Assembly: GCF_003605195.1 (NCBI RefSeq)
Contig: NZ_QYOS01000022.1
Span: forward strand, 124,001-188,000
Direction: 5' to 3'
Source of the DNA: Aurantiacibacter odishensis
Lineage (GTDB): Bacteria; Pseudomonadota; Alphaproteobacteria; Sphingomonadales; Sphingomonadaceae
Length of the DNA stretch: 64,000 nt
The position numbers were made by a program, and so were the translations under genes. Each line of letters starts with the position of its first letter. The first letter of the stretch is position 1. Below, in pieces: positions 1 to 64,000 of the stretch. The notes beneath the pieces were generated by a model that was given only the letters and a program-made list of their open reading frames with translations, had not been told where the DNA came from and ran no database searches.

Positions 1-845
1 AGCACGATCATCGCCAGGACTAGGCGCAGGTGCTCGGGCTTGGCGAAGTTGGCGATCTTCGTGCCCAGCTGCGCGCCCGTGACGGAACCGATCAGCAGGA
101 GGCCCGCCAGCACGATATCCACCGCGCGAGTAGTGAAGGCGTGCACCATAGTCACCAGCATGGTGATGAAAAGGATGTTGAACAGGCTCGTGCCGACCAC
201 GACCTTCGCGCTCATGCCGAGGATGTAGAGCATCGCCGGCACCATGAAGAAGCCGCCACCCACACCCATCAGCATGGTCAGGATGCCCACTACCACGCCC
301 AGGATCAGCGGTCCCAGCGGCGAGATGTAGAGGCCCGACTTGTAGAACCGCCAGCGGTAAGGAAGGCTGGCGATCATCGGGTGGTGGCGGCGCTTGGCCG
401 CGCGCTTGCCCGTGCTGCCGTCCTTGCTTCCGCGCAGCGTTTCAAGGCTCTCGCGCGCCATCAGGCCGCCGATCGTGCCCAGCATCAGGACGTAGAGCAC
501 GTTGATGACCACGTCGATCTGACCGGCGGAGCGCAGCAGATTGAAGATCAGCGCCCCCAACAGCGCGCCCACCATGCCGCCGGCAACGGTGACGGCGCCC
601 ATCTGGTAGTCCACCCCGTCCTTGCGGCTGTGCGCGAAGACGCCGGATACACTCGCCCCCGTCACCTGCGTGGCGGCAGAGGCGGCGGCAACGGTCGGCG
701 GAATACCGTAGAAGATCAGCAGCGGCGTGGTGAGGAAGCCGCCGCCCACGCCGAACACCCCCGAAAGGATGCCGGTCGCCACGCCAAGCGCGACGATAAC
801 GAGACCGTCTACAGCAAGATTGGCAATGGGAAGATAGACATCCAT
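1..845 (-). CDS. TauE/SafE family sulfite/sulfur-compound exporter (C-terminus outside window)
   Basis: The minus-strand frame starts at an ATG at 845 (M-D-V-Y-L-P-I) and stays open to the window edge, so about 281 residues are visible and the C-terminus is missing. It is very hydrophobic with many membrane segments. It shows the duplicated glycine-rich signature of the TauE/SafE (DUF81) family: GVFGVGGGF near the N-terminus and again MGVGGGFFMVPAM after a basic cytoplasmic loop (GSTGKRAAKRRHH). The family is proposed to move sulfite, sulfonates or related anions across the inner membrane; the substrate cannot be read here. Confident in the family, not in the substrate. Confidence 0.85.
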   Translation of the reverse strand, partial: MDVYLPIANLAVDGLVIVALGVATGILSGVFGVGGGFLTTPLLIFYGIPPTVAAASAATQVTGASVSGVFAHSRKDGVDYQMGAVTVAGGMVGALLGALIFNLLRSAGQIDVVINVLYVLMLGTIGGLMARESLETLRGSKDGSTGKRAAKRRHHPMIASLPYRWRFYKSGLYISPLGPLILGVVVGILTMLMGVGGGFFMVPAMLYILGMSAKVVVGTSLFNILFITMLVTMVHAFTTRAVDIVLAGLLLIGSVTGAQLGTKIANFAKPEHLRLVLAMIV

Positions 846-900
846 GACCCTGCGCCTAATGCAAAGGCGCGGTGGATAGAAGGTGAATGGTGGGCTGCGA

Positions 901-2070
901 CTAAAAACCTGCCGTGAGTGTGAGCGCAGGGCCACTCGCTGGCTCCGCATCGCCCGCCACGCGGAAGCGATAATCGGCAGAAACGCGCCCGCGCGCAGCA
1001 CCGATGCGGAAACTCACGCCTGCGCTTGGGCCAACGTCCAGTCGCTCCGCATCTTCTTGCGCCCCGCCCCACACGCCCCCACCGGCAGTCAGGCGGAAGT
1101 CGCCCGCCGAGGCCAGTTCTCGCGTAATCCGCGCTTGCCCGTCAACAAACGCCGTGGCGAATTCGCCGCTGACGTAGCCACCCTGGACATAGGCCTCGCC
1201 CGTCAGCCCGGCAGGCAGGCTGACCGGCGGCAGTTCGGTAACCGCGTAGGCAGCGCCGCGCAGTTCGGTCCCGCCATCGGTCTCGCTCACTCTCGCTTCG
1301 GCGGCGAAGCGCACCGGCAGGGAGGTCAGCAGCCTGGCCGATGCGCCCAGCGCGACGTCGGTTTCACGCTCGCCATCCAGCGCGCGCGTGGCGCGCAGGT
1401 GCAGTTGCGGCGCATGGCGGCTGCCGGGATCGAGCCGGTAGCGTAGCACGGCGCCCGCCTGGCTACGGCCATAGCTCGGCCTGCCGGACGTGATCGGCGT
1501 GGTGGTGTCCTCTCGCCACAGCGCCCACAGGTCCAGCGACCAGCGCCTGCGGGACGAACCCTGCGCGAAGTCTCGCGCGGCTTCCGGTGCTTGGATGACG
1601 CCTGGCGCTACGGGTCCGACACCGCTCTGGTAGGGCTGCGCCTGAGCGTCTCGGCGACCGACGGAGTATCCGGCAGCCAGCAGCATGGAATGCGCAATGA
1701 TGCGATCGACTCCGCGAAATCCGGCCCTGCTCACGGCAGAGCGCTGCGGCCCTTGCGCTTCGCCCACCATCGGAAGCGGGGCGAAATGGGGCCGTTCGAG
1801 CATGTCCGGCAAGGGCTTTTCGATCGGTGCATAGGGTGCGGCGCCCTGGTCCAACCAGTTCGGCGCGACCGTGCTTTGCGGGATCGACTGGGCTTCGGGC
1901 GCAGCCGGTTGAGCCGCGACATGGGCGCTTGTCGGCGCAGGCTCGCTCCGCGGCAGGGCGGCGGTAAAAGGCGCTTCCCACAAGGCAACGCGCACGAGCA
2001 CCCAGCTGCCCAGTACCAGGCCGAGCGACATCAGCGGCCATCCGCGCCTTGCCGGAGGAGCAGCTCTCAC
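901..2070 (-). CDS. Membrane-anchored protein with NfrA C-terminal-like beta domain
   Basis: 389 residues from a GTG start that overlaps the stop of the upstream glycosyltransferase gene by 4 bases (GTGA), so the two are probably translationally coupled. The N-terminus is basic followed by one hydrophobic segment (about residues 12-32). A Pro/Ala-rich linker follows, then about 200 residues of alternating beta-strand pattern ending in LTLTAGF with a terminal Phe, as in outer-membrane beta structures. Pairing with an NfrB-type protein suggests the C-terminal domain corresponds to that of phage N4 adsorption protein A (NfrA), which acts with NfrB in exporting a surface polysaccharide in E. coli. 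That link is inferred from context and fold pattern; it lacks the long TPR region of full NfrA. Confidence 0.55.
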   Translation of the reverse strand: MRAAPPARRGWPLMSLGLVLGSWVLVRVALWEAPFTAALPRSEPAPTSAHVAAQPAAPEAQSIPQSTVAPNWLDQGAAPYAPIEKPLPDMLERPHFAPLPMVGEAQGPQRSAVSRAGFRGVDRIIAHSMLLAAGYSVGRRDAQAQPYQSGVGPVAPGVIQAPEAARDFAQGSSRRRWSLDLWALWREDTTTPITSGRPSYGRSQAGAVLRYRLDPGSRHAPQLHLRATRALDGERETDVALGASARLLTSLPVRFAAEARVSETDGGTELRGAAYAVTELPPVSLPAGLTGEAYVQGGYVSGEFATAFVDGQARITRELASAGDFRLTAGGGVWGGAQEDAERLDVGPSAGVSFRIGAARGRVSADYRFRVAGDAEPASGPALTLTAGF

Positions 2071-3470
2071 TGCACGCCCTCAAGCGCAACCTTGCGCGCA
2101 GGGTGTGTATCGTGCGCGGTCTTGTCCCATTCGGGTACTGCGCCGCGCAGAGTTCTCGAGTAGGAGAACAGCGCGCGGTAACCGGCCATGATCGAGATGA
2201 CATTCGCCACCGGAATACGCAGCACGGCACGCAGACCTTCGCGCCAGCCGAATTCGGCGCGGGTGAAGCTGAAGCGCATCACGGCACGCCAGGCAAAGCT
2301 CGCGAGGTTGAGGCCCAGCAGTACCAGCATCAGGCCGCTCGGCTCCCAAGGGGAAACATACCCGGCTGCATGAAGGCCGGTCAGCACCAGCGCGAGCACC
2401 AGCAGCGAATAGCCCGTCAGCAGCACCAGTGCGGAGAGCGGTCCGCGCCTGTCGCGCAGGCGCATCCACCATTCGCAAGGGCCGCCGGTCCAGCCCAGCC
2501 TGTCCCACCCCTGCAGGGCGATACCGTGCATCCAGCGGGCTTTCTGGCGAACGGCAGGGCCAAGCTGGCCGGGAAAGTAGGCCCGCGTGGCGATAAGCTG
2601 CCCGTCCTCTCCGCGCACCCGCAGGAAGCGGGAGCGCCCGCCGAGCGCGGCGACTTTCACGCCCAACTCGTAGTCTTCGGTAAGCGAATCCTCGTCGAAC
2701 GGCGCATCGCGGCCCGCCTTGAAGGCGATCCGGGCCAGGATGCCTCGCTCGAACGCGCAGCCGACACCCGCTGCGGGCAGGCTGGCGCCCAGCGCGTTGC
2801 GTACCACCATGGCCTTGCCGTGCGCCTCGGCAAATTCCTCGCAGTAATGACTGCCCACCCAGCGCGAATTCTTCTGCGGCATCGGGAGGACTGGAAGCTG
2901 GACGAAATGGGCGGTGGTGATGGCACGGTCGAGCAAAGCCAGCGCGGCGGCATCGACCATGTCTTCTGCGTCGTGCAGGATCACCATACGCGCCTCGCGC
3001 CCCTCGCGCAGTTCGTCCTGCCGCAGCGCATGGTAGAGCCGGTTCAGGCAATCGGCCTTGGTGGAAGGGCCGTCACGGTCGTGCACCACGATCCGCACGC
3101 GCCTGTCTTCCTGCGCTCCGCGCGCGGCGGCTTCCAGCGTGGCGGGATCGTTGCGATAGACACCGACGTAGATACGTAGGTCCCTCTGCGGCCATACGTC
3201 GAGTGCGTGGGTCAGCGTGTCGCCGATCACGGCGGCCTCCTGCCATGCCGGTACCAGGACCGCGGCCCGTCCACACAATTGCCGATAATGCACTTCTCGG
3301 CGGCTGAGCACGGGCGTTTCGGCCCGGCCCGTCAGGCGCAGCCAGAACCAGGCAATGTCCATGGCAAATTCGTCGATCGCGCCGACCAGGAAGAAAACGC
3401 CCGCAAACAGCAGCAATTCGTGCTCGACCAGCGCCAGCCAATACAGCGCGGTCGCCGCGGTATCGCCCAT
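2067..3470 (-). CDS. NfrB-like inner-membrane family 2 glycosyltransferase
   Basis: 467 residues from the ATG at 3470, preceded by a purine-rich Shine-Dalgarno (GGGGGCAGGG); an in-frame TTG further upstream is less likely. A hydrophobic N-terminus (about 5-40) precedes a GT-A glycosyltransferase domain with VLVPAWQEAAVI, the metal-binding acidic motif HDAED, an acidic EDYELG motif and the QKARWMHG (QxxRW-type) box of processive transferases. Several C-terminal membrane helices follow. Architecture and size fit the glycosyltransferase part of NfrB (phage N4 adsorption protein B) but without a clear cyclic-di-GMP-binding MshEN domain. It probably makes or exports an exopolysaccharide with the product of the overlapping downstream gene. 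Substrate unknown. Confidence 0.75.
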   Translation of the reverse strand: MGDTAATALYWLALVEHELLLFAGVFFLVGAIDEFAMDIAWFWLRLTGRAETPVLSRREVHYRQLCGRAAVLVPAWQEAAVIGDTLTHALDVWPQRDLRIYVGVYRNDPATLEAAARGAQEDRRVRIVVHDRDGPSTKADCLNRLYHALRQDELREGREARMVILHDAEDMVDAAALALLDRAITTAHFVQLPVLPMPQKNSRWVGSHYCEEFAEAHGKAMVVRNALGASLPAAGVGCAFERGILARIAFKAGRDAPFDEDSLTEDYELGVKVAALGGRSRFLRVRGEDGQLIATRAYFPGQLGPAVRQKARWMHGIALQGWDRLGWTGGPCEWWMRLRDRRGPLSALVLLTGYSLLVLALVLTGLHAAGYVSPWEPSGLMLVLLGLNLASFAWRAVMRFSFTRAEFGWREGLRAVLRIPVANVISIMAGYRALFSYSRTLRGAVPEWDKTAHDTHPARKVALEGVQ

Positions 3471-3617
3471 GATATAACCCTGCCCCCTAAGTATTTGCGC
3501 GTAGGGATAAACTTCATGACGCAAAAGGCAACACGGGTGCGTTAATCACGCGTTCAAAATCGCATGGCCGTTTTGCGGGCTTGCATATGCCGCCGATTTT
3601 GGTGAAGGGCCTTCAGC

Positions 3618-4844
3618 ATGGCAGAACCCAGTATCGTCCGCTCCGCAGTCCGCAACTTCAAGGCCCTGTTCAAGGCCGACGCATTCGAGGGGATCCTGCT
3701 GATCGCCGTCGCCGTCGTCGCCATGGTGGTGGCAAATTCGGGGATCGCGGCACCCTATTTCGAGCTGTTCAACGGCTACCTGTGGTCCAAGGACGTGTTC
3801 TACCTGAACACCCTCCACCTGTGGATCAACGACGGGTTGATGGTGATCTTCTTCTTCGTCGTCGGACTGGAAGTGAAGCGCGAGCTGATCAGCGGCAACC
3901 TCGCCGACCCCAAGCAGCGCACCCTGCCCATCCTGGCGGCGGCTGCGGGCATGGCCGTTCCCATCGGCGTGTTCCTGGCAGTAACGGGCGGCGCGCCGGA
4001 ATATCGCGCGGGCATGGCGATCCCGGCGGCGACCGACATCGCCTTCGCCATGGGCGTCATCGGCCTGCTGGGCACCCGCGTGCCAAAGTCGCTGCGCCTG
4101 TTCCTGCTGACAGTCGCCATCGTCGACGATATCGGCGCGGTGGCGATCATCGCCATCTTCTATTCCGAGCCCAAGATCATGTGGCTGCTCATCTCGCTGG
4201 GCGTCTTCATCGTCATGCTGGCGATGAACCGCTACAAGGTGCGTCACGTCTCGCTGTTCGTGATCGCCACCATCGCGCTGTGGTATTGCGTGCTCAATTC
4301 CGGCGTCCACGCCACCATCGCGGGCGTGCTGGCGGCCTTCACCATCCCGATGCAGACCAAGGACGGCTATTCGATGCTCGATAATGTCGAGCATACGCTG
4401 GTGCCATGGAGCGCCTATCTGGTCGTGCCCATCTTCGGGTTCGCCAACGCAGGTGTCAGCCTCTCCGGGCTTGGGCTGGAAGCGCTGCTCGATCCGCTGC
4501 CGCTGGCCGTGGGCGCCGGCCTGGTGATCGGCAAGCAAGTGGGCATTTTCACCACGGTCTGGGCTTCGGTGAAGCTGGGTATCGTGAAAATGCCGCCGGC
4601 GTGCTCTTGGGCGGAAGTCTGGGGCGTATCGATCCTGTGCGGCATCGGCTTCACCATGAGCCTGTTCATCGGCGAACTAGCCTTCGAAGGCACCAACGAG
4701 GCCGCCCGCCTTCTGCGTGACGAGGCCAAGATCGGCATCCTCATGGGCTCGTTGATCTCGGCCGTGCTGGGCTACACCGTCCTGCGTCTGACGACGACGC
4801 ACCCGGAAGAGGAAGCGGACGATCCGACCAGCCCGGTGGTCTGA
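3618..4844 (+). CDS. nhaA: Na+/H+ antiporter NhaA
   Basis: 408 residues, close to the family norm, from an ATG 6 bases after GAAGGG. It exchanges cytoplasmic Na+ for periplasmic H+ and supports pH and sodium homeostasis. The signature regions are present: GLEVKRELISG (83-93), ATDIAF with D140 in the TM4 position, and IVDDIGA with the adjacent ion-binding aspartates D170 and D171 in TM5. About twelve membrane helices can be outlined. The C-terminus is a short acidic tail. It has its own upstream gap and no obvious operon partner. A sodium antiporter fits a marine or brackish lifestyle, but that is inference. Confidence 0.96.
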   Translation: MAEPSIVRSAVRNFKALFKADAFEGILLIAVAVVAMVVANSGIAAPYFELFNGYLWSKDVFYLNTLHLWINDGLMVIFFFVVGLEVKRELISGNLADPKQRTLPILAAAAGMAVPIGVFLAVTGGAPEYRAGMAIPAATDIAFAMGVIGLLGTRVPKSLRLFLLTVAIVDDIGAVAIIAIFYSEPKIMWLLISLGVFIVMLAMNRYKVRHVSLFVIATIALWYCVLNSGVHATIAGVLAAFTIPMQTKDGYSMLDNVEHTLVPWSAYLVVPIFGFANAGVSLSGLGLEALLDPLPLAVGAGLVIGKQVGIFTTVWASVKLGIVKMPPACSWAEVWGVSILCGIGFTMSLFIGELAFEGTNEAARLLRDEAKIGILMGSLISAVLGYTVLRLTTTHPEEEADDPTSPVV

Positions 4845-4870
4845 GGGCTAGTCGTCGGAAGGCAACCTAA

Positions 4871-5476
4871 GTGTTTGGTGCAACTGAAATATCGTTCGCG
4901 GAGGCACAGCGCCTGCTTAAAAGGTTTACGGCGGGATACGAAACATTTTACGAGCAACTGACCAGGGTCGCTCAGGATGGTGCCTGGACGGAGCCGGGAA
5001 GCGACGCGGTACTATTGTCCTATTGGCCAAACGTAGGACCGGCAGCTTTTGGCGTCGTGCTGTTCGAACCGCTCACCTTTGCCGAAATTCAGGCCTTCGA
5101 GACGGAATTCGGGCAAGAGCTACCGCCTTCACTTCGTCATTTTTATACGCACGCCAATGGTCTGCGGTTCGGCGAATTGTCGGTTTATGGGATATTATCT
5201 GAATTTACTCGAAGAAGGCGACAACCGCTGGAATTGCAAATGGGGCCGCTTTGGCGATCAAGCTATGCGGCTTGCGACAGCGATGCGATCCTCTTTGCTT
5301 CGGAGAACGTAAGCTTCGAAGGTCAAGTCGGGTATTTCATTACCAAAGCTGGGGAGATCATCGGCCGGGGAAACGGAGAGGCGGAAGCCCCCGGCGAATG
5401 TGGTCAATGGGATAGCTTAGCAGCTTGGCTTAGCGATCGAATGGCCCCGGACAAGCTGCGGTCGATATCTTCTTAA
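4871..5476 (+). CDS. SMI1/KNR4 (SUKH-1) family protein
   Basis: 201 residues from a GTG start with GGAAGG 9 bases upstream. The middle contains the SUKH hallmark, an acidic helix followed by ELPPSLRHFYTHANGLRFG (about 77-95), then a beta-rich region and a C-terminal WDSLAAWLSDRM helix. SUKH proteins commonly act as immunity proteins against secreted or contact-dependent toxins, but some are housekeeping. No toxin gene is visible nearby: nhaA is upstream and DUF3297 downstream on the other strand. Codon use (AAA, TTA, ATA) is more AT-rich than the neighbours, consistent with acquisition by transfer (inference). Confidence 0.75.
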   Translation: MFGATEISFAEAQRLLKRFTAGYETFYEQLTRVAQDGAWTEPGSDAVLLSYWPNVGPAAFGVVLFEPLTFAEIQAFETEFGQELPPSLRHFYTHANGLRFGELSVYGILSEFTRRRRQPLELQMGPLWRSSYAACDSDAILFASENVSFEGQVGYFITKAGEIIGRGNGEAEAPGECGQWDSLAAWLSDRMAPDKLRSISS

Positions 5477-5626
5477 ACGCAGGCATTTTCCTACAGAGTC
5501 GAACCCGGCTTAGCCCCGGCGATTCAACCGACGGCACATGCCGCGCCCTTTGGAAAACCAAATGCCCGATCCCCAGAATGTATTTCATCAACCAAACCCC
5601 GCCAACGCTCGGAAGGGTGTGGGGAA

Positions 5627-5920
5627 TCAGGCCTTCGCGACGGGCGGGTTTTCGCCGAGATCCTCGTACCACGCTTCGACCGGGCCTTTCAGCTTGATCG
5701 TCAGCGGGCGGCCCTTGCGGTCCACCGTCTTGCCCGCCTGTACGCGCACCCAGCCTTCGGAAATGCAGTATTCCTCGATATCGGTGCGCACCCGGTCCTT
5801 GAACTTGATGCCGACGCCGCGCTGCAGCTTATCGGCATCGAAGTGTTCGCTGCGCGGGTCGATCGAAAGGTGATCGGGCGGGGTATCGCCGGAGGCGGCG
5901 GGAGTGTTTTCTTCGCTCAT
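5627..5920 (-). CDS. DUF3297 family protein
   Basis: 97 residues from ATG at 5920. The sequence matches the DUF3297 pattern: an acidic N-terminus, then HLSIDPRSEHFD, RGVGIKFKDRVR, a VQAGKTVDRKGRPLTIKLKG stretch and a VEAWYEDL ending. The family is small, conserved in alphaproteobacteria and gammaproteobacteria, and of unknown function. No signal peptide or membrane segment, so cytoplasmic. The next minus-strand gene (5954-6247) is 33 bases upstream and may be co-transcribed. Confidence 0.85.
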   Translation of the reverse strand: MSEENTPAASGDTPPDHLSIDPRSEHFDADKLQRGVGIKFKDRVRTDIEEYCISEGWVRVQAGKTVDRKGRPLTIKLKGPVEAWYEDLGENPPVAKA

Positions 5921-5953
5921 GGGCCAATGCCACTAGCCGCATCGGCGCAAAAA

Positions 5954-6247
5954 TCAATCGGGCGGCAGCTTGGTGATATCGGCGGGCAGTTCGTCGGGCG
6001 ACACGCCCGGCTCCCGCGTGTCGTTGGGCAATGGCTCGATCTCGTCGGGATTGGCGCCGGGCTGGTCTTCGCTGTCGGGCGTCGGGTCGATTTCATCTGG
6101 TGCATTGCCCGGAAAGTCGCTGTCGCCCGGCTTGGGGCCAGTACGGTCCGCATCGACGGGTGATTCGCCTTCGGCCATCTGGGGTGAGCCAGCCTGCTGC
6201 TGCGGCACGGTGGCTTCCTGGGAAAGGTCCGATTCATTTGCTTGCAT
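5954..6247 (-). CDS. Small acidic, disordered hypothetical protein
   Basis: 97 residues if started at the ATG at 6247, which has AAGGAA nine bases upstream; another ATG at 6265 lacks a Shine-Dalgarno. The protein is almost free of hydrophobic residues and is dominated by Pro, Asp, Glu and Gly, with degenerate repeats of the type GxxPDEIxPxP (PDEIDPTP, PDEIEPLP, PDELPADI). This predicts an intrinsically disordered soluble protein. Similar short Pro/Asp-rich proteins occur in sphingomonads without assigned function. It lies 33 bases upstream of the DUF3297 gene on the same strand. Confidence 0.6.
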   Translation of the reverse strand: MQANESDLSQEATVPQQQAGSPQMAEGESPVDADRTGPKPGDSDFPGNAPDEIDPTPDSEDQPGANPDEIEPLPNDTREPGVSPDELPADITKLPPD

Positions 6248-6408
6248 GGTCCGTTTTTCCTTCATCTGGACGCACCGGTTGAACGGACGGTGCGATTACT
6301 GCGTTCCGCCTGCAAATTCCGCTGATCGTGCTGCTTGCCCTTTTCGCCTCATCCCCCTATGGGCACCGCTTCGTTTCGCAGGTGTCCACCTGCAAGGTTC
6401 GTCGGGCC

Positions 6409-6493
6409 GCGGGCGTGGCGGAATTGGTAGACGCGCTGGTTTTAGGTACCAGTATCGCAAGATGTGGGGGTTCGAGTCCCTTCGCCCGCACCA
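6409..6493 (+). tRNA. tRNA-Leu (anticodon UAG)
   Basis: An 85-nt cloverleaf with a 7-bp acceptor stem (6409-6415 with 6483-6489), discriminator A and encoded CCA (6491-6493). The D-loop contains AATTGGTAGACG, the anticodon stem CTGGT/ACCAG encloses TTTAGGT (anticodon TAG at 6443-6445), and the T-arm carries GGTTCGAGTCC. The long variable arm is typical of leucine tRNAs. It lies immediately upstream of tig. Confidence 0.97.
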
Positions 6494-6558
6494 GTTCCGC
6501 AAGGCTGGTTTATCCGCCCTGTGCGAACCTTTGAAAGAGTATTGAGCAAAGGCTGACC

Positions 6559-8157
6559 ATGCAGATTGTCGAAACCACCAACGAAGGCCTCAAGCGCGCC
6601 TACACCCTCACCATCACGGCCAAGGATATCGATGCGAAGATCGATGCCGAGGTGAAGAAGGTCGCCCCGCAGGTGCGCATGCCCGGTTTCCGCCCCGGCA
6701 AGGTGCCGGCCAACCTCGTGCGCAAGATGCACGGCGACGCCCTGCACGCCGACGTGCTGAACACCACGGTGCGCGAATCGGTGGATGGCCTGATCAAGGA
6801 CAAGAAGCTGCGCCCCGCGTTGCAGCCGAAAGTGGAAATGGCCGACGGTTACGAGCAGGGCAAGGATGCCGAGCTGACCGTCGAAGTGGAAGTGCTGCCC
6901 GAAATCGAAGCGCCCTCCGTCGAAGGTCTGAAGCTGGAAAAGCTGACCGTGCCCGTCTCCGACGAGCAGATGAACGAAGCGCTGGAGCGCATCGCATCGG
7001 GCCAGAAGAGCTACAAGGACGCCGCCAAGACCAAGAAGGCCGCTGACGGCGACCAACTGATCATCGACTTCGTCGGCAGCATCGACGGTGAGGAATTCGA
7101 AGGCGGCAAGGCGGAAGACGCGCCGCTGGTGATCGGTTCGGGCCAGTTCATCCCCGGTTTCGAGGAACAGCTGACCGGCGTGAAGACCGGCGATGAGAAG
7201 ACCATCACCGTTACCTTCCCCGAAGATTACCCGGCAGAGCACCTGGCGGGCAAGGACGCGCAGTTTGCCGTCACCGTGAAGCAGGTGAAAGTCGAGACCG
7301 AGAGCAAGATCGACGACGAGTTCGCCAAGGGCCTTGGCCTCGAAAGCCTCGACAAGCTGAAGGAACTGATCAGGGGCCAGATCGAGCAGGAAAGCGCCGG
7401 TCTCACCCGCACGCAGATGAAGCGCCAGCTGCTCGACAAGCTGGCTGCCGACCACGATTTCGACGTGCCGCCGACCATGGTGGAAGCCGAGTTCGAGCAG
7501 ATCTGGAACCAGCTTCAGGCCGAAGCCGCCAAGGAAGAAGACCCCGAAGCCGCGCTGAAGGAAATCGAAGCCGAGAAGGACGATTACAAGCGCATCGCAG
7601 AACGCCGCGTGCGCCTTGGCCTGCTGCTGTCGGAAATCGGCCAGGCCAACGGCGTGGAGATCACCCAGCAGGAAATGCAGATGCTGATCCAGCAGGCCGC
7701 GCAGCAGTATCGCCCGGAAGACCGCGAGCGGTTTGTGGAGTATGTTCGCAGCGAGCCGATGGCCCAGGCCCAGCTCCGCGCCCCGCTCTATGAAGACAAG
7801 GTCGTCGACTTCCTGTTCGACAAGGCCGAAGTGACCGAACGCGAAGTGACGCGCGAGGAACTGGAAGCCGCGATCGAGGCAGAGGAAGAGGCAGAAGCCG
7901 ACAAGGCGAAGAAGCCCGCCGCCAAGAAGAAGGCTCCGGCCAAGAAGGCTGCCGCCAAGAAGTCCGACGACAAGAAGGACGCCGACGAGAAGCCCGCCGC
8001 CAAGAAGGCTCCTGCGAAGAAGGCACCTGCCAAGAAGGCGGCAGCGAAGAAGGCTGACGATGCCGATGCCAAGCCTGCGGCCAAGAAGGCACCGGCCAAA
8101 AAAGCTCCGGCCAAGAAAGCTGCGGCCAAGAAAACTGCTGCCAAGAAGGACAGCTGA
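6559..8157 (+). CDS. tig: Trigger factor with long Lys/Ala/Pro-rich C-terminal tail
   Basis: 532 residues, against about 430-450 for a standard trigger factor. It is the ribosome-bound chaperone and peptidyl-prolyl isomerase that receives nascent chains at the exit tunnel. The ribosome-docking signature GFRPGKVP is at 43-50, the FKBP-type PPIase domain is about 160-250 ([34 protein letters not shown]) and the helical chaperone domain runs to about 430. Residues 449-532 are an added low-complexity tail of [12 protein letters not shown]-type units resembling histone H1 or AlgP tails, broken by acidic spacers. The start is the ATG after GCAAAGG. Followed by a strong hairpin at 8173-8199. Regulation is not visible. 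Confidence 0.95.
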
Positions 8158-8172
8158 GCGCTTGCCTGATTT

Positions 8173-8210
8173 CCTCCCCGTGCCCGCGGCATGGGGAGGA
8201 TCGGCCTTTT
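8173..8210 (+). terminator. Hairpin terminator downstream of tig
   Basis: A 12-bp stem (8173-8184 pairing with 8188-8199, one G-T pair) with a 3-nt loop, followed seven bases later by CTTTTTG. It sits 16 bases after the tig stop and just before the convergent receptor gene. Confidence 0.7.
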
Positions 8211-8223
8211 TGCTGGAATTTTC

Positions 8224-10329
8224 CTAGAAGTTGCCTGCTATGCTCAGGCGAAACGTCTGCCCGATATCCCGGCGGCGATCTTCCGTGAACAATACCGGCG
8301 CATCGCCGCGTGGCCCGGCATAAACAGTCCGGATCAGGGTCGTGTTCGCATCGAACACGTTGCCGACGCGGAAACGCACCGTGGCGCCAAGCACGTCCTT
8401 GTGCTCCACGAACACCGATCCGAACGTGCTGGGCGCGTGATCGAAGAACACCTCTTCCACGCGGTAGAACAGCGCGCGCTCAGTATCGCGGAAATCGAAA
8501 CCCCAGGCATAGTCGGTTTCGGGAATGTCGTGGCGGAAATCGAGCCGCAGCTCGAACGGATTGTTGCCATCAAAGCGGCGACTGAAGCCCTCTACCGGAT
8601 CGTCCAGCCATGAACCCTCAATGTCCATCTGGATATCCAGTTGGGCGCCGCGCCACCCCAGCGGCTCCAGCTCAAGCCTGCCGGTAAGGCTGGCACCCGT
8701 GCGGCGGGCATCGGCGATATTGCCACGCGCTTCGCCGCCGCCTGCAACCGGCACGATCAGCACCAGGTCCTCGATCCGTTCGTCGAAGAGGGTCAGCGTT
8801 GCCGATCCCCAGATACCGAAATTCTTCGCGACCTCCAGCGTGACGTCCCAGTTCTGCTGCGGGCGCAGGGAATTGTTGCCCGCGTTCTGCTGGTCTTCCG
8901 TCAGGTTCACACTGGCGAGGAAATCACCGAAATCGAGCTGCCCTACGCGGCGCGCGATCTCCAGGTTGATATCCAGCCCTTGCGCCGGTGCCCATGCCAG
9001 CGCCAGCGAGCCCTTTGGCCGCTGGAACGTGCGCGAGAGGGCGTTGCTGCCAGTCTGCGAAATCTGCGAATACTCGCCGCCGCCGACCATTTGCACCGAA
9101 AGGTTCTCGGTGATCGGAAAGCCGACGCTGAGCAGACCTTCATAGCGGTCCTCCCGCACGCCGCCCACGCCCTGCGGGAAGTCAAGCTCGGCATATTCCC
9201 CGACCACCGGATCGAAGGCGAAGAGGCGCCCCACCTGGTCCAGCCGGTTGAAGGCAGCCTCGCCAGAGGCCTGCCAGTCCGCGCCCCACATGCGCCAGGT
9301 ATATTCGGCGCGCCCGATCCGCTCTCCGGTCTGCCGGTCGCGGGTGTACTGGGTGCCGCTGGTGGGAAGCACGCCCACGTCCAGCAGGGAGCGGGTCAGA
9401 AAGTCGCCGTCCTCGAACGCCTCCAGCGCGATCAGCTTCAGCCTGCCGGGACCGAATGGAAACTCGATGTCTGCCCCGATCTCGTAGAACAACTCGTCGT
9501 TTGTCGCGCGAAACTGTTCGAGGAAAGGATCGAGAGGATTTCCCTCCACCCGCCGTTCCGTTTCTCCGCTGCGGAAGATGCCGATGCCGCCGCTCAGGTT
9601 GAGGTTTGCGGTCACATTCGGCGAGACGGCCAATTCGAACCGGCCGGTAAGCGTCGGGCGATTGGAATCTCCCCAGGAGGCATTGTTGCGTTTGTCCACC
9701 ACACCCAGCGCGTCAGTGAAGATCGCCGGCCCTTGCGAGCCGCGATAGAAGGGACTGTTTTCCAGCGCCACGGTGAAATCGAGAGGCCCCCTGCTGCCAG
9801 AGATCGACAGTTCGCCATCGAACAGGTTGGGATTGGCGATGCCTGAGTAGACTTCGGGCCGCCATTCGAACTGGCCAGTCAGGCCGCCCTGCTGGACGAT
9901 GATGTTGGCCACCCGGCCCGACAGGCCCGGAATATCCAGCGTGGCCCCGTCGACAACCTCGATCCGCACCACGTTGCTGACGGGAATGCGGGCCAGCGCC
10001 GCTGCCGTGCTGGTCGATTTGCTGGATATCCGCGCCCCGTTGATCAGCAGGTTGCCCTGCGCCTGCCCGAACCCGCGACTGCCGTCACCGCTGTCGTCGA
10101 TCTCGAAACCCGGAATTTCCTCGACGAGGTCGGCGGCATTGCGCGGGGCAAAGCGTTCGAAATCGGCAGGGAAATAGATTTCGCGTGCAGTCGCGCCTTC
10201 CCCTTCGCGCTCCGCCAGTTGCGGCGGCGCGGAGGCGGTGTCGGCATCGTCGGCCAGGGCCGGCACCGATGGAAAGACAAGCGCCACGGCCAGCGCCCGC
10301 AAGGCGGCCCGTGGACAGCGGATAGACAC
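8224..10329 (-). CDS. TonB-dependent receptor
   Basis: 701 residues from a GTG at 10329 with GGGAGGG 8 bases upstream. An N-terminal signal peptide ends near PALA-DD. The plug domain (about 45-150) includes [19 protein letters not shown], a [11 protein letters not shown] segment and [17 protein letters not shown]; the remainder is a 22-strand-type barrel ending RLSIAGNF with terminal Phe. These are outer-membrane, energy-coupled importers. No N-terminal STN (FecA-type) signalling domain. It is the last gene of a minus-strand receptor-amidase-receptor block and is paralogous to the receptor at 12020-14158 (shared plug motifs and matching barrel segments). Substrate unknown; possibly a product of the periplasmic amidase. 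Confidence 0.9.
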
Positions 10330-10414
10330 GCGAAAAACCCTCCCAGATTGATTTTGTCCGGCGCGCTATACCGAAAAGCGATCGAGGTAAAGCGGGACGA
10401 TCAATCGCGAGGGG

Positions 10415-11944
10415 TTATTGTTCAGCCGCTACGGGCCAGGGCTGCCACGGCGCGAAACGCGGCTCGGGTATCTCGGCGCTGCGAGCACGCTCGTAAGCTG
10501 CGCCCGCTTTCAGGATGGCGTGATCGTCCCACTGGCGGCCGATGAAGGAAAGGCCGACGGGCAGGCCCTCGATATGGCCCATCGGCACGGTGAGGTGCGG
10601 GTAGCCCGCAATCGCTGCAAGGCTGCCGATCCCGATGCCACCGTTGAAATGGTCGCCAAGGACGAGGTCCACGTTCCACGCGGGGCCGCGCGTCGGCACC
10701 ACCAGGAATGCGACGTCGTTTGCGGCCAGCATCGCATCGATGCCTTCCTCGCGCGCCAGCCGCCGCGACGTGGCGAGGGCCTCTTCGTAAGCCTCGGTAT
10801 CTGTCGTCTCGAGCGCGGCTTCAAGAATCTCCTGCCCGAACCAGCGCATTTCGCGATCGGCATTGGCCTCGTTGAACGCGATCAGGTCTTCCAGCGAACG
10901 CACCGGAATGTCCGCCGGGCTATCTTTCAGGTAAGTGTCGATATCGCGCTGGAATTCGTGGAGCAGCACCGTGTACTCGGCCTCCCCCATCTCGCCGTTG
11001 GGCGTGAATTCCACGTCCACCAGTTCGGCCCCGGCAGCGCGCAGGTCTTCCAGCGCCTGTTCCCAGACCACGCGAAGCGGCTCGAACCCGCCATAGCGAT
11101 TGCGCACCACGCCCACGCGCACGCCTTCAAGTGAGGCATCGGCCAGCCCGACGGTGAAATCGCCGTAGTACTGGTCTGCCTGCACCGTTGCCGGGTCCAG
11201 CGGGTCGCTGCCCGCGATAGCCGTCAGCAACAACGCCGCATCGGGCACGCTGCGCGTCATCGGGCCGGCGGTGTCCTGGCTTTCGCTCAGCGGCAGCACG
11301 CGGGCGCGGCTGACCATGCCGACCGTGGGTTTAAAGCCGACCACACCGTTCACGCTGGCAGGACAAGTGATGGAGCCGTCCGTCTCCGTGCCGATGGCCG
11401 CCCAGGCAAAACCCGCCGCCACGGCCGCGCCGCTGCCACTGGAAGAGCCGCAGGCGTTGCGATCGGTGGCGTGGGGATTGAGCGTCTGCCCGCCAACGCC
11501 GCTCCACCCGCTAGTGGAATTCGTGCTGCGGAAATTGGCCCACTCGGACAGGTTGGTCTTGCCCAGCACCACCCCGCCGTTGCGGCGCAGGTTGGCCACC
11601 AGCGGCGCATCGCGGCCCGTGGCGTTGTTTGCAAGCGCCAGCGAGCCTGCCGTCGTCGGCCATTCGCGAGCTTCGATGTTGTCCTTGAGCAAAACAGTGC
11701 GCCCGTCCAGCAGCGTGTCGGGCACCTGCGGCGCTTCGAGCGCGGAGAAATCGGCAACGATGATGGAATTGAGCCGCTGGTCCAGGTGGCGAATGTCGCC
11801 TTCGGATCGTCCGGTCCACGGGTCGACGACCACCGGCTCGCGCAGGGTGCCTGGCGTGGCATCGGCTCGGGGGACAACATCTTGCGCGGCAGCTGTGGCG
11901 GAAAGGAGTGCGGTGGCGGCGAGCAGCCCGAAGGTTGTTTTCAT
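10415..11944 (-). CDS. Secreted amidase-signature-family hydrolase
   Basis: 509 residues from the ATG at 11944, which has AAAAGG upstream and begins a signal peptide (MKTTFGLLAATALLSATAAAQ). In-frame codons further upstream lack both features. It belongs to the amidase signature family: catalytic Lys87 in LLKDNIE, the cis-Ser in the GSSSGSG loop (166-172) and the probable nucleophile Ser191 in GTETDGSITCPA. It hydrolyses a carboxamide to acid and ammonia or amine, here outside the cytoplasm. It lies between two paralogous TonB receptors on the same strand (gaps of about 75 and 85 bases), so it may process an imported amide. The actual substrate cannot be read. Closest architecture is the exported amidases annotated near peptide-uptake loci. 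Confidence 0.9.
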   Translation of the reverse strand: MKTTFGLLAATALLSATAAAQDVVPRADATPGTLREPVVVDPWTGRSEGDIRHLDQRLNSIIVADFSALEAPQVPDTLLDGRTVLLKDNIEAREWPTTAGSLALANNATGRDAPLVANLRRNGGVVLGKTNLSEWANFRSTNSTSGWSGVGGQTLNPHATDRNACGSSSGSGAAVAAGFAWAAIGTETDGSITCPASVNGVVGFKPTVGMVSRARVLPLSESQDTAGPMTRSVPDAALLLTAIAGSDPLDPATVQADQYYGDFTVGLADASLEGVRVGVVRNRYGGFEPLRVVWEQALEDLRAAGAELVDVEFTPNGEMGEAEYTVLLHEFQRDIDTYLKDSPADIPVRSLEDLIAFNEANADREMRWFGQEILEAALETTDTEAYEEALATSRRLAREEGIDAMLAANDVAFLVVPTRGPAWNVDLVLGDHFNGGIGIGSLAAIAGYPHLTVPMGHIEGLPVGLSFIGRQWDDHAILKAGAAYERARSAEIPEPRFAPWQPWPVAAEQ

Positions 11945-12019
11945 GGGCAACCTTTTGCGCTGCATTCCGGCGCTCCGCAATACCCAGCCTCAAGTAGCGA
12001 AGCGATAGGCGAGCAAATA

Positions 12020-14158
12020 CTAGAAGTCTCCACTCAACCGAAAATTGAAGATCGGCTGCACCGACAGGTCCTGCACCTCGCGGAACAGCAGCGGGCTGCG
12101 GTCGCGATAGCCATCGTACACGTAGCGATCCAGCCGCGCGCGCCCGTCGGTGAGGTTGAAGACGGTAAGGCCGGCGGTCATGCCAAACACGTCCTTGTGC
12201 TCGATGAAAGCGTAGGTGTAGGTCGGCCCTTCGTCGTTCACGCCGGTCTCCCCCAGCCGATAGAAGGGCAGGGTGTGGTTGTATTCCGCGCCCACGCCCC
12301 AGGCCCAGTCGCTGCCGGGTACATCGTGGCGCAGTTGTACGTCCACTTCGCGGTCCTGGTGCCCGCCGATGCTGCGGCGTTCGCCGGTCAGCGGGTCGGT
12401 GAGTTCGCTTTCTTCAAGCTCCACCGTCACTTCCAGTTGCGCCCCGCGAAAGCCGATGGGTTCGAGCTGGAAAGTGCTGTTCCAGCGGATGCCATAGAGC
12501 GTCGCACTGTCGATATTGCCGCGCGTTTCCAGTCCGCCCGGCACGGGGATGAATTCGATGTAATCCTCAATCCGCTGGGCGAACACGCGCAATTCGGTGC
12601 TGCCCCAGTTGCCGAGGTCCTTCGTCGCATCCAGCTTCACCTCCAGCGTCTGCGGCGGCACCAGTTCGACGTTCCCGGCATTGGCTTGCCCCTGATTGAG
12701 GGAAACGCTGGCGAGGAAATCGCCGAAAGAAAGCTGGCCCACCGTGCGCGCCACTTCGATGGACAGGTCGAGCCCGTCCTCCACCTGCCAGGCGAGGTTG
12801 ACCGAGCCCTTGGGCCGCCAGAAGCTGCGTGTCAGCCCCCCTGCCCCGGTCTGTGCGATGGTCGAGTATTCCGCGCCGCCGCCGATCTGCATGGTCAGAT
12901 TGCTCGCAAGGCTGCGCGAGTGGGTGAGGATCATCTCGTACCGATCTTCCGTCACCCCGCCGGTGCCATTGGGGAAAGCGACCTCCACGAACTCGCCCGA
13001 CGGGTCGAGATCGAACAGCGAGGATACGCGCTCCAGCCGGTTGAACGCGGCCTCCCCGTCCAGTTGCCAGTCGCCGCCCATCATCGCCCAACTGTATTCC
13101 GCACGGGCAATGTGTTCGCCGCGTTCGCTGTAAGCGGCAAAGCGGCTGCCTGCATCCGGGCTGTCGTCGGCGAAGTCGAGAATGGAATCCGATCGGGAGC
13201 GGGCGCGGGTGTAGCTTTCCTGCCCTATCAGCTTGATCTGGCCGGGCCCGAGATCGAATTGCACGTCGGCGCCCAGTTCGTAGCCCCAGTCGCGGTAGCG
13301 ATCCTCGAACGCGCGGAAGCGGTCGATGCCGTCCACGAGGTCGCGGTCCTGATCCTCGCGGTAATTCTGGTAGGAGCGCCGGTAATTCGCATTGGCGTTG
13401 ATCACCGTGCCGCCGGGGCTGGTCCATTGCACTTGGCCTGAAATGCGCGGGAAGTCCCCGACAAATTGCGAGCGGCTGTCGCGCCTTTCGAGAATCTCGC
13501 CCGTCGGACCTATGATCAGGTGCTCGCCCCCGCCCGCCGCGCCGCGCCCCGTGCCGTTGGCCAGCGCCACGGTCCATTCCAGCACTTCGCTCGCCCCGCT
13601 CAGCGAGACCTCGCCGCCGATGAAGCTGGGCTTGGCATATTTCGGGCGAATGCTGGCGCGATAGGTGAAGCGGCCGCTCAGCGGATCGGGCCGGGTGATC
13701 ACATTGGCGACCTGCCCGGAAAGTCCCGCAATGCCCAAGGTTGCGCCGTCGACGATCTCGATGCGCTCCACCCGGTCCGTGCCGATGCGGCTGAGCTGGG
13801 TGAACACCCCTTCGGACTTGTTGGTGATACGTTCGCCGTCGATCAGCACGTTGGCGGTTGCCTGCCCCAGCCCGCGCGCGCCGTCCTCGCCACGAATGGT
13901 GAAGCCGGGCACTTCCTCCAGCATGTCCAGCGCGTTGCGCGGGGCGAAGCGGGAAAAGTCAATCGGCGTGAATATGCGCTTGCCACTGGCGACTTCGGTC
14001 GCGTCGGGCGCGGGCGCCAGAGGCTCCTCGGCCGTGCCGCTGCGCGATGTGTCGGCCAGCGGCTCGATTGCCGCTTCCTGCGCCTGTGCGGGCCATGCCG
14101 CGGAAAGCAGGGCGATGGCTGCGGTGCTGCCGAGAAAATTGCGCAAGTTCAGTCCCAT
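12020..14158 (-). CDS. TonB-dependent receptor (paralogue)
   Basis: 712 residues with a signal peptide ending PAQAQ. Plug motifs FSRFAPRNALDMLEEVPGF and RIEIVDGATLGIAGLSGQVANV are nearly the same as in the receptor at 8224-10329, and the barrel ends FRLSGDF with terminal Phe. The ATG at 14158 lies one base after GAGG, which is too close; an in-frame TTG five codons in gives better spacing, so the start is uncertain by a few residues. First gene of the minus-strand block that continues with the amidase. Outer-membrane uptake function, ligand unknown. Confidence 0.9.
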   Translation of the reverse strand: MGLNLRNFLGSTAAIALLSAAWPAQAQEAAIEPLADTSRSGTAEEPLAPAPDATEVASGKRIFTPIDFSRFAPRNALDMLEEVPGFTIRGEDGARGLGQATANVLIDGERITNKSEGVFTQLSRIGTDRVERIEIVDGATLGIAGLSGQVANVITRPDPLSGRFTYRASIRPKYAKPSFIGGEVSLSGASEVLEWTVALANGTGRGAAGGGEHLIIGPTGEILERRDSRSQFVGDFPRISGQVQWTSPGGTVINANANYRRSYQNYREDQDRDLVDGIDRFRAFEDRYRDWGYELGADVQFDLGPGQIKLIGQESYTRARSRSDSILDFADDSPDAGSRFAAYSERGEHIARAEYSWAMMGGDWQLDGEAAFNRLERVSSLFDLDPSGEFVEVAFPNGTGGVTEDRYEMILTHSRSLASNLTMQIGGGAEYSTIAQTGAGGLTRSFWRPKGSVNLAWQVEDGLDLSIEVARTVGQLSFGDFLASVSLNQGQANAGNVELVPPQTLEVKLDATKDLGNWGSTELRVFAQRIEDYIEFIPVPGGLETRGNIDSATLYGIRWNSTFQLEPIGFRGAQLEVTVELEESELTDPLTGERRSIGGHQDREVDVQLRHDVPGSDWAWGVGAEYNHTLPFYRLGETGVNDEGPTYTYAFIEHKDVFGMTAGLTVFNLTDGRARLDRYVYDGYRDRSPLLFREVQDLSVQPIFNFRLSGDF

Positions 14159-14311
14159 CCCTCAATGACACTTGTAGTCGTTGAGGTCGTTACAGGGGAA
14201 ACTTGCGCGCTCGGCCCGCACTCATCGACAAATGGCGATCATCACCCGATCAATCGACGAGGGGCGATTGCGGGCCGATAAACGGAATCTGAAGGTTGCT
14301 GCGCCAACCCC

Positions 14312-14341
14312 CTTGAACCGAAGCGGCCTAGAGGCGACATA
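14312..14341 (+). promoter_or_regulatory. Candidate sigma-32 (RpoH) promoter for clpP
   Basis: CTTGAA (14312-14317), a 17-base spacer and CGACATA (14335-14341) match the alphaproteobacterial heat-shock form (CTTG, 16-18 bases, CCNCAT-like). It lies about 30 bases before the clpP start, a classic heat-shock gene, and rpoH itself is in this window. Based on motif matching only. Confidence 0.5.
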
Positions 14342-14372
14342 GGCCCTGAAACACGAGTTAAGAGGACCACGC

Positions 14373-15068
14373 ATGTTCGACCTGTTCGGCGACAACAAAG
14401 ACCGTTTCACCACCGATCCCGTCACCGGCGCCCTGGTGCCAGTCGTCGTCGAATCGACCAGCCGCGGCGAACGCAGCTTCGACATTTTCAGCCGCCTGCT
14501 GCGCGAGCGCATCGTCTTTGTCACCGGCCAGGTGGAAGACAACATGGCCTCGCTGATCGTGGCGCAGTTGCTGTTCCTCGAATCCGAGAATTCGCAGGAT
14601 ATCTCCATGTACATCAACTCGCCCGGCGGCGTGGTGACGGCTGGCATGGCGATCCATGACACCATGCAGTACATCAAGCCGAAGGTGCGCACCGTGGTGG
14701 TAGGCCAGGCGGCTTCGATGGGTTCGTTCCTGCTGGCCGCAGGCGAACCCGGTATGCGCGTGGCCCTGCCCAACGCCCGCGTCATGGTGCACCAGCCCAG
14801 CGGCGGCGCGCGCGGCATGGCCAGCGACATCGAGATCCAGGCACGCGAGATCCTGCGCATCCGCCAGCGGATGAACGATCTCTACGTGCAGTACACCGGC
14901 CAGAGCCTTTCCGACATCGAGAAGGCGATGGACCGCGATACCTTCCTCGAAGCCGAGGAAGCCAAGAAATTCGGCATCGTGGATGCCGTTTTCGCCCACC
15001 GCCCGAAGGACGATGGCGAGCACGACCGCGACGGTAGCGGCGGCGCTCCCACGCAGGAAAGCGAATAG
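14373..15068 (+). CDS. clpP: ATP-dependent Clp protease proteolytic subunit
   Basis: 231 residues from an ATG with AAGAGG upstream. ClpP forms a double heptamer that degrades substrates unfolded by ClpX or ClpA. The catalytic triad is visible: Ser115 in GQAASMGS, His140 in MVHQPSGG and Asp189 in MDRDTF, with the same His-Asp spacing as in E. coli. The C-terminus is a hydrophilic tail ([18 protein letters not shown]). It is followed after 200 bases by clpX, the usual alphaproteobacterial order. A sigma-32-like promoter precedes it. Confidence 0.97.
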
Positions 15069-15174
15069 GTGGGCGGCTCTCATGCGCGTTGATAGCCCGC
15101 ATGAGAGTTGTAGCATTTTGGCAACCCTGAACCTTCAGGCTGGCGCAAGCCGGGGATGATAGGGTTTCATTTGT

Positions 15175-15202
15175 TTGATATTCATCGTGCCTGCCCTAGA
15201 TT
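15175..15202 (+). promoter_or_regulatory. Candidate housekeeping promoter for clpX
   Basis: TTGATA (15175-15180), 16 bases, TAGATT (15197-15202), about 65 bases before the clpX start. It would allow clpX expression independent of clpP. Weak evidence from consensus matching only. Confidence 0.35.
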
Positions 15203-15268
15203 GGCAGGCCGAATCCCGCGCTCACGCCCCGCAAAAGGGCCATAGTTCGGGCGCACAGGACGAAAGTA

Positions 15269-16543
<1,275 letters not shown>

Positions 16544-16597
16544 TCGCCTGCCGCATCCAGCCTCCCACCCGGTTCACCCACTTTTCCGGAAGATCAC

Positions 16598-16619
16598 GGG
16601 CGGTCCCTCGGGGCCGCCC
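16598..16619 (+). terminator. Weak hairpin after clpX
   Basis: GGGCGGTCCC and GGGGCCGCCC form a short GC-rich stem 55 bases after the clpX stop, but only TTCC follows. It may attenuate rather than terminate, since a small gene follows on the same strand. Confidence 0.3.
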
Positions 16620-16695
16620 TTCCGCGTGCCTGACGACCCGGCGCGCCTGACCTCCCCTGCACGGCGCAGGGGCAACCCCCACAAGGAGTTAAACT

Positions 16696-16908
16696 ATGCC
16701 GACCAACAACGAACTCGCCGCCAAGATGCTGCGTGATGCCTCGATGTTCTTCCGCCAGGTAGGCGAACAGAACCCGCCCGTGGCCGATCAGATGAACCAG
16801 AACGCCGCCGTTTACGAACAGGTGGCCCAGCTGGTCGAAAGCGATCCCACCGGCGAAGTGCCGACGCAGGAGCCCACCGAGGGCGAAGAGCACCAGCAGG
16901 GCGGTTGA
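16696..16908 (+). CDS. Small hypothetical protein downstream of clpX
   Basis: 70 residues from an ATG after AAGGAGTTAAACT, a near-perfect Shine-Dalgarno, and closed by a strong terminator, so it is very likely a real gene. It has an amphipathic helical first half (LAAKMLRDASMFFRQVG, DQMNQNAAVYEQVAQLV) and a Pro/Glu/Thr-rich disordered tail (DPTGEVPTQEPTEG). No signal or membrane segment. Not recognised; position suggests possible co-expression with clpX. Confidence 0.75.
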   Translation: MPTNNELAAKMLRDASMFFRQVGEQNPPVADQMNQNAAVYEQVAQLVESDPTGEVPTQEPTEGEEHQQGG

Positions 16909-16919
16909 CCTGCCACGAA

Positions 16920-16948
16920 GGGCGGCCTTGAGGGCCGCCCTTTTTGTT
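16920..16948 (+). terminator. Rho-independent terminator
   Basis: An 8-bp perfect GC stem (GGGCGGCC at 16920-16927 with GGCCGCCC at 16933-16940) with a 5-nt loop, followed by TTTTTGTTT. It ends the clpX-small gene transcript just before the convergent GFA gene. Confidence 0.9.
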
Positions 16949-17446
16949 TCAGCCCTCTCCGGCCTTGCGCCGCTGTCCCAGCGCGCGAAGCCGGTCGAGG
17001 CTTTCCTCCGGCAACACTTCGCGCGGGTCGTAATATCCTTCGAACTGCGGGATATCGCCATCGAAACGGACCCACGGCATCGCTTCGGCCGTAAAAATGG
17101 TGACATCGGGCGTGATACTGCCCGGCTCGTCCAGACAACCGGTACGAACGCCCGTCATCAGTCTCCCCAGCCGACCGTAATAGCTGAACACGGCAGTGCC
17201 GCAGTCCTTGCATCGGGCAATGGTGTGCGGCTCCCCGCTGCCGCCGGGCACGCAGAATTCCGCCAGTTCGCCCGATAGCAGTTCGACGCGGTCGCTCTCC
17301 CAGAAGCCGTTGACGACGCCGGTGGAGCCGGTCTGCTGCTGGCACTGGCAGCACAGGCAGTGGTGCACCATGATCGGCTCGCCCGTGATGCGATAGCGGG
17401 TCCTGCCGCAGGCGCAGCCTCCTTCGCGCACCGCCCCACCGCTCAC
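16949..17446 (-). CDS. GFA (glutathione-dependent formaldehyde-activating-like) family zinc protein
   Basis: 165 residues. The GTG at 17446 has GGAGG 7 bases upstream and overlaps the stop of the cation-efflux gene by 4 bases (GTGA). The CENP-V/GFA zinc sites are visible: CxC (C11, C13), a CLCCQC cluster (C30-C35) and CKDC (C79, C82). These are small beta-fold proteins binding zinc; formaldehyde adduct chemistry is established for Gfa itself, while most homologues have no assigned substrate. Coupling to a His-rich zinc/cobalt exporter is notable and may reflect a metal link (inference). Confidence 0.88.
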   Translation of the reverse strand: MSGGAVREGGCACGRTRYRITGEPIMVHHCLCCQCQQQTGSTGVVNGFWESDRVELLSGELAEFCVPGGSGEPHTIARCKDCGTAVFSYYGRLGRLMTGVRTGCLDEPGSITPDVTIFTAEAMPWVRFDGDIPQFEGYYDPREVLPEESLDRLRALGQRRKAGEG

Positions 17447-18396
17447 CCGCAATCCTCCTTGCAGTCCTCGAACGTGGTTTCGACCTGCAGCGTCACGTGG
17501 CCGATCGCGTGGTGATGCTCCAGTTCATGCGAGGCTTCGCGCAGGAAGGCATCGCCCGGGTGGCCACCCGGCATCACGAGGTGCGCGGTCAACGCTGTCT
17601 CTGTCGTGCTCATCGGCCAGATATGCACGTCGTGCACCGCTTCCACCCCCGGCAGGCCGCGCAGGTATGCGCGCACCTCGGTGTCGTCGATCCCGTCGGG
17701 CACGGCGAGCAGGCCCATCTTCACGCTGTCTTTCAGCAGGCCCCATGTGCCCCAGGCGATCACCGCCACGATCACCAGGCTGACAATCGGGTCGATCACC
17801 ACGTAGCCCGTCATAAGGATCGCCACGCCCGCGATCACCACGCCGACGGATACCAGCGCATCGGCGGCCATGTGCAGGAAAGCGCCACGAATGTTCAGGT
17901 CGTGCTTGCGCCCGCGCATGAACATCAGCGCGGTTGCCGTGTTGATGACGATGCCCACGCCCGCCACCCAGATCATGGTCCAGCCCTCCGGTTCGACGGG
18001 ATCGATCAGCCGGTCGACGGTCTCGATCAGGATCGCACCGATGGCCACGAGCAGCAGCATCGCGTTGGCGAAAGCGGCGAGGATGGTGGAGCTTTTCAGG
18101 CCGTAGGTGAACCTGCCCGAAGGCGGCTTCTTCGCCGCCACGCTGGCGCCCCAGGCAATCAGCAGGCCCAGCACGTCCGACAGGTTGTGTCCGGCATCGG
18201 CAACCAGCGCCATCGAACCGGATAGGAAGCCGAAAGTCGCCTCGACGATGACGAACGCCGCGTTGAGCACGATGCCGATGGCGAAGGCGCGCCCGAAATC
18301 GGCAGGCGCATGAGAATGGCCGTGGCCATGTCCGTGCCCATGATCGTGCCCGTGCGAATGCGAATGCGAATGCGCGTGAGAATGTCCTGACCCCAT
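17443..18396 (-). CDS. Cation diffusion facilitator (CzcD/ZitB-like) with His-rich N-terminus
   Basis: 317 residues from the ATG at 18396; an in-frame GTG at 18432 lies inside the upstream gene. The N-terminus is a chelating run of alternating His with Ser, Gly or Asp (about residues 5-29), a feature of zinc/cobalt CDF exporters. Six membrane helices follow with the metal-site motifs DAGHNLSDVLG in TM2 and HMAADALVS in TM5, then a cytoplasmic domain with VHDVHIWPMS. It exports Zn2+ or similar ions against protons. It overlaps the downstream GFA gene by 4 bases and sits 4 bases after mtgA. Confidence 0.93.
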   Translation of the reverse strand: MGSGHSHAHSHSHSHGHDHGHGHGHGHSHAPADFGRAFAIGIVLNAAFVIVEATFGFLSGSMALVADAGHNLSDVLGLLIAWGASVAAKKPPSGRFTYGLKSSTILAAFANAMLLLVAIGAILIETVDRLIDPVEPEGWTMIWVAGVGIVINTATALMFMRGRKHDLNIRGAFLHMAADALVSVGVVIAGVAILMTGYVVIDPIVSLVIVAVIAWGTWGLLKDSVKMGLLAVPDGIDDTEVRAYLRGLPGVEAVHDVHIWPMSTTETALTAHLVMPGGHPGDAFLREASHELEHHHAIGHVTLQVETTFEDCKEDCG

Positions 18397-18400
18397 CGAC

Positions 18401-19072
18401 CTACTCGTAGACGCAGGAATCGAGGCCGTCACGTCTTACCACGTCAATTCGTGCCTCGATGGTGTTCCCGTAGCGTGCTGTAAAGCCACCCGGATTCACC
18501 GCCTCGCGCGTTTTCGGGCTGGGCAGGACGGCAGCAATACGACTGGCCTCGTCCGGCGAGAGGCGCGCGGCAGAGTGTCCGAAATACCGCTGCGCCCCGC
18601 TTTCCACGCCGTAGGTGCCGAGCCCGGTTTCCGCGACGTTGAGGTAGACTTCCATGATCCGCCGCTTGTCCCACAGGTTCTCGATCAGCACGGTGAAATA
18701 AGCTTCCAGTCCCTTGCGGAACCAGCCGCCGCCCTGCCACAGAAACACGTTCTTGGCGGTCTGCTGGCTGATCGTCGATGCGCCCCGCTGGCGTTCGCCG
18801 CGCGCACGTTCTTCCAGGGCCTGCTCGATGGCCTCGGTATCGAAGCCGTTGTGGGTGCAGAACTTGCCGTCTTCCGCCGCGATCACCGCGCTCACCATGT
18901 TGCGGTCGATGCGAGAGAGCGGTTCCCAGTTCCGCGTCACGCTACGCTCGTCCATCAGCATGGTCGCGGTGTAGGTGACGGGCACGAAGCGCAGCAGGAT
19001 CACCAACGCGACGCTTATGATCACGAACCACAGGACGAACTTTGCGAGGAATTTGAGGATGCGCAGGACCAT
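18401..19072 (-). CDS. mtgA: Monofunctional biosynthetic peptidoglycan transglycosylase
   Basis: 223 residues from an ATG with AGAGG upstream. One N-terminal membrane anchor (about 8-30) precedes a family 51 glycosyltransferase domain with catalytic Glu67 in AAEDGKF and the RGASTISQQTAKN motif (97-108); KRRIMEVYLNVAETG is also conserved. It polymerises lipid II into glycan strands at the outer face of the inner membrane and lacks a transpeptidase domain. The CDF exporter follows 4 bases after its stop. A terminator separates it from rpoH upstream. Confidence 0.95.
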   Translation of the reverse strand: MVLRILKFLAKFVLWFVIISVALVILLRFVPVTYTATMLMDERSVTRNWEPLSRIDRNMVSAVIAAEDGKFCTHNGFDTEAIEQALEERARGERQRGASTISQQTAKNVFLWQGGGWFRKGLEAYFTVLIENLWDKRRIMEVYLNVAETGLGTYGVESGAQRYFGHSAARLSPDEASRIAAVLPSPKTREAVNPGGFTARYGNTIEARIDVVRRDGLDSCVYE

Positions 19073-19111
19073 CCGCGTGCCTCTACTAGATTTGCAGCGC
19101 GCAGCAAAAGC

Positions 19112-19143
19112 AAGAAAAAGGGCCGGACGTTTCCGCCCGGCCC
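19112..19143 (-). terminator. Rho-independent terminator of rpoH
   Basis: On the minus strand GGGCCGG and CCGGCCC arms (19137-19143 with 19120-19126) enclose a 10-nt loop, followed by TTTTTCTT. It separates rpoH from mtgA. Confidence 0.85.
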
Positions 19144-19167
19144 TTTCATGTTCGTTGCAGCAAGGCT

Positions 19168-20070
19168 TTAGGCAGCCTGCGGCATCAGCCTTTCGCTGGC
19201 GATCCGCTGCATGGCCTTTTGTAGCTTCTCGAACGCGCGCACTTCAATCTGGCGGATGCGTTCTCGGCTGACGTCGTAGACCTGCGACAGCTCTTCCAGC
19301 GTCTGCGGGTTCTCTGTCAGGCGGCGCTCGGTCAGGATGTGCTGCTCACGCTCGTTGAGCGCGCCCATCGCTTCCACCAGCATTTCGCGGCGCACGTCGG
19401 CTTCCTCGGCATCGGCAACGATGGTGTCCTGCAACGGACGGTCGTCCGTCAGCCAGTCCATCCATTCGCCGCTGCCTTCCTCGCCATTGCGCATCGGCGT
19501 GTTGAGCGAGCCGTCGCCGCCCATCATCATCCTGCGGTTCATGTTGACCACTTCCTGCTCCGGCACGCCCAGATCGGTAGCGATCTTGGTGACGTCTTCC
19601 GGCGACAGGTCGGAGTCTTCATAAGCCTCCAGCTGCTTCTTCATCCGGCGAAGGTTGAAGAACAGCTTCTTCTGCGCGGCCGTGGTGCCCATTTTGACGA
19701 GCGACCAGCTACGCAGGATGAATTCCTGGATGCTGGCCTTGATCCACCACATGGCATAGGTTGCCAGGCGAAACCCGCGATCGGGCTCGAACTTCTTCAC
19801 GCCCTGCATCAGGCCGACATTGCCTTCGGAAATGAGATCCGAGACGGGCAGGCCATAGCCGCGATAGCCCATGGCGATCTTCGCCACGAGCCGCAGGTGG
19901 CTCTGCACCAGCTGGGCTGCTGCATCGGGGTCTTCGTGCTCTTCGTAACGCTTGGCGAGCATGTATTCCTGCTCTGGCGTCAGCACGGGGAATTTCTTGA
20001 TTTCCGACAGGTAGCGGTTGAGTCCCTGCTCACCGCCGAGTGCCGGCACCGTGGGTCGATTGTTACTCAC
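19168..20070 (-). CDS. rpoH: RNA polymerase sigma-32 factor (heat shock)
   Basis: 300 residues from a GTG at 20070 (upstream AAGAAAGG). Region 2 contains SHLRLVAKIAMGYRGYG, DLISEGNVGLMQ and FRLATYAMWWIKASIQEFILRSWSLVK; the RpoH box QKKLFFNLR distinguishes it from RpoD; region 4 carries LEELSQVYDVSRERIRQIEVRAFEKL. It directs transcription of chaperone and protease genes in the heat-shock response. The clpP upstream region in this window carries a matching promoter motif. A terminator follows. Confidence 0.96.
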   Translation of the reverse strand: MSNNRPTVPALGGEQGLNRYLSEIKKFPVLTPEQEYMLAKRYEEHEDPDAAAQLVQSHLRLVAKIAMGYRGYGLPVSDLISEGNVGLMQGVKKFEPDRGFRLATYAMWWIKASIQEFILRSWSLVKMGTTAAQKKLFFNLRRMKKQLEAYEDSDLSPEDVTKIATDLGVPEQEVVNMNRRMMMGGDGSLNTPMRNGEEGSGEWMDWLTDDRPLQDTIVADAEEADVRREMLVEAMGALNEREQHILTERRLTENPQTLEELSQVYDVSRERIRQIEVRAFEKLQKAMQRIASERLMPQAA

Positions 20071-20193
20071 TTTGTCCCAAACCTTTCTTCTTTGTCGACC
20101 ACTCGTATCGGGCCCCTTCTGGGCACCCGGTCTTGGCGGTCACATTGGGTGCAACTCTCTTATAGCGCACCACGGGCCGATATAGGGTGCATT

Positions 20194-21156
20194 TCATCGA
20201 TTGGAATGACCTGTTTGGTCGATCAGTTCCCGCATATCGGTCGGTATTTCGCTGGAAAACGACAGGGCGTTACCGGTGACGGGATGGATGAAACCGAGTC
20301 GCGCGGCGTGGAGAGCCTGGCGCTCGAAACCCAGGGCCTTGATAACAGGCCGTAAAGCGGCTGGAGTGCGTCCGTACACAGGGTCTCCTATTAGCGCATG
20401 ACCGATTGACGCAAGGTGAACCCTGACCTGGTGGGTTCGCCCGGTTTCAAGGCGGCATTCGATCAGCGAACAGTGATCGAGGCGCTCCAGCGTGCGGTAG
20501 TGCGTGACCGCGTGTTTCCCACGCCTCGAATTGTCGGGCAGCACAGCCATTTTCTTGCGGTCCCGGTCGCTACGCCCGAGTCGCGCATCTACGGTTCCGG
20601 AAGAAGGATTGGGATGTCCGCCGCATACCGCGAGATAGGCCCGCTCGAGCGAGTGATCGGCGAACTGCTTCGCCAGCCCCTCGTGCGCCGCGTCGCTTTT
20701 GGCGACCACCAGCAGTCCGGATGTGTCCTTGTCGATCCGGTGGACGATGCCGGGCCGCGCGACGCCGCCGATGCCGGAAAGCTGGCCCCGACAGTGGTGG
20801 AGCAGAGCGTTCACCAGCGTGCCGTGGGGATTACCCGCAGCCGGATGGACCACCATCCCGGCAGGCTTGTCGACCACGATCAGGTGCTCGTCCTCGAACA
20901 CCACCGGGATCGGGATATCCTGTGGAACAGCCTGTGGATTACTTGGGGGCGGCAAGTGGATGAAAAAGCTCGAGCCCGCTTGAACTTTGGCGCTGGCACT
21001 GGTGACGGCCTTGCCGTCCACCTCCACCTTTCCCTCTGTAATCAAGGACTTGATCCGCTCCCGCGACAGATCGGCCACTTCCGCCAGCGCCTTGTCCAAC
21101 CGGGTGGCGGTGTGGATAATCCCGGTGAGGGTTTGAGTGGTTGTTTTGTCGGACAC
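20194..21156 (-). CDS. rluD: RluD-family 23S rRNA pseudouridine synthase
   Basis: 320 residues from a GTG preceded by AAAGAGAGG, which is close to the start. An S4 RNA-binding domain (about 15-75: RLDKALAEVADLSRERIKSLI) precedes the RluA-type catalytic domain with the HRIDKDTSGLLVVAK box containing the catalytic Asp, plus LETGRTHQVRVHLASIGHALIGD. This architecture matches RluD (positions 1911/1915/1917 in E. coli 23S rRNA), although RluC cannot be excluded from sequence reading. Divergent from the GIY-YIG frame, with one arm of a 31-bp inverted repeat between them. Confidence 0.9.
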   Translation of the reverse strand: MSDKTTTQTLTGIIHTATRLDKALAEVADLSRERIKSLITEGKVEVDGKAVTSASAKVQAGSSFFIHLPPPSNPQAVPQDIPIPVVFEDEHLIVVDKPAGMVVHPAAGNPHGTLVNALLHHCRGQLSGIGGVARPGIVHRIDKDTSGLLVVAKSDAAHEGLAKQFADHSLERAYLAVCGGHPNPSSGTVDARLGRSDRDRKKMAVLPDNSRRGKHAVTHYRTLERLDHCSLIECRLETGRTHQVRVHLASIGHALIGDPVYGRTPAALRPVIKALGFERQALHAARLGFIHPVTGNALSFSSEIPTDMRELIDQTGHSNR

Positions 21157-21166
21157 AGCCTCTCTT

Positions 21167-21197
21167 TACCGACTGCCCTGAGCTTGTCGAAGGGCTG
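21167..21197 (+). repeat. 31-bp inverted repeat, left copy (REP-like)
   Basis: A 31-base sequence with the core CCCTGAGCTTGTCGAAGGG that is itself an imperfect palindrome (GCCCT...AGGGC). A perfect reverse-complement copy lies at 21497-21527. The two copies bracket the GIY-YIG coding region. The core resembles dispersed REP-like elements common in sphingomonad genomes (established pattern, not searched here). Confidence 0.9.
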
Positions 21198-21218
21198 TCT
21201 TTCACTTAGCGCAGAGCA

Positions 21219-21914
21219 GTGCCTTTCTGGACCTACATCCTCCATTGCAATGCTGGCCGCTTTTACACCGGCCACACAGACGATCTCGAAAGGCGGATCT
21301 GGCAACACGAGAATGGGGTAATCCCCGGGTTCACGCGAAACTTCCTTCCGGTGAAGCTTGTCTGGTCTCAGGAATTCACGACGCGCGAGGAGGCGAAAGC
21401 TGCGGAGAAGCAGATCAAAGGTTGGTCGCGGAAGAAAAAGCTGGCGCTGATCCGTGGCGATTGGGCTTCAGTCTCGCGCTACACGAAAAGCAAGGGCAGC
21501 CCTTCGACAAGCTCAGGGCAGTCGGTAGTTGTTAGAGAAAGAGTGATCGCATTGCTTCGCGAGGAAGCACAGCGTGCATACCCTGACGAATGCTGCGGTA
21601 TCCTGCTCGGAGCAGGTGAAGCGATCACCGATGCCCTGCCAGCTCCTAACGTGCATTCCGCGCCGCGAACCCATTTCGAGATCGATCCGCAGGCCCTGAT
21701 CGACGCGCACCGTGCCGCGCGATCCGGCGGCCCGCAGGTGCTGGGTTACTACCACTCGCACCCGGCCGGACCGCCGCACCCGTCAGCCACCGACCGCGCC
21801 GAGGCTGCGCATGACGGCAAGCTTTGGGCTATCGTCTGCGAAGATGCGATTGGCTGGTGGCGCGATACGCCAGACGGTTTTACGGAGCTTCCCTACCCGC
21901 TCGTCCGCGCCTAG
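21219..21914 (+). CDS. GIY-YIG endonuclease domain fused in frame to a JAMM (M67/Mov34) metallopeptidase
   Basis: 231 residues from a GTG with only a weak Shine-Dalgarno. Residues 4-85 are a compact GIY-YIG domain (YILHCNAGRFYTGHTDDLERR, H30, ENG, EEAKAAEKQIKGW) like the small UPF0213/YhbQ group. Residues 93-103 (GSPSTSSGQS) are simply the translation of the 31-bp repeat at 21497-21527. Residues 108-231 are a JAMM domain with E124 and a perfect HxHx7Sx2D site (H179, H181, S189, D192), probably a Zn peptidase. Each domain is normally a separate protein, so the fusion looks like a consequence of insertion of the repeat-bounded GIY-YIG unit. The JAMM part could also start alone at the GTG at 21543 (upstream TTAGAGAAAGA). 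Confidence 0.8.
   Translation: MPFWTYILHCNAGRFYTGHTDDLERRIWQHENGVIPGFTRNFLPVKLVWSQEFTTREEAKAAEKQIKGWSRKKKLALIRGDWASVSRYTKSKGSPSTSSGQSVVVRERVIALLREEAQRAYPDECCGILLGAGEAITDALPAPNVHSAPRTHFEIDPQALIDAHRAARSGGPQVLGYYHSHPAGPPHPSATDRAEAAHDGKLWAIVCEDAIGWWRDTPDGFTELPYPLVRA
21497..21527 (-). repeat. 31-bp inverted repeat, right copy (REP-like)
   Basis: Perfect reverse complement of 21167-21197, 299 bases away. It lies inside the open frame and encodes the linker between the GIY-YIG and JAMM domains. Confidence 0.9.
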
Positions 21915-22052
21915 ATACCCGGCCATGCCCTGCCCTACCCGACGCATCGTTGCACTTTTCGACAAGTGCGGGTGGCAGCGTAGAAATTTTGCCCTAGGAC
22001 TGTGTTCCAGGTGTTCCACATTAACGCCAGACCAAGGCCACGAACTGTTCAA

Positions 22053-22706
22053 ATGACTTCCTCCCTCGATCTTGCTTCCCTGCTCTGCTCCCGCCTCTGC
22101 CACGACATGCTCAGCCCCGTGGGCGCGCTTAATAACGGGCTGGAACTGCTGGCGGACGAGAAGGACCCAGCGATGCGTCAGCGCTGCCTCGACCTGCTGG
22201 AACAGAGCGCGCGCATCTCCGCCAACAAGCTCAAGTTCTTCCGCCTCGCCTACGGCGCGGCAGGGGGATTCGGAGAGCAGGTGCCGGTGGAGGAACCGCA
22301 CGAACTGCTCACTTCGCTGACCTCGGCTGACGAACGACTTACGCTCGACTGGGCGGTGAGCGAACAGACGCTGTCGAAGCCCGCGATCAAGGTGCTGCTG
22401 AACCTTGCCGCCATGGGTCTCGATTCGCTGGTGCGCGGTGGAACGCTGGCCGTGGGTGCTGAGCGCAATGGCGGCCAGACGGAAATCGCCATTCGCGCCA
22501 GCGGCCCGCGCGTCGCTTTCGACGAGAACATCGGCAAGGCGCTGGACGGTTCGCTAGCGGCAGACGAACTTTCGGGCCGCACCGCCCCTGCCCACCTCAT
22601 CCGCCTGATCGTGGAGCGTGACGGCGGCGCGGTGCAGTATCACCACGGCAAGGAAGCACTTGTGCTGGGCGCCATGCTGCCCGATCCGGAGGGTATGATC
22701 GGTTGA
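22053..22706 (+). CDS. chpT: Histidine phosphotransferase ChpT
   Basis: 217 residues from the ATG at 22053; upstream in-frame codons encode an implausible basic stretch. The N-terminal helix carries the phospho-accepting His17 in LCSRLCHDMLSPVGALNNGLELL, the ChpT signature, followed by a degenerate kinase-like C-terminal domain (NLAAMGLDSLVRGG, APAHLIRLIVERDGG). ChpT relays phosphate from CckA to CtrA and CpdR and so sets cell-cycle and motility programmes in alphaproteobacteria. It overlaps the following amidase gene by 4 bases (TTGA). Confidence 0.9.
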   Translation: MTSSLDLASLLCSRLCHDMLSPVGALNNGLELLADEKDPAMRQRCLDLLEQSARISANKLKFFRLAYGAAGGFGEQVPVEEPHELLTSLTSADERLTLDWAVSEQTLSKPAIKVLLNLAAMGLDSLVRGGTLAVGAERNGGQTEIAIRASGPRVAFDENIGKALDGSLAADELSGRTAPAHLIRLIVERDGGAVQYHHGKEALVLGAMLPDPEGMIG

Positions 22707-23410
22707 CCGACCCGCTCGTCCACCGGGAACAGCCCTCGCCCAATTTCAACGAGCGACAGCTGCCGATCTCGATGGTCGTGCTGCACTACACCGATATGAA
22801 GCCGGTCGAGACCGCGCTGGAGAAAATGTGCGATCCGGAGGCCGAGGTCTCGGCGCACTACTGCATCACCGAGGAAGGCGATGTCATCCGCCTCGTTCCG
22901 GAAGACAAGCGCGCCTGGCACGCGGGGGTTTCGTATTGGCGCGGCCACAAGGACGTGAACTCCGCCAGCATCGGGATCGAACTGGATCACCCCGGCCACG
23001 CGCTGGGCTATCGCGGCTTCGCCGATGCGCAGATCGAGGCGCTGGTGCCACTGCTCCACCGCATCGTGAAGGCATACGACATTCCCCGCGCCAACGTGGT
23101 GGGCCATTCGGATGTCTCCCCACTGCGCAAGCTTGATCCCGGCGAGCTCTTCCCTTGGGAAAGGCTGGCCGAATACGGCCTGTGCCTGCCGCGTCCGGAC
23201 AAGCTCTCCCCCGATCCAGTGTTCGATAACGATGCGGCCTTTTACCTGGCGCTGGAGCGGTTCGGTTATGACATCACCGACGGACGCAAGGCGGTGGAAG
23301 CGTTCCAGCGCCGCTGGCGGCCCGAACGCATCGATGGCATGATCGATGGCGAAGTGCGCGCGATCCTGTTCCAGCTCCTGCTGGATCGCGACCGCGGCCA
23401 CACCCGCTGA
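22703..23410 (+). CDS. AmpD-type N-acetylmuramoyl-L-alanine amidase
   Basis: 235 residues from a TTG that overlaps the chpT stop. The amidase_2 domain has the zinc ligands in the expected order: H28 in VVLHYTD, H135 in VVGHSDVSP and D145 in KLDPG, plus SAHYCITEEGDVIRLV. A C-terminal peptidoglycan-binding type helical region follows (AVEAFQRRWRPERIDG). It cleaves the bond between MurNAc and L-Ala in wall fragments. No signal peptide is visible, so it is either a cytoplasmic recycling enzyme like AmpD or the true start lies elsewhere. Translational coupling to chpT is likely. Confidence 0.9.
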   Translation: MTDPLVHREQPSPNFNERQLPISMVVLHYTDMKPVETALEKMCDPEAEVSAHYCITEEGDVIRLVPEDKRAWHAGVSYWRGHKDVNSASIGIELDHPGHALGYRGFADAQIEALVPLLHRIVKAYDIPRANVVGHSDVSPLRKLDPGELFPWERLAEYGLCLPRPDKLSPDPVFDNDAAFYLALERFGYDITDGRKAVEAFQRRWRPERIDGMIDGEVRAILFQLLLDRDRGHTR

Positions 23411-23455
23411 ATCGCAGACTTCCCTACCGCGTCGCCCGCGCCTATATCGCTGATC

Positions 23456-23860
23456 GCCGGGGAGCCGGGCAGCCGCGTGGCCTTCGGGCCGCGAGGAAAG
23501 TCCGGGCTCCACGAAACAAGGGTGGCGGGTAACGCCCGCCGCGGGCAACCGCAGGGAAAGTGCCACAGAGAGCAAACCGCCGATGGCTGCTCCGGCAGCA
23601 CAGGCAAGGGTGAAAGGGTGCGGTAAGGGCGCACCGGGGGGCCGGTAACGGTTCCCGTCCTGGCAAACCCCACCCGGAGCAAGACCGCATAGGGGTCTCG
23701 CGCCTCTTCGGAGGCAGGAGCGTTTCGCTCCGAGAGATCCGGGTTGGTCGCTGGAGCGGTCGGAGCAATCCGCCGCGTAAGATGAATGGCTGCCCCCGCG
23801 CACGCTGGTCGGAAACGATACCGGTCGCGGGACAGAACCCGGCTTACAGGCTCCCCGGCA
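23456..23860 (+). ncRNA. rnpB: RNase P RNA (bacterial class A)
   Basis: The 5' and 3' ends pair through GCCGGGGAGCC (23456-23466) and GGCTCCCCGGC (23849-23859) as helix P1. The universally conserved P4 halves are present: GAGGAAAGTCCGGGCTCC near the 5' end and ACAGAACCCGGCTTA near the 3' end. CAGGGAAAGTGCCACAGAGA and GGTGAAAGGGTGCGGTAAG correspond to the P10-P12 specificity region. Length of about 405 nt is typical. A possible -10 (TATATC at 23443) lies 8 bases before the 5' end. It processes the 5' ends of tRNA precursors. Confidence 0.95.
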
Positions 23861-23863
23861 ATT

Positions 23864-24688
23864 TTACTGGGCCTGCACCAGGTCGGCCTGCGATTCCTTC
23901 GTGATGGAGATGTTGCCTTCCCCGTCGTCGACAGCATTGATGTAGCGGCGATCGCTGCCTTCCAGCACGAGAGCCGTCAGCCGACCGTGGCAATAGGCCC
24001 CGGTATCAATGCCGATGCGGTTGCCCCGGTCCTCCGGCGCCTGCGTGATCGTGTGGCCATGCACCACCACCGCGTCGTGCGGATCGCGGTGGCTGAGGAA
24101 GGGCTCGCGAATCCAGCGCAGCTTGGCGATTTCCTGTTCCTCCAGCGGACGCCCCGGCTCAATCCCGGCGTGTACGAACACGTAATCGCCGATCGTCACC
24201 ACGTTCTCGAAGCCGGCGATGAAATCGATGTCAGCCTGCGGCACCACCCTGATCATCGCTTCCTGCAGTTCTTCGAGATCGGAACGCGTGTATTCGCGCT
24301 TGTCGAGACCGTAGCTGAGCAGGGTTTCCCTGCCGCCATGGCGCAGGAAATGGCGCATCATGTCGACGCTTTCGAAGCTGCGCAGGAACATTTCCTCGTG
24401 ATTGCCGGCAAGGATGCGGACGGTGCGAAACTTCTGCCATTCCCTGGCCAGCGCCAGCACGTTCATGCTGTCCGGCCCGCGGTCCACCAGATCGCCCAGC
24501 AGGACGATCGTCGTTTCCGCCACACCGCTCTCGCGGTTGTCGACCTCGATGGCTTCGATGAGAGCGATCAGCAGATCGCTGCGACCGTGAACGTCACCAA
24601 CTGCGTATACGCGCTGCCCCTCGGGCACGCTTGCCTCGATTTGCGGCAGCTCCGGCTCCGCTTTCCTGGATCGAAAGAATTGAAACAT
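23864..24688 (-). CDS. Calcineurin-like metallophosphoesterase (serine/threonine protein phosphatase type)
   Basis: 274 residues from the ATG at 24688; an in-frame GTG at 24730 would add an unlikely extension. The two-metal phosphoesterase motifs appear in order: VGDVHGRSD, LLGDLVDRGPDS, AGNHEEM and VVVHGHT with a final DTGAYCHGRLTAL. This pattern is that of PrpA/ApaH-type enzymes that act on phosphoproteins or dinucleotide polyphosphates; which one cannot be decided. No signal peptide, so cytoplasmic. It converges with rnpB, whose 3' end is 3 bases from the stop. Confidence 0.9.
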   Translation of the reverse strand: MFQFFRSRKAEPELPQIEASVPEGQRVYAVGDVHGRSDLLIALIEAIEVDNRESGVAETTIVLLGDLVDRGPDSMNVLALAREWQKFRTVRILAGNHEEMFLRSFESVDMMRHFLRHGGRETLLSYGLDKREYTRSDLEELQEAMIRVVPQADIDFIAGFENVVTIGDYVFVHAGIEPGRPLEEQEIAKLRWIREPFLSHRDPHDAVVVHGHTITQAPEDRGNRIGIDTGAYCHGRLTALVLEGSDRRYINAVDDGEGNISITKESQADLVQAQ

Positions 24689-24842
24689 GCTCAGACTTGT
24701 CTTGCCCACATAGTGATAACGCGTGAGCACGCAATCGGTAGGTGTGCAGCGCGCTCATTCATTGTCAAAGCTGTCGCGACCCTGAATGTGGTGCCAAAAT
24801 CACACAGTCCAAGGCAGCGAATGCCACGCCGCGTAATTTTCC

Positions 24843-24857
24843 TTGTGCAATGCACAA
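24843..24857. promoter_or_regulatory. Perfect 7-1-7 palindrome upstream of porin gene
   Basis: TTGTGCAATGCACAA is a perfect inverted repeat about the central A, 119 bases before the porin start and in the 287-base gap between the phosphoesterase and the porin. Size and symmetry suit a dimeric repressor or activator site. The regulator is unknown. I see no gene in the rest of the gap. Confidence 0.4.
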
Positions 24858-24975
24858 TAGCTATGCAAGATAGCAGTGCTTTCGCGGCGAATTGGCGCAC
24901 TAAAAGATGCCAACACGCGAATGGCGCAGGTGGGACGAAGCATTAGTTCACCACAAGCAATTGAGGAAATTGCCC

Positions 24976-25722
24976 ATGCTTACGTCCGTCCGCAGTCTTA
25001 CGGCTGCTTCTGTTTTTGCACTTTCCACTGCCTTCGCAGCTCCTGCCATGGCGCAGGACGATGACGGCATTGGCGTCGAAGTTTCGGCCAATGTCGCGAT
25101 GGTTAGCGAGTATCGCTTCCGCGGTGTCGACCTCTCCGGTGGCGAGTTCGCCATCCAGGGCGGCGTCGATGTCGGCCTGCCCGCCGGCTTCTATGTCGGC
25201 ACCTGGGCCTCGTCGCTTGACGAGCAGACTGTCGGTTACGGCAGCACCGAACTCGACGTTTACGGCGGCTGGGCCGGCGAATTCGGCAACATCACCACCG
25301 ATGTCGGTGTGATCATGTACATCTATCCCGATGCCGGTGCCGGCGATTTCGACTACATCGAGTTCTACGGCTCGGTCGGCGCGGCCCTCGGCCCCGCCGA
25401 TGTGACCGTTGGCGTCGCCTATGCGCCTGACCAGGATTCGCTGGGCGGCACCGACAACTTCTACATCTATGCCGATGCCGGTGTCGGCATTCCCGGCACG
25501 CCTGTCAGCCTGTCGGGCCACGTCGGCTACACCGACGGCTTCCTGACCTTCACGACTGACAGCGAAGCGATCGACTGGTCGCTGGGAGCGTCCGTGGCCG
25601 TGCCCGGCACGCCGCTGGAATTGGGCGTTGCCTACATCGGCGTCGAAGGCGATGCGCTGGTCGATCCGGGCGGCGTCTTCACCGACGATGCGCTGGTTTT
25701 CACCGTGTCGGCCAGCATCTGA
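24976..25722 (+). CDS. TorF family putative porin
   Basis: 248 residues from the ATG at 24976 with GAGGAA 8 bases upstream. The signal peptide ends APAMAQ. The mature part has the conserved start of the TIGR02001/Gcw_chp family (VSANVAMVSEYRFRGVDLSGGEFAIQGGVDV) and then alternating beta-strands rich in Gly, Asp and aromatic residues, ending VFTVSASI. These proteins are outer-membrane barrels abundant in sphingomonads, with proposed but unproven porin function. Monocistronic, closed by a strong hairpin at 25750. Confidence 0.9.
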   Translation: MLTSVRSLTAASVFALSTAFAAPAMAQDDDGIGVEVSANVAMVSEYRFRGVDLSGGEFAIQGGVDVGLPAGFYVGTWASSLDEQTVGYGSTELDVYGGWAGEFGNITTDVGVIMYIYPDAGAGDFDYIEFYGSVGAALGPADVTVGVAYAPDQDSLGGTDNFYIYADAGVGIPGTPVSLSGHVGYTDGFLTFTTDSEAIDWSLGASVAVPGTPLELGVAYIGVEGDALVDPGGVFTDDALVFTVSASI

Positions 25723-25749
25723 CAGCTAATCGCGTAAAGCGAGGAACGG

Positions 25750-25781
25750 GAAGGCTCGTACCGGCAACGGTGCGGGCCTTC
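25750..25781 (+). terminator. Strong hairpin downstream of porin gene
   Basis: A continuous 14-bp stem (25750-25763 with 25768-25781, two G-T pairs) with a GCAA tetraloop, then TCTTCG. Stability and position after a highly expressed type of gene suggest termination or 3'-end protection, though the U-tract is poor. Confidence 0.7.
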
Positions 25782-25924
25782 TCTTCGTCTGGACACCACC
25801 TCACCGGAAACAGTACAATCGCGGCTTGGATGGGGCCGGGTCGTCGCTATATCCGGCCACGAGTGCTCTTTCGGTCAGGAAGGAGAGCCACGAATGAACC
25901 GCGACAAACGGAGTTTCCTCCCAG

Positions 25925-26362
25925 ATGACCCACTATCTTCACACCATGATCCGCGTCACCGATGCCGAGGAGACGATTAAGTTCTTCAATCTGATCGGGC
26001 TGGAGGAAGTGCGCCGCAAGGACGTGCCGCAGGGGCGCTTCACGCTCATCTTCATGGCCGCACCGGGGCAGGAAGGCACGGCGGAACTGGAGTTGACCTA
26101 CAACTGGCCGCCCGAAGACGGCAGCGAGCCGGAACGGTATGACGGCGGCCGCAACTTCGGCCACGTCGCCTACCGCGTGGATAACATCTACGAGACGTGC
26201 CAGAAGCTGATGGACGCAGGCGTGACGATCAATCGTCCGCCGCGCGACGGGCACATGGCCTTCGTCCGTTCGCCTGACGGTATCAGCGTGGAACTGCTCC
26301 AAGAGGGACACCTTGAAGCGCAGGAACCATGGGCCAGCATGGAAAACACTGGCAGCTGGTAG
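25925..26362 (+). CDS. gloA: Lactoylglutathione lyase (glyoxalase I)
   Basis: 145 residues, with two VOC-type beta-alpha-beta-beta-beta modules. The metal ligands fall where GloA has them: H6, E56 (LELTYNW), H80 (NFGHVAYRVDNIY) and E123 (GISVELLQ). It isomerises the hemithioacetal of methylglyoxal and glutathione to S-lactoylglutathione. Start is the ATG at 25925 with a modest GGAG upstream. The next gene begins 28 bases after its stop. Confidence 0.95.
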   Translation: MTHYLHTMIRVTDAEETIKFFNLIGLEEVRRKDVPQGRFTLIFMAAPGQEGTAELELTYNWPPEDGSEPERYDGGRNFGHVAYRVDNIYETCQKLMDAGVTINRPPRDGHMAFVRSPDGISVELLQEGHLEAQEPWASMENTGSW

Positions 26363-26390
26363 GCTCGAAGGGTCCTCGCTCGTCCGATCC

Positions 26391-26966
26391 ATGCTCTTCT
26401 GGGATCATCCCAAGGCTGCCACGAATGTGGTCATCGATACGGTCATCGTTCGTGCCGGGCGCACGGGCGATGACGATCCCGAATCATTGAGTATGGATGT
26501 CGCGGACTTCACCCTCGCGATGATGCAGAGTGGCCGCTATCCGATGGCGGCCATCCCGCAGCCCGCGCTGATGGGCACGGCCTTCAAGATCTACGTAGGT
26601 GAGGTCTACAATGGCGGGCACGTCCAGTTCATCGGCAATTCCGAATGGGGCGAAGACGATGTCGGCCTTGTATCCGCCTGCCTGAAACGCGTCGATATTC
26701 CGCAAGTGCAGGCGATCTTCGCCGACCTGCTGGCATACGAGCGCGCCAGTCCGAAAACGTTTCACAAGGCCGATTGGCGCGACGACGTGCTCGATGCTCT
26801 CGACAAGCGCCTGTTCGCGCTGGACCGCGCAAGCATCTTCGCGCCGCTGGCAGATTGGCTGCAGGAAAGCCTCGTGCTGTTTCCCGTTCCTGCCGAGAAC
26901 TGGCACAGCGTCGTTTACGAATTGGCCGCTCGCAACCGCGATCCGCAGGGGCACAAGGGCCACTAG
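26391..26966 (+). CDS. DMP19/DUF4375-like protein
   Basis: 191 residues from the ATG at 26391; the frame is open further upstream but no alternative start fits better. The central segment VGEVYNGGHVQFIGNSEWG followed by DIPQVQAIFADLLAYERASP resembles DUF4375 (DMP19-like, proposed DNA mimic or nuclease-interacting fold). The C-terminal half, including LQESLVLFPVPAENWHSVVYELAARN, is less typical. Cytoplasmic. Likely co-transcribed with gloA. Functional meaning unknown. Confidence 0.6.
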   Translation: MLFWDHPKAATNVVIDTVIVRAGRTGDDDPESLSMDVADFTLAMMQSGRYPMAAIPQPALMGTAFKIYVGEVYNGGHVQFIGNSEWGEDDVGLVSACLKRVDIPQVQAIFADLLAYERASPKTFHKADWRDDVLDALDKRLFALDRASIFAPLADWLQESLVLFPVPAENWHSVVYELAARNRDPQGHKGH

Positions 26967-27014
26967 CAGCGTTCTTAGCTTGCGATTCGCGCAAACAAGC
27001 GCCACCTGCGGCGC

Positions 27015-28499
27015 ATGAGAAAGCGCAGGCTCCCCCAGGTGGTCATCATCGGCCGCCCCAATGTCGGCAAGTCGACCCTGTTCAACAGGCTGGTCGGCAA
27101 GCGTCTGGCGCTGGTCGACGACCAGCCCGGCGTCACGCGTGATCGCCGCATGGGTCTCGCCGGCCTTTCAGGTCTGGAGTTCGAGGCTGTCGATACCGCC
27201 GGGTGGGAAGACGAGGACGACAAGTCGCTGCCCGGCCGGATGCTCGCGCAGACACAGGTCTCATTGAAAGGCGCGGATGCCGCGCTGTTCGTGATTGACG
27301 CGCGCGCAGGCCTCACGCCACTGGACGAGGAAATCGGACGCTGGCTGCGGCAGCAGGAAGTGCCCGTGGTGCTGATCGCAAACAAGTCCGAAGGCAATGC
27401 AGGCGAAAGCGGTATTCTGGAAGCCTACTCGCTGGGCCTTGGCGAACCGGTGCCCGTCAGCGCCGAACACGGCGAAGGCGTGGCCGATCTCTACAGCGCG
27501 CTGATCCCGCTGATCGGCGACAAGGCCGAACAGATGCAGCTGGAGGACGAGGCCGAAGCCGCCATCGCCGCCGACAAGGCCAGGGCCGCTGCAGAAGCGG
27601 GCGAGGAGTTGGAAGAAGTCGATCCTTCCGCCCCCCTCAGCCTCGCCATCGTGGGGCGCCCCAATGCGGGCAAGTCCACCTTGGTGAACCGCCTGCTGGA
27701 CGAGGACCGGCTGCTCACCGGGCCGGAAGCGGGGATCACCCGCGATTCCATCGCCATTGACTGGGAATGGACAGATCCCAAGACCGGCGAGGACCGGATC
27801 ATCAAGCTGATCGACACCGCCGGGATGCGCAAGCGCGCCAAGGTGGTCGACAAGCTGGAGCGCCTATCGGTGCAGGATGGCCTGCGCGCGGTCGATTATG
27901 CCGAGGTCGTGGTGCTATTGCTGGATGCGACGCGCGGGCTGGAAGTGCAGGACCTGAAGATCGCCAGCCAGGTGATCGACGAAGGCCGTGCGCTGATGGT
28001 GGCGATCAACAAGTGGGATATCGCTGAAGATCCCAGCGCCCTGTTCAACGGCATTCGCAGCGCACTGGAAGAGGGCCTGTCGCAGTTGAAGGGCGTGCCG
28101 TTGTTCGCGGTGTCCGCGATGACTGGCAAGGGCCTCGACACGATGCTGGGCGCGGCATTCGAGCTGCGCGATGCGTGGAGCCGCCGCGTGCCCACCTCCG
28201 CGCTCAACCGCTGGTTCGACGACGCGCTGGCAGCCAATCCCCCGCCCGCACCGGGCGGCCGCCGGATCAAGCTGCGCTATATCACACAGGTCGGCACCCG
28301 ACCGCCGCGCTTCGTCATCTTCGGCTCCCGCCTTGATGACCTCCCCGCCAGCTACGAGCGCTACCTGCTCAACGATATTCGCCGCAAGCTGGGCTTCGGC
28401 GCGGTGCCCGTGCGCCTCACGTTGAAGTCGCCGAAGAACCCCTACGATTCCAACCGCGGCGGCGGTGGCAAATTCAGCGGTGGCCAGGGCCGCGACTAG
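27015..28499 (+). CDS. der: Ribosome-assembly GTPase Der (EngA)
   Basis: 494 residues. Two tandem G domains: the first with GRPNVGKST and DTAGW, the second with GRPNAGKST, DTAGM and NKWD, followed by a KH-like C-terminal domain. The G4 of the first domain reads NKSE rather than NKxD. An acidic linker (about 175-205) joins the domains. Der is essential for maturation of the 50S subunit. The Gly-rich C-terminal tail GGGGKFSGGQGRD is not usual. No strong Shine-Dalgarno is visible before the ATG. Confidence 0.96.
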   Translation: MRKRRLPQVVIIGRPNVGKSTLFNRLVGKRLALVDDQPGVTRDRRMGLAGLSGLEFEAVDTAGWEDEDDKSLPGRMLAQTQVSLKGADAALFVIDARAGLTPLDEEIGRWLRQQEVPVVLIANKSEGNAGESGILEAYSLGLGEPVPVSAEHGEGVADLYSALIPLIGDKAEQMQLEDEAEAAIAADKARAAAEAGEELEEVDPSAPLSLAIVGRPNAGKSTLVNRLLDEDRLLTGPEAGITRDSIAIDWEWTDPKTGEDRIIKLIDTAGMRKRAKVVDKLERLSVQDGLRAVDYAEVVVLLLDATRGLEVQDLKIASQVIDEGRALMVAINKWDIAEDPSALFNGIRSALEEGLSQLKGVPLFAVSAMTGKGLDTMLGAAFELRDAWSRRVPTSALNRWFDDALAANPPPAPGGRRIKLRYITQVGTRPPRFVIFGSRLDDLPASYERYLLNDIRRKLGFGAVPVRLTLKSPKNPYDSNRGGGGKFSGGQGRD

Positions 28500-28520
28500 C
28501 GGCTTTGAAGTGCAAGACCC

Positions 28521-29030
28521 ATGTTCGAAACCTTTTCCATTACCGGCGAACTTATCGAGCGCACTTCCAGCACGGTGCGCGTGCAGGAGATCGTGCAACT
28601 CAGCCTTGCGCCGGTGTTCCTGCTGGCCGCAATCGGCGCAATGCTGAACGTAATGAATTTGCGCCTCACCTGGCTGTTCGACCGGATCGAATTCATCGAA
28701 CGGCAGGACGAAACCGGCGAGGCAGGGCGCGAGGCGGAAGAACTACCCGCACTGATCCAACGCCAGAGCTACGCGCAGATGGCGGTCAACCTGTCGACGT
28801 CGGCTGCGCTAACCATCTGCGTGGTCGTGGCCGTGCTGTTCATCAGCGCCTTTATCGAGCCTCGCATCGGCACGCTGGTGGCGATCCTGTGGGTAGCGAC
28901 CATGGTGCAGCTTTCGGCCGCCCTGCTGCTTTTCTTCCGCGAGACGAACCTCGCCCGCGCGACGGCGCGCGAGCGGCGCAAGCGCAGCCGCGAGATTCTG
29001 GCGCGCAAGCGCGAGAAGGAACTGGACTAA
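28521..29030 (+). CDS. DUF2721 family membrane protein
   Basis: 169 residues, beginning 21 bases after der. Three membrane segments: about 26-47 (LSLAPVFLLAAIGAMLNVM), 93-112 and 116-139. The conserved DUF2721 pattern includes VQLSLAPVFLLAAIGAMLNV, RLTWLFDRIEFIE and a basic C-terminal tail (RKRSREILARKREKEL). Function unknown; the family is widespread in proteobacteria and usually sits alone. Confidence 0.88.
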   Translation: MFETFSITGELIERTSSTVRVQEIVQLSLAPVFLLAAIGAMLNVMNLRLTWLFDRIEFIERQDETGEAGREAEELPALIQRQSYAQMAVNLSTSAALTICVVVAVLFISAFIEPRIGTLVAILWVATMVQLSAALLLFFRETNLARATARERRKRSREILARKREKELD

Positions 29031-29107
29031 CCCTGTCGCATGCACGGCCTGCGGCAAGGCGTGTGCTTTACAAGGCAGAACGAGGCCACTGCCACACCCC
29101 CGTCACG

Positions 29108-29130
29108 CTGTTATGTTGTTGTAATAACAG
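29108..29130. promoter_or_regulatory. Inverted repeat before small gene
   Basis: CTGTTAT (29108-29114) and ATAACAG (29124-29130) are perfect 7-base arms with a 9-base spacer, 35 bases before the small gene at 29165. It could be an operator or a leader hairpin. AT-rich compared with its surroundings. Confidence 0.3.
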
Positions 29131-29164
29131 GGCCTCCCGAGTGCCCGCGAGGAGAATTACAACC

Positions 29165-29365
29165 ATGCAGCGCTTGCAGCTTGATTTTCAGGCCGGCCCC
29201 GATGGCGCGCGGCAAAGCTTCGATGTTCCAGACATCGCGACAGCGCTCGTTGTCGCGGACATCAACCTGTCCGACGGCAAGGCGAACATTCGCGATGGTG
29301 AAAAACTGGTCGCCCGGCTGGAGAAGCGCCACGTTGGCGGCTCCTCCTACTGGCGCGTGAGCTGA
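29165..29365 (+). CDS. Small hypothetical protein
   Basis: 66 residues from an ATG with GAGGAG upstream. The sequence (FDVPDIATALVVADINLSDGKANIRDGEKLVARLEKR, split by charged turns) suggests a compact alpha/beta fold; it ends SSYWRVS. No signal or membrane segment. Not recognised. The convergent bfr gene ends 6 bases beyond it. Confidence 0.6.
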   Translation: MQRLQLDFQAGPDGARQSFDVPDIATALVVADINLSDGKANIRDGEKLVARLEKRHVGGSSYWRVS

Positions 29366-29371
29366 CCTCGA

Positions 29372-29875
29372 TCAGCCGGCGCCCGCGTCGTTCTCGCCTT
29401 CACCGGCAGCCTTGGAGTTGAGCTGCACGTAATTCTGGATGCCCATTCGCTCGATCATGTCGAACTGGGTTTCCAGGAAATCGACGTGCTCCTCCTCACT
29501 CGCGAGGATGTTCTCGAACAGCTGACCGGAGGTGAAATCCTTGACCTCCTGGCAATACTCGGCCGCTTCCTTCAGCAGCGGGATCGCCTCATTCTCCAGC
29601 GCAAGGTCGGCCTTGAGGATTTCCTCGACCGTCTCGCCCACCTTCAGCTTGTGCAGAGCCTGGAAATTGGGAAGCCCGTCCAGAAACAGGATGCGGTCGG
29701 CCAGCCAGTCGGCGTGCTTCATCTCGTCGATCGATTCGTGCCGCTCGTATTCGGCCAGCTTGTAGACACCCCAGTCGTTCAGCACGCGGTAGTGCAGCCA
29801 GTACTGGTTGATCGCCGTCAGTTCGTTGGTGAGGGCCTTGTTGAGATATTCGATGACCTTGGCGTCGCCCTTCAT
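29372..29875 (-). CDS. bfr: Bacterioferritin
   Basis: 167 residues. All ferroxidase ligands match E. coli Bfr numbering: E18, E51, H54, E94, E127 and H130, and the heme-ligand Met52 is present. It stores iron as a mineral core within a 24-mer and binds heme at subunit interfaces. The C-terminal tail after about 150 (AAGEGENDAGAG) is an extension. The Shine-Dalgarno AGGAGAC precedes the ATG. Bfd is encoded 132 bases upstream on the same strand; the gap contains a TTGCGAATGCGAATC direct repeat (29985-29999) resembling half of the Fur-like boxes near bfd. Confidence 0.97.
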   Translation of the reverse strand: MKGDAKVIEYLNKALTNELTAINQYWLHYRVLNDWGVYKLAEYERHESIDEMKHADWLADRILFLDGLPNFQALHKLKVGETVEEILKADLALENEAIPLLKEAAEYCQEVKDFTSGQLFENILASEEEHVDFLETQFDMIERMGIQNYVQLNSKAAGEGENDAGAG

Positions 29876-30007
29876 GGCCTGTCTCCTGCGTGTGATTTTC
29901 GTGCGCTCAGTTGGTCAGGATCGCCTGTCGTTTGCAAGTGAAACCGACCGGACAATTGCCGAAAAATGGCGGAAAACCGCGCTATTGCGAATGCGAATCA
30001 GGAATTC

Positions 30008-30199
30008 TCAGGCAGCGGCGAGCGGACAGGGAAGAGCTTCCCGTTCCTCCGCGATCACATATTCCGCTTCTTCAAGGCACTGGCCGCAGTTGGGGCGCTT
30101 GCCCAGCTTTGCGTAGACCGATTCCGCGCCGCCACGGTGCTGCCGCGCAGCCTTGCGCAGGTCGTCTTCCCGAATGGCGTTGCAGATGCAGGTATACAT
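30008..30199 (-). CDS. bfd: Bacterioferritin-associated [2Fe-2S] ferredoxin
   Basis: 63 residues with CxC (C4, C6) and CxxC (C38, C41) in the exact Bfd spacing and a basic helix between. Bfd reduces the bacterioferritin core so that stored iron is released under scarcity. It lies directly upstream of bfr and downstream of two Fur-like palindromes. Short but unambiguous. Confidence 0.93.
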   Translation of the reverse strand: MYTCICNAIREDDLRKAARQHRGGAESVYAKLGKRPNCGQCLEEAEYVIAEEREALPCPLAAA

Positions 30200-30248
30200 A
30201 TGGTGCGCGAATCCCTTGCGACGGGGCCTTGTGAACTGCCACGAAGTT

Positions 30249-30267
30249 AATGCGAATAAATTGCATT
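30249..30267. promoter_or_regulatory. Fur-like operator 1 upstream of bfd
   Basis: AATGCGAATAAATTGCATT, with outer arms TAATGC/GCATTA extended one base each way, is a nearly perfect 19-bp palindrome 49 bases upstream of bfd. Composition and half-site (GCGAAT) match other candidate iron boxes in this window. Confidence 0.55.
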
Positions 30268-30277
30268 AGCAAGCTAT

Positions 30278-30294
30278 TTGAGAATAATTCTCAA
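30278..30294. promoter_or_regulatory. Fur-like operator 2 upstream of bfd
   Basis: TTGAGAATAATTCTCAA is a perfect 17-bp palindrome and matches the 7-1-7 Fur consensus TGATAATNATTATCA at all but one position per arm. It lies 10 bases from operator 1. Confidence 0.65.
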
Positions 30295-30308
30295 GACTGT
30301 CGGCGTCT

Positions 30309-31586
30309 TCAGCGGCGTAGGGGAAAGACCCGGCCATAAGTCAGGCAGCGCCACAGCCACTCGAGCGGCCCGTAGCGGTATTTCGCCAGCCATACACGGG
30401 ACCATGTCAGCATCACGGCCCAGCCCAGCGCCACCACCAGGTAGAGTTCAGGCCGCGTCAATTCGCCCCACAGTCCTCCTGCCCACGGGTGGAAGATCAG
30501 CATCATCAGGATCGACGTGCCGATATAGTTGGTAAAAGCCGCCCGGCCCGCCGCCGAAACCCGCTCGGCAAGCCAGCCGCTCGCGGAGTTTCCGTGGAGC
30601 GCCAGCAGCAGGGCCAGCCCCAGTATCATCGGCAGTCGCGGCAGCATGGAGAATGCCATCATCGCAGAGAGCGTCCCCCAGTAGGTGAAGCCTTCCGATC
30701 TCACCCAGAGAGCCATCCATAAGGTGAGGCCCGCGCCGGTAAGGAACAGGCCCCAGCCCCATGCCCTGCGGCTACGTTGGCTCGTCGAAGTGCCGAACCA
30801 GCCGAAGCGGTAGAACGCCATGCCGATCAGCATCAGCGGCACTGTCTCGAACACCATCAGGAGGATCGCGTTCAGCGGATCGCCTGCGTGTTCGGCAAAG
30901 TTATGCGCCACGAAGTCGGCATAGGTGCCCTCCGTCATGATTGGGATCTCGGCCTGATCGTCGGCAATCGCGGCCTGCTTGCCCTCTGCGATGGAACCGC
31001 GCGCTTCCTCCATCCCCTCGGCCTGCCCGAAGGAGGTATCGGCAATGACGTAAGCCGAGCCGATGGCAAGGGCGTAGACAAGCGCCCCGACCACGTAGCC
31101 GATCAGACCGAGCGTCAGGAGCCGTGGCGCAGGCATCCGTAGGAACAGCATCGCAGCGAAACCGGCTACCGAATAGAGAACGAGGATATCGCCGCGCCAG
31201 ATCAGGAAGAAATGGGCGAGGCCGAACAACAGCAGGAAGACCAGTCGCCGCACCAGCAGGCGGCGCGATGCGCCGCGCTCCCACGCCTTTTCCATGAACA
31301 GGGCCATCCCCGCGCCGAACAGAAGCGTGAACAGGCCGCGCATCTTGCCATCGATGAGGACAAACTGGGCCACCCACAGCCACTCGTCCGTGGCATCGTG
31401 ACCGCTCAGGAAACCGTCGGGCCAGGCATAGGCGCTCCACGGCTGGCCAAAAGCGACGATATTGGCAGCGAGGATACCCAGCACGGCCACACCGCGAATG
31501 AAATCCAGGCTGGCAATGCGTTCGCCCCCGGTCGCAGGAGCAACCGCCTGAGCGTCGCCATCGGGCGTCGCCGTGTTCTCAACCAT
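30309..31586 (-). CDS. DUF418 family multi-pass membrane protein
   Basis: 425 residues with about ten membrane helices. The N-terminal signature RIASLDFIRGVAVLGILAANIVAFGQP and the C-terminal DUF418 domain (AAGRAAFTNYIGTSILMMLIFHPWAGGLWG, PLEWLWRCLTYGR) are clear. The family is related to acyltransferase-3/heparan acetyltransferase-like proteins and has no settled function. The stop is 14 bases from the second Fur-like box. Confidence 0.9.
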   Translation of the reverse strand: MVENTATPDGDAQAVAPATGGERIASLDFIRGVAVLGILAANIVAFGQPWSAYAWPDGFLSGHDATDEWLWVAQFVLIDGKMRGLFTLLFGAGMALFMEKAWERGASRRLLVRRLVFLLLFGLAHFFLIWRGDILVLYSVAGFAAMLFLRMPAPRLLTLGLIGYVVGALVYALAIGSAYVIADTSFGQAEGMEEARGSIAEGKQAAIADDQAEIPIMTEGTYADFVAHNFAEHAGDPLNAILLMVFETVPLMLIGMAFYRFGWFGTSTSQRSRRAWGWGLFLTGAGLTLWMALWVRSEGFTYWGTLSAMMAFSMLPRLPMILGLALLLALHGNSASGWLAERVSAAGRAAFTNYIGTSILMMLIFHPWAGGLWGELTRPELYLVVALGWAVMLTWSRVWLAKYRYGPLEWLWRCLTYGRVFPLRR

Positions 31587-31661
31587 GCCGCTTCCCCTTT
31601 GTCCGTCCCGGCGGCCTTATGCAGGCAGCAATGGGATTTGGGAAGCGCTGCGGCGTGGGCT

Positions 31662-32726
31662 TCAGTCCCGCGTCACCAAGCAATCGAACCCGCTGCGCTT
31701 CAACGCGGCGCAAGCCGATTGTGCATCGCCCTGCGAGGCGTAGCCACCAGCCTGCACCACCGTCACGCGCCCGCGTGACAGGAAAAAGCGCTCGCGCCCG
31801 GCAATCTCGGGACGGCTCGCCACCCTGTTCCACAAACGCTCGGCATTGCCGGGGACGCCGAACGCGCCAAGCTGCACGCGCCACGGTCCGCTTGCCACCG
31901 CTGCCGGACGCGGAGCGGGAGGCTGGGCAGCCGATGCCGGAGTTGCAGCGCGCGGCGTCTCGGACCGGGCGTAACTGGCCCCTGCCCTTGCCGGGTCTTC
32001 CGTGCCGGTCGCCTCGCGCGCCTGCTGCACGGCATCGCGGGCCGCGGCAACTGATGGGGATTGCGCAACCGAAGGGGCAACGGTCTCTGCGACCGTCGCC
32101 GGCGCGGAAAAATCGGCCGCTGTCAGCTGCGCCGTCCGCGCCTGCTCCGCCTCAAGCTCGATCTGCCGGGCGAGCGCCGCCGCGCTCTGCCGTTGTTCCA
32201 GCGGGATGAAGCCATCCATCTCCTCGATCGCCGGGCCAGCCTGCGGCAGCCCTGCCCCGTTGGCCAGCGTTAGCAGGGCATAGGCGCGCTCCCAGTCGCG
32301 CTCCACGAAGTCGCCGTTGAAATGGGCAATGCCCATCAGATACTGCGCCCGCGGATCCCCGCGCAGCGCCGCTGCCTGGACATAGGGCAGCGCCTCTTCC
32401 CGGCGGCCGTCCTGGAACAGCATCAGGCCGTATGTATCGGCCGCCTGCACGTGCCCGGCGCGGGCCGCGTCGCGATAGAGTTCTTCCGCGCGCGCCAAGT
32501 CGGTCGGCACACCGCGGCCCAGACGGTAAGCCTGCCCCATGTTGAACATGGCATCGGGATCGCCTGCCTCGGCAGGTCCCTGCCACTCGGCAATGGCGCC
32601 CGCATAGTCGCCGCGCGACCACGCATCCACGCCGTCGCGCACCGTGGCCTCCAATGGGGCAGCGAGCGCGAACAGGGCGAGCGCGCCGGCGGTTTTCGTC
32701 AGAACTGAAATCGTGCGGTCGGCCAT
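31662..32726 (-). CDS. Periplasmic Sel1-repeat protein with C-terminal SPOR domain
   Basis: 354 residues from the ATG at 32726 (GGGGGATGAGA upstream). A signal sequence of about 30 residues precedes Sel1/TPR-like repeats (AGDPDAMFNMGQAYRLGRGV, AGHVQAADTYGLMLF, RGDPRAQYLMGIAHF), a long Ala/Pro linker and a SPOR domain (about 275-354: GPWRVQLGAFGVPGNAERLW). SPOR domains bind glycan strands stripped of stem peptides at division sites. It is divergent from the ParA cluster, whose last gene also carries a SPOR domain. Confidence 0.88.
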   Translation of the reverse strand: MADRTISVLTKTAGALALFALAAPLEATVRDGVDAWSRGDYAGAIAEWQGPAEAGDPDAMFNMGQAYRLGRGVPTDLARAEELYRDAARAGHVQAADTYGLMLFQDGRREEALPYVQAAALRGDPRAQYLMGIAHFNGDFVERDWERAYALLTLANGAGLPQAGPAIEEMDGFIPLEQRQSAAALARQIELEAEQARTAQLTAADFSAPATVAETVAPSVAQSPSVAAARDAVQQAREATGTEDPARAGASYARSETPRAATPASAAQPPAPRPAAVASGPWRVQLGAFGVPGNAERLWNRVASRPEIAGRERFFLSRGRVTVVQAGGYASQGDAQSACAALKRSGFDCLVTRD

Positions 32727-32990
32727 GATATTCTCATCCCCCTGGCAGGCGGTGTGCACGATGCCATAGTAAACAAGGCGTTAGCAAAGCGTTTATCGGG
32801 CGCGACTATTGGAGCGGAGAAGATGCATCGCCCGGCCGTAATCCCCGCCCGCCATGGCTCCTACTGAAAGGAAAAAAGCGCGTCCCTGGTTAGCCCGCAT
32901 TAACTCAAAATAAAGGGTAGTCTGCGAAGCCCTTAGGCGAAGGCCCGCATTGAGACTTGGTCGGGTCGTTTGTTCCAAGGGGGAATCGCG

Positions 32991-33713
32991 TTGCGCGTTT
33001 TGGCATTGGCATCGCAGAAGGGCGGATCTGGCAAGACCACCCTATCCGGACACCTCGCTGTCCAGGCGCAGCGCGCTGGCGCTGGCCCGGTAGTGCTTAT
33101 CGATATCGACCCGCAGGGGTCGCTTGCCGACTGGTGGAACGAGCGTGAGGCGGAATATCCCGCTTTCGCCCAGACCACCGTTGCCCGGCTGGCGAACGAC
33201 CTGGCCATCCTGCGCCAGCAGGGTTTCAAGCTCGCCGTGATCGACACACCGCCCGCCATCACCATGGCTATCCAATCGGTGATCTCGGTGGCGGAACTTA
33301 TGGTCGTACCTACCCGCCCCAGCCCGCACGATCTGCGCGCCGTGGGTGCCACGGTCGACCTGTGCGAACGCGCAGGCAAGCCGCTGATCTTCGTGGTCAA
33401 CGCCGCAACACCGAAGGCAAAGATCACGTCGGAAGCCGCCGTCGCGCTGTCGCAGCACGGCACGGTGGCCCCGATCACCATTCACCACCGCACCGATTTC
33501 GCGGCCTCGATGATCGACGGCCGCACGGTGATGGAAGTCGATCCCGAGGGTCGCAGCGCGCAGGAAGTGACGGCGCTGTGGCACTACGTTGCCGATCGGC
33601 TGGAAAAGAACTTTCGCCGCACCGTCTTTGCCGCTCCCGGCAGCAAGGCCGCACAGGCGAACGGCGCTGCCCGCGCCCAGGGCGGGGGCTTCGGTCGCCG
33701 CGTAGCGCAGTAA
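32991..33713 (+). CDS. Orphan ParA/MinD-family ATPase
   Basis: 240 residues from a TTG at 32991 with AAGGGGGA upstream; an earlier TTG at 32970 has no Shine-Dalgarno. It contains the deviant Walker A KGGSGKTT, Walker A' with IDIDPQGSLADWW and Walker B LAVIDTPP, giving a membrane- or nucleoid-patterning P-loop ATPase. No parB or parS is visible next to it; instead a small protein with an RHH-like end follows and overlaps or abuts it. Probably positions a cellular cargo other than the chromosome (inference). Confidence 0.88.
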   Translation: MRVLALASQKGGSGKTTLSGHLAVQAQRAGAGPVVLIDIDPQGSLADWWNEREAEYPAFAQTTVARLANDLAILRQQGFKLAVIDTPPAITMAIQSVISVAELMVVPTRPSPHDLRAVGATVDLCERAGKPLIFVVNAATPKAKITSEAAVALSQHGTVAPITIHHRTDFAASMIDGRTVMEVDPEGRSAQEVTALWHYVADRLEKNFRRTVFAAPGSKAAQANGAARAQGGGFGRRVAQ

Positions 33714-33724
33714 TGGGGCGCGCC

Positions 33725-34180
33725 ATGACAGAGAGCAACTCGTTCGCCTCGCTCGGCCCCATGCTCCTAGCCCGCAAGGGCACGGCAAAGCCCGCCATGC
33801 GGGCCCAACTCACGCAGAACGATCGCACGGCAACGCTGGGCGATGATTTCGACGACCTGGCCGAAAGCCAGTCGGCGCTTGGCTGGAACGACATGGGAAT
33901 GGACGACTCGGTCGTTCCCCTGCGCATTGCCAACGACAGCGCCGGTTCGCCTGTCGCGAAGGGCGGCAAGGCTCGGCAGAAGGCAATCCAGCAGGGCCGC
34001 CGCGCGGCCTTCACGCTGCGCCTCGATGTCGAACGCCACCTCAAGCTGCGCCTCGCCAGCACGATGCAGGATTGCAGCGCGCAGGAACTTGTGACCGAGG
34101 CGCTGGATCGCTTCCTGTCCGACATTCCCGAACTCGATTCCATCGCCGCGCATGTCGCTGGCAACAAAAGCAAGTCCTGA
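33725..34180 (+). CDS. Small partner protein with ribbon-helix-helix-like C-terminus
   Basis: 151 residues from the ATG at 33725; another ATG at 33713 overlaps the ParA stop. Residues 1-90 are disordered and polar. The C-terminal part (RRAAFTLRLDVERHLKLRLAS then CSAQELVTEALDRFL) has the strand-helix-helix pattern of RHH proteins, which often act as DNA-binding partners of ParA-like ATPases (ParG, omega). Whether it binds DNA or a protein cargo is not known. Confidence 0.65.
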   Translation: MTESNSFASLGPMLLARKGTAKPAMRAQLTQNDRTATLGDDFDDLAESQSALGWNDMGMDDSVVPLRIANDSAGSPVAKGGKARQKAIQQGRRAAFTLRLDVERHLKLRLASTMQDCSAQELVTEALDRFLSDIPELDSIAAHVAGNKSKS

Positions 34181-34194
34181 GGGGGACCTATCCG

Positions 34195-35658
34195 ATGAAC
34201 GGTAACACAAACCGCAATCCGATGATTGGCCTTGGCGTCACGACTGCCATGGCCGCTGTCCTTCTGACCGGCTGCACAGCCAACAGCACGCCGCGCGCCG
34301 AAGTCGCCGCTTCCGATGGACAGCACGCCATCCAGCAGGGCCGCACCAGCGAAGCCATCCAGCACGCCGAACTGGCGGTAACGGCAGAGCCGCACAACGC
34401 GCAGTATCGCCTGACGCTGGGCAATGCCTACCTGCAGGAAGGCCGCTTCGCCTCCGCCTCCACGAGTTTCCAGGATGCGATGGCGCTGGGCGACAACAGC
34501 CCGCGTGCCGCGCTTAGCCTTGCCCTCGCCCTCACCGGCGAAGGCCGCTTTGCCGAAGCCGGCGCGCTGCTGCGCGACTGGGAAGGCGAAATCGCCGCGC
34601 CCGACCTTGGCCTCGCCTTCGCGCTTGCCGGGGAGCCGGAACGCGGCATCCACATCCTTTCCAACGCCATTCGCCAAGGCCAGAACACGGTCAAGGTGCG
34701 GCAGAACCTCGCCTACGCCTATGCCGTGGCCGGTCGCTGGCGGGACGCCCGCCTGATGGTGGAGCAGGACGTGCCTGCCGACCAGGTCGGCGCACGGATG
34801 CAGGAATGGGCGCAGATGACCCATAGCGAGGCTTACCAGCACCGCGTAGCGGGATTGCTGGGCGTACCCGCAGGCGTTCGTGACATGGGCCAGCCGGTTC
34901 ACCTCGCCCTCAATCTTGGCGACGACATGGAACAGCTTGCCGCGCAGGACAGCGTGCAGACCCCCGCCCCGGTCGGCGAGTTGGCCGCGCTCGATGCTTC
35001 CGTGTCCGCCGCACCGTTCGCTCCCGTGGCCGCAAGTCGCGAGCCGGAAATCGGTCTCGATACCAACCAGGCCGAAGCATCGCCGCCGGTAAACTTCGCC
35101 GAATCGTTTGCCGCGCCTTCTCCCGAAGTCGCTGCGCTGGCTCCGGTGACGACGGACTCCATGTCTTTCGCCCGCGCCCCGCTGGTGCAGGAAGTGCCTG
35201 CCCGTCGGCGCGCGACTGCTCCAGTTGGCGAAAATTCGTCCAGCACGGCACCGCGTCCGGCCCCCCGTCAGGCCGTGGCACGCTCGTCCGAAGCGGCTTC
35301 CGCACCCGTGCCAGCAACGGCTCGCGCCAGCGTGGCCACGGCCGGTCCGGTCGCGGATCCGACGCACCTCGTGCAACTCGGCAGCTTCTCCAGCGAGCAG
35401 GGCGCCCGCCGTGCCTGGGGCATTTACGTCAGCCGCCATCCGGAGCTGGCCGATCACGAGATGGTCATCACCGAGGCAGTAGTGCGCGGCAAGCGCTACT
35501 GGCGCGTGTCGGCAGGTGGCTTCAACGTCGCGTCCAGCCGCTCGATGTGCTCCAGCGTGAACAGTTCCTCGTCCGGGGAAGGCTGCATCACCTGGGCCGC
35601 GAACAGCCCGCTGCCCGGCGCAGTGGATCGCGGCGGTGTGATGCTCGCCCGCCGCTGA
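34195..35658 (+). CDS. TPR lipoprotein with C-terminal SPOR domain
   Basis: 487 residues from the ATG with GAGGGGG upstream. The signal ends in a lipobox LLTGC (Cys about 25). TPR-like repeats (HAIQQGRTSEAIQHAELAVTAEP, YRLTLGNAYLQEGRF, NLAYAYAVAGRWRDARLM) are followed by a Pro/Ala/Ser-rich linker and a SPOR domain (about 395-470: HLVQLGSFSSEQGARRAW, GKRYWRVSAGGF). Predicted outer-membrane or periplasmic peptidoglycan-associated protein. It is the third gene of the ParA-RHH-TPR/SPOR operon and ends before a good terminator. Confidence 0.88.
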   Translation: MNGNTNRNPMIGLGVTTAMAAVLLTGCTANSTPRAEVAASDGQHAIQQGRTSEAIQHAELAVTAEPHNAQYRLTLGNAYLQEGRFASASTSFQDAMALGDNSPRAALSLALALTGEGRFAEAGALLRDWEGEIAAPDLGLAFALAGEPERGIHILSNAIRQGQNTVKVRQNLAYAYAVAGRWRDARLMVEQDVPADQVGARMQEWAQMTHSEAYQHRVAGLLGVPAGVRDMGQPVHLALNLGDDMEQLAAQDSVQTPAPVGELAALDASVSAAPFAPVAASREPEIGLDTNQAEASPPVNFAESFAAPSPEVAALAPVTTDSMSFARAPLVQEVPARRRATAPVGENSSSTAPRPAPRQAVARSSEAASAPVPATARASVATAGPVADPTHLVQLGSFSSEQGARRAWGIYVSRHPELADHEMVITEAVVRGKRYWRVSAGGFNVASSRSMCSSVNSSSSGEGCITWAANSPLPGAVDRGGVMLARR

Positions 35659-35685
35659 TAGCGGAAACCATAGCTATTCCGATTG

Positions 35686-35719
35686 GCCCCTCTTCGCATG
35701 GCGCGAACGAGGGGCTTTT
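35686..35719 (+). terminator. Rho-independent terminator of ParA cluster
   Basis: GCCCCTC and GAGGGGC arms with inner TCGC/GCGA pairing, followed by TTTTC. It is 28 bases after the TPR-SPOR stop and faces the convergent SDR gene. Confidence 0.8.
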
Positions 35720-35725
35720 CATTGG

Positions 35726-36484
35726 CTAGAGCGAATAGCCGCCGTCAGTGACGAGCGTGGTGCCGGTGATGGTGCCCGAAGCTTCGGAAAGCAGGAACAG
35801 CACCTGCCCGGCGATCTCCTCGGCGGTTTCGAAACGGCCCATCGGCGTCATGGCGCGTGCCATTTCCGCAAGGGCACCCGCACGGTCGCCCTGGTGCTTC
35901 GCAACGAGGTCGTCGAAGAAGGGCACACCGTCCCAGATCGCCGTATCGACACCGCCCGGCGCGATGGCGTTGACGCGAATGCCGCGTGCGAAACCTTCCT
36001 TGGCGGCAATCTTCGCCATGTGGATCGCGCCAGCCTTCGATGCGCCGTATGGGCCGATGCCCGGCTCCGCCTTTACCCCGGCGACGGAGGCGGTAACCAC
36101 CATCGCGGCCCCGTCGCTCGCCAACCTCATCGCCGTGCGCAGCGACAGGAACAGCCCGTCGAGGTTGACCGATATGACAGCCTGCCAATCTTCGAGAGAC
36201 ATCTTGGCAAAAGGTGCAGGACTTCCGGCGATGCCCGCATTCAGAAAGGCCGCATCCAGTGCTGCGCCCTCCTCCTCGATCGCGTTCCAGAGCGCCTCGT
36301 CGGCGACGTCGCCTGCATGACATGTCGTTTCGCAGGGCAGGTCCATCGCGGCCAGCCGGCTCTCGTCCAGATCGACCAGCACGAGGTGTGCCGCGCCTGC
36401 TTCTGCCAGCGCCTTCGCTGCTGCCGCGCCGATGCCCGAAGCCGCGCCCGTCACCAGAACGCGCTTGCCAGAGAAATCATACAT
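35726..36484 (-). CDS. Short-chain dehydrogenase/reductase
   Basis: 252 residues, classical SDR: TGAASGIG nucleotide-binding motif (12-19), NAGIAG, catalytic Ser/Tyr/Lys in ASVAGV and YGASKAG, and the C-terminal GTTLVTDGGYSL. An acidic residue (LVDLDESR) after the second strand suggests NAD rather than NADP. It overlaps the upstream pyrC-like gene by 8 bases, so it is in the pyr operon. Substrate unknown. Confidence 0.9.
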   Translation of the reverse strand: MYDFSGKRVLVTGAASGIGAAAAKALAEAGAAHLVLVDLDESRLAAMDLPCETTCHAGDVADEALWNAIEEEGAALDAAFLNAGIAGSPAPFAKMSLEDWQAVISVNLDGLFLSLRTAMRLASDGAAMVVTASVAGVKAEPGIGPYGASKAGAIHMAKIAAKEGFARGIRVNAIAPGGVDTAIWDGVPFFDDLVAKHQGDRAGALAEMARAMTPMGRFETAEEIAGQVLFLLSEASGTITGTTLVTDGGYSL

Positions 36485-37700
36485 CGATTGCCACCCCCCC
36501 TTTCCAGAGAGCCGTCACCCGGCCTTGCACCGGCTGACGGTCGAACGGCGTGTTGCCCGCCGCTGCCGCCATTTCCCGAGAATCCACCACCCACGGCGCT
36601 TCGGGATCGAGCAGCGCGATGTCCGCCTCTTGCCCTATCTCCAACGAACCGGCCGGAACGCCCAGCAACCGGGCCGGGTTGCGCGCCAGCAGGTCGAAGG
36701 CGCGGACCATGTCGATCACGCCTTCGCGCACCAGCGTCAGTGTCATCGCCAGCAAGGTTTCCGCCCCGGCCATACCCGGCGCAGCATCGGCGAAGGGCAG
36801 GTTCTTGTCCTCCGGCCCGCGCGGATCATGGCCGCTGGCAATCACGTCGATCGTGCCATCGCCGATGGCCTCGATCACGGCCTGCCGGTCATCCTCCTCG
36901 CGAAGGGGCGGGGAAAGCCGGGTAAAGGTGCGGTAGTCGCCCATCGCAATGTCGCTGAGCATGAAATGCGCGGGCGTAACACCGGCGGTGATGCTCACGC
37001 CGCGCGCCTTTGCCTGTCGCACCAGTTCACAACCGGCGCGGGTTGTTACCTGCCGCGCGTGGACGCGCGCGCCGCTCATTTCAGCAAGGGCGATGTCACG
37101 CGCCAGGGCAAGCGTTTCCGCCTCCTTCGGCGCGCTGGGCAGACCGAGCCGCGTGGCCATCTCCCCAGCCGTGGCTGCCGCCTTCCCCGCGATGCCGCCA
37201 TCCTCGGAGTGGGTAACGACGACCATGTCCAGCATCGCCGCGTATTGCATCAGCCGCAGCATCACGCCGCTATCGGCGATCCACTTGCGCCCCGTCGCAA
37301 TCGCCCTGGCCCCGGCCTCGCGCATCAGCGCGATTTCGGCAAGTTGCGCGCCGTCCAGCCCTTGTGTCGCCGCGGCCAGCGGATGGACCCACAGATCCGG
37401 CTTGCCGCTCTGCGCCATGAAACGAACGCGCGCGGGATGGTCCAGCGGAGGCGACTGGTCGGGCATCAGCGCCGCTCGGGTGATGCCGCCGAAGTGAAAG
37501 GCCGGCTTGTCGATCGCGAACACGCCGAGATCGACGATCCCCGGCACCACGAGCTTGCCTTTGGCATCGATAACATCGTCACCGTCCTGCGCATCGTCTT
37601 CGACAATTACGCCGTCCGCACAGCGCAGCGTCGCATCCCGTGGGCCGCCGGGCTTGACGACGGTGCCGCCGGTAATGGAAAGAGGCCGCACCTGCTTCAT
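36477..37700 (-). CDS. Dihydroorotase-like protein lacking catalytic residues (PyrC'/PyrX type)
   Basis: 407 residues from the ATG at 37700, with a well-spaced GAGGGGG and a 4-base ATGA overlap with pyrB. The overall sequence is amidohydrolase/dihydroorotase ([37 protein letters not shown]), but active-site residues are missing. The HxH metal motif after strand 1 is replaced by DLGVFAID, the TPHH motif reads TPAH, and the catalytic Asp of TDHAPH is replaced in SGHDPRG. In Pseudomonas and relatives such a PyrC' is a non-catalytic partner needed to assemble active PyrB. A true dihydroorotase should be elsewhere in the genome. Confidence 0.85.
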
Positions 37701-38728
37701 ACCCATTCCCCCTCACCCCAGCCCGGTACGCCGCGCGCCTTGCGCGTCAGCACGTCGAGACAGGCCATGCGAATGGCAACGCCCATTTCCACCTGGCTGG
37801 TGATGATCGAGCGATCCTCCAGGTCGGCAACCGTGCTGTCGATCTCCACGCCGCGGTTCATCGGGCCGGGATGCATCACGATGGCATCGTCCTTCGCCAG
37901 CGCGAGGCGTTCGGGTGTCAGGCCATAGAGGTGGCGGTATTCGCGCGGGGACGGGATGAACTGCCCGTCCATCCGCTCGTTCTGGAGGCGCAGCATCATC
38001 ACCACGTCGCTGCCATCCAGCGCGGCATCGAAATCGTGGAAGGGAACCGCGCCCATCCGCTCGATCCCTGCAGGCATCAGCGCAGGAGGCGCGCACAAGC
38101 GCACCGTGGCACCCAGCGCCTGCAGGCACAGGATGTTCGACCGGGCGACGCGGCTGTGCAGGATATCGCCGCAGATCGTCACCGTCATGCCGGTAAAGTC
38201 CTCTGCGTCATGCCCGCGCTCGCGCAGTTTCTGTCGCAGCGCCAGCGCATCGAGCAGCGCCTGCGTCGGATGCTCGTGCTGCCCGTCGCCCGCGTTGAGC
38301 ACCGGGCAATCGACCCTGCTGGCGATGAGGCCCACCGCGCCGCTGCTGCCATGACGGATCACGATGGCATCGGCGCGCATGGCATTCAGCGTGACTGCCG
38401 TATCGATCAGCGTCTCGCCCTTCTTCACGCTCGACTGCGCGGCGTACATGTTCACCACGTCCGCCCCCAGCCGCTTGCCCGCGATCTCGAAAGACAGCAG
38501 CGTGCGGGTGGAATTCTCGAAAAAGGCGTTGATGATCGTCAGGCCCGCAAGCTGCTCGGAATGCTTGGCGGCCTGCCGATTGAACGCCACGTACTGCTCC
38601 GCCTCTGCCAGCAGGTAGAGGATTTCGTGCCGCTCCAGCGACGAAATCCCGATCAGGTCGCGATGCGGGAAGGCTCTTCCGCCCTTGGGAAAGCGGCTGC
38701 CGGAGGAGGCGTTTTGCGGCAATGTCAT
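37697..38728 (-). CDS. pyrB: Aspartate carbamoyltransferase catalytic subunit
   Basis: 343 residues from the ATG at 38728 (AAGGG 10 bases upstream); an in-frame TTG at 38767 is less likely. It has the carbamoyl-phosphate site [27 protein letters not shown], and [12 protein letters not shown]. It joins carbamoyl phosphate and L-aspartate in the second step of UMP synthesis. The N-terminus has a 30-residue extension as in the PyrB proteins that pair with PyrC'. Divergent from sppA. Confidence 0.96.
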
Positions 38729-38840
38729 TAAAGCATGGCCCTTAGTCGAGCCGCATCGACCGCTCAAGCTCTTATCGCTGGCACTCGTGCCGCATGGTCC
38801 CTAGATGTGTGCAATCATTCGCTGAAGGGATCGCGATTAC

Positions 38841-40745
38841 ATGGCATTTGCACGCAAGGTCTGGCGGCTGCTGGTCGGCATCAAGGACGCGTTGGCGCTG
38901 TTGTTCCTGTTGCTGTTCTTCGCGTCGCTGTTCGCCATTCTCAGCATGCGCCCCAACCCCGGCATGGTGCGCGATGGCGCGCTGCTGCTGGATATCAACG
39001 GATCGGTGGTGGAAGAAGTCGCGCCCGTCGATCCCATCCAGGCGCTTATTTCTCAAACCGTGCCCGTCCGCGAGTACGCCGCGCGCGATCTTGTCCATGC
39101 CATTGACGAGGCGGCGGGTGACGAACGGATCGAAGCCCTTGCGCTTGACCTTACCGGCTTCCTGGGTGGCGGAGCCGTCCACATGAGCGAAATTGCCGGC
39201 GCCCTCGACCGCTTCAGCGCCGCGGACAAGCGGATCTATGCCTATGCCTATGCCTATGGCGACGATTCCATGCTGCTGGCAGCCCATGCCGACGAGATCT
39301 GGCTCGATCCGATGGGCGGCGTGGCGATCATGGGCCCCGGCGGCGAAAGCCCTTATTTCGGGCAGGCGCTGGAACGCTTCAACGTGACGGCCAACGTCTA
39401 CCGCGTCGGTACTTACAAGAGCGCGGTGGAGCCCTACACACAGTCCGGCATGTCACCCGAAGCGCGGGAGAACCTGTCGCAATTGCTCGCAACGCTGTGG
39501 CAGGAATGGCGCGCCAATGTCTCCACCGCACGCCCGCAAGCCGATATCGACCTTGTGACGCAGGACGTTGCCGCATGGCTCGCCGCCTCGAACAACGATA
39601 TCGCGCAGGCATCCCTCGCCGCAGGTCTGGTCGACCGGCTCGGCACGCGCGTCGAATGGGGAGAGCGTATCTCCAATGAAGTAGGCGAGGATGACTGGTC
39701 CGACGAACCCGGCACTTTCGCCAACACGCAGTACGACCCCTGGCTGGCCGAGGTGCAGCGCAATCTGGAATTCGGCAGCGATGGCCGCATTGCCGTCGTC
39801 ACCGTGGATGGCGAGATCAGCGACGGCAAAGCCGGCCCCGGTTCCGCCGGCGCAGAACGTATCGCTGGCCTGCTGGACGATGCCCTGGACGACGATCTCG
39901 ATGCGCTGGTGGTTCGTGTGAATTCGCCCGGCGGTACCGTCACCGGCTCCGAAACCATCCGCCGCGCCATCATGCGCCACCGTGCAGCGGGCACGCCCGT
40001 GGCGGTATCCATGGGCAATTACGCTGCCAGCGGTGGCTACTGGATCGCAACGCCTGCAGAACGCATCTTTGCAGAGCCAGAGACGCTCACCGGCTCCATC
40101 GGCGTGTTCCTGGTGGTGCCCAGTTTCGAGGACTTGCTGGCCGAATACGGCGTGACCACCGATGGCGTGCGCACGACGGGCCTCTCCGGCCAACCCAACA
40201 TCCTGAGCGGTTTCACCCCGGAAGCAGACGCGGTGCTGCAAGCATCGACCGAGAACTTTTACACCCGCTTCCTCACGCTGGTATCCGAGGCCCGCAACAT
40301 CACTCCCGAACGGGCAGACGAGCTGGGCCAGGGCCGCGTGTGGGACGGCGGCGCGGCGCGGCAACTTGGCCTGGTGGACCAGTTCGGCGATCTCGACACT
40401 GCCATCGCCTGGGCGGCAGGGCGCGCAAACCTCGAGGAAGGCTCCTACGAAGTGCGATACCTCGGCAAGGACACGCCCAGCTACGACACGCTGCTGGCGC
40501 AGATGCTGATGGGCGGCAACGAAGCCCGCGACGAAGGCGCGCGAGACGTCGCTTCGATTTTCGCGCGTCGGGAAGCCGCGCGTCTGGGACAGGTGGTGGA
40601 CGGTCTCGACCGATTCATGGCCGTCGAGGGCGTACAGGCCCGCTGTCTCGAATGCGTTGCAGTGCCCGGCGCGATGCGCGGCCAGCATGCTCCGACGAGG
40701 CCCCCATCATGGCTGTCATTGCTGGCCCGGTTGGGGCTCGACTGA
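38841..40745 (+). CDS. sppA: Signal peptide peptidase SppA (67K, two-domain type)
   Basis: 634 residues. One N-terminal membrane anchor (about 15-36) and two tandem ClpP/crotonase-like domains. The catalytic Lys193 lies in YRVGTYKSAVEP in the first half and the nucleophile Ser397 in GNYAASGGYW in the second, as in E. coli SppA, where eight subunits share active sites. It degrades cleaved signal peptides in the inner membrane. AAGGG precedes the ATG. A C-terminal stretch from about 590 (ARCLECVAVPGAMRG) is an unusual extension. Confidence 0.95.
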   Translation: MAFARKVWRLLVGIKDALALLFLLLFFASLFAILSMRPNPGMVRDGALLLDINGSVVEEVAPVDPIQALISQTVPVREYAARDLVHAIDEAAGDERIEALALDLTGFLGGGAVHMSEIAGALDRFSAADKRIYAYAYAYGDDSMLLAAHADEIWLDPMGGVAIMGPGGESPYFGQALERFNVTANVYRVGTYKSAVEPYTQSGMSPEARENLSQLLATLWQEWRANVSTARPQADIDLVTQDVAAWLAASNNDIAQASLAAGLVDRLGTRVEWGERISNEVGEDDWSDEPGTFANTQYDPWLAEVQRNLEFGSDGRIAVVTVDGEISDGKAGPGSAGAERIAGLLDDALDDDLDALVVRVNSPGGTVTGSETIRRAIMRHRAAGTPVAVSMGNYAASGGYWIATPAERIFAEPETLTGSIGVFLVVPSFEDLLAEYGVTTDGVRTTGLSGQPNILSGFTPEADAVLQASTENFYTRFLTLVSEARNITPERADELGQGRVWDGGAARQLGLVDQFGDLDTAIAWAAGRANLEEGSYEVRYLGKDTPSYDTLLAQMLMGGNEARDEGARDVASIFARREAARLGQVVDGLDRFMAVEGVQARCLECVAVPGAMRGQHAPTRPPSWLSLLARLGLD

Positions 40746-40826
40746 CACCGGATCGCCAGGCCGCACAAACAGTCCTTGTCTTGGCGCTGTGAAAATGGCA
40801 AAGGCCCGCCCCTGCCGTGAATCGGC

Positions 40827-40901
40827 GGGCGCGTAGCTCAGTGGTAGAGCACACCCTTCACACGGGTGGGGTCGCAAGTTCAATCCTTGCCGCGCCCACC
40901 A
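40827..40901 (+). tRNA. tRNA-Val (anticodon CAC)
   Basis: A 75-nt cloverleaf with 7-bp acceptor stem (40827-40833 with 40891-40897) and encoded CCA (40899-40901). D-arm GTAGCTCAGTGGTAGAGC, anticodon stem CACCC/GGGTG enclosing TTCACAC (anticodon CAC at 40859-40861) and T-arm GCAAGTTCAATCCTTGC. It borders the AT-richer segment 40902-42030. Confidence 0.97.
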
Positions 40902-41086
40902 TCTTTTCAAGCAATTAGAAGAGATGGATCGCGTTTCCATGGAAAAAAACATGAAAAACTTGGGTGGGCATCGGCGAACGTTGGCGTTGATCTCGCTGCG
41001 TTGAGAGTTTGATCCATCGTCAGCGCAGCCTGTTACCGCTTTTTCACGAATGGTTGGCACATTGCTGCCCAAAACCGAGAGAAAGT

Positions 41087-41737
41087 ATGTCTGTCCATTA
41101 GCCGATCCTTCCTTCCAAAGCCATCGAACTCGTTAGATCCAGGAACCTCGATAGAGCTGAGGCTCTCCTCGCCGACCTCGCGGCTGCAGGTCTCACAAAG
41201 ACTTATGCACTCGTGCAGGAGATAAAACGTGCAGGGTGCCAAACTAAAATTGTTCGCGATGGCCAGATCCCGTCCGAAGATTGGGAGAGGATCGTGGTTT
41301 CAGGAAATATCCAAATCGCATTGACCGGCGGAACCGTCCGGCTCGAAGGATCGTCCCTCCGAGAAGGGATACCGTCAGTGATGATAACCGGGATTAGCTT
41401 CTCCGAAGCGGCGCTCGTCAAAGTTCTTGATCGATATTGCGTGTACTTACGTGCCAACATTACGAAGCAGTCTGGCGGCTGCAATGCGCAGGCCATGATG
41501 GAATGTGCTCATTCATCCACTGAAGCCGTCGAACCTCACAAGGAAGTTTTGCAGCCAATCAGACCCGGCGACCCCACCGCATCGGTTGCACAGACAGAAC
41601 AAGCGACCGGATTGGGTCGGACCACAATCGACAAGCTAATGCGAGAAGGCCCGCTCGTTAGAAAGAAAGTCGGAAGACGAACATTAGTCACCGTGGAAAG
41701 CATCGAGCGTTTGTTTGGTGCAAAAGTAGCAAGATAG
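41087..41737 (+). pseudogene. Excisionase-like DNA-binding protein, interrupted by early in-frame TAG
   Basis: From 41087 an ATG with GAGAGAAAG upstream reads M-S-V-H and then TAG (41099-41101). The same frame then continues open to 41737 with protein-like sequence (KAIELVRSRNLDRAEALLADL from about 41117). The intact downstream part can start only at a GTG at 41213 (174 residues). The C-terminal 45 residues (ASVAQTEQATGLGRTTIDKLM then VGRRTLVTVESIERLF) resemble helix-turn-helix excisionases. The N-terminal region is not recognised. It lies just beyond tRNA-Val in DNA with lower GC than its surroundings, a typical setting for remnants of integrated elements. Nonsense mutation, sequencing error and a shorter real gene are all possible. 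The 185 bases before it show no gene. Confidence 0.5.
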
Positions 41738-41992
41738 CTGCTGCGCTGGACAGGCGAGGTGTCCTTAGATGTTGCGGCCGTCAACGACCGCTTTGCGCCC
41801 TCAAATTGGACATTCGCCCTTCCAATTCTGGTCCCCCGGAAGCAGACATTTCACCCAGCAGTTCTCAGCAGCGCGTGCCATATCGTTTCGGAGCGACGGT
41901 CCGACCGAAGTGGCTGGGCGATACTGATTTGGCGCTTACACCGTGTTGACCAAGGTCTAGCAATCAACGGGCTGAGAACCGATGATTGCCGG
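41738..41992. other. Intergenic segment without a supported gene
   Basis: About 255 bases after the broken HTH gene. The short frames here have no Shine-Dalgarno or recognisable motif. It includes CGACCGCTTTGCGCCC followed by GGACATTCGCC, a layout seen in dispersed non-coding sequences of related genomes (impression, not searched). Probably decayed mobile DNA. Confidence 0.4.
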
Positions 41993-42020
41993 GGCCGGGC
42001 TATCTCCAGATAGCCCGGCC
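41993..42020 (-). terminator. 13-bp perfect hairpin downstream of phoX
   Basis: GGCCGGGCTATCT (41993-42005) and its exact complement (42008-42020) with a 2-base loop, 17 bases beyond the phoX stop. No U-tract on the minus strand, so either a Rho-assisted end or a 3' stability hairpin. Confidence 0.55.
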
Positions 42021-42036
42021 AGATAGCGTGATTTGG

Positions 42037-44487
42037 CTACAGTCCTACGACCCCGCCGTCATCCTTGGTGATCGCCACAACGGCCGAGCGCGGGCGCCCG
42101 GTGCCGCCGGTTTGACTGGCCGGCCAGTTGCTGCCAAAATCTGACGGTGAGCCATCTTCGCCGGGGTGCTGGATGCCGACGAACAGCGTGCGACCGTCTG
42201 GCGTCGTGTCCACGCCGGTGATCTCGCACTGGTCCGGCCCGGTGAGGAACCGCTTCAGCGTGGCGGTGCTCGCCTGGTTGCCGACATGGGTGGACTGGAT
42301 CGCAGTCGCCCCGCCTGCGCCGACGTTGGTGATGGTGCGCGATTCTCCATCGCCCACAAAGCCGGGAAGGCCTGCCAGCATCTGGTTGTTGGTGCGATCG
42401 GTAAAGGCACCGTCGTCGGTCTGGATCCACAGCAGCGGGCGGATATTGCCCGCCGGATTCTGCGGCCGGGAGAACCACAAGCCATCGGGCGAGGAGAAGT
42501 CGTTTTCCGGTCCGAGGCCGGAAAGGTTCACATCGCTCGACGCATCGGCCGAGTCCGCACCGAACAGGTAGATATCCCACAGGAACCGCGTGGCAGCCGT
42601 GTTGTCGCCACCTTCGCGGATGCGGATGATGTGACCGTTCGGGTTGCCGAAGTTGGGATTGCCGTTGCGGGGATCGCTGTAGTGCCGCGGATTGGCCGCA
42701 TCGGTTCCGTCCAGCGGACGATTCGAGGCGTTGTTGTTGGTGAGGGTGAGATAGATTTCCCCGGTTTGCGGGTTCGTGCCAGTCCACTCGGGGCGGTCCA
42801 TCGGCGTTGCCCCCACCGCGTCGGCGGCAAGGCGCGAGTGGACGAGAATGTCGACCTGATCCTCGAACTCGTATGCAGGCGTGCTGCCCACCGCAGGCCG
42901 CGCGGGCACGCTGCCGAATACCAGTGGTAACCAGTCGCCCGTGCCATCACTGTTGAAGCGCGCAACGTAGAGCGTGCCTGCATCGAGGTACTTGTCGCCA
43001 ACCGCCAGGTGGTCCGACCGGTTGCCGTCGCGGGGATCCCAGGTGGCGTCGGAAACGAACTTGTAGAAGTATTCGCGGCGCGCATCGTCGCCCATGTAAA
43101 TGGCGACCTTCTGGTTGTTGCGAAGCGGCCCGAGCCATGCGCCCTCGTGGCCCATGCGGCCAAGCGCGGTGCGCTTGCGCGGAGTGGCGGAGGGATCGTA
43201 CGGATCGATCTCGACCACCCAGCCGAACTGGTTCGGCTCGTTGCGATAGTCTTCCAAGGCCGTTCGGTTGGCATCGGCCCGCGCATCCCAACGGCGGAAA
43301 ATCTGGCTCGGATCTTCGCTTTCGGGAACGGTGGACCAGGCATAGTTGCCGATGCCGCCGCGCACGCCGTAGCGGTTGAGGCCGGTCAGTTCACGCGTCG
43401 TGCGCGCGGCATCGTCTCCGCTACGACGGAAATAGAATGCCCAGTTCTCCTCGCAGGTGAGGTTGGTGCCCCAGCCGGTGTGCCCGTTGGCGCAGTTGTT
43501 GATCGTGCCACGACCACGACGTCCGTCGGGAGAGAAAACCGTCTTGAGATAGTCCGACCCTGCAACCGGGCCATTGAAGACCACCGGGGTGTTGGGCGTG
43601 ATACGTCGGTTGAAAGGACTGCCCTGCACCCATTCCCAGTCCCGGTCGCCGGTATCGCGATACTCGGTGATACTGACGCCGTGGGCCTCTATTTCCTTGA
43701 TCGCTTCTGCCGCAGGCCGCGGGCCGGTGGACACGTTGGTCGGACCGTTGGGGTGCAGGTATTGGACGTTGAGGTTCTCGTGGTTCTGCACCAGCAGGCC
43801 GCGCTTCGAGAAATTGTCGTTGCGGCGATTGTTCGGGCCGAGCCCGTAGTAATAGAGCGCATCGCCATGATCGCCAATGCGGTTGGCAAAATCGGTGTCG
43901 CTGCCATCGTTGGCATAGGCCGGAAAGCCCGCCGCCAGCGGATCGCCGAGAGCCGTCATGACCTTTACCGAGTAGCCGGCAGGGACGGTAACCAGGTCGT
44001 TCTGATTCTTCGCCACTGCGGCAAACGTCAGCTTTGCAGGACCGACGTTGACCTTGGTTATGCTGTTTGCGCCTGCACTGTTGGCGCCGCCGCCGCTGAT
44101 CGTGAACTCGATCGGCGTCGCTTCCGACACCGCGGGGGCGATGAAGCCGATGGCGCCATCACGCTCGATCAGTTCCACCTGCGGACCGCGGCTCTGCGTC
44201 CACTGGCCATCGATCGCTGCCAGGGTGACCATCTGCCCTGCAGTTGCGGTCGTGGTGGCTCCAGCCTGGGCGACGGGCGAAGGCGCGAGCCCGGCCAGCT
44301 CGTCGTCGGAGCAGGCAGCGAGCAGCGAAGTGCCGAAGAACGCTGCCGCGCTCGCCTTCATTCCGCCAAGCATCGTCTGTCGACGAGAGAAACGGTCGGA
44401 AATGATTTCATTGAGATGCAGATTGCCCGTGGAATTGGTGTCCACATCACCATCCGAATAACCAGCCTTGAACGACATATCACCCAT
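42037..44487 (-). CDS. phoX: PhoX family alkaline phosphatase (DUF839)
   Basis: 816 residues from an ATG with GGAGG 6 bases upstream. The N-terminus has a twin-arginine signal (SRRQTMLGG) whose hydrophobic part ends LLAAC, so a Tat-exported lipoprotein is possible. The body carries PhoX-type motifs: KRGLLVQNHEN, CEENWAFYF, MGHEGAW, and near the end ITGVDTTPDGRTLFVGIQHPGED. PhoX is a Ca/Fe-dependent monoesterase that frees phosphate from organic esters in the periplasm or outside. Compared with typical PhoX it has an insert near residues 60-150. Divergent from a TonB receptor and phoD. Confidence 0.92.
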   Translation of the reverse strand: MGDMSFKAGYSDGDVDTNSTGNLHLNEIISDRFSRRQTMLGGMKASAAAFFGTSLLAACSDDELAGLAPSPVAQAGATTTATAGQMVTLAAIDGQWTQSRGPQVELIERDGAIGFIAPAVSEATPIEFTISGGGANSAGANSITKVNVGPAKLTFAAVAKNQNDLVTVPAGYSVKVMTALGDPLAAGFPAYANDGSDTDFANRIGDHGDALYYYGLGPNNRRNDNFSKRGLLVQNHENLNVQYLHPNGPTNVSTGPRPAAEAIKEIEAHGVSITEYRDTGDRDWEWVQGSPFNRRITPNTPVVFNGPVAGSDYLKTVFSPDGRRGRGTINNCANGHTGWGTNLTCEENWAFYFRRSGDDAARTTRELTGLNRYGVRGGIGNYAWSTVPESEDPSQIFRRWDARADANRTALEDYRNEPNQFGWVVEIDPYDPSATPRKRTALGRMGHEGAWLGPLRNNQKVAIYMGDDARREYFYKFVSDATWDPRDGNRSDHLAVGDKYLDAGTLYVARFNSDGTGDWLPLVFGSVPARPAVGSTPAYEFEDQVDILVHSRLAADAVGATPMDRPEWTGTNPQTGEIYLTLTNNNASNRPLDGTDAANPRHYSDPRNGNPNFGNPNGHIIRIREGGDNTAATRFLWDIYLFGADSADASSDVNLSGLGPENDFSSPDGLWFSRPQNPAGNIRPLLWIQTDDGAFTDRTNNQMLAGLPGFVGDGESRTITNVGAGGATAIQSTHVGNQASTATLKRFLTGPDQCEITGVDTTPDGRTLFVGIQHPGEDGSPSDFGSNWPASQTGGTGRPRSAVVAITKDDGGVVGL

Positions 44488-44752
44488 GATGAACCTCCCA
44501 TCGATTCGGTTGCATCGAATTTGTTAAGTACGATGCGCGAAGTTTTCGGGACGGGTTCGGTATCGATACATGACCGATCTGGGACTTGGGGTCACAAGTT
44601 CTTCGATGCGGGCGACCTCGGCCAAGTCCTGGGCGTTTGCAGAGGGATCCTGACCTTAGGGCGTTTTTCATTTTCCGGTCATCAAACCGCCTCCCAAGCG
44701 TAATTTACCGCGCATACTGGCGGCTCCGAACCATTGGATCGGGGCTAAACAC

Positions 44753-47140
44753 ATGATCATTCGTAAATTCGCCATCGTATCGCTACTGGCATCAACGGCG
44801 CTCGTCGCAAATCCTGCGCTGGCGCAGCAAGCTGCGTCGACCGACACGGTCGACCGCGAAGGCACCGGCACTTCCGGCAATGACATCATCGTGACCGCGC
44901 AGAAATTCGAGCAGCGGGCGCAGGATGTGCCGATCACCGTCTCGGCCCTTGGCGGGGAGCGGATCGAGGAACTGGGCGTCACGGATCTCGACGAGCTTTC
45001 GAACTACGTTCCGGGCCTCAACATCCAGGAACAGAGCGCCAACAATCCGGGCATCGTAATACGCGGCATTACGTCGGACTCAGGTTCGGCGCAGCAGGGG
45101 CCGCGTGTCTCGCTGTACTACAACGGCGTCGATATCTCGCGCTCGCGCGGTTCATATCAGTCGATCTACGATCTTGACCGTGTCGAGGTCATCAAGGGGC
45201 CGCAGGCGACCCTGTTCGGCACCGCATCGGCCATCGGCGCCATCAGCCTCGTCTCCGCGCGGCCCCGGCCTGGCTTTTCCGCCGAGCTGACCGGCGGCTA
45301 CGGCAATTACGACGCGACGCTTCTGACTGGCTTCGTGAACGCCGGGAACGACGTGATAGCAGGGCGTGTCGCTTTCGAGTGGAAGACCCGCGACGGCTAC
45401 GTCGAGAACCTCGCCACCTCGCAGGAAGACGAGCTTTACGCACAGGACAACCTGGGAGTCCGCGGTTCGCTGCGCTTCACGCCTACCGACCGGCTGACGG
45501 TGGACCTGATCGGCACATTCGATCGCCAGCGCAACGGCGGCACGCCTTTCATCTCCGGCAATTTCCCTACCGAGGCAGGTCCCGCAGATCCGTTTGGCCC
45601 AGCCAATCTGGGTGGCTCTCCGCTGTCGGCACAGGTTCTCGGCAAGGACCAGCTGGGTCTCGACCGTGAAGTCTATGACGTGAACTTCACTGCGGAATGG
45701 GAATTCGCCGATGACTGGAGCTTCACCACGGTAAACGGGTATCGCGAGTTCGACAGCCTTGAGACGTTCGACGCCGACGGCTCGGCCGCCTGGTTCCTCG
45801 AATTTGCCGAGATCGCCGATGGCTGGCAGTTCAGCCACGAAGGCCGTCTGGCTTACAACGGCATGAACCTTCGCGCCTCTGCCGGTTGGAACTATTTTAC
45901 CGAGGAAGGCCGCCAGAACGTGCCGTTCTCCGCCGAGGAGGCGATTTTCCTTGAATGTCTGGGCGGTGGCGCGGTGTTCCAGTTTGGCTGCGTGGCCGCG
46001 GACGGATCGGTGCCCGCCGCCCTTATCACGCCCACGCTCAGCCAGGGTGCGATCGCTGCCCTGCCTTACCAGTCCGTCTTCGAGAACCAGGGCGAGAACG
46101 ATGCCTATTCGGTCTTCGCCGATGCCACCTGGCTCGCCACAGATGCGCTCGAACTCACCGCGGGCCTCCGCTACATCTGGGAAGACCGCCAGTCGGGCTA
46201 TTTCGCCGATGTCCCCGCACCCCGGTTGCTCGGACTGTTGCCGTCTGAACTGCAGGGCGGCCTGCTGCAGTTCTTCCCGTGGCTTACGGCATCACTCATT
46301 CCCGGCCAGATCGATACCGGCGGCCAGACCTTTAGCGCGAGCGAATCGTTCGACGCCTGGCTGCCGCGTTTCAACGCGCTCTACCGGGTGTCTCCCGACG
46401 TGAACGTATTTGTCACTGTCTCGAAGGGACGGCGCTCCCCTGTCGTGCAGCTCAGCGCCACGCGCGATGTTGCGGGCAATCCCTCGCCCAGCCTGCAACT
46501 GATCCCCGAAGAAACGGTGTGGAACTACGAAGGCGGCGTAAAGCTTGCCACCGGGGCCGTTTCGGCTTCCCTGGGCGTCTACTACCAGGACTATTCGGGC
46601 TTCCAGGTGAGCGTGGTGCAGGATGACGGCTCCACCCGGACGGAGAGCGCCGGCAGCGCGACGAACCTCGGCATCGAGGGAGAGCTGGCTGTCCAGGCGA
46701 ACGACTGGCTCCGTGTGTTCGTCAACGGCGCCTACATCGATGCCAAGATCGACGAGGACAACGCACTGGTTCCGGCCTTTTCGGGCGCACGCTTCCGCCT
46801 CCAGCCGAAATTCCAGGCAGCCGCCGGCTTCACCGTGGATCGTGAAATCGGCAACGGGATGCGGTTCTTCCTTACGCCCAGCGTGACCCATCGCAGCCGT
46901 ATCTTCTTTGAACTGCCGAACAGCGCCCTGATCTCGCAGGATGCCGTAACCCTCTTGAACGCGCGCGGCGGTGTCAGCTTTGCCGACGAACGGTTCGAAA
47001 TCGCCGCATTCGTTCGTAACGCGACGAATGAGGAATACCTGCTAGATGCAGGGAACACGGGCGGAGCATTTGGCTATCCCACATTCATTCCGGCAGAACC
47101 GCGGTTCTACGGTGTGGAACTGACTGCCCGCCTGTTCTGA
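44753..47140 (+). CDS. TonB-dependent receptor of the phosphatase locus
   Basis: 795 residues, signal peptide ending NPALAQ. It has a TonB box-like segment (NDIIVTAQ), a plug with DVPITVSALGGERI, LSNYVPGLNIQ, GIVIRGI and VEVIKGPQATLFG, then a full barrel ending ELTARLF with terminal Phe. It lies between phoX (divergent) and phoD (22 bases downstream, same strand), so it probably imports a phosphorylated organic compound or another product of phosphatase action (inference). I see no convincing PhoB box in the 265-base gap; it does contain a GCATCG/CGATGC inverted repeat (44512-44536) in the phoX leader. Confidence 0.92.
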   Translation: MIIRKFAIVSLLASTALVANPALAQQAASTDTVDREGTGTSGNDIIVTAQKFEQRAQDVPITVSALGGERIEELGVTDLDELSNYVPGLNIQEQSANNPGIVIRGITSDSGSAQQGPRVSLYYNGVDISRSRGSYQSIYDLDRVEVIKGPQATLFGTASAIGAISLVSARPRPGFSAELTGGYGNYDATLLTGFVNAGNDVIAGRVAFEWKTRDGYVENLATSQEDELYAQDNLGVRGSLRFTPTDRLTVDLIGTFDRQRNGGTPFISGNFPTEAGPADPFGPANLGGSPLSAQVLGKDQLGLDREVYDVNFTAEWEFADDWSFTTVNGYREFDSLETFDADGSAAWFLEFAEIADGWQFSHEGRLAYNGMNLRASAGWNYFTEEGRQNVPFSAEEAIFLECLGGGAVFQFGCVAADGSVPAALITPTLSQGAIAALPYQSVFENQGENDAYSVFADATWLATDALELTAGLRYIWEDRQSGYFADVPAPRLLGLLPSELQGGLLQFFPWLTASLIPGQIDTGGQTFSASESFDAWLPRFNALYRVSPDVNVFVTVSKGRRSPVVQLSATRDVAGNPSPSLQLIPEETVWNYEGGVKLATGAVSASLGVYYQDYSGFQVSVVQDDGSTRTESAGSATNLGIEGELAVQANDWLRVFVNGAYIDAKIDEDNALVPAFSGARFRLQPKFQAAAGFTVDREIGNGMRFFLTPSVTHRSRIFFELPNSALISQDAVTLLNARGGVSFADERFEIAAFVRNATNEEYLLDAGNTGGAFGYPTFIPAEPRFYGVELTARLF

Positions 47141-47162
47141 AGGTTCTGATTGGGAAACAATA

Positions 47163-48821
47163 ATGAGGATTGATCGTCGCGGTGCCTTGGCCCTTTTCGG
47201 TTCTGGAACGGCGTTGGGGCTTCCCTCCGTCGCCTACGCACAGGAGACGCCCCAGGAGGTCCGGTTTGTTCATGGCGTCGCCAGCGGTGACCCGAAGCCT
47301 GATGGTGCGATAATCTGGACCCGTGCCACCGCGGAAACAGGCTTTTCGGGAGACATCGGCCTGCGCTGGTACGTCTCCGACACGGCGCAGGGAGTGCCTC
47401 TGTCCTCGGGCGAAGTCCTCGCGCGCGGTGCCGCCGATTACACCGCCAAGGTCGACGTGAGCGACCTGCTGCCCGGCACCGAGTATCACTACTGGTTCGA
47501 TGGGCCGGGAGATGCGCGCAGCCCGGTCGGTCGTTTCCGTACCTTGCCGGTCGGCGCTGTCGACGATCTAGTGTTCGCCGTTGCGTCGTGCCAGCTCTAC
47601 CCCGGCGGCCTCTTCAATGCCTATGCCGACATGGCGTCCCTTGAACGGCTGGACGCGGTGATCCACCTGGGCGACTACATCTACGAGTACGGCGAGAGCG
47701 GTTACGGCGCCGACATCGGTCGGCAGCTTGGCCGCCTTCCCGATCCGCCGCATGAGATCGTCACGCTGGCCGATTATCGCCGTCGCCACGCGCAGGTGAA
47801 GGCCGACCCGCAAATGCAGGCGGCACACGCACGCGCGGCGTTCATCTGCGTGTGGGACGATCACGAAACCACCAACGACAGCTGGATGGGTGGGGCAGAA
47901 AACCATCAGCAAGAAAGCGAAGGAGACTGGGCGGGTCGAAAGGCCGTCGCCATGCAGGCATACTTCGAATGGATGCCGATCCGCGACCCCGATCCGTTGC
48001 GGGCCAGGGAAGCGATCTTTCGCAGTTTCGAATTCGGTGATCTGGCAACGCTGGCGATGGTCGAAACGCGATTGCTGGCACGCGATCGCCAGGTCGCGCC
48101 GAAAGGCGACGTGCCGCCCGCCGAGGCAGTTGCCGACCTTCTGGCGGAGCGGGAAATGCCGCAACGTGAATTGTTGGGACAGGGACAGAGCGCTTGGCTG
48201 GAAGGCGTTCTCTCGGCGTCCGTCGCGGCCGGCAAGCCGTGGCAAATGCTGGGAAACCAGGTCATCATGGCGAGGGTTCCGGGACCCGATCTGGAAGCGA
48301 TGCTCGGCGCCGAGGAATTCGCTGCCCTGCGTAATGGAATGCCCGCGCAGTATCGCGACCAGATCGATCGGGCGCTTGCGGGTTACAGGGCCGGTGTCCC
48401 CTTCAATCTGGATTCCTGGGACGGATACCCGCACGCACGCGAACGGCTCTACGAACTCTTCCGTCGCAGCGGGGCACGGCCCCTTGTTCTTTCAGGCGAC
48501 AGCCATGCGGCCTGGAGCAACAACCTGCACAATCGCGACGGCGAACTGACCGCGCTCGAAGTCGGCTGCACTGCCATCACCAGCCCTTCGTACGGATCGA
48601 TCCTGCCTGGCCTGGGAGGGTTGTTGAGCAGAGCAAGCGAAGAGGTGGCCTACTGCGATCAGGACGAGAAGGGATACGCCCTTGTCGAATTGACGCCGGG
48701 ACAATGCCGTGTCGATCACATCACGGTCTCGACGGTCTTCTCAACGGAGTTCGAACGGCGCGTGGCCGCGAGCCATGCAGTCCAGCCAGCACCGGACGGC
48801 GTCGGCTGGGAAGCCGTTTGA
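47163..48821 (+). CDS. phoD: PhoD family alkaline phosphatase
   Basis: 552 residues. Tat-type N-terminus (DRRGALALFGSG, cleavage near AYAQ), the PhoD N-terminal beta domain (VRFVHGVASGDPKPDGAIIWTRA), then metallophosphoesterase motifs ASCQLYPGG, HLGDYIYEYG, VWDDHETTND and LSGDSHAAW. It is a Ca/Fe-dependent phosphomonoesterase/diesterase. Probable operon with the upstream receptor (22-base gap). Presence of both PhoX and PhoD fits adaptation to low phosphate. Confidence 0.94.
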   Translation: MRIDRRGALALFGSGTALGLPSVAYAQETPQEVRFVHGVASGDPKPDGAIIWTRATAETGFSGDIGLRWYVSDTAQGVPLSSGEVLARGAADYTAKVDVSDLLPGTEYHYWFDGPGDARSPVGRFRTLPVGAVDDLVFAVASCQLYPGGLFNAYADMASLERLDAVIHLGDYIYEYGESGYGADIGRQLGRLPDPPHEIVTLADYRRRHAQVKADPQMQAAHARAAFICVWDDHETTNDSWMGGAENHQQESEGDWAGRKAVAMQAYFEWMPIRDPDPLRAREAIFRSFEFGDLATLAMVETRLLARDRQVAPKGDVPPAEAVADLLAEREMPQRELLGQGQSAWLEGVLSASVAAGKPWQMLGNQVIMARVPGPDLEAMLGAEEFAALRNGMPAQYRDQIDRALAGYRAGVPFNLDSWDGYPHARERLYELFRRSGARPLVLSGDSHAAWSNNLHNRDGELTALEVGCTAITSPSYGSILPGLGGLLSRASEEVAYCDQDEKGYALVELTPGQCRVDHITVSTVFSTEFERRVAASHAVQPAPDGVGWEAV

Positions 48822-48854
48822 TAACGGGATCTTGTCCTGCCTTTCATAAGTAAC

Positions 48855-48869
48855 TGATAATAATTGCAA
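48855..48869. promoter_or_regulatory. Possible Fur-like site upstream of autotransporter gene
   Basis: TGATAATAATTGCAA matches one arm of TGATAATNATTATCA perfectly and the other partly. It lies 200 bases before the autotransporter start. Low confidence because the second arm is imperfect; an AT-rich promoter is an alternative. The gap 48822-49068 holds no gene. Confidence 0.25.
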
Positions 48870-49068
48870 AGCCATTTTCTCGGCTAATCTCAGATGATTT
48901 CCCTTACTGAACAGTAAGGGCTGAGATGCAATTTGGATATATGCCTTCCTTACTTAGCGCGTATTGTCCGATCATCGTCCTATTTCTGTCACAAACGCAA
49001 CTTAGGAAATCTCGTAACAAGAATGGGTCGCGCAAGTTCTTTCGTCTGATTCTCTAAAGGGGGGAGCG

Positions 49069-52000
49069 ATGTTGCGCACTCAATTGAAGATTCCGCCGGT
49101 TTTGCCCGAGGCAAAGGCCTCGACAAGCATGAGTGCCCTTGCTGCAGCACTCTTCTTCAGCGCGGCCGCGGCCGCACAATCCGCCCCTGCCCCCGTGGAC
49201 GATGTTCCTGCGCCAGCAGTGCCGACTGCACCGGCCAATGTGGAAGAGTGCGCGCAGGATGGATCGACCGTCACCTGCGTCCCCGGAGCCGATCCCGACG
49301 GTTTCGTCTCTGCCGATAGCGACCTTGTCCTTGACGTTCAAGATGGTGCGCAGGTCCAGGGCGAAATCAACCTGGGCGAGAACGCCACGGCGGCTGTGGA
49401 CGGCGATCTCGTCGTCACCAACGGCGCGAGTGCGCTCGATCTTGGTCCCGGTGCTACAGTCGTCAACAACGGATATCTGACTGCCAGTCCTTTCTTCGAT
49501 GGCATCATTTCTGTCGGTAACGATTCCACAGTCACGAACAGCGGCATCATTACGCAGAATACAGGTCAGGTTGTCGCGGGCATATTCACGGAAGGCAGCG
49601 CGACGATCGTGAACGACGGCCTCATCGCCCTGCAAGGCTCGGGCAATGCGGGGATCGTGGGGAATTTCAACAACCTTGGCCCGGTTACGATAACGAACAC
49701 CGTCAATGGACAGATCATTGTCGATAACCTTTCCGCTGGATCCGGCTTCGGCATCATTGCTTTTGGCGACGGTACCGTCATCACGAACGATGGTCTGATT
49801 CAGACATTCGGGGACTTCGGCAGTGCCATTTCGGCCGCAGGAGCGAACACCACACTCGCCAACACCGGCAATATCCAGACCTCGGGAAGCAACGCGACGG
49901 CCGTTCAGGTCGGCAACGACGCGATTATCGATAACAGCGGTTCCATCGAAACCCTAGGAGCATATGCCTTCGGCATTAGTGGAGCCAACAATGTCTCGCT
50001 CACCAACAGCGGCACGATCCAGACCGCGGGGGAGCGCGCGATCGACCTTGGTGACGGCGCGACAATCACCAACGAATTGGGCGGTCTGATCAACACCACC
50101 AGCGACGAGGATACGATCCAGGCAGGTGCCAACCTCACCATCGTGAACAACGGCACGATCAGCAACGAGGGTCTCGATACCAAGATCATCGATGCCGGCG
50201 ACGGGCTGACCGTTACCAACAACGGCACGATCACTTCCGACTGGAAGGGTATTGAGGGCGAAGCAGACTTCACGCTCACCAACAATGCCGGCGCGCTCAT
50301 CTACAGCGCCTTCGACGAGGCGGTGGAAGCCGACGGCCCGGGCCTGGTGGTCGTCAACGACGGTGAGATCATCTCGCCCGAGGACGATGCGATCGACGGC
50401 GGCGACAATGTCACCGTGACCAACACCGGCCTGATCCGGGGCGGCGAGAACGACGGGATGGAGTTGAACTCCGGCACCATCACCAACTCGGGCATCATCG
50501 AGAGCCTCTCGAGCGATCCCGACGGCGACTTCTCCGACGCGGCGCTCACCAACCGCGAACTCGATGCCGGCATCGATTTCGACGGCGACGGCAACGGCGA
50601 CAGCGCGCCGGGCCTCGTGACCAACCTTGCAGGCGGCGTGATCCGCGGCGACATCGGCATCAATGCCAGCTCGGGCAACTTCGTGTCCGACGGAATGGGC
50701 GGCTCGGAGCCCGGCTCAGTCGCCAACCTCGCCAGCCAGACCATCGTCAACTACGGCACCATCACCGGCAACGCGGTGAACCCGGTCACCGGCCGCATGG
50801 ACGCCGTGCTCCTGAGCTTCGGCGACGACGTGTTCCAGCAGTGGAGCGGTGCTCTTGTCGAAGGCTACGTTGACCTAGAGGCAGGCGAAGACACCTTCGT
50901 GCTGGAGGGAACCGCGTCCAGCCTTACCGACGGGATCAGCGGCGGTGAAGGTAACGACACGGCCGTGCTGGGCGGTATCTTCGATGCCGATATCCTCGAC
51001 AGCTTCGAAGTCATAACCGTCGGCGAACTGTTCGATACACGCTTTGTCGGAGACCGCTCGGTCGAGGGCGACGTAACGGTCGTCGGCAATGCCACTTTCG
51101 ACCTCGGTCTCGACTCGCTTGCGGTTGACGGAGACCTGACCCTGGCGGACGGTTCGACCATCACGGTTCTGACGAGCGATACCTTCGATCTTGTCGGCCA
51201 AGGGGCCATCCCGGTGCTCACCGAGACAGGCGACTTCGCTGACAATGGCACCACCGTCACCGTGGACGACGACGACTGGCTGCTGGATTACGAGGTGCTG
51301 ATCGGGTCGGTCAGCGTCGTGGTGACCGCCGCCAACCCCGCAACCGGCACCACCGATGGCAACATCGCTCTGCTAGGTTCGGCTATCCAGAGCGGCGTGG
51401 CCGCGGGCACGATCAGGACTGCCAACCGGGATGCGTTCAACGCGGCAGGCAGCCTGTCGGACTTCGAAAGCGTGGCAGTCGACAGTCTGCCGGATCTCAA
51501 TGGGTCGATCAGCCGGGAAATCTTCGAGAACTCCAACTTCGCCAGTGACCTGCTGGCTCGCCGCATGTCCATGGGCAGGGGCAATGGTGCCGTCTGGGGC
51601 CAGTTCGGGGTGCGCACGGCAGACGCAGACCCGGTTTCTCTCAGCGTGTCCGGATACGAGTCCGACAGCACGATCTTCACCGCCGGTGCCGATCTCGCCG
51701 TTGGCGAGAACGCCATCATCGGCGTGATGGGCAGCTATGCCGAGATCGAGACCACCACGGTCGGCCTGGCCGAATCGCAGGACGAGATAGATTCCTTCAA
51801 GGTCTCGGCCTACGCCGGCCTGGGTTTCGGCGCAGGGTTCCTGAACGCGGAGGTCGGCTACCATTTCGCCGATGTTCTTTCCAACCGCAGCGGTGCTCTG
51901 GGCGCAATCGGCAGCGACTTCGAGGTGAAGGGCCTGATCGGGCGGGCTACGCTGGGCTACGGCCTCGAACTTGGCGGTGGCTTCGTCCTGACGCCCACGG

Positions 52001-52842
52001 CCGGACTGAACTACGCCGAGATGAATTTCGACGACTATGTTGAAACCGGAGGCTTCGGCTTCGGGGTGACGCGCGACGATGTCACCTTCTTCGAAGGCCG
52101 TCTCGGCCTCACCGCCCATGTCGATGCAGGAATTGTCAGGCCCTATGTGGGCGCGACCTACGTGCACGATTTCGATGCAGACCCGCGCAGCATCGCACTC
52201 GCTTCCAGCGAGATCGGCGGGTTCACGGTCGTCTCGAACACGCCCGAGGAAAGCCGCTACGATATCTACGCAGGTCTCGAATTCGATCTCGGCAGCGCAT
52301 CGCAGCTGACGTTCGGATATCGCGGCAACTTCGCCGAGGGATATGACGCACACGGCGCACTCCTGCGGGTGCGGATAGGGTTCGGTGGCGAAGAAGCGGC
52401 CCCGCCGCCGCCTCCGCCGCCTCCGCCGCCGCCGCCTCCTCCGCCCCCGCCGCCTCCGCCGCCTCCGCCGCCGCCGCCGCCGGCTCCGGTCTGCGAGCAG
52501 GGCCCCTACATCGTGTTCTTCGATTGGGACGAGTCCACCATCACTGCGGAAGCAGCCACCGTGCTCAACTCCGCCATCACCGCCTATGGCGATTGCGGCA
52601 CCGCGGCCATCATGCTGGCCGGTCACACCGACCGTTCCGGCTCGGTCGAGTACAACATGGGTCTGGCAGAGCGTCGTAACGCCTCGGTCCGCGAATACCT
52701 CACCGGTCGCGGCATTCCGGGCGGTCGCATCTCCAGCGAAGCCTTCGGCGAAAGCATGCCCCGCGTGCCCACCGCAGACGGCGTGCGCGAACTGCAGAAC
52801 CGCCGCGTGGAAATCACTTACGGTCCGGGCTCGGGCATGTAA
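49069..52842 (+). CDS. Autotransporter with C-terminal OmpA peptidoglycan-binding domain
   Basis: 1257 residues from an ATG after GGGGGAGCG; signal region ends AAAAAQ. Residues 60-640 form a beta-helix-type passenger of imperfect repeats of the form TNxGxI (VTNSGIITQ, ITNTVNGQI, LTNSGTIQT, VTNNGTITS). Residues about 850-1108 are an autotransporter barrel (GAVWGQFGVRTADAD, VRPYVGATYVHDFDAD, TFGYRGNFAEGYDAHGALLRVRIGFG). Then come 27 consecutive prolines (1112-1138) and an OmpA domain with the diaminopimelate-binding pair D1188 (GHTDRSG) and R1203 (LAERRNASV). A barrel normally ends an autotransporter; here a periplasmic anchor follows it. Probably a surface adhesin or S-layer-like protein tied to peptidoglycan. 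Confidence 0.88.
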   Translation: MLRTQLKIPPVLPEAKASTSMSALAAALFFSAAAAAQSAPAPVDDVPAPAVPTAPANVEECAQDGSTVTCVPGADPDGFVSADSDLVLDVQDGAQVQGEINLGENATAAVDGDLVVTNGASALDLGPGATVVNNGYLTASPFFDGIISVGNDSTVTNSGIITQNTGQVVAGIFTEGSATIVNDGLIALQGSGNAGIVGNFNNLGPVTITNTVNGQIIVDNLSAGSGFGIIAFGDGTVITNDGLIQTFGDFGSAISAAGANTTLANTGNIQTSGSNATAVQVGNDAIIDNSGSIETLGAYAFGISGANNVSLTNSGTIQTAGERAIDLGDGATITNELGGLINTTSDEDTIQAGANLTIVNNGTISNEGLDTKIIDAGDGLTVTNNGTITSDWKGIEGEADFTLTNNAGALIYSAFDEAVEADGPGLVVVNDGEIISPEDDAIDGGDNVTVTNTGLIRGGENDGMELNSGTITNSGIIESLSSDPDGDFSDAALTNRELDAGIDFDGDGNGDSAPGLVTNLAGGVIRGDIGINASSGNFVSDGMGGSEPGSVANLASQTIVNYGTITGNAVNPVTGRMDAVLLSFGDDVFQQWSGALVEGYVDLEAGEDTFVLEGTASSLTDGISGGEGNDTAVLGGIFDADILDSFEVITVGELFDTRFVGDRSVEGDVTVVGNATFDLGLDSLAVDGDLTLADGSTITVLTSDTFDLVGQGAIPVLTETGDFADNGTTVTVDDDDWLLDYEVLIGSVSVVVTAANPATGTTDGNIALLGSAIQSGVAAGTIRTANRDAFNAAGSLSDFESVAVDSLPDLNGSISREIFENSNFASDLLARRMSMGRGNGAVWGQFGVRTADADPVSLSVSGYESDSTIFTAGADLAVGENAIIGVMGSYAEIETTTVGLAESQDEIDSFKVSAYAGLGFGAGFLNAEVGYHFADVLSNRSGALGAIGSDFEVKGLIGRATLGYGLELGGGFVLTPTAGLNYAEMNFDDYVETGGFGFGVTRDDVTFFEGRLGLTAHVDAGIVRPYVGATYVHDFDADPRSIALASSEIGGFTVVSNTPEESRYDIYAGLEFDLGSASQLTFGYRGNFAEGYDAHGALLRVRIGFGGEEAAPPPPPPPPPPPPPPPPPPPPPPPPPPPAPVCEQGPYIVFFDWDESTITAEAATVLNSAITAYGDCGTAAIMLAGHTDRSGSVEYNMGLAERRNASVREYLTGRGIPGGRISSEAFGESMPRVPTADGVRELQNRRVEITYGPGSGM

Positions 52843-52868
52843 GTCCACACAGGACCGAACAACGAAAA

Positions 52869-52899
52869 GGGCCGGGAGCAATCCCGGCCCTTTCTGTTT
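52869..52899 (+). terminator. Rho-independent terminator of autotransporter gene
   Basis: A 9-bp perfect stem (GGGCCGGGA with TCCCGGCCC) with a 4-nt loop, followed by TTTCTGTTT, 26 bases after the stop. The remainder to 53109 shows no gene. Confidence 0.88.
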
Positions 52900-53109
52900 G
52901 GCAGGGCACCCTAGTCTTCCGCTCGATGTCCCTTTATCATGTCATTCACTGAATGCCCGGATTTCGCGCTCTGACAAGCGAAAGCCGCCATTCCGCCAGC
53001 GGCCCAGGCGCCGACATCCTGAGCGTTACCCCTTTGGCCATTCGGGCCAAGGAGAAATGCAATGGGTTACTCACGTTTTGATGCAGCAACGCGACACCGT
53101 CCGGCTTAA

Positions 53110-53588
53110 AATGCTGGCAAGGATGTCGGAACGAAGCGACCGCTGACACATAAGCAGATCTGGGCAATCCGTTTTCATCTCGATCGCGAAGGACGATTGA
53201 GAGACAAGGCCCTATTCGGTCTCGCGATCGACAGCAAACTGCGCGGATGTGATTTGTTGAAAATCAGGATCGGCGACGTGACCGCGGGTGCCGAGATTCG
53301 CAATCGGTCAACCGTCATTCAGCAAAAGACCAACCGGCCGGTGCAATTCGAACTGACCTCTGATGTGCGTGCCACATTGCTAGCGTGGCTTGAACGTCGA
53401 GGCGGCTCAATTGGCATTATCTGTTCCCCAGCCGTATCGACTTTGCACGCCACATGAGCACGCGACAGTATGCGCGCCTGGTTGACGAATGGGTAACGGC
53501 GATCGGACTGCGGAAGGCTGAGTACGGCACGCACTCGCTTCGGCGGACGAAAGCAGCGAGCAATGTCTCCAACGCCGCGGCGCCTTGA
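53110..53588 (+). pseudogene. Truncated, frameshifted tyrosine recombinase (integrase)
   Basis: Two frames together read like the small site-specific tyrosine integrases of alphaproteobacterial plasmids and islands. The first (53110-53414) has KRPLTHKQIWAIRFHL and DKALFGLAIDSKLRGCDLLKI. The second (53415-53588) has HYLFPSRIDFARH, STRQYARLVDEWV and YGTHSLRRTKAA, the last containing the HxxR catalytic box. A one-base loss near 53413-53415 separates them. The C-terminal part with the LGH and catalytic Tyr is absent, replaced by a few unrelated codons. No intact start is visible. Remnant of a mobile element just downstream of the PepSY gene (convergent). Confidence 0.8.
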
Positions 53589-53593
53589 CGGAC

Positions 53594-54841
53594 TTACTGC
53601 ATCCCCAAAACTAGCAATATCAGAAAGATTAAAGCAGTTGTGAGCGATGTGACGGAAAGCCAACGCCAGCGTCCCATACCTTGCCACATGCCCGAAAAGC
53701 TCCGGCTAATTTTTACCTGATCGCCACGCTCGCGCGCAATACGCAGAGAATATATCGCCGCACCGGAGAGCGAGAGTCCGGTCAGAGCAAGGCCGAACAG
53801 GAACCATGGAACCTTGGTCCAGTAGCCGCCGAAGTATCCGAAATGCAGCGGATCGGCCATCTCGCCGATGCGCTGATGCAGATTGAGATCGCGCCCGTCG
53901 GTTTTCAGCAGCACTTCGGCTGTACGGGCGTCGACATGTACGGCGTTCGAACGCGGACGAACCAGCACCGCTTCGAAGTTTCCGTCGATCTGGAGCAGAT
54001 TGTCGCTGCTGGGCAATCTCACGGACTCGACCTCAAGCCCCGGAGAGGCAGCAAGAGCAGCATCTATTGCCGCACCTAGATCGCTTCTGTCGGCTGGTTC
54101 AGCATCGCTCGCCACATTTCCCCTTTCGACGCGAGGATGCGCCGGGGCATCGCCGCCCAGGCTCTCGACGAGATACCATAAGCTCGTGAGCGTGATGAGC
54201 GCGACGAACCACAAGGACCACACACCTGCAAGCCGGTGAAAGTCGCCCCACCAGGTGCGCGCGTCACGGTTTCGCAGCGGCTTTCTGAAACCACGCCACC
54301 ACTTCTTGTAGACCACGAAGGACGTGACCAGGCTGATCAGCAGCAGGATCGCCAGGGAGCTGACGATCGGGACGCCCAGCCAGACCGGCAGGTTGAGATG
54401 GCGGTGCATGTTCCTCAATACGCGGTGCGCACCGACCCACGGTCCTGTGCCTTGAATTTCGCCGGTTGTCGGGTGAGCGTGAAGGAAGAAAGTATTTCCC
54501 TCGATATCCTCGACCGTCACCTTGGCGGCGAACGCGGATGCGGTAGGGGCGTTGATGTACGTGGCCTCGGCAACGCCGGGATACGCGGCTGCGTTCTCGG
54601 CAATCTCGGCCCACGCGACCGGGCCCTCCACGCTGGAAGGCGCGACGCGCAGGCTCGGTTGCAAAAGCCAGTCGATTTCGGCGCTCACCACTGCCAGCGT
54701 GCCGGTGAACAGGATGAAGGTCATAAACAGGCTGAGCTTCAAGCCGACCCATTGATGCACCTTCCACCACGTGCGCGCGGCTTTCGGCGCGGGCTTTGCG
54801 CTCGGCCTCGACGCGCCAGCGAAATCCCGCGCCATTTCCAT
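53594..54841 (-). CDS. PepSY-associated membrane protein (iron-uptake type)
   Basis: 415 residues whose ATG overlaps the stop of the siderophore receptor gene by one base (TGATG), so coupled. Four membrane segments: about 35-55, 155-180, 208-230 and 365-390, plus a C-terminal one. PepSY_TM features are seen in WWKVHQWVGLKLSLFMTFILFTGTLAV, RVLRNMHRHLNLPVWLG and WWGDFHRLAGVWSLWF, with paired His that could bind heme. Such proteins accompany TonB siderophore receptors and are proposed ferric-siderophore reductases in the inner membrane (inference). Confidence 0.9.
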   Translation of the reverse strand: MEMARDFAGASRPSAKPAPKAARTWWKVHQWVGLKLSLFMTFILFTGTLAVVSAEIDWLLQPSLRVAPSSVEGPVAWAEIAENAAAYPGVAEATYINAPTASAFAAKVTVEDIEGNTFFLHAHPTTGEIQGTGPWVGAHRVLRNMHRHLNLPVWLGVPIVSSLAILLLISLVTSFVVYKKWWRGFRKPLRNRDARTWWGDFHRLAGVWSLWFVALITLTSLWYLVESLGGDAPAHPRVERGNVASDAEPADRSDLGAAIDAALAASPGLEVESVRLPSSDNLLQIDGNFEAVLVRPRSNAVHVDARTAEVLLKTDGRDLNLHQRIGEMADPLHFGYFGGYWTKVPWFLFGLALTGLSLSGAAIYSLRIARERGDQVKISRSFSGMWQGMGRWRWLSVTSLTTALIFLILLVLGMQ

Positions 54842-56988
54842 CAGAAACGATAGCCCAGTTCGACAAATGCCGAACGCGGTGCGCCCGGAAAATGCCCCGT
54901 GCGATCGATGAAGCCCGAAGCTGCGTAAGTCTTGTCGAACAGGTTATCAACTCGCAGGAGCGCGCGGAACGGCCCGAAATCGTAGATCAGCGAAGCGTCG
55001 AAGACCATGTAGGCGTTTACCGGCTGGCCGCTGATGCTGACGCGCTCGGAAACATAGTCGCCGCCTAGTGCCGCAGCCAGACCGAGTTCGGGGAACTGGT
55101 AGCGCGTCCAGAAGCCGAGTTGGTGTTCCGGCGCATTCGCAAACCGATCGCCAACGGCATTGGAGAAGCCGCCGCCCCCGTTGTCCTCGGTGATCTTTGT
55201 GTCGTTATAACCGTAGGCGACGGTTACGACCCAGTTGGGCGTGACGTCTGCGGCAATATCGAATTCGATTCCCTTGCTGGTGATTTCACCCAGCGAAACC
55301 AGATCATCGACGCCATCACCGCCTACATCGCCGCGCGGGTCGGCCTGGAGGATATTGGTCCGGCGGATCTGATAGGCTGACAGCGAGGACTGGACCCGAC
55401 CGTTCATCAGCGCGGTTTTCACCCCGCCTTCGAAAATGTCACCGGTTGTCGGCGCGAAGGGGCCACCAGCCAGCGGGTTCTGCGAACCTGCACTCTGCGG
55501 CTCGAAGCTGGTTGCGTATTGGCCGAAGGCGGAAACATCGTCCGTTATTCGGTAGACCAAGCCTGCGCGGTAAGTGGTCTCGCTCTCCGACACACCGTCG
55601 GCCTCGGCCTTGTCACGCCTGATGCCGCCGGTCAGGATCAGCCGCCCGATCGTGAGTTCATTCAGGAGATAAAAGCCGGTTTGCTCGGTGTCGGTCTCCG
55701 TGATGGTGAAGGGGCCCTGGTCATAGGTAGTCGGATCGGAGAGACCATATTGTGGATCGAACAGACTGAGCGGGTTGGGCAGGCCCGGAGTGTCGACAGT
55801 CGCGCCGCGAAGCGATCGTCCCTGAAAGAACTGGTCCGACGTGAAGTGATCAAGACCGAACAGGACCCGGTTGCCGATCGTCGCCGAGATGTCGGTGTCC
55901 CAAACGGCATTGGCACCGAACGACCAGGTCTCCTGCGTGCGCATCTGATCACGAAACTCACGGATCGTGGCGTCAATCGTGCCGTCGCCATCGGAATCGA
56001 AGAGCCCGCGCGGCTCGTGATAGTTCTGGACCTCGGTTGCGTTGTTGTAACGTGCGGTGGCATCGAACGTCAGTCCCGACAGAGGTTCCGCCTCCAGGCG
56101 CAACTGCACCACATCCGATTCAAGATTGAGGAAATCGGACGGTTCGTTGTGATTCCAGCGGCGGCTTGTCAGGAACTGACCATTGTCGTCTACGGGAACA
56201 CCACGCAGACGGTTGGCGTCGAGCTCCTGGTCATAGCGCGTGGCCTGCAAGTCGACGCGAACAGGCCCCGGATCGAACGAGACGCCTCCATCGGCGATCA
56301 GGGTGCGCGAAGCTGCGTTGTTACGGAACGTACCGCGATCCTCGTAGAACACACCGCCCCGCGCACCGAACGCACTGCCCAGCGGCACGTTGACTTCAGC
56401 CGAACCGCCCCAGCGATCCTCTGTCCCGGCTACGACCGTCAGTTCGCCCGAAAGTTCGCTCGGATCGGCTTTCTTGGTGACATAGTTGAACAGGCCGCCC
56501 GGAGCGCCGGGACCGTAGAGCATGCCGGAAGGTCCCTTGAGAAATTCCACCCGCTGCACGTTAAATAGCTGCGGGACCGAGAAACCCGCGTAAGGATCTC
56601 CGCGCAGTCCATCATAGAAGATCTCCTCCTGCCGAAATCCTCGCGCGGTCACACCAGCATAGCTGAAGAAGCTTACGCCGGAGATATTACGATAGAGATC
56701 CTGCGCGTCGCGGGCGCCCTGGTCCTCGATCAGCTGCTCCGTGATCGTCGTTATGACGAGACTGGATTCCAGCGGCGGTGCGTCCAGTTTGCCAACTGAA
56801 ACTTCGTCCGCCCGATACAGCTTCTGCGCGCGTCCTGTTACGATGATCGCTCCCTCGTCGCGAGGCTGGGGCGTGCTGGCCGAGGGCGTCGAAGTGTCCT
56901 GCGCATCCTCGAGAGTGGTATCCTGCGCCGCCGCCGGGGCGCTTAGAGCGGCCAATGCCGCCGCGCCGATCAAATACGAAGTCCTCAT
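54841..56988 (-). CDS. TonB-dependent siderophore receptor
   Basis: 715 residues; signal peptide ending PAAAQ; TonB box region GAIIVTGRAQ; plug with SLVITTITEQLIEDQGARD, VTARGFRQEEIFYDGLRGDPYAG and RVEFLKGPSGMLYG(P)G; barrel ending FVELGYRF with terminal Phe. The pattern is that of hydroxamate-type receptors (FhuA/FoxA/FiuA group), although the ligand is uncertain. GGAAGGAAATC precedes the ATG. Two Fur-like palindromes lie upstream and the PepSY gene is coupled downstream, giving an iron-regulated uptake operon. Confidence 0.93.
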   Translation of the reverse strand: MRTSYLIGAAALAALSAPAAAQDTTLEDAQDTSTPSASTPQPRDEGAIIVTGRAQKLYRADEVSVGKLDAPPLESSLVITTITEQLIEDQGARDAQDLYRNISGVSFFSYAGVTARGFRQEEIFYDGLRGDPYAGFSVPQLFNVQRVEFLKGPSGMLYGPGAPGGLFNYVTKKADPSELSGELTVVAGTEDRWGGSAEVNVPLGSAFGARGGVFYEDRGTFRNNAASRTLIADGGVSFDPGPVRVDLQATRYDQELDANRLRGVPVDDNGQFLTSRRWNHNEPSDFLNLESDVVQLRLEAEPLSGLTFDATARYNNATEVQNYHEPRGLFDSDGDGTIDATIREFRDQMRTQETWSFGANAVWDTDISATIGNRVLFGLDHFTSDQFFQGRSLRGATVDTPGLPNPLSLFDPQYGLSDPTTYDQGPFTITETDTEQTGFYLLNELTIGRLILTGGIRRDKAEADGVSESETTYRAGLVYRITDDVSAFGQYATSFEPQSAGSQNPLAGGPFAPTTGDIFEGGVKTALMNGRVQSSLSAYQIRRTNILQADPRGDVGGDGVDDLVSLGEITSKGIEFDIAADVTPNWVVTVAYGYNDTKITEDNGGGGFSNAVGDRFANAPEHQLGFWTRYQFPELGLAAALGGDYVSERVSISGQPVNAYMVFDASLIYDFGPFRALLRVDNLFDKTYAASGFIDRTGHFPGAPRSAFVELGYRF

Positions 56989-56998
56989 GATTTCCTTC

Positions 56999-57015
56999 CT
57001 GCGAATCGTTCGCAG
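56999..57015. promoter_or_regulatory. Palindromic Fur-like site 1 of siderophore receptor
   Basis: CTGCGAATCGTTCGCAG is a perfect palindrome (arms CTGCGAA/TTCGCAG, 3-base centre) 11 bases upstream of the start codon, overlapping the leader. The GCGAA half-site recurs at the bfd and bfr upstream regions. Confidence 0.5.
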
Positions 57016-57044
57016 ATCGGCTACGGAAGCAGAAGGCGGGCGTC

Positions 57045-57065
57045 AATGATAATGATTTGCAATAA
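57045..57065. promoter_or_regulatory. Fur box of siderophore receptor
   Basis: AATGATAATGATTTGCAATAA contains the classical GATAATGAT hexamer array of Fur boxes. It lies 57 bases upstream of the receptor start. The rest of the 360-base gap to 57348 shows nothing that I can support as a gene. Confidence 0.6.
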
Positions 57066-57348
57066 CACCTAGCCGGCGCCGGAATATTTCGAGTTGGCTG
57101 GGATAACCCGAGAGCAAAATGTCCGCCCGGGCAGTCGCAGAAGCCGATAGCTGCCAGTGCGCAACCGGCCCACTAGCCGTCTGACAGTTTCTAGGAATCG
57201 ACCAAGCTATTCGAGACCAGAAGCCATGGGATCCCCGCCCCCTCCGTCCGTGTTTGTTCCGAAGGTAGCGGAGGCCTAACAGAGGGATCGGCAAACCAAG
57301 ACAGTTCTGCCGCTTCTCCAAATTGTGCGGAATAGACTGATGACTATC

Positions 57349-59298
57349 CTAAATATGCTCGCCCAAACGCAGGTGGGCCGTCGTGCCCTTTTCCGGTTGG
57401 GATTCCAGGGCAAGATCGAAGCCATGACTGCGGGCCAGGTCCTGCACGATGGCAAGCCCCAGGCCTTCGCCGCTGGAATCCTCTCCCTTCGCACCGCGTA
57501 ATCTCAATCGCTCCAGCTGGTCTTTCGTCAAACCTGCGCCATCGTCGCTGACCATGATGGAAAATGGCCCCTCTTCGCTTACGGTCACCGACACCTTGCT
57601 CGCTTTCGCATGATGGAGCGCATTGGCGACGAGGTTGCTGACCGCCCGAATGAGAGCGAGCGCAGGTATCCGTGTCTTGCGATCACTGTGGTCGATCTGC
57701 AGGACAATCCCCAATCTCGACGCCTCCTTTCCAAACATGTCTCTGGTAGCCTGCAGGATCAGGTTTACGGGATATTCGCCCTCGTTCTTGGCAGCGACCG
57801 CATTCGACGTCTCTCCATCGGCGGAATAGGCCCCGGTCATCTGTTCGAGTGTCGCGACAGCCTGATTGAGCCGGGAGAGAAGATCGGGCGAGAGGTTTTC
57901 CGTCTCGGACGCAACGGCATTCTTCAGGCCGACGATCGGCTGCCTTATATCGTGCCGGGCTGCATCGAGTTGCGCTTTCCTGCGCGATGCCGCTTCACGC
58001 GCGCGGACATACTCGCGCTCCGCATCGAGCAGGCGCTGGCTTGCTTCTGCCTGCACCTGCAATGCGGCAATGCGTTCGGCGGTCAGCTTGTCGCGGTCGC
58101 TGCGGGTGCGCAGAGTATCCACCACGACGAGCAACAGCATCCCCAGGCCCGTCGCCAGGCGAATGACATCACGGACATATTCGATTGTCAGGTCTGTGAA
58201 GAAACGCCCCAGATAATACGGCTCTACCAGAATGGCGGCGACGACAGCGCCTGTCAGAATGGCCCCGGCCGTGTAACGAAGACGGCGCGACACATCGAAG
58301 CGCAGCGCCACTGCCAAAGCGTAAAGGAAGAGCGCGAGATAGAAGGCCCAGAGAAGGTCGGGCGTCGAATTGGAGACATACGCCACATACACAAGGGGGA
58401 GGGGCAGCAGGGTCAGCGGTACACGCCACCATACAGGCCGTGTCAGGCGCAGTTCGGCTCTGAAAGCGAATAGAAAGACCCAGTAGCAGGCAAAGATGGT
58501 GAGGAGCATCAGGCCTTCCCAGATCGCTCGGCCCTGCATCGCATCGGCAGCGAAAGTGGTGGTGAAAAGCGATGCATCGTTCTGGAGCATGGTTATCGAG
58601 TAGGCAAAGCCCATCAACATCGTCAGGGGACGGTTGGTGAGGTAGGACACGATCGCCAGCGCCAGACCGATAATGAGCAAGGTGACGGTAAATCCGGCTT
58701 TCAGCAGGACGGCTACAACCTGGTTGTTCCCAAGATCGCCTTCGCGAAAGATGCCGAGGTTGGGCGTGTCATTGCTGGCAACATTGATCAGGGCAAGGCA
58801 CTGCTGGCCAGGCGTGATGGCAAAGCTGCGGGTGCGCACATAGGTGAAATATCGCGCTTCCAGCGTCCCTTCGGGCCCTGTCTGACTTGCAAGTATTTCC
58901 TTCATCGGTCCGCCGTCGCAGGTCAGGAAAACGCGCGGCAGCTCGACAAAAATGCCGCCGATACCGATCACGCGGCGCATGGGTTCGTCACCTCCTGCGC
59001 TTTCGTTTGCGGCGAATGACAGGGCGATCCATTTGCGCCAGTCATGCAGTGCTTCGGTGTCGTCGGCGAGAATTTCGGGCACGAAGCTGCCGCGTCTGTA
59101 TTCGGCCAGGGCCTGTTTGGCATCGCTCTCCACACCCCGCGGCAGCAGCAGGTTGCCGGCTGCCTTTTCCACCTGCTCCGCGGACCGGCCCGGCTCCACC
59201 ATCACGACGCGCGCATGAGATACTCCGGAAATGAAGGTAAGTGCGATTATCGCCAAGATCAGCGTCAAAAATGCGCGAAAGGCTCGATTTGCCCCCAT
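57349..59298 (-). CDS. Membrane histidine kinase with 7TMR-DISM-like sensor region
   Basis: 649 residues from the ATG at 59298. Signal peptide (cleavage near SHA), an extracytoplasmic beta domain (about 30-185), then seven hydrophobic helices (about 190-390), a coiled coil (AERIAALQVQAEASQRLLDAE) and a HisKA/HATPase core. H449 in ARHDIRQPIVGL is the phosphorylation site, N559 is in the N box (NLVANALHHA), then DDGAGL and GEGLGLAIVQDL. The layout is that of 7TM-DISM sensor kinases, which sense carbohydrates or envelope ligands. Divergent from its presumed response regulator, with 48 bases between starts. Confidence 0.9.
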   Translation of the reverse strand: MGANRAFRAFLTLILAIIALTFISGVSHARVVMVEPGRSAEQVEKAAGNLLLPRGVESDAKQALAEYRRGSFVPEILADDTEALHDWRKWIALSFAANESAGGDEPMRRVIGIGGIFVELPRVFLTCDGGPMKEILASQTGPEGTLEARYFTYVRTRSFAITPGQQCLALINVASNDTPNLGIFREGDLGNNQVVAVLLKAGFTVTLLIIGLALAIVSYLTNRPLTMLMGFAYSITMLQNDASLFTTTFAADAMQGRAIWEGLMLLTIFACYWVFLFAFRAELRLTRPVWWRVPLTLLPLPLVYVAYVSNSTPDLLWAFYLALFLYALAVALRFDVSRRLRYTAGAILTGAVVAAILVEPYYLGRFFTDLTIEYVRDVIRLATGLGMLLLVVVDTLRTRSDRDKLTAERIAALQVQAEASQRLLDAEREYVRAREAASRRKAQLDAARHDIRQPIVGLKNAVASETENLSPDLLSRLNQAVATLEQMTGAYSADGETSNAVAAKNEGEYPVNLILQATRDMFGKEASRLGIVLQIDHSDRKTRIPALALIRAVSNLVANALHHAKASKVSVTVSEEGPFSIMVSDDGAGLTKDQLERLRLRGAKGEDSSGEGLGLAIVQDLARSHGFDLALESQPEKGTTAHLRLGEHI

Positions 59299-59346
59299 GT
59301 TTGCTCTTATAGGTCTAGTACAGGGCAAAAATACAGGGGGATACTG

Positions 59347-60003
59347 TTGGGGTTCGAACGCAGTTATTCCGCCATCGTGGCAGACGATCACGCGATTGTT
59401 CGCGATGCGCTTAAGTCGTTGCTCAATCGAGCCGACAACAATTACAACCATTATTTCAATGTCATCGCCGAAGTCACCAACGGTATCGAGGCCATCGCCG
59501 CAGTCAGGCAGCATAGACCGGACCTCCTGATGCTAGATGTCAACATGCCCCATGCCGGGGGTACCGAAGTGCTGGTGGAGGCGCGGCGCTGGTCGCCGCA
59601 GACGCGGGTGGTCGTCTTCACCGCAATCGAAACGGTGGGCAAGATTGCTGAGCTGGTTCAGGTCAGGGCGGACGGATTGTTCTGCAAATCCGACGATCTC
59701 GACGAGTTGCAGCGCGCCTTGCCCCTTATCCTTTCGGGCACCCCGGTCATCTGTTCGCGCTACATGCAATTGCTGGAAGATGCGCCGGATGCCGCTGCGC
59801 TGACCGACCGGGAGCGGCAGGTGCTCAGCCTCGTCACTGCCGGGCGCACCAATCGGGAAATCGCTGACACCCTTGGCATCAGTATCAAGACCGTAGACCG
59901 CCATCGAACCAGTGTGATGGGTAAGACCGGCTCTCATTCCGCAGCGGAACTTATTGCCTATGCCTTGCGCGAAGGCCTGTTCGATCCGGGAGCCTCTGCC
60001 TGA
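59347..60003 (+). CDS. NarL/FixJ-type response regulator
   Basis: 218 residues from a TTG at 59347 with AGGGGGA upstream; the frame is open further upstream but overlaps the kinase. Receiver domain with acidic pocket D13/D14 and phospho-Asp64 in LLMLDVNMP; LuxR-type helix-turn-helix near the C-terminus (LTDRERQVLSLVTAGRTNREIADTLGISIKTVDRH). It probably receives phosphate from the kinase across the divergent promoter and may control that promoter and the secreted gene at 60233, the next gene on its strand. Confidence 0.92.
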   Translation: MGFERSYSAIVADDHAIVRDALKSLLNRADNNYNHYFNVIAEVTNGIEAIAAVRQHRPDLLMLDVNMPHAGGTEVLVEARRWSPQTRVVVFTAIETVGKIAELVQVRADGLFCKSDDLDELQRALPLILSGTPVICSRYMQLLEDAPDAAALTDRERQVLSLVTAGRTNREIADTLGISIKTVDRHRTSVMGKTGSHSAAELIAYALREGLFDPGASA

Positions 60004-60232
60004 GGAACGATCGCACGGAATGTTAGTGGTTCTGCAGGTCATTTCCTGCCGATAGGCCGACGGGTCCTTCGGGGGCATGAGGTCGATACCTCAATCGTGC
60101 ATGCAGCCTGCGGGAAATGGTCCGGCCTCGCTGCGATTGGGGTGATCACCTCATTCCGGCGCGGCGCCGCCTCACCTAGTCATATCCCATCGCTCAAGGC
60201 CCAGGTCGGGCCAGGGCAAGTGGAGGCGACCA

Positions 60233-61870
60233 ATGACCCGCAAGACGAAGACTTCCATCCGCACCAAGATGCTGGGCGGCGTTGCGCTGCTGCTGGCATC
60301 GGTCGGTGTATCCGCCATGCCGGCCCCGATCCTGAGTGCCGAGGCGCAGGCCCAGGGGATCCCGGCCTTCCTGCCCCGCATAGACGCTGTGGCCCCGGGG
60401 GAGCCGAGTGTGATCGACGGTGTCTGGATGATCCGCGAACTCGACAAGCGCATTGTTATTGCCGATGGCCGTGCCTTTGCTGTCGATCAATGGATGCATG
60501 CGGCAGTTCTGCGCGTGGAGCCGGAAATGGTGGTGCTGCAAAACCTGACGCAGAATGATCTCGGTGTCTTCAGCGCTGACGACCTGCCGCTGATGGGACG
60601 CGCCACGATGACCTTGCAGGATGACGGTTCGATTGTCGCGCAAGTTCCCTCGCTGATCCCGGTGACCTACCACCTCGATCCGCTGGACGTCTTCTATCCC
60701 GATTATTTCGTGGCCGAGATCGACGCCGTAGGCCAGTTCTACGCAGAAGAGTCGTTGCCTGGGCAGCCCGGTCCGGCGAATGGTCTGATAGGAAACGTGT
60801 TCGACCATGCGCGAGAGGCCGTCGCCAACGCGCAGCAATCCGACCCGGCCAATCCCATTCAGCCTGTCCGCCCCCTTCCGCCAGTGGAGCCGCTGCCTGC
60901 CATCGGGGACTGGCAGCAGGACGACCGGCAAGCCGGATCGGGCAATCCCGGCTCGGTTCCCTCCGAGCGCGGATACACCGCGCAGGTGAGTTCTAGTGAA
61001 GCTGCAGCCGCAAATCAGGGCATGGGCACGTTCGGTACGGTTGCGACTGTCGGTGCGCTTGGTGCAGGCGCATATTACGTGAGCGGAGGCGCAGCCAACA
61101 CCGCCCGCACCGTGGGCACGGCAGGGCGGGCTGCGCAGGCCGCCAACGCTGCAAGAGCCGGTACCGCGCTGACGCAGCAGGGATTGCAGGCGCAGGTCCT
61201 GCGCAACGCGGGGGTACATGGGACGGCACGGATAGTCGCCAATGCAGATGCGGCGCAGGCCGCGCGTGGCCGCATCTCCCAGGGGCAACTGGCTCGGCAG
61301 ATCAACCAGGGCGGTGGCAGCGTCGCCAACATGAACCGCGCGGGCCGGACGGCGCAGGCCGCGCGTGCAGGCAGCACAGCGGCGAATGCAGGCAGGCTCG
61401 CCCGCGTCGGCCGCATGGCTCGCGGGGCAACGGTTGTCGGCGGTGCGGTTCTTGTGGGGCAGGAAACTGTCACCGCGCTGACAGGAGCCGAATTTGAAAG
61501 CGCGCTGGCCACGGGCGCTGCCTATCTGGAAGCACTGCGCAGCGACGACCCGAATGCACTGGCCGAATTGCGCCAGCGCCGGCGTGAGCATCACCAGGAA
61601 AACTTCCGGCGCATCGGCGAGACCTTTACGGAGCGTGGTCGCCTGCGCGAGAACGTTGGCGACTACACCGGGATGGAGCTGGTCAGCATGGAGGATACCG
61701 CCCAGCGCTATGGCGAAGCGGTAGCAAGCGACACGCCGGTGCGCGACATCTTGGGCGTGGCGGGCGAGCGGGCGGTGCACCACCTGGAGAACACGGGCCG
61801 CGCCGTAAGCCGGGTAAGCTGCGGCATTGGCAATATCTTCCGCCGCGAGGAAAACGACAAGGAATGCTGA
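60233..61870 (+). CDS. Unknown secreted protein with Ala/Arg/Gly-rich repeats
   Basis: 545 residues from an ATG with GGAGGCG upstream. Signal peptide ending EAQAQ. Residues 45-180 look globular (DGVWMIRELDKRIVIADGRAFAVD, PVTYHLDPLDVFYPDYFV). Then comes a Pro-rich linker (PIQPVRPLPPVEPLPAIG), a hydrophobic segment near 265-285 (TVGALGAGAYYVSGGAA), a long Ala/Arg/Gly/Gln region of near repeats (AAQAANAARAG, RAAQAARAGSTAANAG) with a second hydrophobic stretch (ATVVGGAVLVGQ), and a charged C-terminus with two Cys. No family recognised. Sits alone downstream of the response regulator. Confidence 0.7.
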   Translation: MTRKTKTSIRTKMLGGVALLLASVGVSAMPAPILSAEAQAQGIPAFLPRIDAVAPGEPSVIDGVWMIRELDKRIVIADGRAFAVDQWMHAAVLRVEPEMVVLQNLTQNDLGVFSADDLPLMGRATMTLQDDGSIVAQVPSLIPVTYHLDPLDVFYPDYFVAEIDAVGQFYAEESLPGQPGPANGLIGNVFDHAREAVANAQQSDPANPIQPVRPLPPVEPLPAIGDWQQDDRQAGSGNPGSVPSERGYTAQVSSSEAAAANQGMGTFGTVATVGALGAGAYYVSGGAANTARTVGTAGRAAQAANAARAGTALTQQGLQAQVLRNAGVHGTARIVANADAAQAARGRISQGQLARQINQGGGSVANMNRAGRTAQAARAGSTAANAGRLARVGRMARGATVVGGAVLVGQETVTALTGAEFESALATGAAYLEALRSDDPNALAELRQRRREHHQENFRRIGETFTERGRLRENVGDYTGMELVSMEDTAQRYGEAVASDTPVRDILGVAGERAVHHLENTGRAVSRVSCGIGNIFRREENDKEC

Positions 61871-62192
61871 CTCGACGATGACGGTCTAAGCTCAAACCTG
61901 CCCTCGCCGCGTGCCTACGTGAGCGGGGGCAGATGCGATATTTTCCGAGAGAGCACTGCTAGAGCAAACTGGGGAGCAGAGGATACGAGCCGACCTCGTC
62001 CAACAGGATCAGTAACCTTTAACGGCGGATAGTCGGAAGATTGAAGGTCAGCCTTGCGCCCCAATATCCGACCTAGGCTCATATGTTTTCTCTTGCTGAG
62101 AGCAGTCATTCTCGCCGGCCATCGACACACCCGATAGAGATTTCCCAGCGAAATGTTGATCGGACCCATGTAAACGTTAAGCGCTGAAGCAG
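61871..62192. other. Intergenic segment, no supported gene
   Basis: About 320 bases between the secreted protein and the gntR stop. Minus-strand frame from 62169 (M-G-P-I-N-I-S-L-G) to 61915 could encode 84 residues, but it has no Shine-Dalgarno, a mixed basic composition and no recognised motif. It may be debris of a mobile element. AT content is higher than in flanking genes. Confidence 0.35.
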
Positions 62193-62870
62193 TCAGGGAC
62201 CAAATAGTGCTTTGTCGAGCGAGGTGAGGAATTCCAGCCCGTTCTCGACGTGCTGTCGCATTGCCTTTTCCGCTCCCTCGGGATCGTCGTTCATGATCGC
62301 ATCCAGGATCGCGCGGTGATCCTCGATAGCCTGCGTCATGCGGTTGCCGCGATAGAAGCTCTGGAACAGCAGGTGATGGACCGGCGTGTTCAGGCGCGAG
62401 ACCAGTTCGGCGATCACGTGGTTTCTGGTGACGCGCATGATCATCGAATGCCAATCGGAATTGAGCTTGCCGAACTGTTCCGCCGAGCCTGCCTCAACGC
62501 AGGTCTCCATCTTCTGGGCGATTTCGCGCAGTTGCTCCTTGTCCTCGTCCGTCGCAAGGCGAGTGAAATCGGCAGCGCAGATGCCTTCCAGTGCCGCGCG
62601 AGCACGGTAAAGCTGGCTCACTTCCTCCAGCGAGGCTTCGCGCACCGAAGCGCCGCGAAATTCCTCGATCTCCAGCAAGCCCTCTGCAGCCAGCCGCTGA
62701 AACGCCTCGCGCACCTTGGAGCGGCTTCCCCCGGTGCGCCGGATGATATCGACCTCCACCAGGCGCTGCCCCGGTACAAAGCGGCTGGCGCGGATCTGCG
62801 AGCGGATCCAGTCGGCGATCTCGGGCGCGGGCGGGCCGCTTTTGGGCAGGGCCTTGGCTAGTTCGTCCAT
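62193..62870 (-). CDS. GntR/FadR-type (FCD domain) transcriptional regulator
   Basis: 225 residues. N-terminal winged helix (PGQRLVEVDIIRRTGGSRSKVREAFQRLAAEGLLEIEEFRGASV) and a C-terminal all-helical FCD domain (LYRARAALEGICAADFT, LNSDWHSMIMRVTRNHVIAELVSRL, EDHRAILDAIMNDDPEGAEKAMRQHVENG) with the acidic/His ligand pattern of metal- and carboxylate-binding FCD proteins. These sense sugar acids, organic acids or related metabolites. It is divergent from a TonB receptor and has a matching operator just upstream, so it probably controls that receptor and itself. Confidence 0.9.
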   Translation of the reverse strand: MDELAKALPKSGPPAPEIADWIRSQIRASRFVPGQRLVEVDIIRRTGGSRSKVREAFQRLAAEGLLEIEEFRGASVREASLEEVSQLYRARAALEGICAADFTRLATDEDKEQLREIAQKMETCVEAGSAEQFGKLNSDWHSMIMRVTRNHVIAELVSRLNTPVHHLLFQSFYRGNRMTQAIEDHRAILDAIMNDDPEGAEKAMRQHVENGLEFLTSLDKALFGP

Positions 62871-62898
62871 CCACCGAAGCTGACACCTTGCCGATCAT

Positions 62899-62910
62899 AT
62901 TGTCAACAAT
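62899..62910. promoter_or_regulatory. Candidate GntR/FCD operator
   Basis: ATTGTCAACAAT matches the TNGTNNACNA core used by FadR/VanR-type GntR regulators, with symmetric ATTGT/ACAAT arms. It is 29 bases upstream of the gntR start and in the divergent gap to the receptor at 63037. Confidence 0.6.
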
Positions 62911-63036
62911 TTCGTCATCCACTTTTCACTTGCGGATAACCCGCCCCAGCGGGAAACAACTGGCCGCAGCGGGCCGAGGGTCCGTCGTCATTCGCGAACC
63001 GGACGGCAAGTTTCGGGCGGATTTGGGAGAGAAGCT

Positions 63037-64000
63037 ATGACCAGGGGTAAGAAAAGTTTCGCGGCGTTCCGTAACGCGCTCTACTGCGGTGCCTCAGTGG
63101 CCGCAGCCTGCCTGGCAACCCCCGCGATGGGGCAGGAGCAGGACGACGAGATCGATGGCGAGGACGTCATCATCGTCACCGGCAGCCGCGTCAGCACCGG
63201 GGAAGCACCCGTCGGTGCCACCGCGACCGTGCTAGGCCGGGACGAGATCGAGAATTCCGGCGCCGTCACCATCGACCGCGTGATCCGCGAACTGCCGCAG
63301 GTGTTCGATCTCGGCGTTTCGGAGAACTCGCGCGGGCAGGCCGGCGGTTCGGGCAACATCACCTACGGCAACAGCGTGAACCTGCGCGGTATCGGCCCCT
63401 ACGCGACACTGGTGCTGATCGACGGCCACCGTGTGGTGAACAACAGTCGTTCGACCGACCCCTCGGTATTGCCGACGCTGGGCGTCGAGCGGATCGACGT
63501 CGTCGCCAACGGCGCTTCGGCCATCTACGGCTCCGATGCCGTGGCGGGCGTGGTGAACATCATTCCGCGCCGCTCGCTCGACGGGGTAGAGGCGTTCGGT
63601 CGCTATGGCACGTCGGAAGATGGCGCATTCGACGAATGGTCTGTCGGCGCGGCAGCAGGCTTCCGCTTCGATCGCGGACAGGTGATGTTCGCCTACGAGC
63701 ATGTCGAACGCTCGAACCTGAGCGGCGACGACCGGGATTTCTTCGTTTCCGACCAGACGCCGTTCGGCGGCAACGACTACCGCGTCACCCGCTGCGCGCC
63801 GGGCACGCTGATTGCCAACGGCACCACCTATGCCCTGCCCGACCAGTACACGCAGGCCAACGCCGGTTCCATCGTGGCGGGCACTGCCAACCTCTGCGAC
63901 GGCCTGATCGGGCAGGACCTGATCCCCGAGCAGAAATACGATTCGTTCAACTCGACCGGCACGTTCGAACTGACCGACTGGCTCGAGATCTTCTATGACG
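63037..64000 (+). CDS. TonB-dependent receptor (partial, runs off window)
   Basis: At least 321 residues from an ATG with GGGAGAGAAG upstream; the frame is open to the end of the window and the C-terminal barrel is outside it. Signal peptide ending PAMGQ; TonB box-like DVIIVTGSRV; plug with DEIENSGAVTIDRVIRELPQV, VNLRGIGPYATLVLIDGHRV and DVVANGASAIYGSDAVAGVVNI. Two cysteines lie in the first barrel loop. The LRGIGPYATLVLIDG form is typical of the sphingomonad receptors for plant or algal polymer fragments. Divergent from the GntR regulator. Confidence 0.88.
   Translation, partial: MTRGKKSFAAFRNALYCGASVAAACLATPAMGQEQDDEIDGEDVIIVTGSRVSTGEAPVGATATVLGRDEIENSGAVTIDRVIRELPQVFDLGVSENSRGQAGGSGNITYGNSVNLRGIGPYATLVLIDGHRVVNNSRSTDPSVLPTLGVERIDVVANGASAIYGSDAVAGVVNIIPRRSLDGVEAFGRYGTSEDGAFDEWSVGAAAGFRFDRGQVMFAYEHVERSNLSGDDRDFFVSDQTPFGGNDYRVTRCAPGTLIANGTTYALPDQYTQANAGSIVAGTANLCDGLIGQDLIPEQKYDSFNSTGTFELTDWLEIFYD

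Follow-up and report, generated by a model that had tools for sequence, protein, structure and literature searches.

A branch of GIY-YIG nucleases bracketed by inverted REPs: a candidate enzyme for a second class of REP systems

A branch of stand-alone GIY-YIG nuclease genes is bracketed by inverted copies of REPs, which are common bacterial repeats, and at one locus gene and repeats are present or absent together. The type of REP, moreover, tracks the branch of the enzyme and not the host. Judged on sequence, these REPs likely have this branch as their cognate nuclease, and the nuclease is probably the enzyme that drives their spread, in a system resembling that of RAYTs and REPINs but built on an unrelated enzyme. 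The element described here would then be, with the same probability, a small autonomous unit of ~360 bp consisting of a REP, a GIY-YIG gene, and an inverted REP.

The element lies in the window (the whole stretch of 64,000 nucleotides analyzed, from the 3.19-Mb genome of Aurantiacibacter odishensis, the host genome), and its parts are listed in Table 1. The initial annotation had described perfect 31-bp inverted repeats that enclose a whole GIY-YIG coding region. The two arms are indeed exact reverse complements, and the nuclease domain does lie between them; the open frame, on the other hand, exceeds the right repeat. The inverted match extends to positions 21167-21202 and 21492-21527 (36 nt at 94% identity, with 31/31 over the arms themselves) and has a bracket score, defined below, of 31. 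Each arm is made up of a tag and an imperfect hairpin, CCCTGAGC-TT-GTCGAAGGG; the tag reads CCGACTG, against a consensus of CCGTTCG for this class of REPs (class I).

Table 1. Position of the REP-bracketed element and its neighbors within the window
Feature	Position	Strand	Description
Left REP (class I)	21167..21197	+	Tag outward; hairpin core CCCTGAGCTTGTCGAAGGG at 21176-21194
Right REP	21497..21527	-	Exact reverse complement of left REP; core at 21500-21518; encodes part of GSPSTSSGQS
Left subterminal stretch, CTGTCTTTCACTTAGCGCAG..	21195..21216	+	Shared in part with gene-less REP doublets of the host genome
Right subterminal stretch, CTGCCCTTGCTTTTCGTGTAGCGC read inward	21476..21499	-	Motif like the left one; overlaps 3′ end of GIY-YIG coding region
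Open reading frame	21219..21914	+	GTG start, 231 aa; GIY-YIG and Prok-JAB continuous through right REP
GIY-YIG nuclease domain (PF01541)	21225..21440	+	E 3.7e-17; Y6, Y16, R26, H30, E63 conserved
Prok-JAB domain (PF14464)	21537..21845	+	Belongs to gene adjoining the element
S4/RNA pseudouridylate synthase gene	20194..21156	-	Other neighbor of the element; presumably RluD-type

There is no stop codon ahead of the right REP, and the frame crosses the repeat into the Prok-JAB sequence, such that the two domains form a single open frame with a linker encoded by the REP. JAB frames of 234 to 236 aa occur in six gene-carrying genomes of the genus, the host included, which fits the read-through seen in the window. 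The five genus mates may carry the same fusion, although frame length is weak evidence for it because frames of 192 to 195 aa also occur in genomes without the gene. Matches of the frame in PADLOC fall on its JAB half (best E 2.8e-8), and we reject a defense system as an account of the element; a known structured RNA is likewise rejected, as an Rfam search of positions 20500-22500 returned no match up to E 1.

Bracketing of genes by inverted repeats was scored as the best ungapped inverted match between the 200 nt upstream and the 300 nt downstream of the domain, with a score of 14 as the threshold; for a neutral control, the downstream flank was complemented but not reversed. The family set consists of 106 listed GIY-YIG matches judged to be stand-alone, from 59 genomes of the family, after removal of UvrC matches in long frames (seven of which were reused as controls). 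Within this set, 86 of the 106 loci score at least 14, 76 at least 18, and 65 at least 22, versus a single locus that reaches 14, and none that exceeds it, in the neutral control. None of the control genes is bracketed (UvrC, 0/7; JAB, 0/29; Y1 transposase, 0/10, these being the 10 tested of 13 matches). The 20 unbracketed loci comprise two from another GIY-YIG branch, five that score 12 or 13 (short or decayed palindromes), and 13 with nothing recognizable. The former two (L134 and L160) represent a separate stand-alone branch, with the motif ..KSGSGRAFA[RQ]RH.. and without bracketing repeats.

The same pattern extends to the relatives of the window protein, of which we considered the best 80 of 552 confirmed places in a scan of the genome collection, spanning Alpha-, Beta-, Gamma-, and Deltaproteobacteria, Nitrospirota, and Binatia. 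Among these best 80, 70 are bracketed and 10 fall below the threshold; the core is present upstream in 66, inverted downstream in 65, and in both places in 59. Windows displaced within the loci of these 80 relatives are bracketed in 1 of 288 cases, which, together with the neutral control, rules out a chance origin of the repeat. Five of the 80 loci are common to other sets (L186, L197, and L247 hold family-set genes, and L182 and L189 are on contigs equal in length to those of genus genomes G235 and G224), and dropping them leaves 65 of 75 bracketed. For sister branches, 21 of 30 loci from across the phylum are bracketed, or 20 of 28 without the repeated loci L262 and L264 (identical to L108 and L011). 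An automatic test of tag orientation, crude in nature, classes 85 loci as outward only (56), both (13), neither (9), or inward only (7). Overall, the bracketing is real and general. That the arms in the window are identical had been read as a sign of recent placement; near-identical arms are common around such genes, and identity alone does not suffice for that conclusion.

REP type and enzyme branch go together. Loci were labeled by the REP motif present on both sides, and leaving out 24 unlabeled loci of the 106 and one short protein yields 81 proteins. For 77 of these 81, the nearest protein in another genome shares the REP class, versus a mean of 19 and a maximum of 32 with shuffled labels (200 runs), whereas two labeled genes within one genome are of the same class in only 16 of 92 pairs. 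At the bracketed loci of the sister classes, CGTC occupies the place of the tag in 41 of 55 cases, by a crude test that 9 of 22 class I loci also pass. In the host genome itself, three stand-alone GIY-YIG genes were found besides UvrC, and all three are bracketed (scores of 31, 30, and 29). The first two are flanked by REPs of one type whose stems differ (CCCT..AGGG and GCCT..AGGC), and the third, on contig C11, has a CGTC-type REP, CGTCATCCCAGCGAAAGCTGGGATCTCTC, on both sides. This repeat, CGTC-ATCCCAGC-GAAA-GCTGGGAT, matches the CGTC-REP superfamily in its CGTC tag, its 8-bp stem with A-T first pairs, and its 4-nt loop, although its tail, CTC, departs from the CCA consensus of the CGTC-REP paper (PMC3733652). 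The REPs of the window (TACCGACTG-CCCTGAGC..) bear another tag and have no stem starting with A-T. The initial annotation had raised a REP-like system tied to a GIY-YIG enzyme, and the sequence comparisons support such a tie, with genes of this branch lying between inverted copies far above every control; the system is broader than was stated there and includes several REP types, each with its own nuclease branch.

The nuclease, of ~95 residues, is UPF0213-like and falls in a branch of stand-alone GIY-YIG enzymes that is associated with REPs. Residues Tyr6, Tyr16, Arg26, His30, and Glu63 (frame numbering) are 98 to 100% conserved across a set of 161 proteins, made up of the 81 bracketed members of the family and of the window protein's relatives at the best 80 of 552 places, and this conservation of catalytic residues suggests selection for activity. 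The domain belongs to the GIY-YIG superfamily, with the Tyr, Arg, and Glu conserved, and matches UPF0213 structures in sequence (1zg2, 2.9e-13; 1ywl, 2.7e-10). A structure model (pLDDT 92) aligns with HIGLE, Slx1, I-TevI, UvrC, and UPF0213 over 69 to 93 residues (Z 5.3 to 7.6, rmsd 2.4 to 5.0), a range into which one unrelated chain also falls (Z 5.4); being middling (Z < 8), these matches would back the fold of the protein, not its function. No NCBIfam model names either class I protein of the host genome, and the third GIY-YIG protein of the host reaches 17.3 bits with the NCBIfam model for group I intron endonucleases, whose cutoff is 56.05. Homing endonucleases typically carry a separate DNA-binding region for a long target; the present protein consists of a single domain, and the only domain added to it is the JAB of its neighbor.

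The REP hairpin is conserved through paired changes. In 92 distinct class I stems, pairs 1 to 3, which adjoin the conserved core, are Watson-Crick at frequencies of 1.00, 0.97, and 0.91 (versus 0.86, 0.60, and 0.35 when shuffled), with C-G, G-C, and T-A interchanged, and pairs 4 to 8 exhibit little or no excess. The G of the class I tag consensus is invariant in all 122 outward copies; a further 40 copies of the class I core read inward. Within the stem, the core TGAGC..GTCGAA leaves a G and an A apposed, which perhaps form a G-A bulge. When folded as single-stranded DNA, two CGTC-type REPs have z-scores of -5.4 and -4.6 and a class I doublet has one of -5.7, with a lone class I arm folding weakly (z -1.7).

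A genome-wide search for copies, as proposed in the initial annotation, finds the repeats scattered. The exact 31-mer matches only the two window arms, and other places match pieces of it at 83 to 96%. The host genome contains 19 copies of its 19-nt core (CCCTTCGACAAGCTCAGGG, with as many as 3 mismatches), versus two of the reversed control, and 17 of the 18 copies with inspected surroundings sit in inverted, outward-oriented pairs (the exception is L019). An exact core, CTGAGCNTGTCGAAG, also has 19 copies in this genome: 14 form seven inverted, gene-less doublets 49 to 60 bp apart, outward as around the gene, four flank the two class I GIY-YIG genes, and one is single. Inverted REP doublets are, in short, dispersed in the genome. 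Four of the host doublets are identical copies close to contig ends and may represent one duplicated stretch. The ends of contigs C4, C8, C22, and C23 (L017, L018, L021, and L022) share an identical stretch that contains a REP doublet; this is probably duplicated sequence at which the assembly was interrupted. In G014, a genome of the same genus, 24 of the 38 cores belong to 12 outward pairs, spaced 48 to 62 bp apart, and there is one inward pair. A different arrangement occurs in G026 (C1:1181228-1181503), where five tandem class I cores, spaced by ~65 bp, lie directly upstream of a GIY-YIG gene.

The ends of the gene-bearing unit resemble those of the doublets in part. In comparisons of the left subterminal stretch with five doublets, no more than 20 of 1,000 shuffles are as good for three doublets, and 84 and 148 are as good for the other two; for the right stretch, the corresponding values are no more than 32 for three doublets and 59 and 83 for the others.

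We surveyed the site of the element in 40 genomes of the genus, of which 32 have a JAB match, giving 30 loci and 29 with both neighbors (L313, without the synthase, was left out). Between the synthase and JAB genes, the GIY-YIG gene is present at 13 of the 29 loci; none of these 13 lacks a REP core, and 10 have one core in each orientation. A gene kept at this locus in relatives without the repeats, the case that had been named in advance as contrary to a mobile unit, is thus found in 0 of the 13 genus genomes with the gene there. The proposed comparison with empty sites gives the complementary result: at 14 loci, from as many genomes, there is neither gene nor REP core. Two further loci, L308 (G239, 147 bp) and L312 (G217, 180 bp), are shortened remnants with one or two REP cores in which, on inspection by eye, the GIY-YIG gene is reduced to its 5′ end; they look as if doublets can arise through internal deletion. 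The gene is forward at 10 of the 13 loci and backward at three (L307, L309, and L314), the latter either because the segment between the repeats was inverted or because the insertions were independent. When mapped onto a tree of the neighbor genes that is weakly resolved, presence requires seven changes, at least two of which are forced by supported branches, and the presence label clusters to some degree (22 of 500 shuffles are as low). Empty and filled sites are too diverged here for a target duplication to be read, and none was readable at a second site, L016 (~1485-1594). At the latter and its orthologues (L360-L388; 27 readable loci, with L380 and L383 unreadable), the contents differ by species: there are class I doublets at five loci, CGTCATTGCGAG-type doublets at two (by eye), and, in other species, lone class I arms, palindromes of other kinds, or nothing.

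REP numbers are higher in genomes with the cognate gene. Class I cores have a median of 24 in the 20 genomes with a class I gene and of 1 in the 39 without (Mann-Whitney p 6e-5, uncorrected for kinship), and CTGAAC-type cores have a median of 6.5 in 14 genomes with the gene versus 0 in 45 without (p 5e-7, again uncorrected for kinship; G017 was assigned to the CTGAAC group by hand). At least two CTGAAC-type cores are nevertheless present in 8 of the 45 genomes without a gene of that group, and 13 genomes have at least five class I cores with no class I gene by motif. A profile search of these 13 shows that G047 does have a good class I gene and that the one in G007 is broken and accompanied by REPs; none was recognized in the other 11, including G054 (83 copies) and G010 (86 copies). 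The broken gene (L342/L357, G007 C1:144633-144862) lies among three class I cores in direct orientation. Conversely, five gene-carrying genomes have fewer than five cores in the form searched for, which may reflect REPs of the GAGCGAAGTCGAG form.

The 11 genomes with many cores and no recognizable class I gene would be expected if some other transposase or a host process moved the REPs and the GIY-YIG gene were a passenger, captured repeatedly and without a role; 12 of the 59 family genomes do encode some Y1 transposase (PF01797). We consider this very improbable, because capture would yield neither the branch-specific pairing nor the conservation of catalytic residues. A RAYT as the local mover is rejected, as the host genome has no Y1_Tnp match and none of the tested Y1 genes in the family genomes is bracketed by an inverted repeat.

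In another alternative, something else spreads the doublets, and the GIY-YIG protein is a homing endonuclease that cuts them and whose gene is copied in by recombinational repair. GIY-YIG is a classical homing nuclease domain, and the partial likeness of unit and doublet ends, as well as the two gene orientations at one locus, would be in line with homing. Against it, most genomes have one labeled gene per REP class (class I, 10 of 16 genomes; other classes, 15/20, 11/12, 11/12, and 6/6) despite the many target doublets available in some of them, and homing by itself leaves the higher REP numbers in genomes with the gene unaccounted for. We regard homing as unlikely.

The position of the upstream repeat, which ends a median of 20 nt ahead of the start codon (75 loci), would be a fair one for autoregulation, and the REPs might instead be terminators, RNA stability or autoregulatory sites, or substrates of a repair nuclease, with no mobility involved. 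The annotation of Escherichia coli yhbQ as a DNA damage response nuclease lends some weight to such a housekeeping role. According to a review, Slx1 founds a family that includes YhbQ, with Slx1-Slx4 acting on branched DNA (PMC7017083). The UPF0213/YhbQ/Slx1 proteins share sequence and modeled fold with the window nuclease; unlike it, however, 20 YhbQ-like genes (weak matches picked by hand from the same list) are all unbracketed, and the same test finds no bracketing repeat at E. coli yhbQ. A purely regulatory role is also hard to reconcile with identical cores scattered as gene-less doublets, with a unit that is present or absent, and in two orientations, at one locus, and with REPs that match the enzyme branch across distant hosts, as a terminator need not do. 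A role of this kind is therefore rather improbable.

The closest parallel to the element is the REPIN-RAYT system with its GTAG REPs. REPINs were defined as inverted REP doublets tied to RAYTs (Bertels and Rainey, PMC3116915); TnpAREP cuts single-stranded REPs, the weight of tag and hairpin varying by system, and the E. coli REP requires its bulge (PMC8266576); and REPtrons are missing in some species that carry the repeats (PMC3733652, for RAYTs). With these systems, the one described here shares short tagged hairpins, inverted doublets, an enzyme gene flanked by repeats (PMC3116915, PMC3733652, and PMC8266576), a class-specific enzyme, genomes that have repeats without the enzyme, and an interruption of the stem, which in E. 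coli is the REP bulge. It differs in having a GIY-YIG nuclease in place of an HUH/Y1 transposase and a tag of CCGTTCG (122 outward copies) or CGTC-like sequence in place of GTAG, and the absence of both the enzyme and the tag that define RAYT systems sets it apart from them. In RAYT systems, moreover, the enzyme performs strand transfer itself, which is not expected of a GIY-YIG protein. GIY-YIG enzymes hydrolyze DNA without a covalent intermediate, and they are not known to have strand-transfer activity, which counts against the mobilization reading. The element also recalls MITEs and their parent insertion sequences, having a gene-bearing unit, gene-less copies with partly similar ends, and deletion remnants; here, however, the ends are hairpin REPs, and no transposase of a known class lies between them.

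In our preferred reading, the nuclease drives REP spread, and the REP is its predicted recognition structure. The enzyme would recognize tag and hairpin in a REP that is single-stranded (on the lagging strand or in a transcription bubble) or forms an extruded cruciform, and the cut would be placed near the foot of the REP. Host repair or recombination could then copy a cut doublet or gene-bearing unit to other sites, a route we favor over enzyme-catalyzed strand transfer of the RAYT kind because of the lack of a covalent intermediate. Gene-less doublets would be non-autonomous forms, derived in part from gene-bearing units by internal deletion, and, by the same reasoning, CGTC-REPs would be served by sister branches of the nuclease.

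CGTC-REPs seem to be without a dedicated transposase, going by the paper describing them (Di Nocera, De Gregorio, and Rocco 2013, PMC3733652), in whose text the term GIY-YIG does not occur; the available portion of a 2025 REP survey (PMC12306157) contains neither the word nuclease nor the word transposase. Within the open-license PMC literature, no article has both "GIY-YIG" and "repetitive extragenic palindromic," and we found no link of GIY-YIG with REPs among the articles listed there; subscription papers and preprints lie outside this scope, and a prior description elsewhere is possible. The GIY-YIG enzyme is, on the comparisons above, a strong candidate for the spreader of a REP class that had no known mover. 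We further lean, with a little less assurance than for the nuclease as driver of REP spread, toward the existence of a second, transposase-free class of REP mobile DNA, widespread in Pseudomonadota and beyond, in which GIY-YIG branches each drive their own tagged hairpin, CGTC-REPs included, by cutting and host repair.

The branch-specific pairing across several phyla makes the question of the CGTC-REP enzyme biochemically testable. If the proposed system is real, REP systems would have arisen at least twice with unrelated enzymes, and a role would be suggested for common small genes that are known only as those of GIY-YIG proteins.
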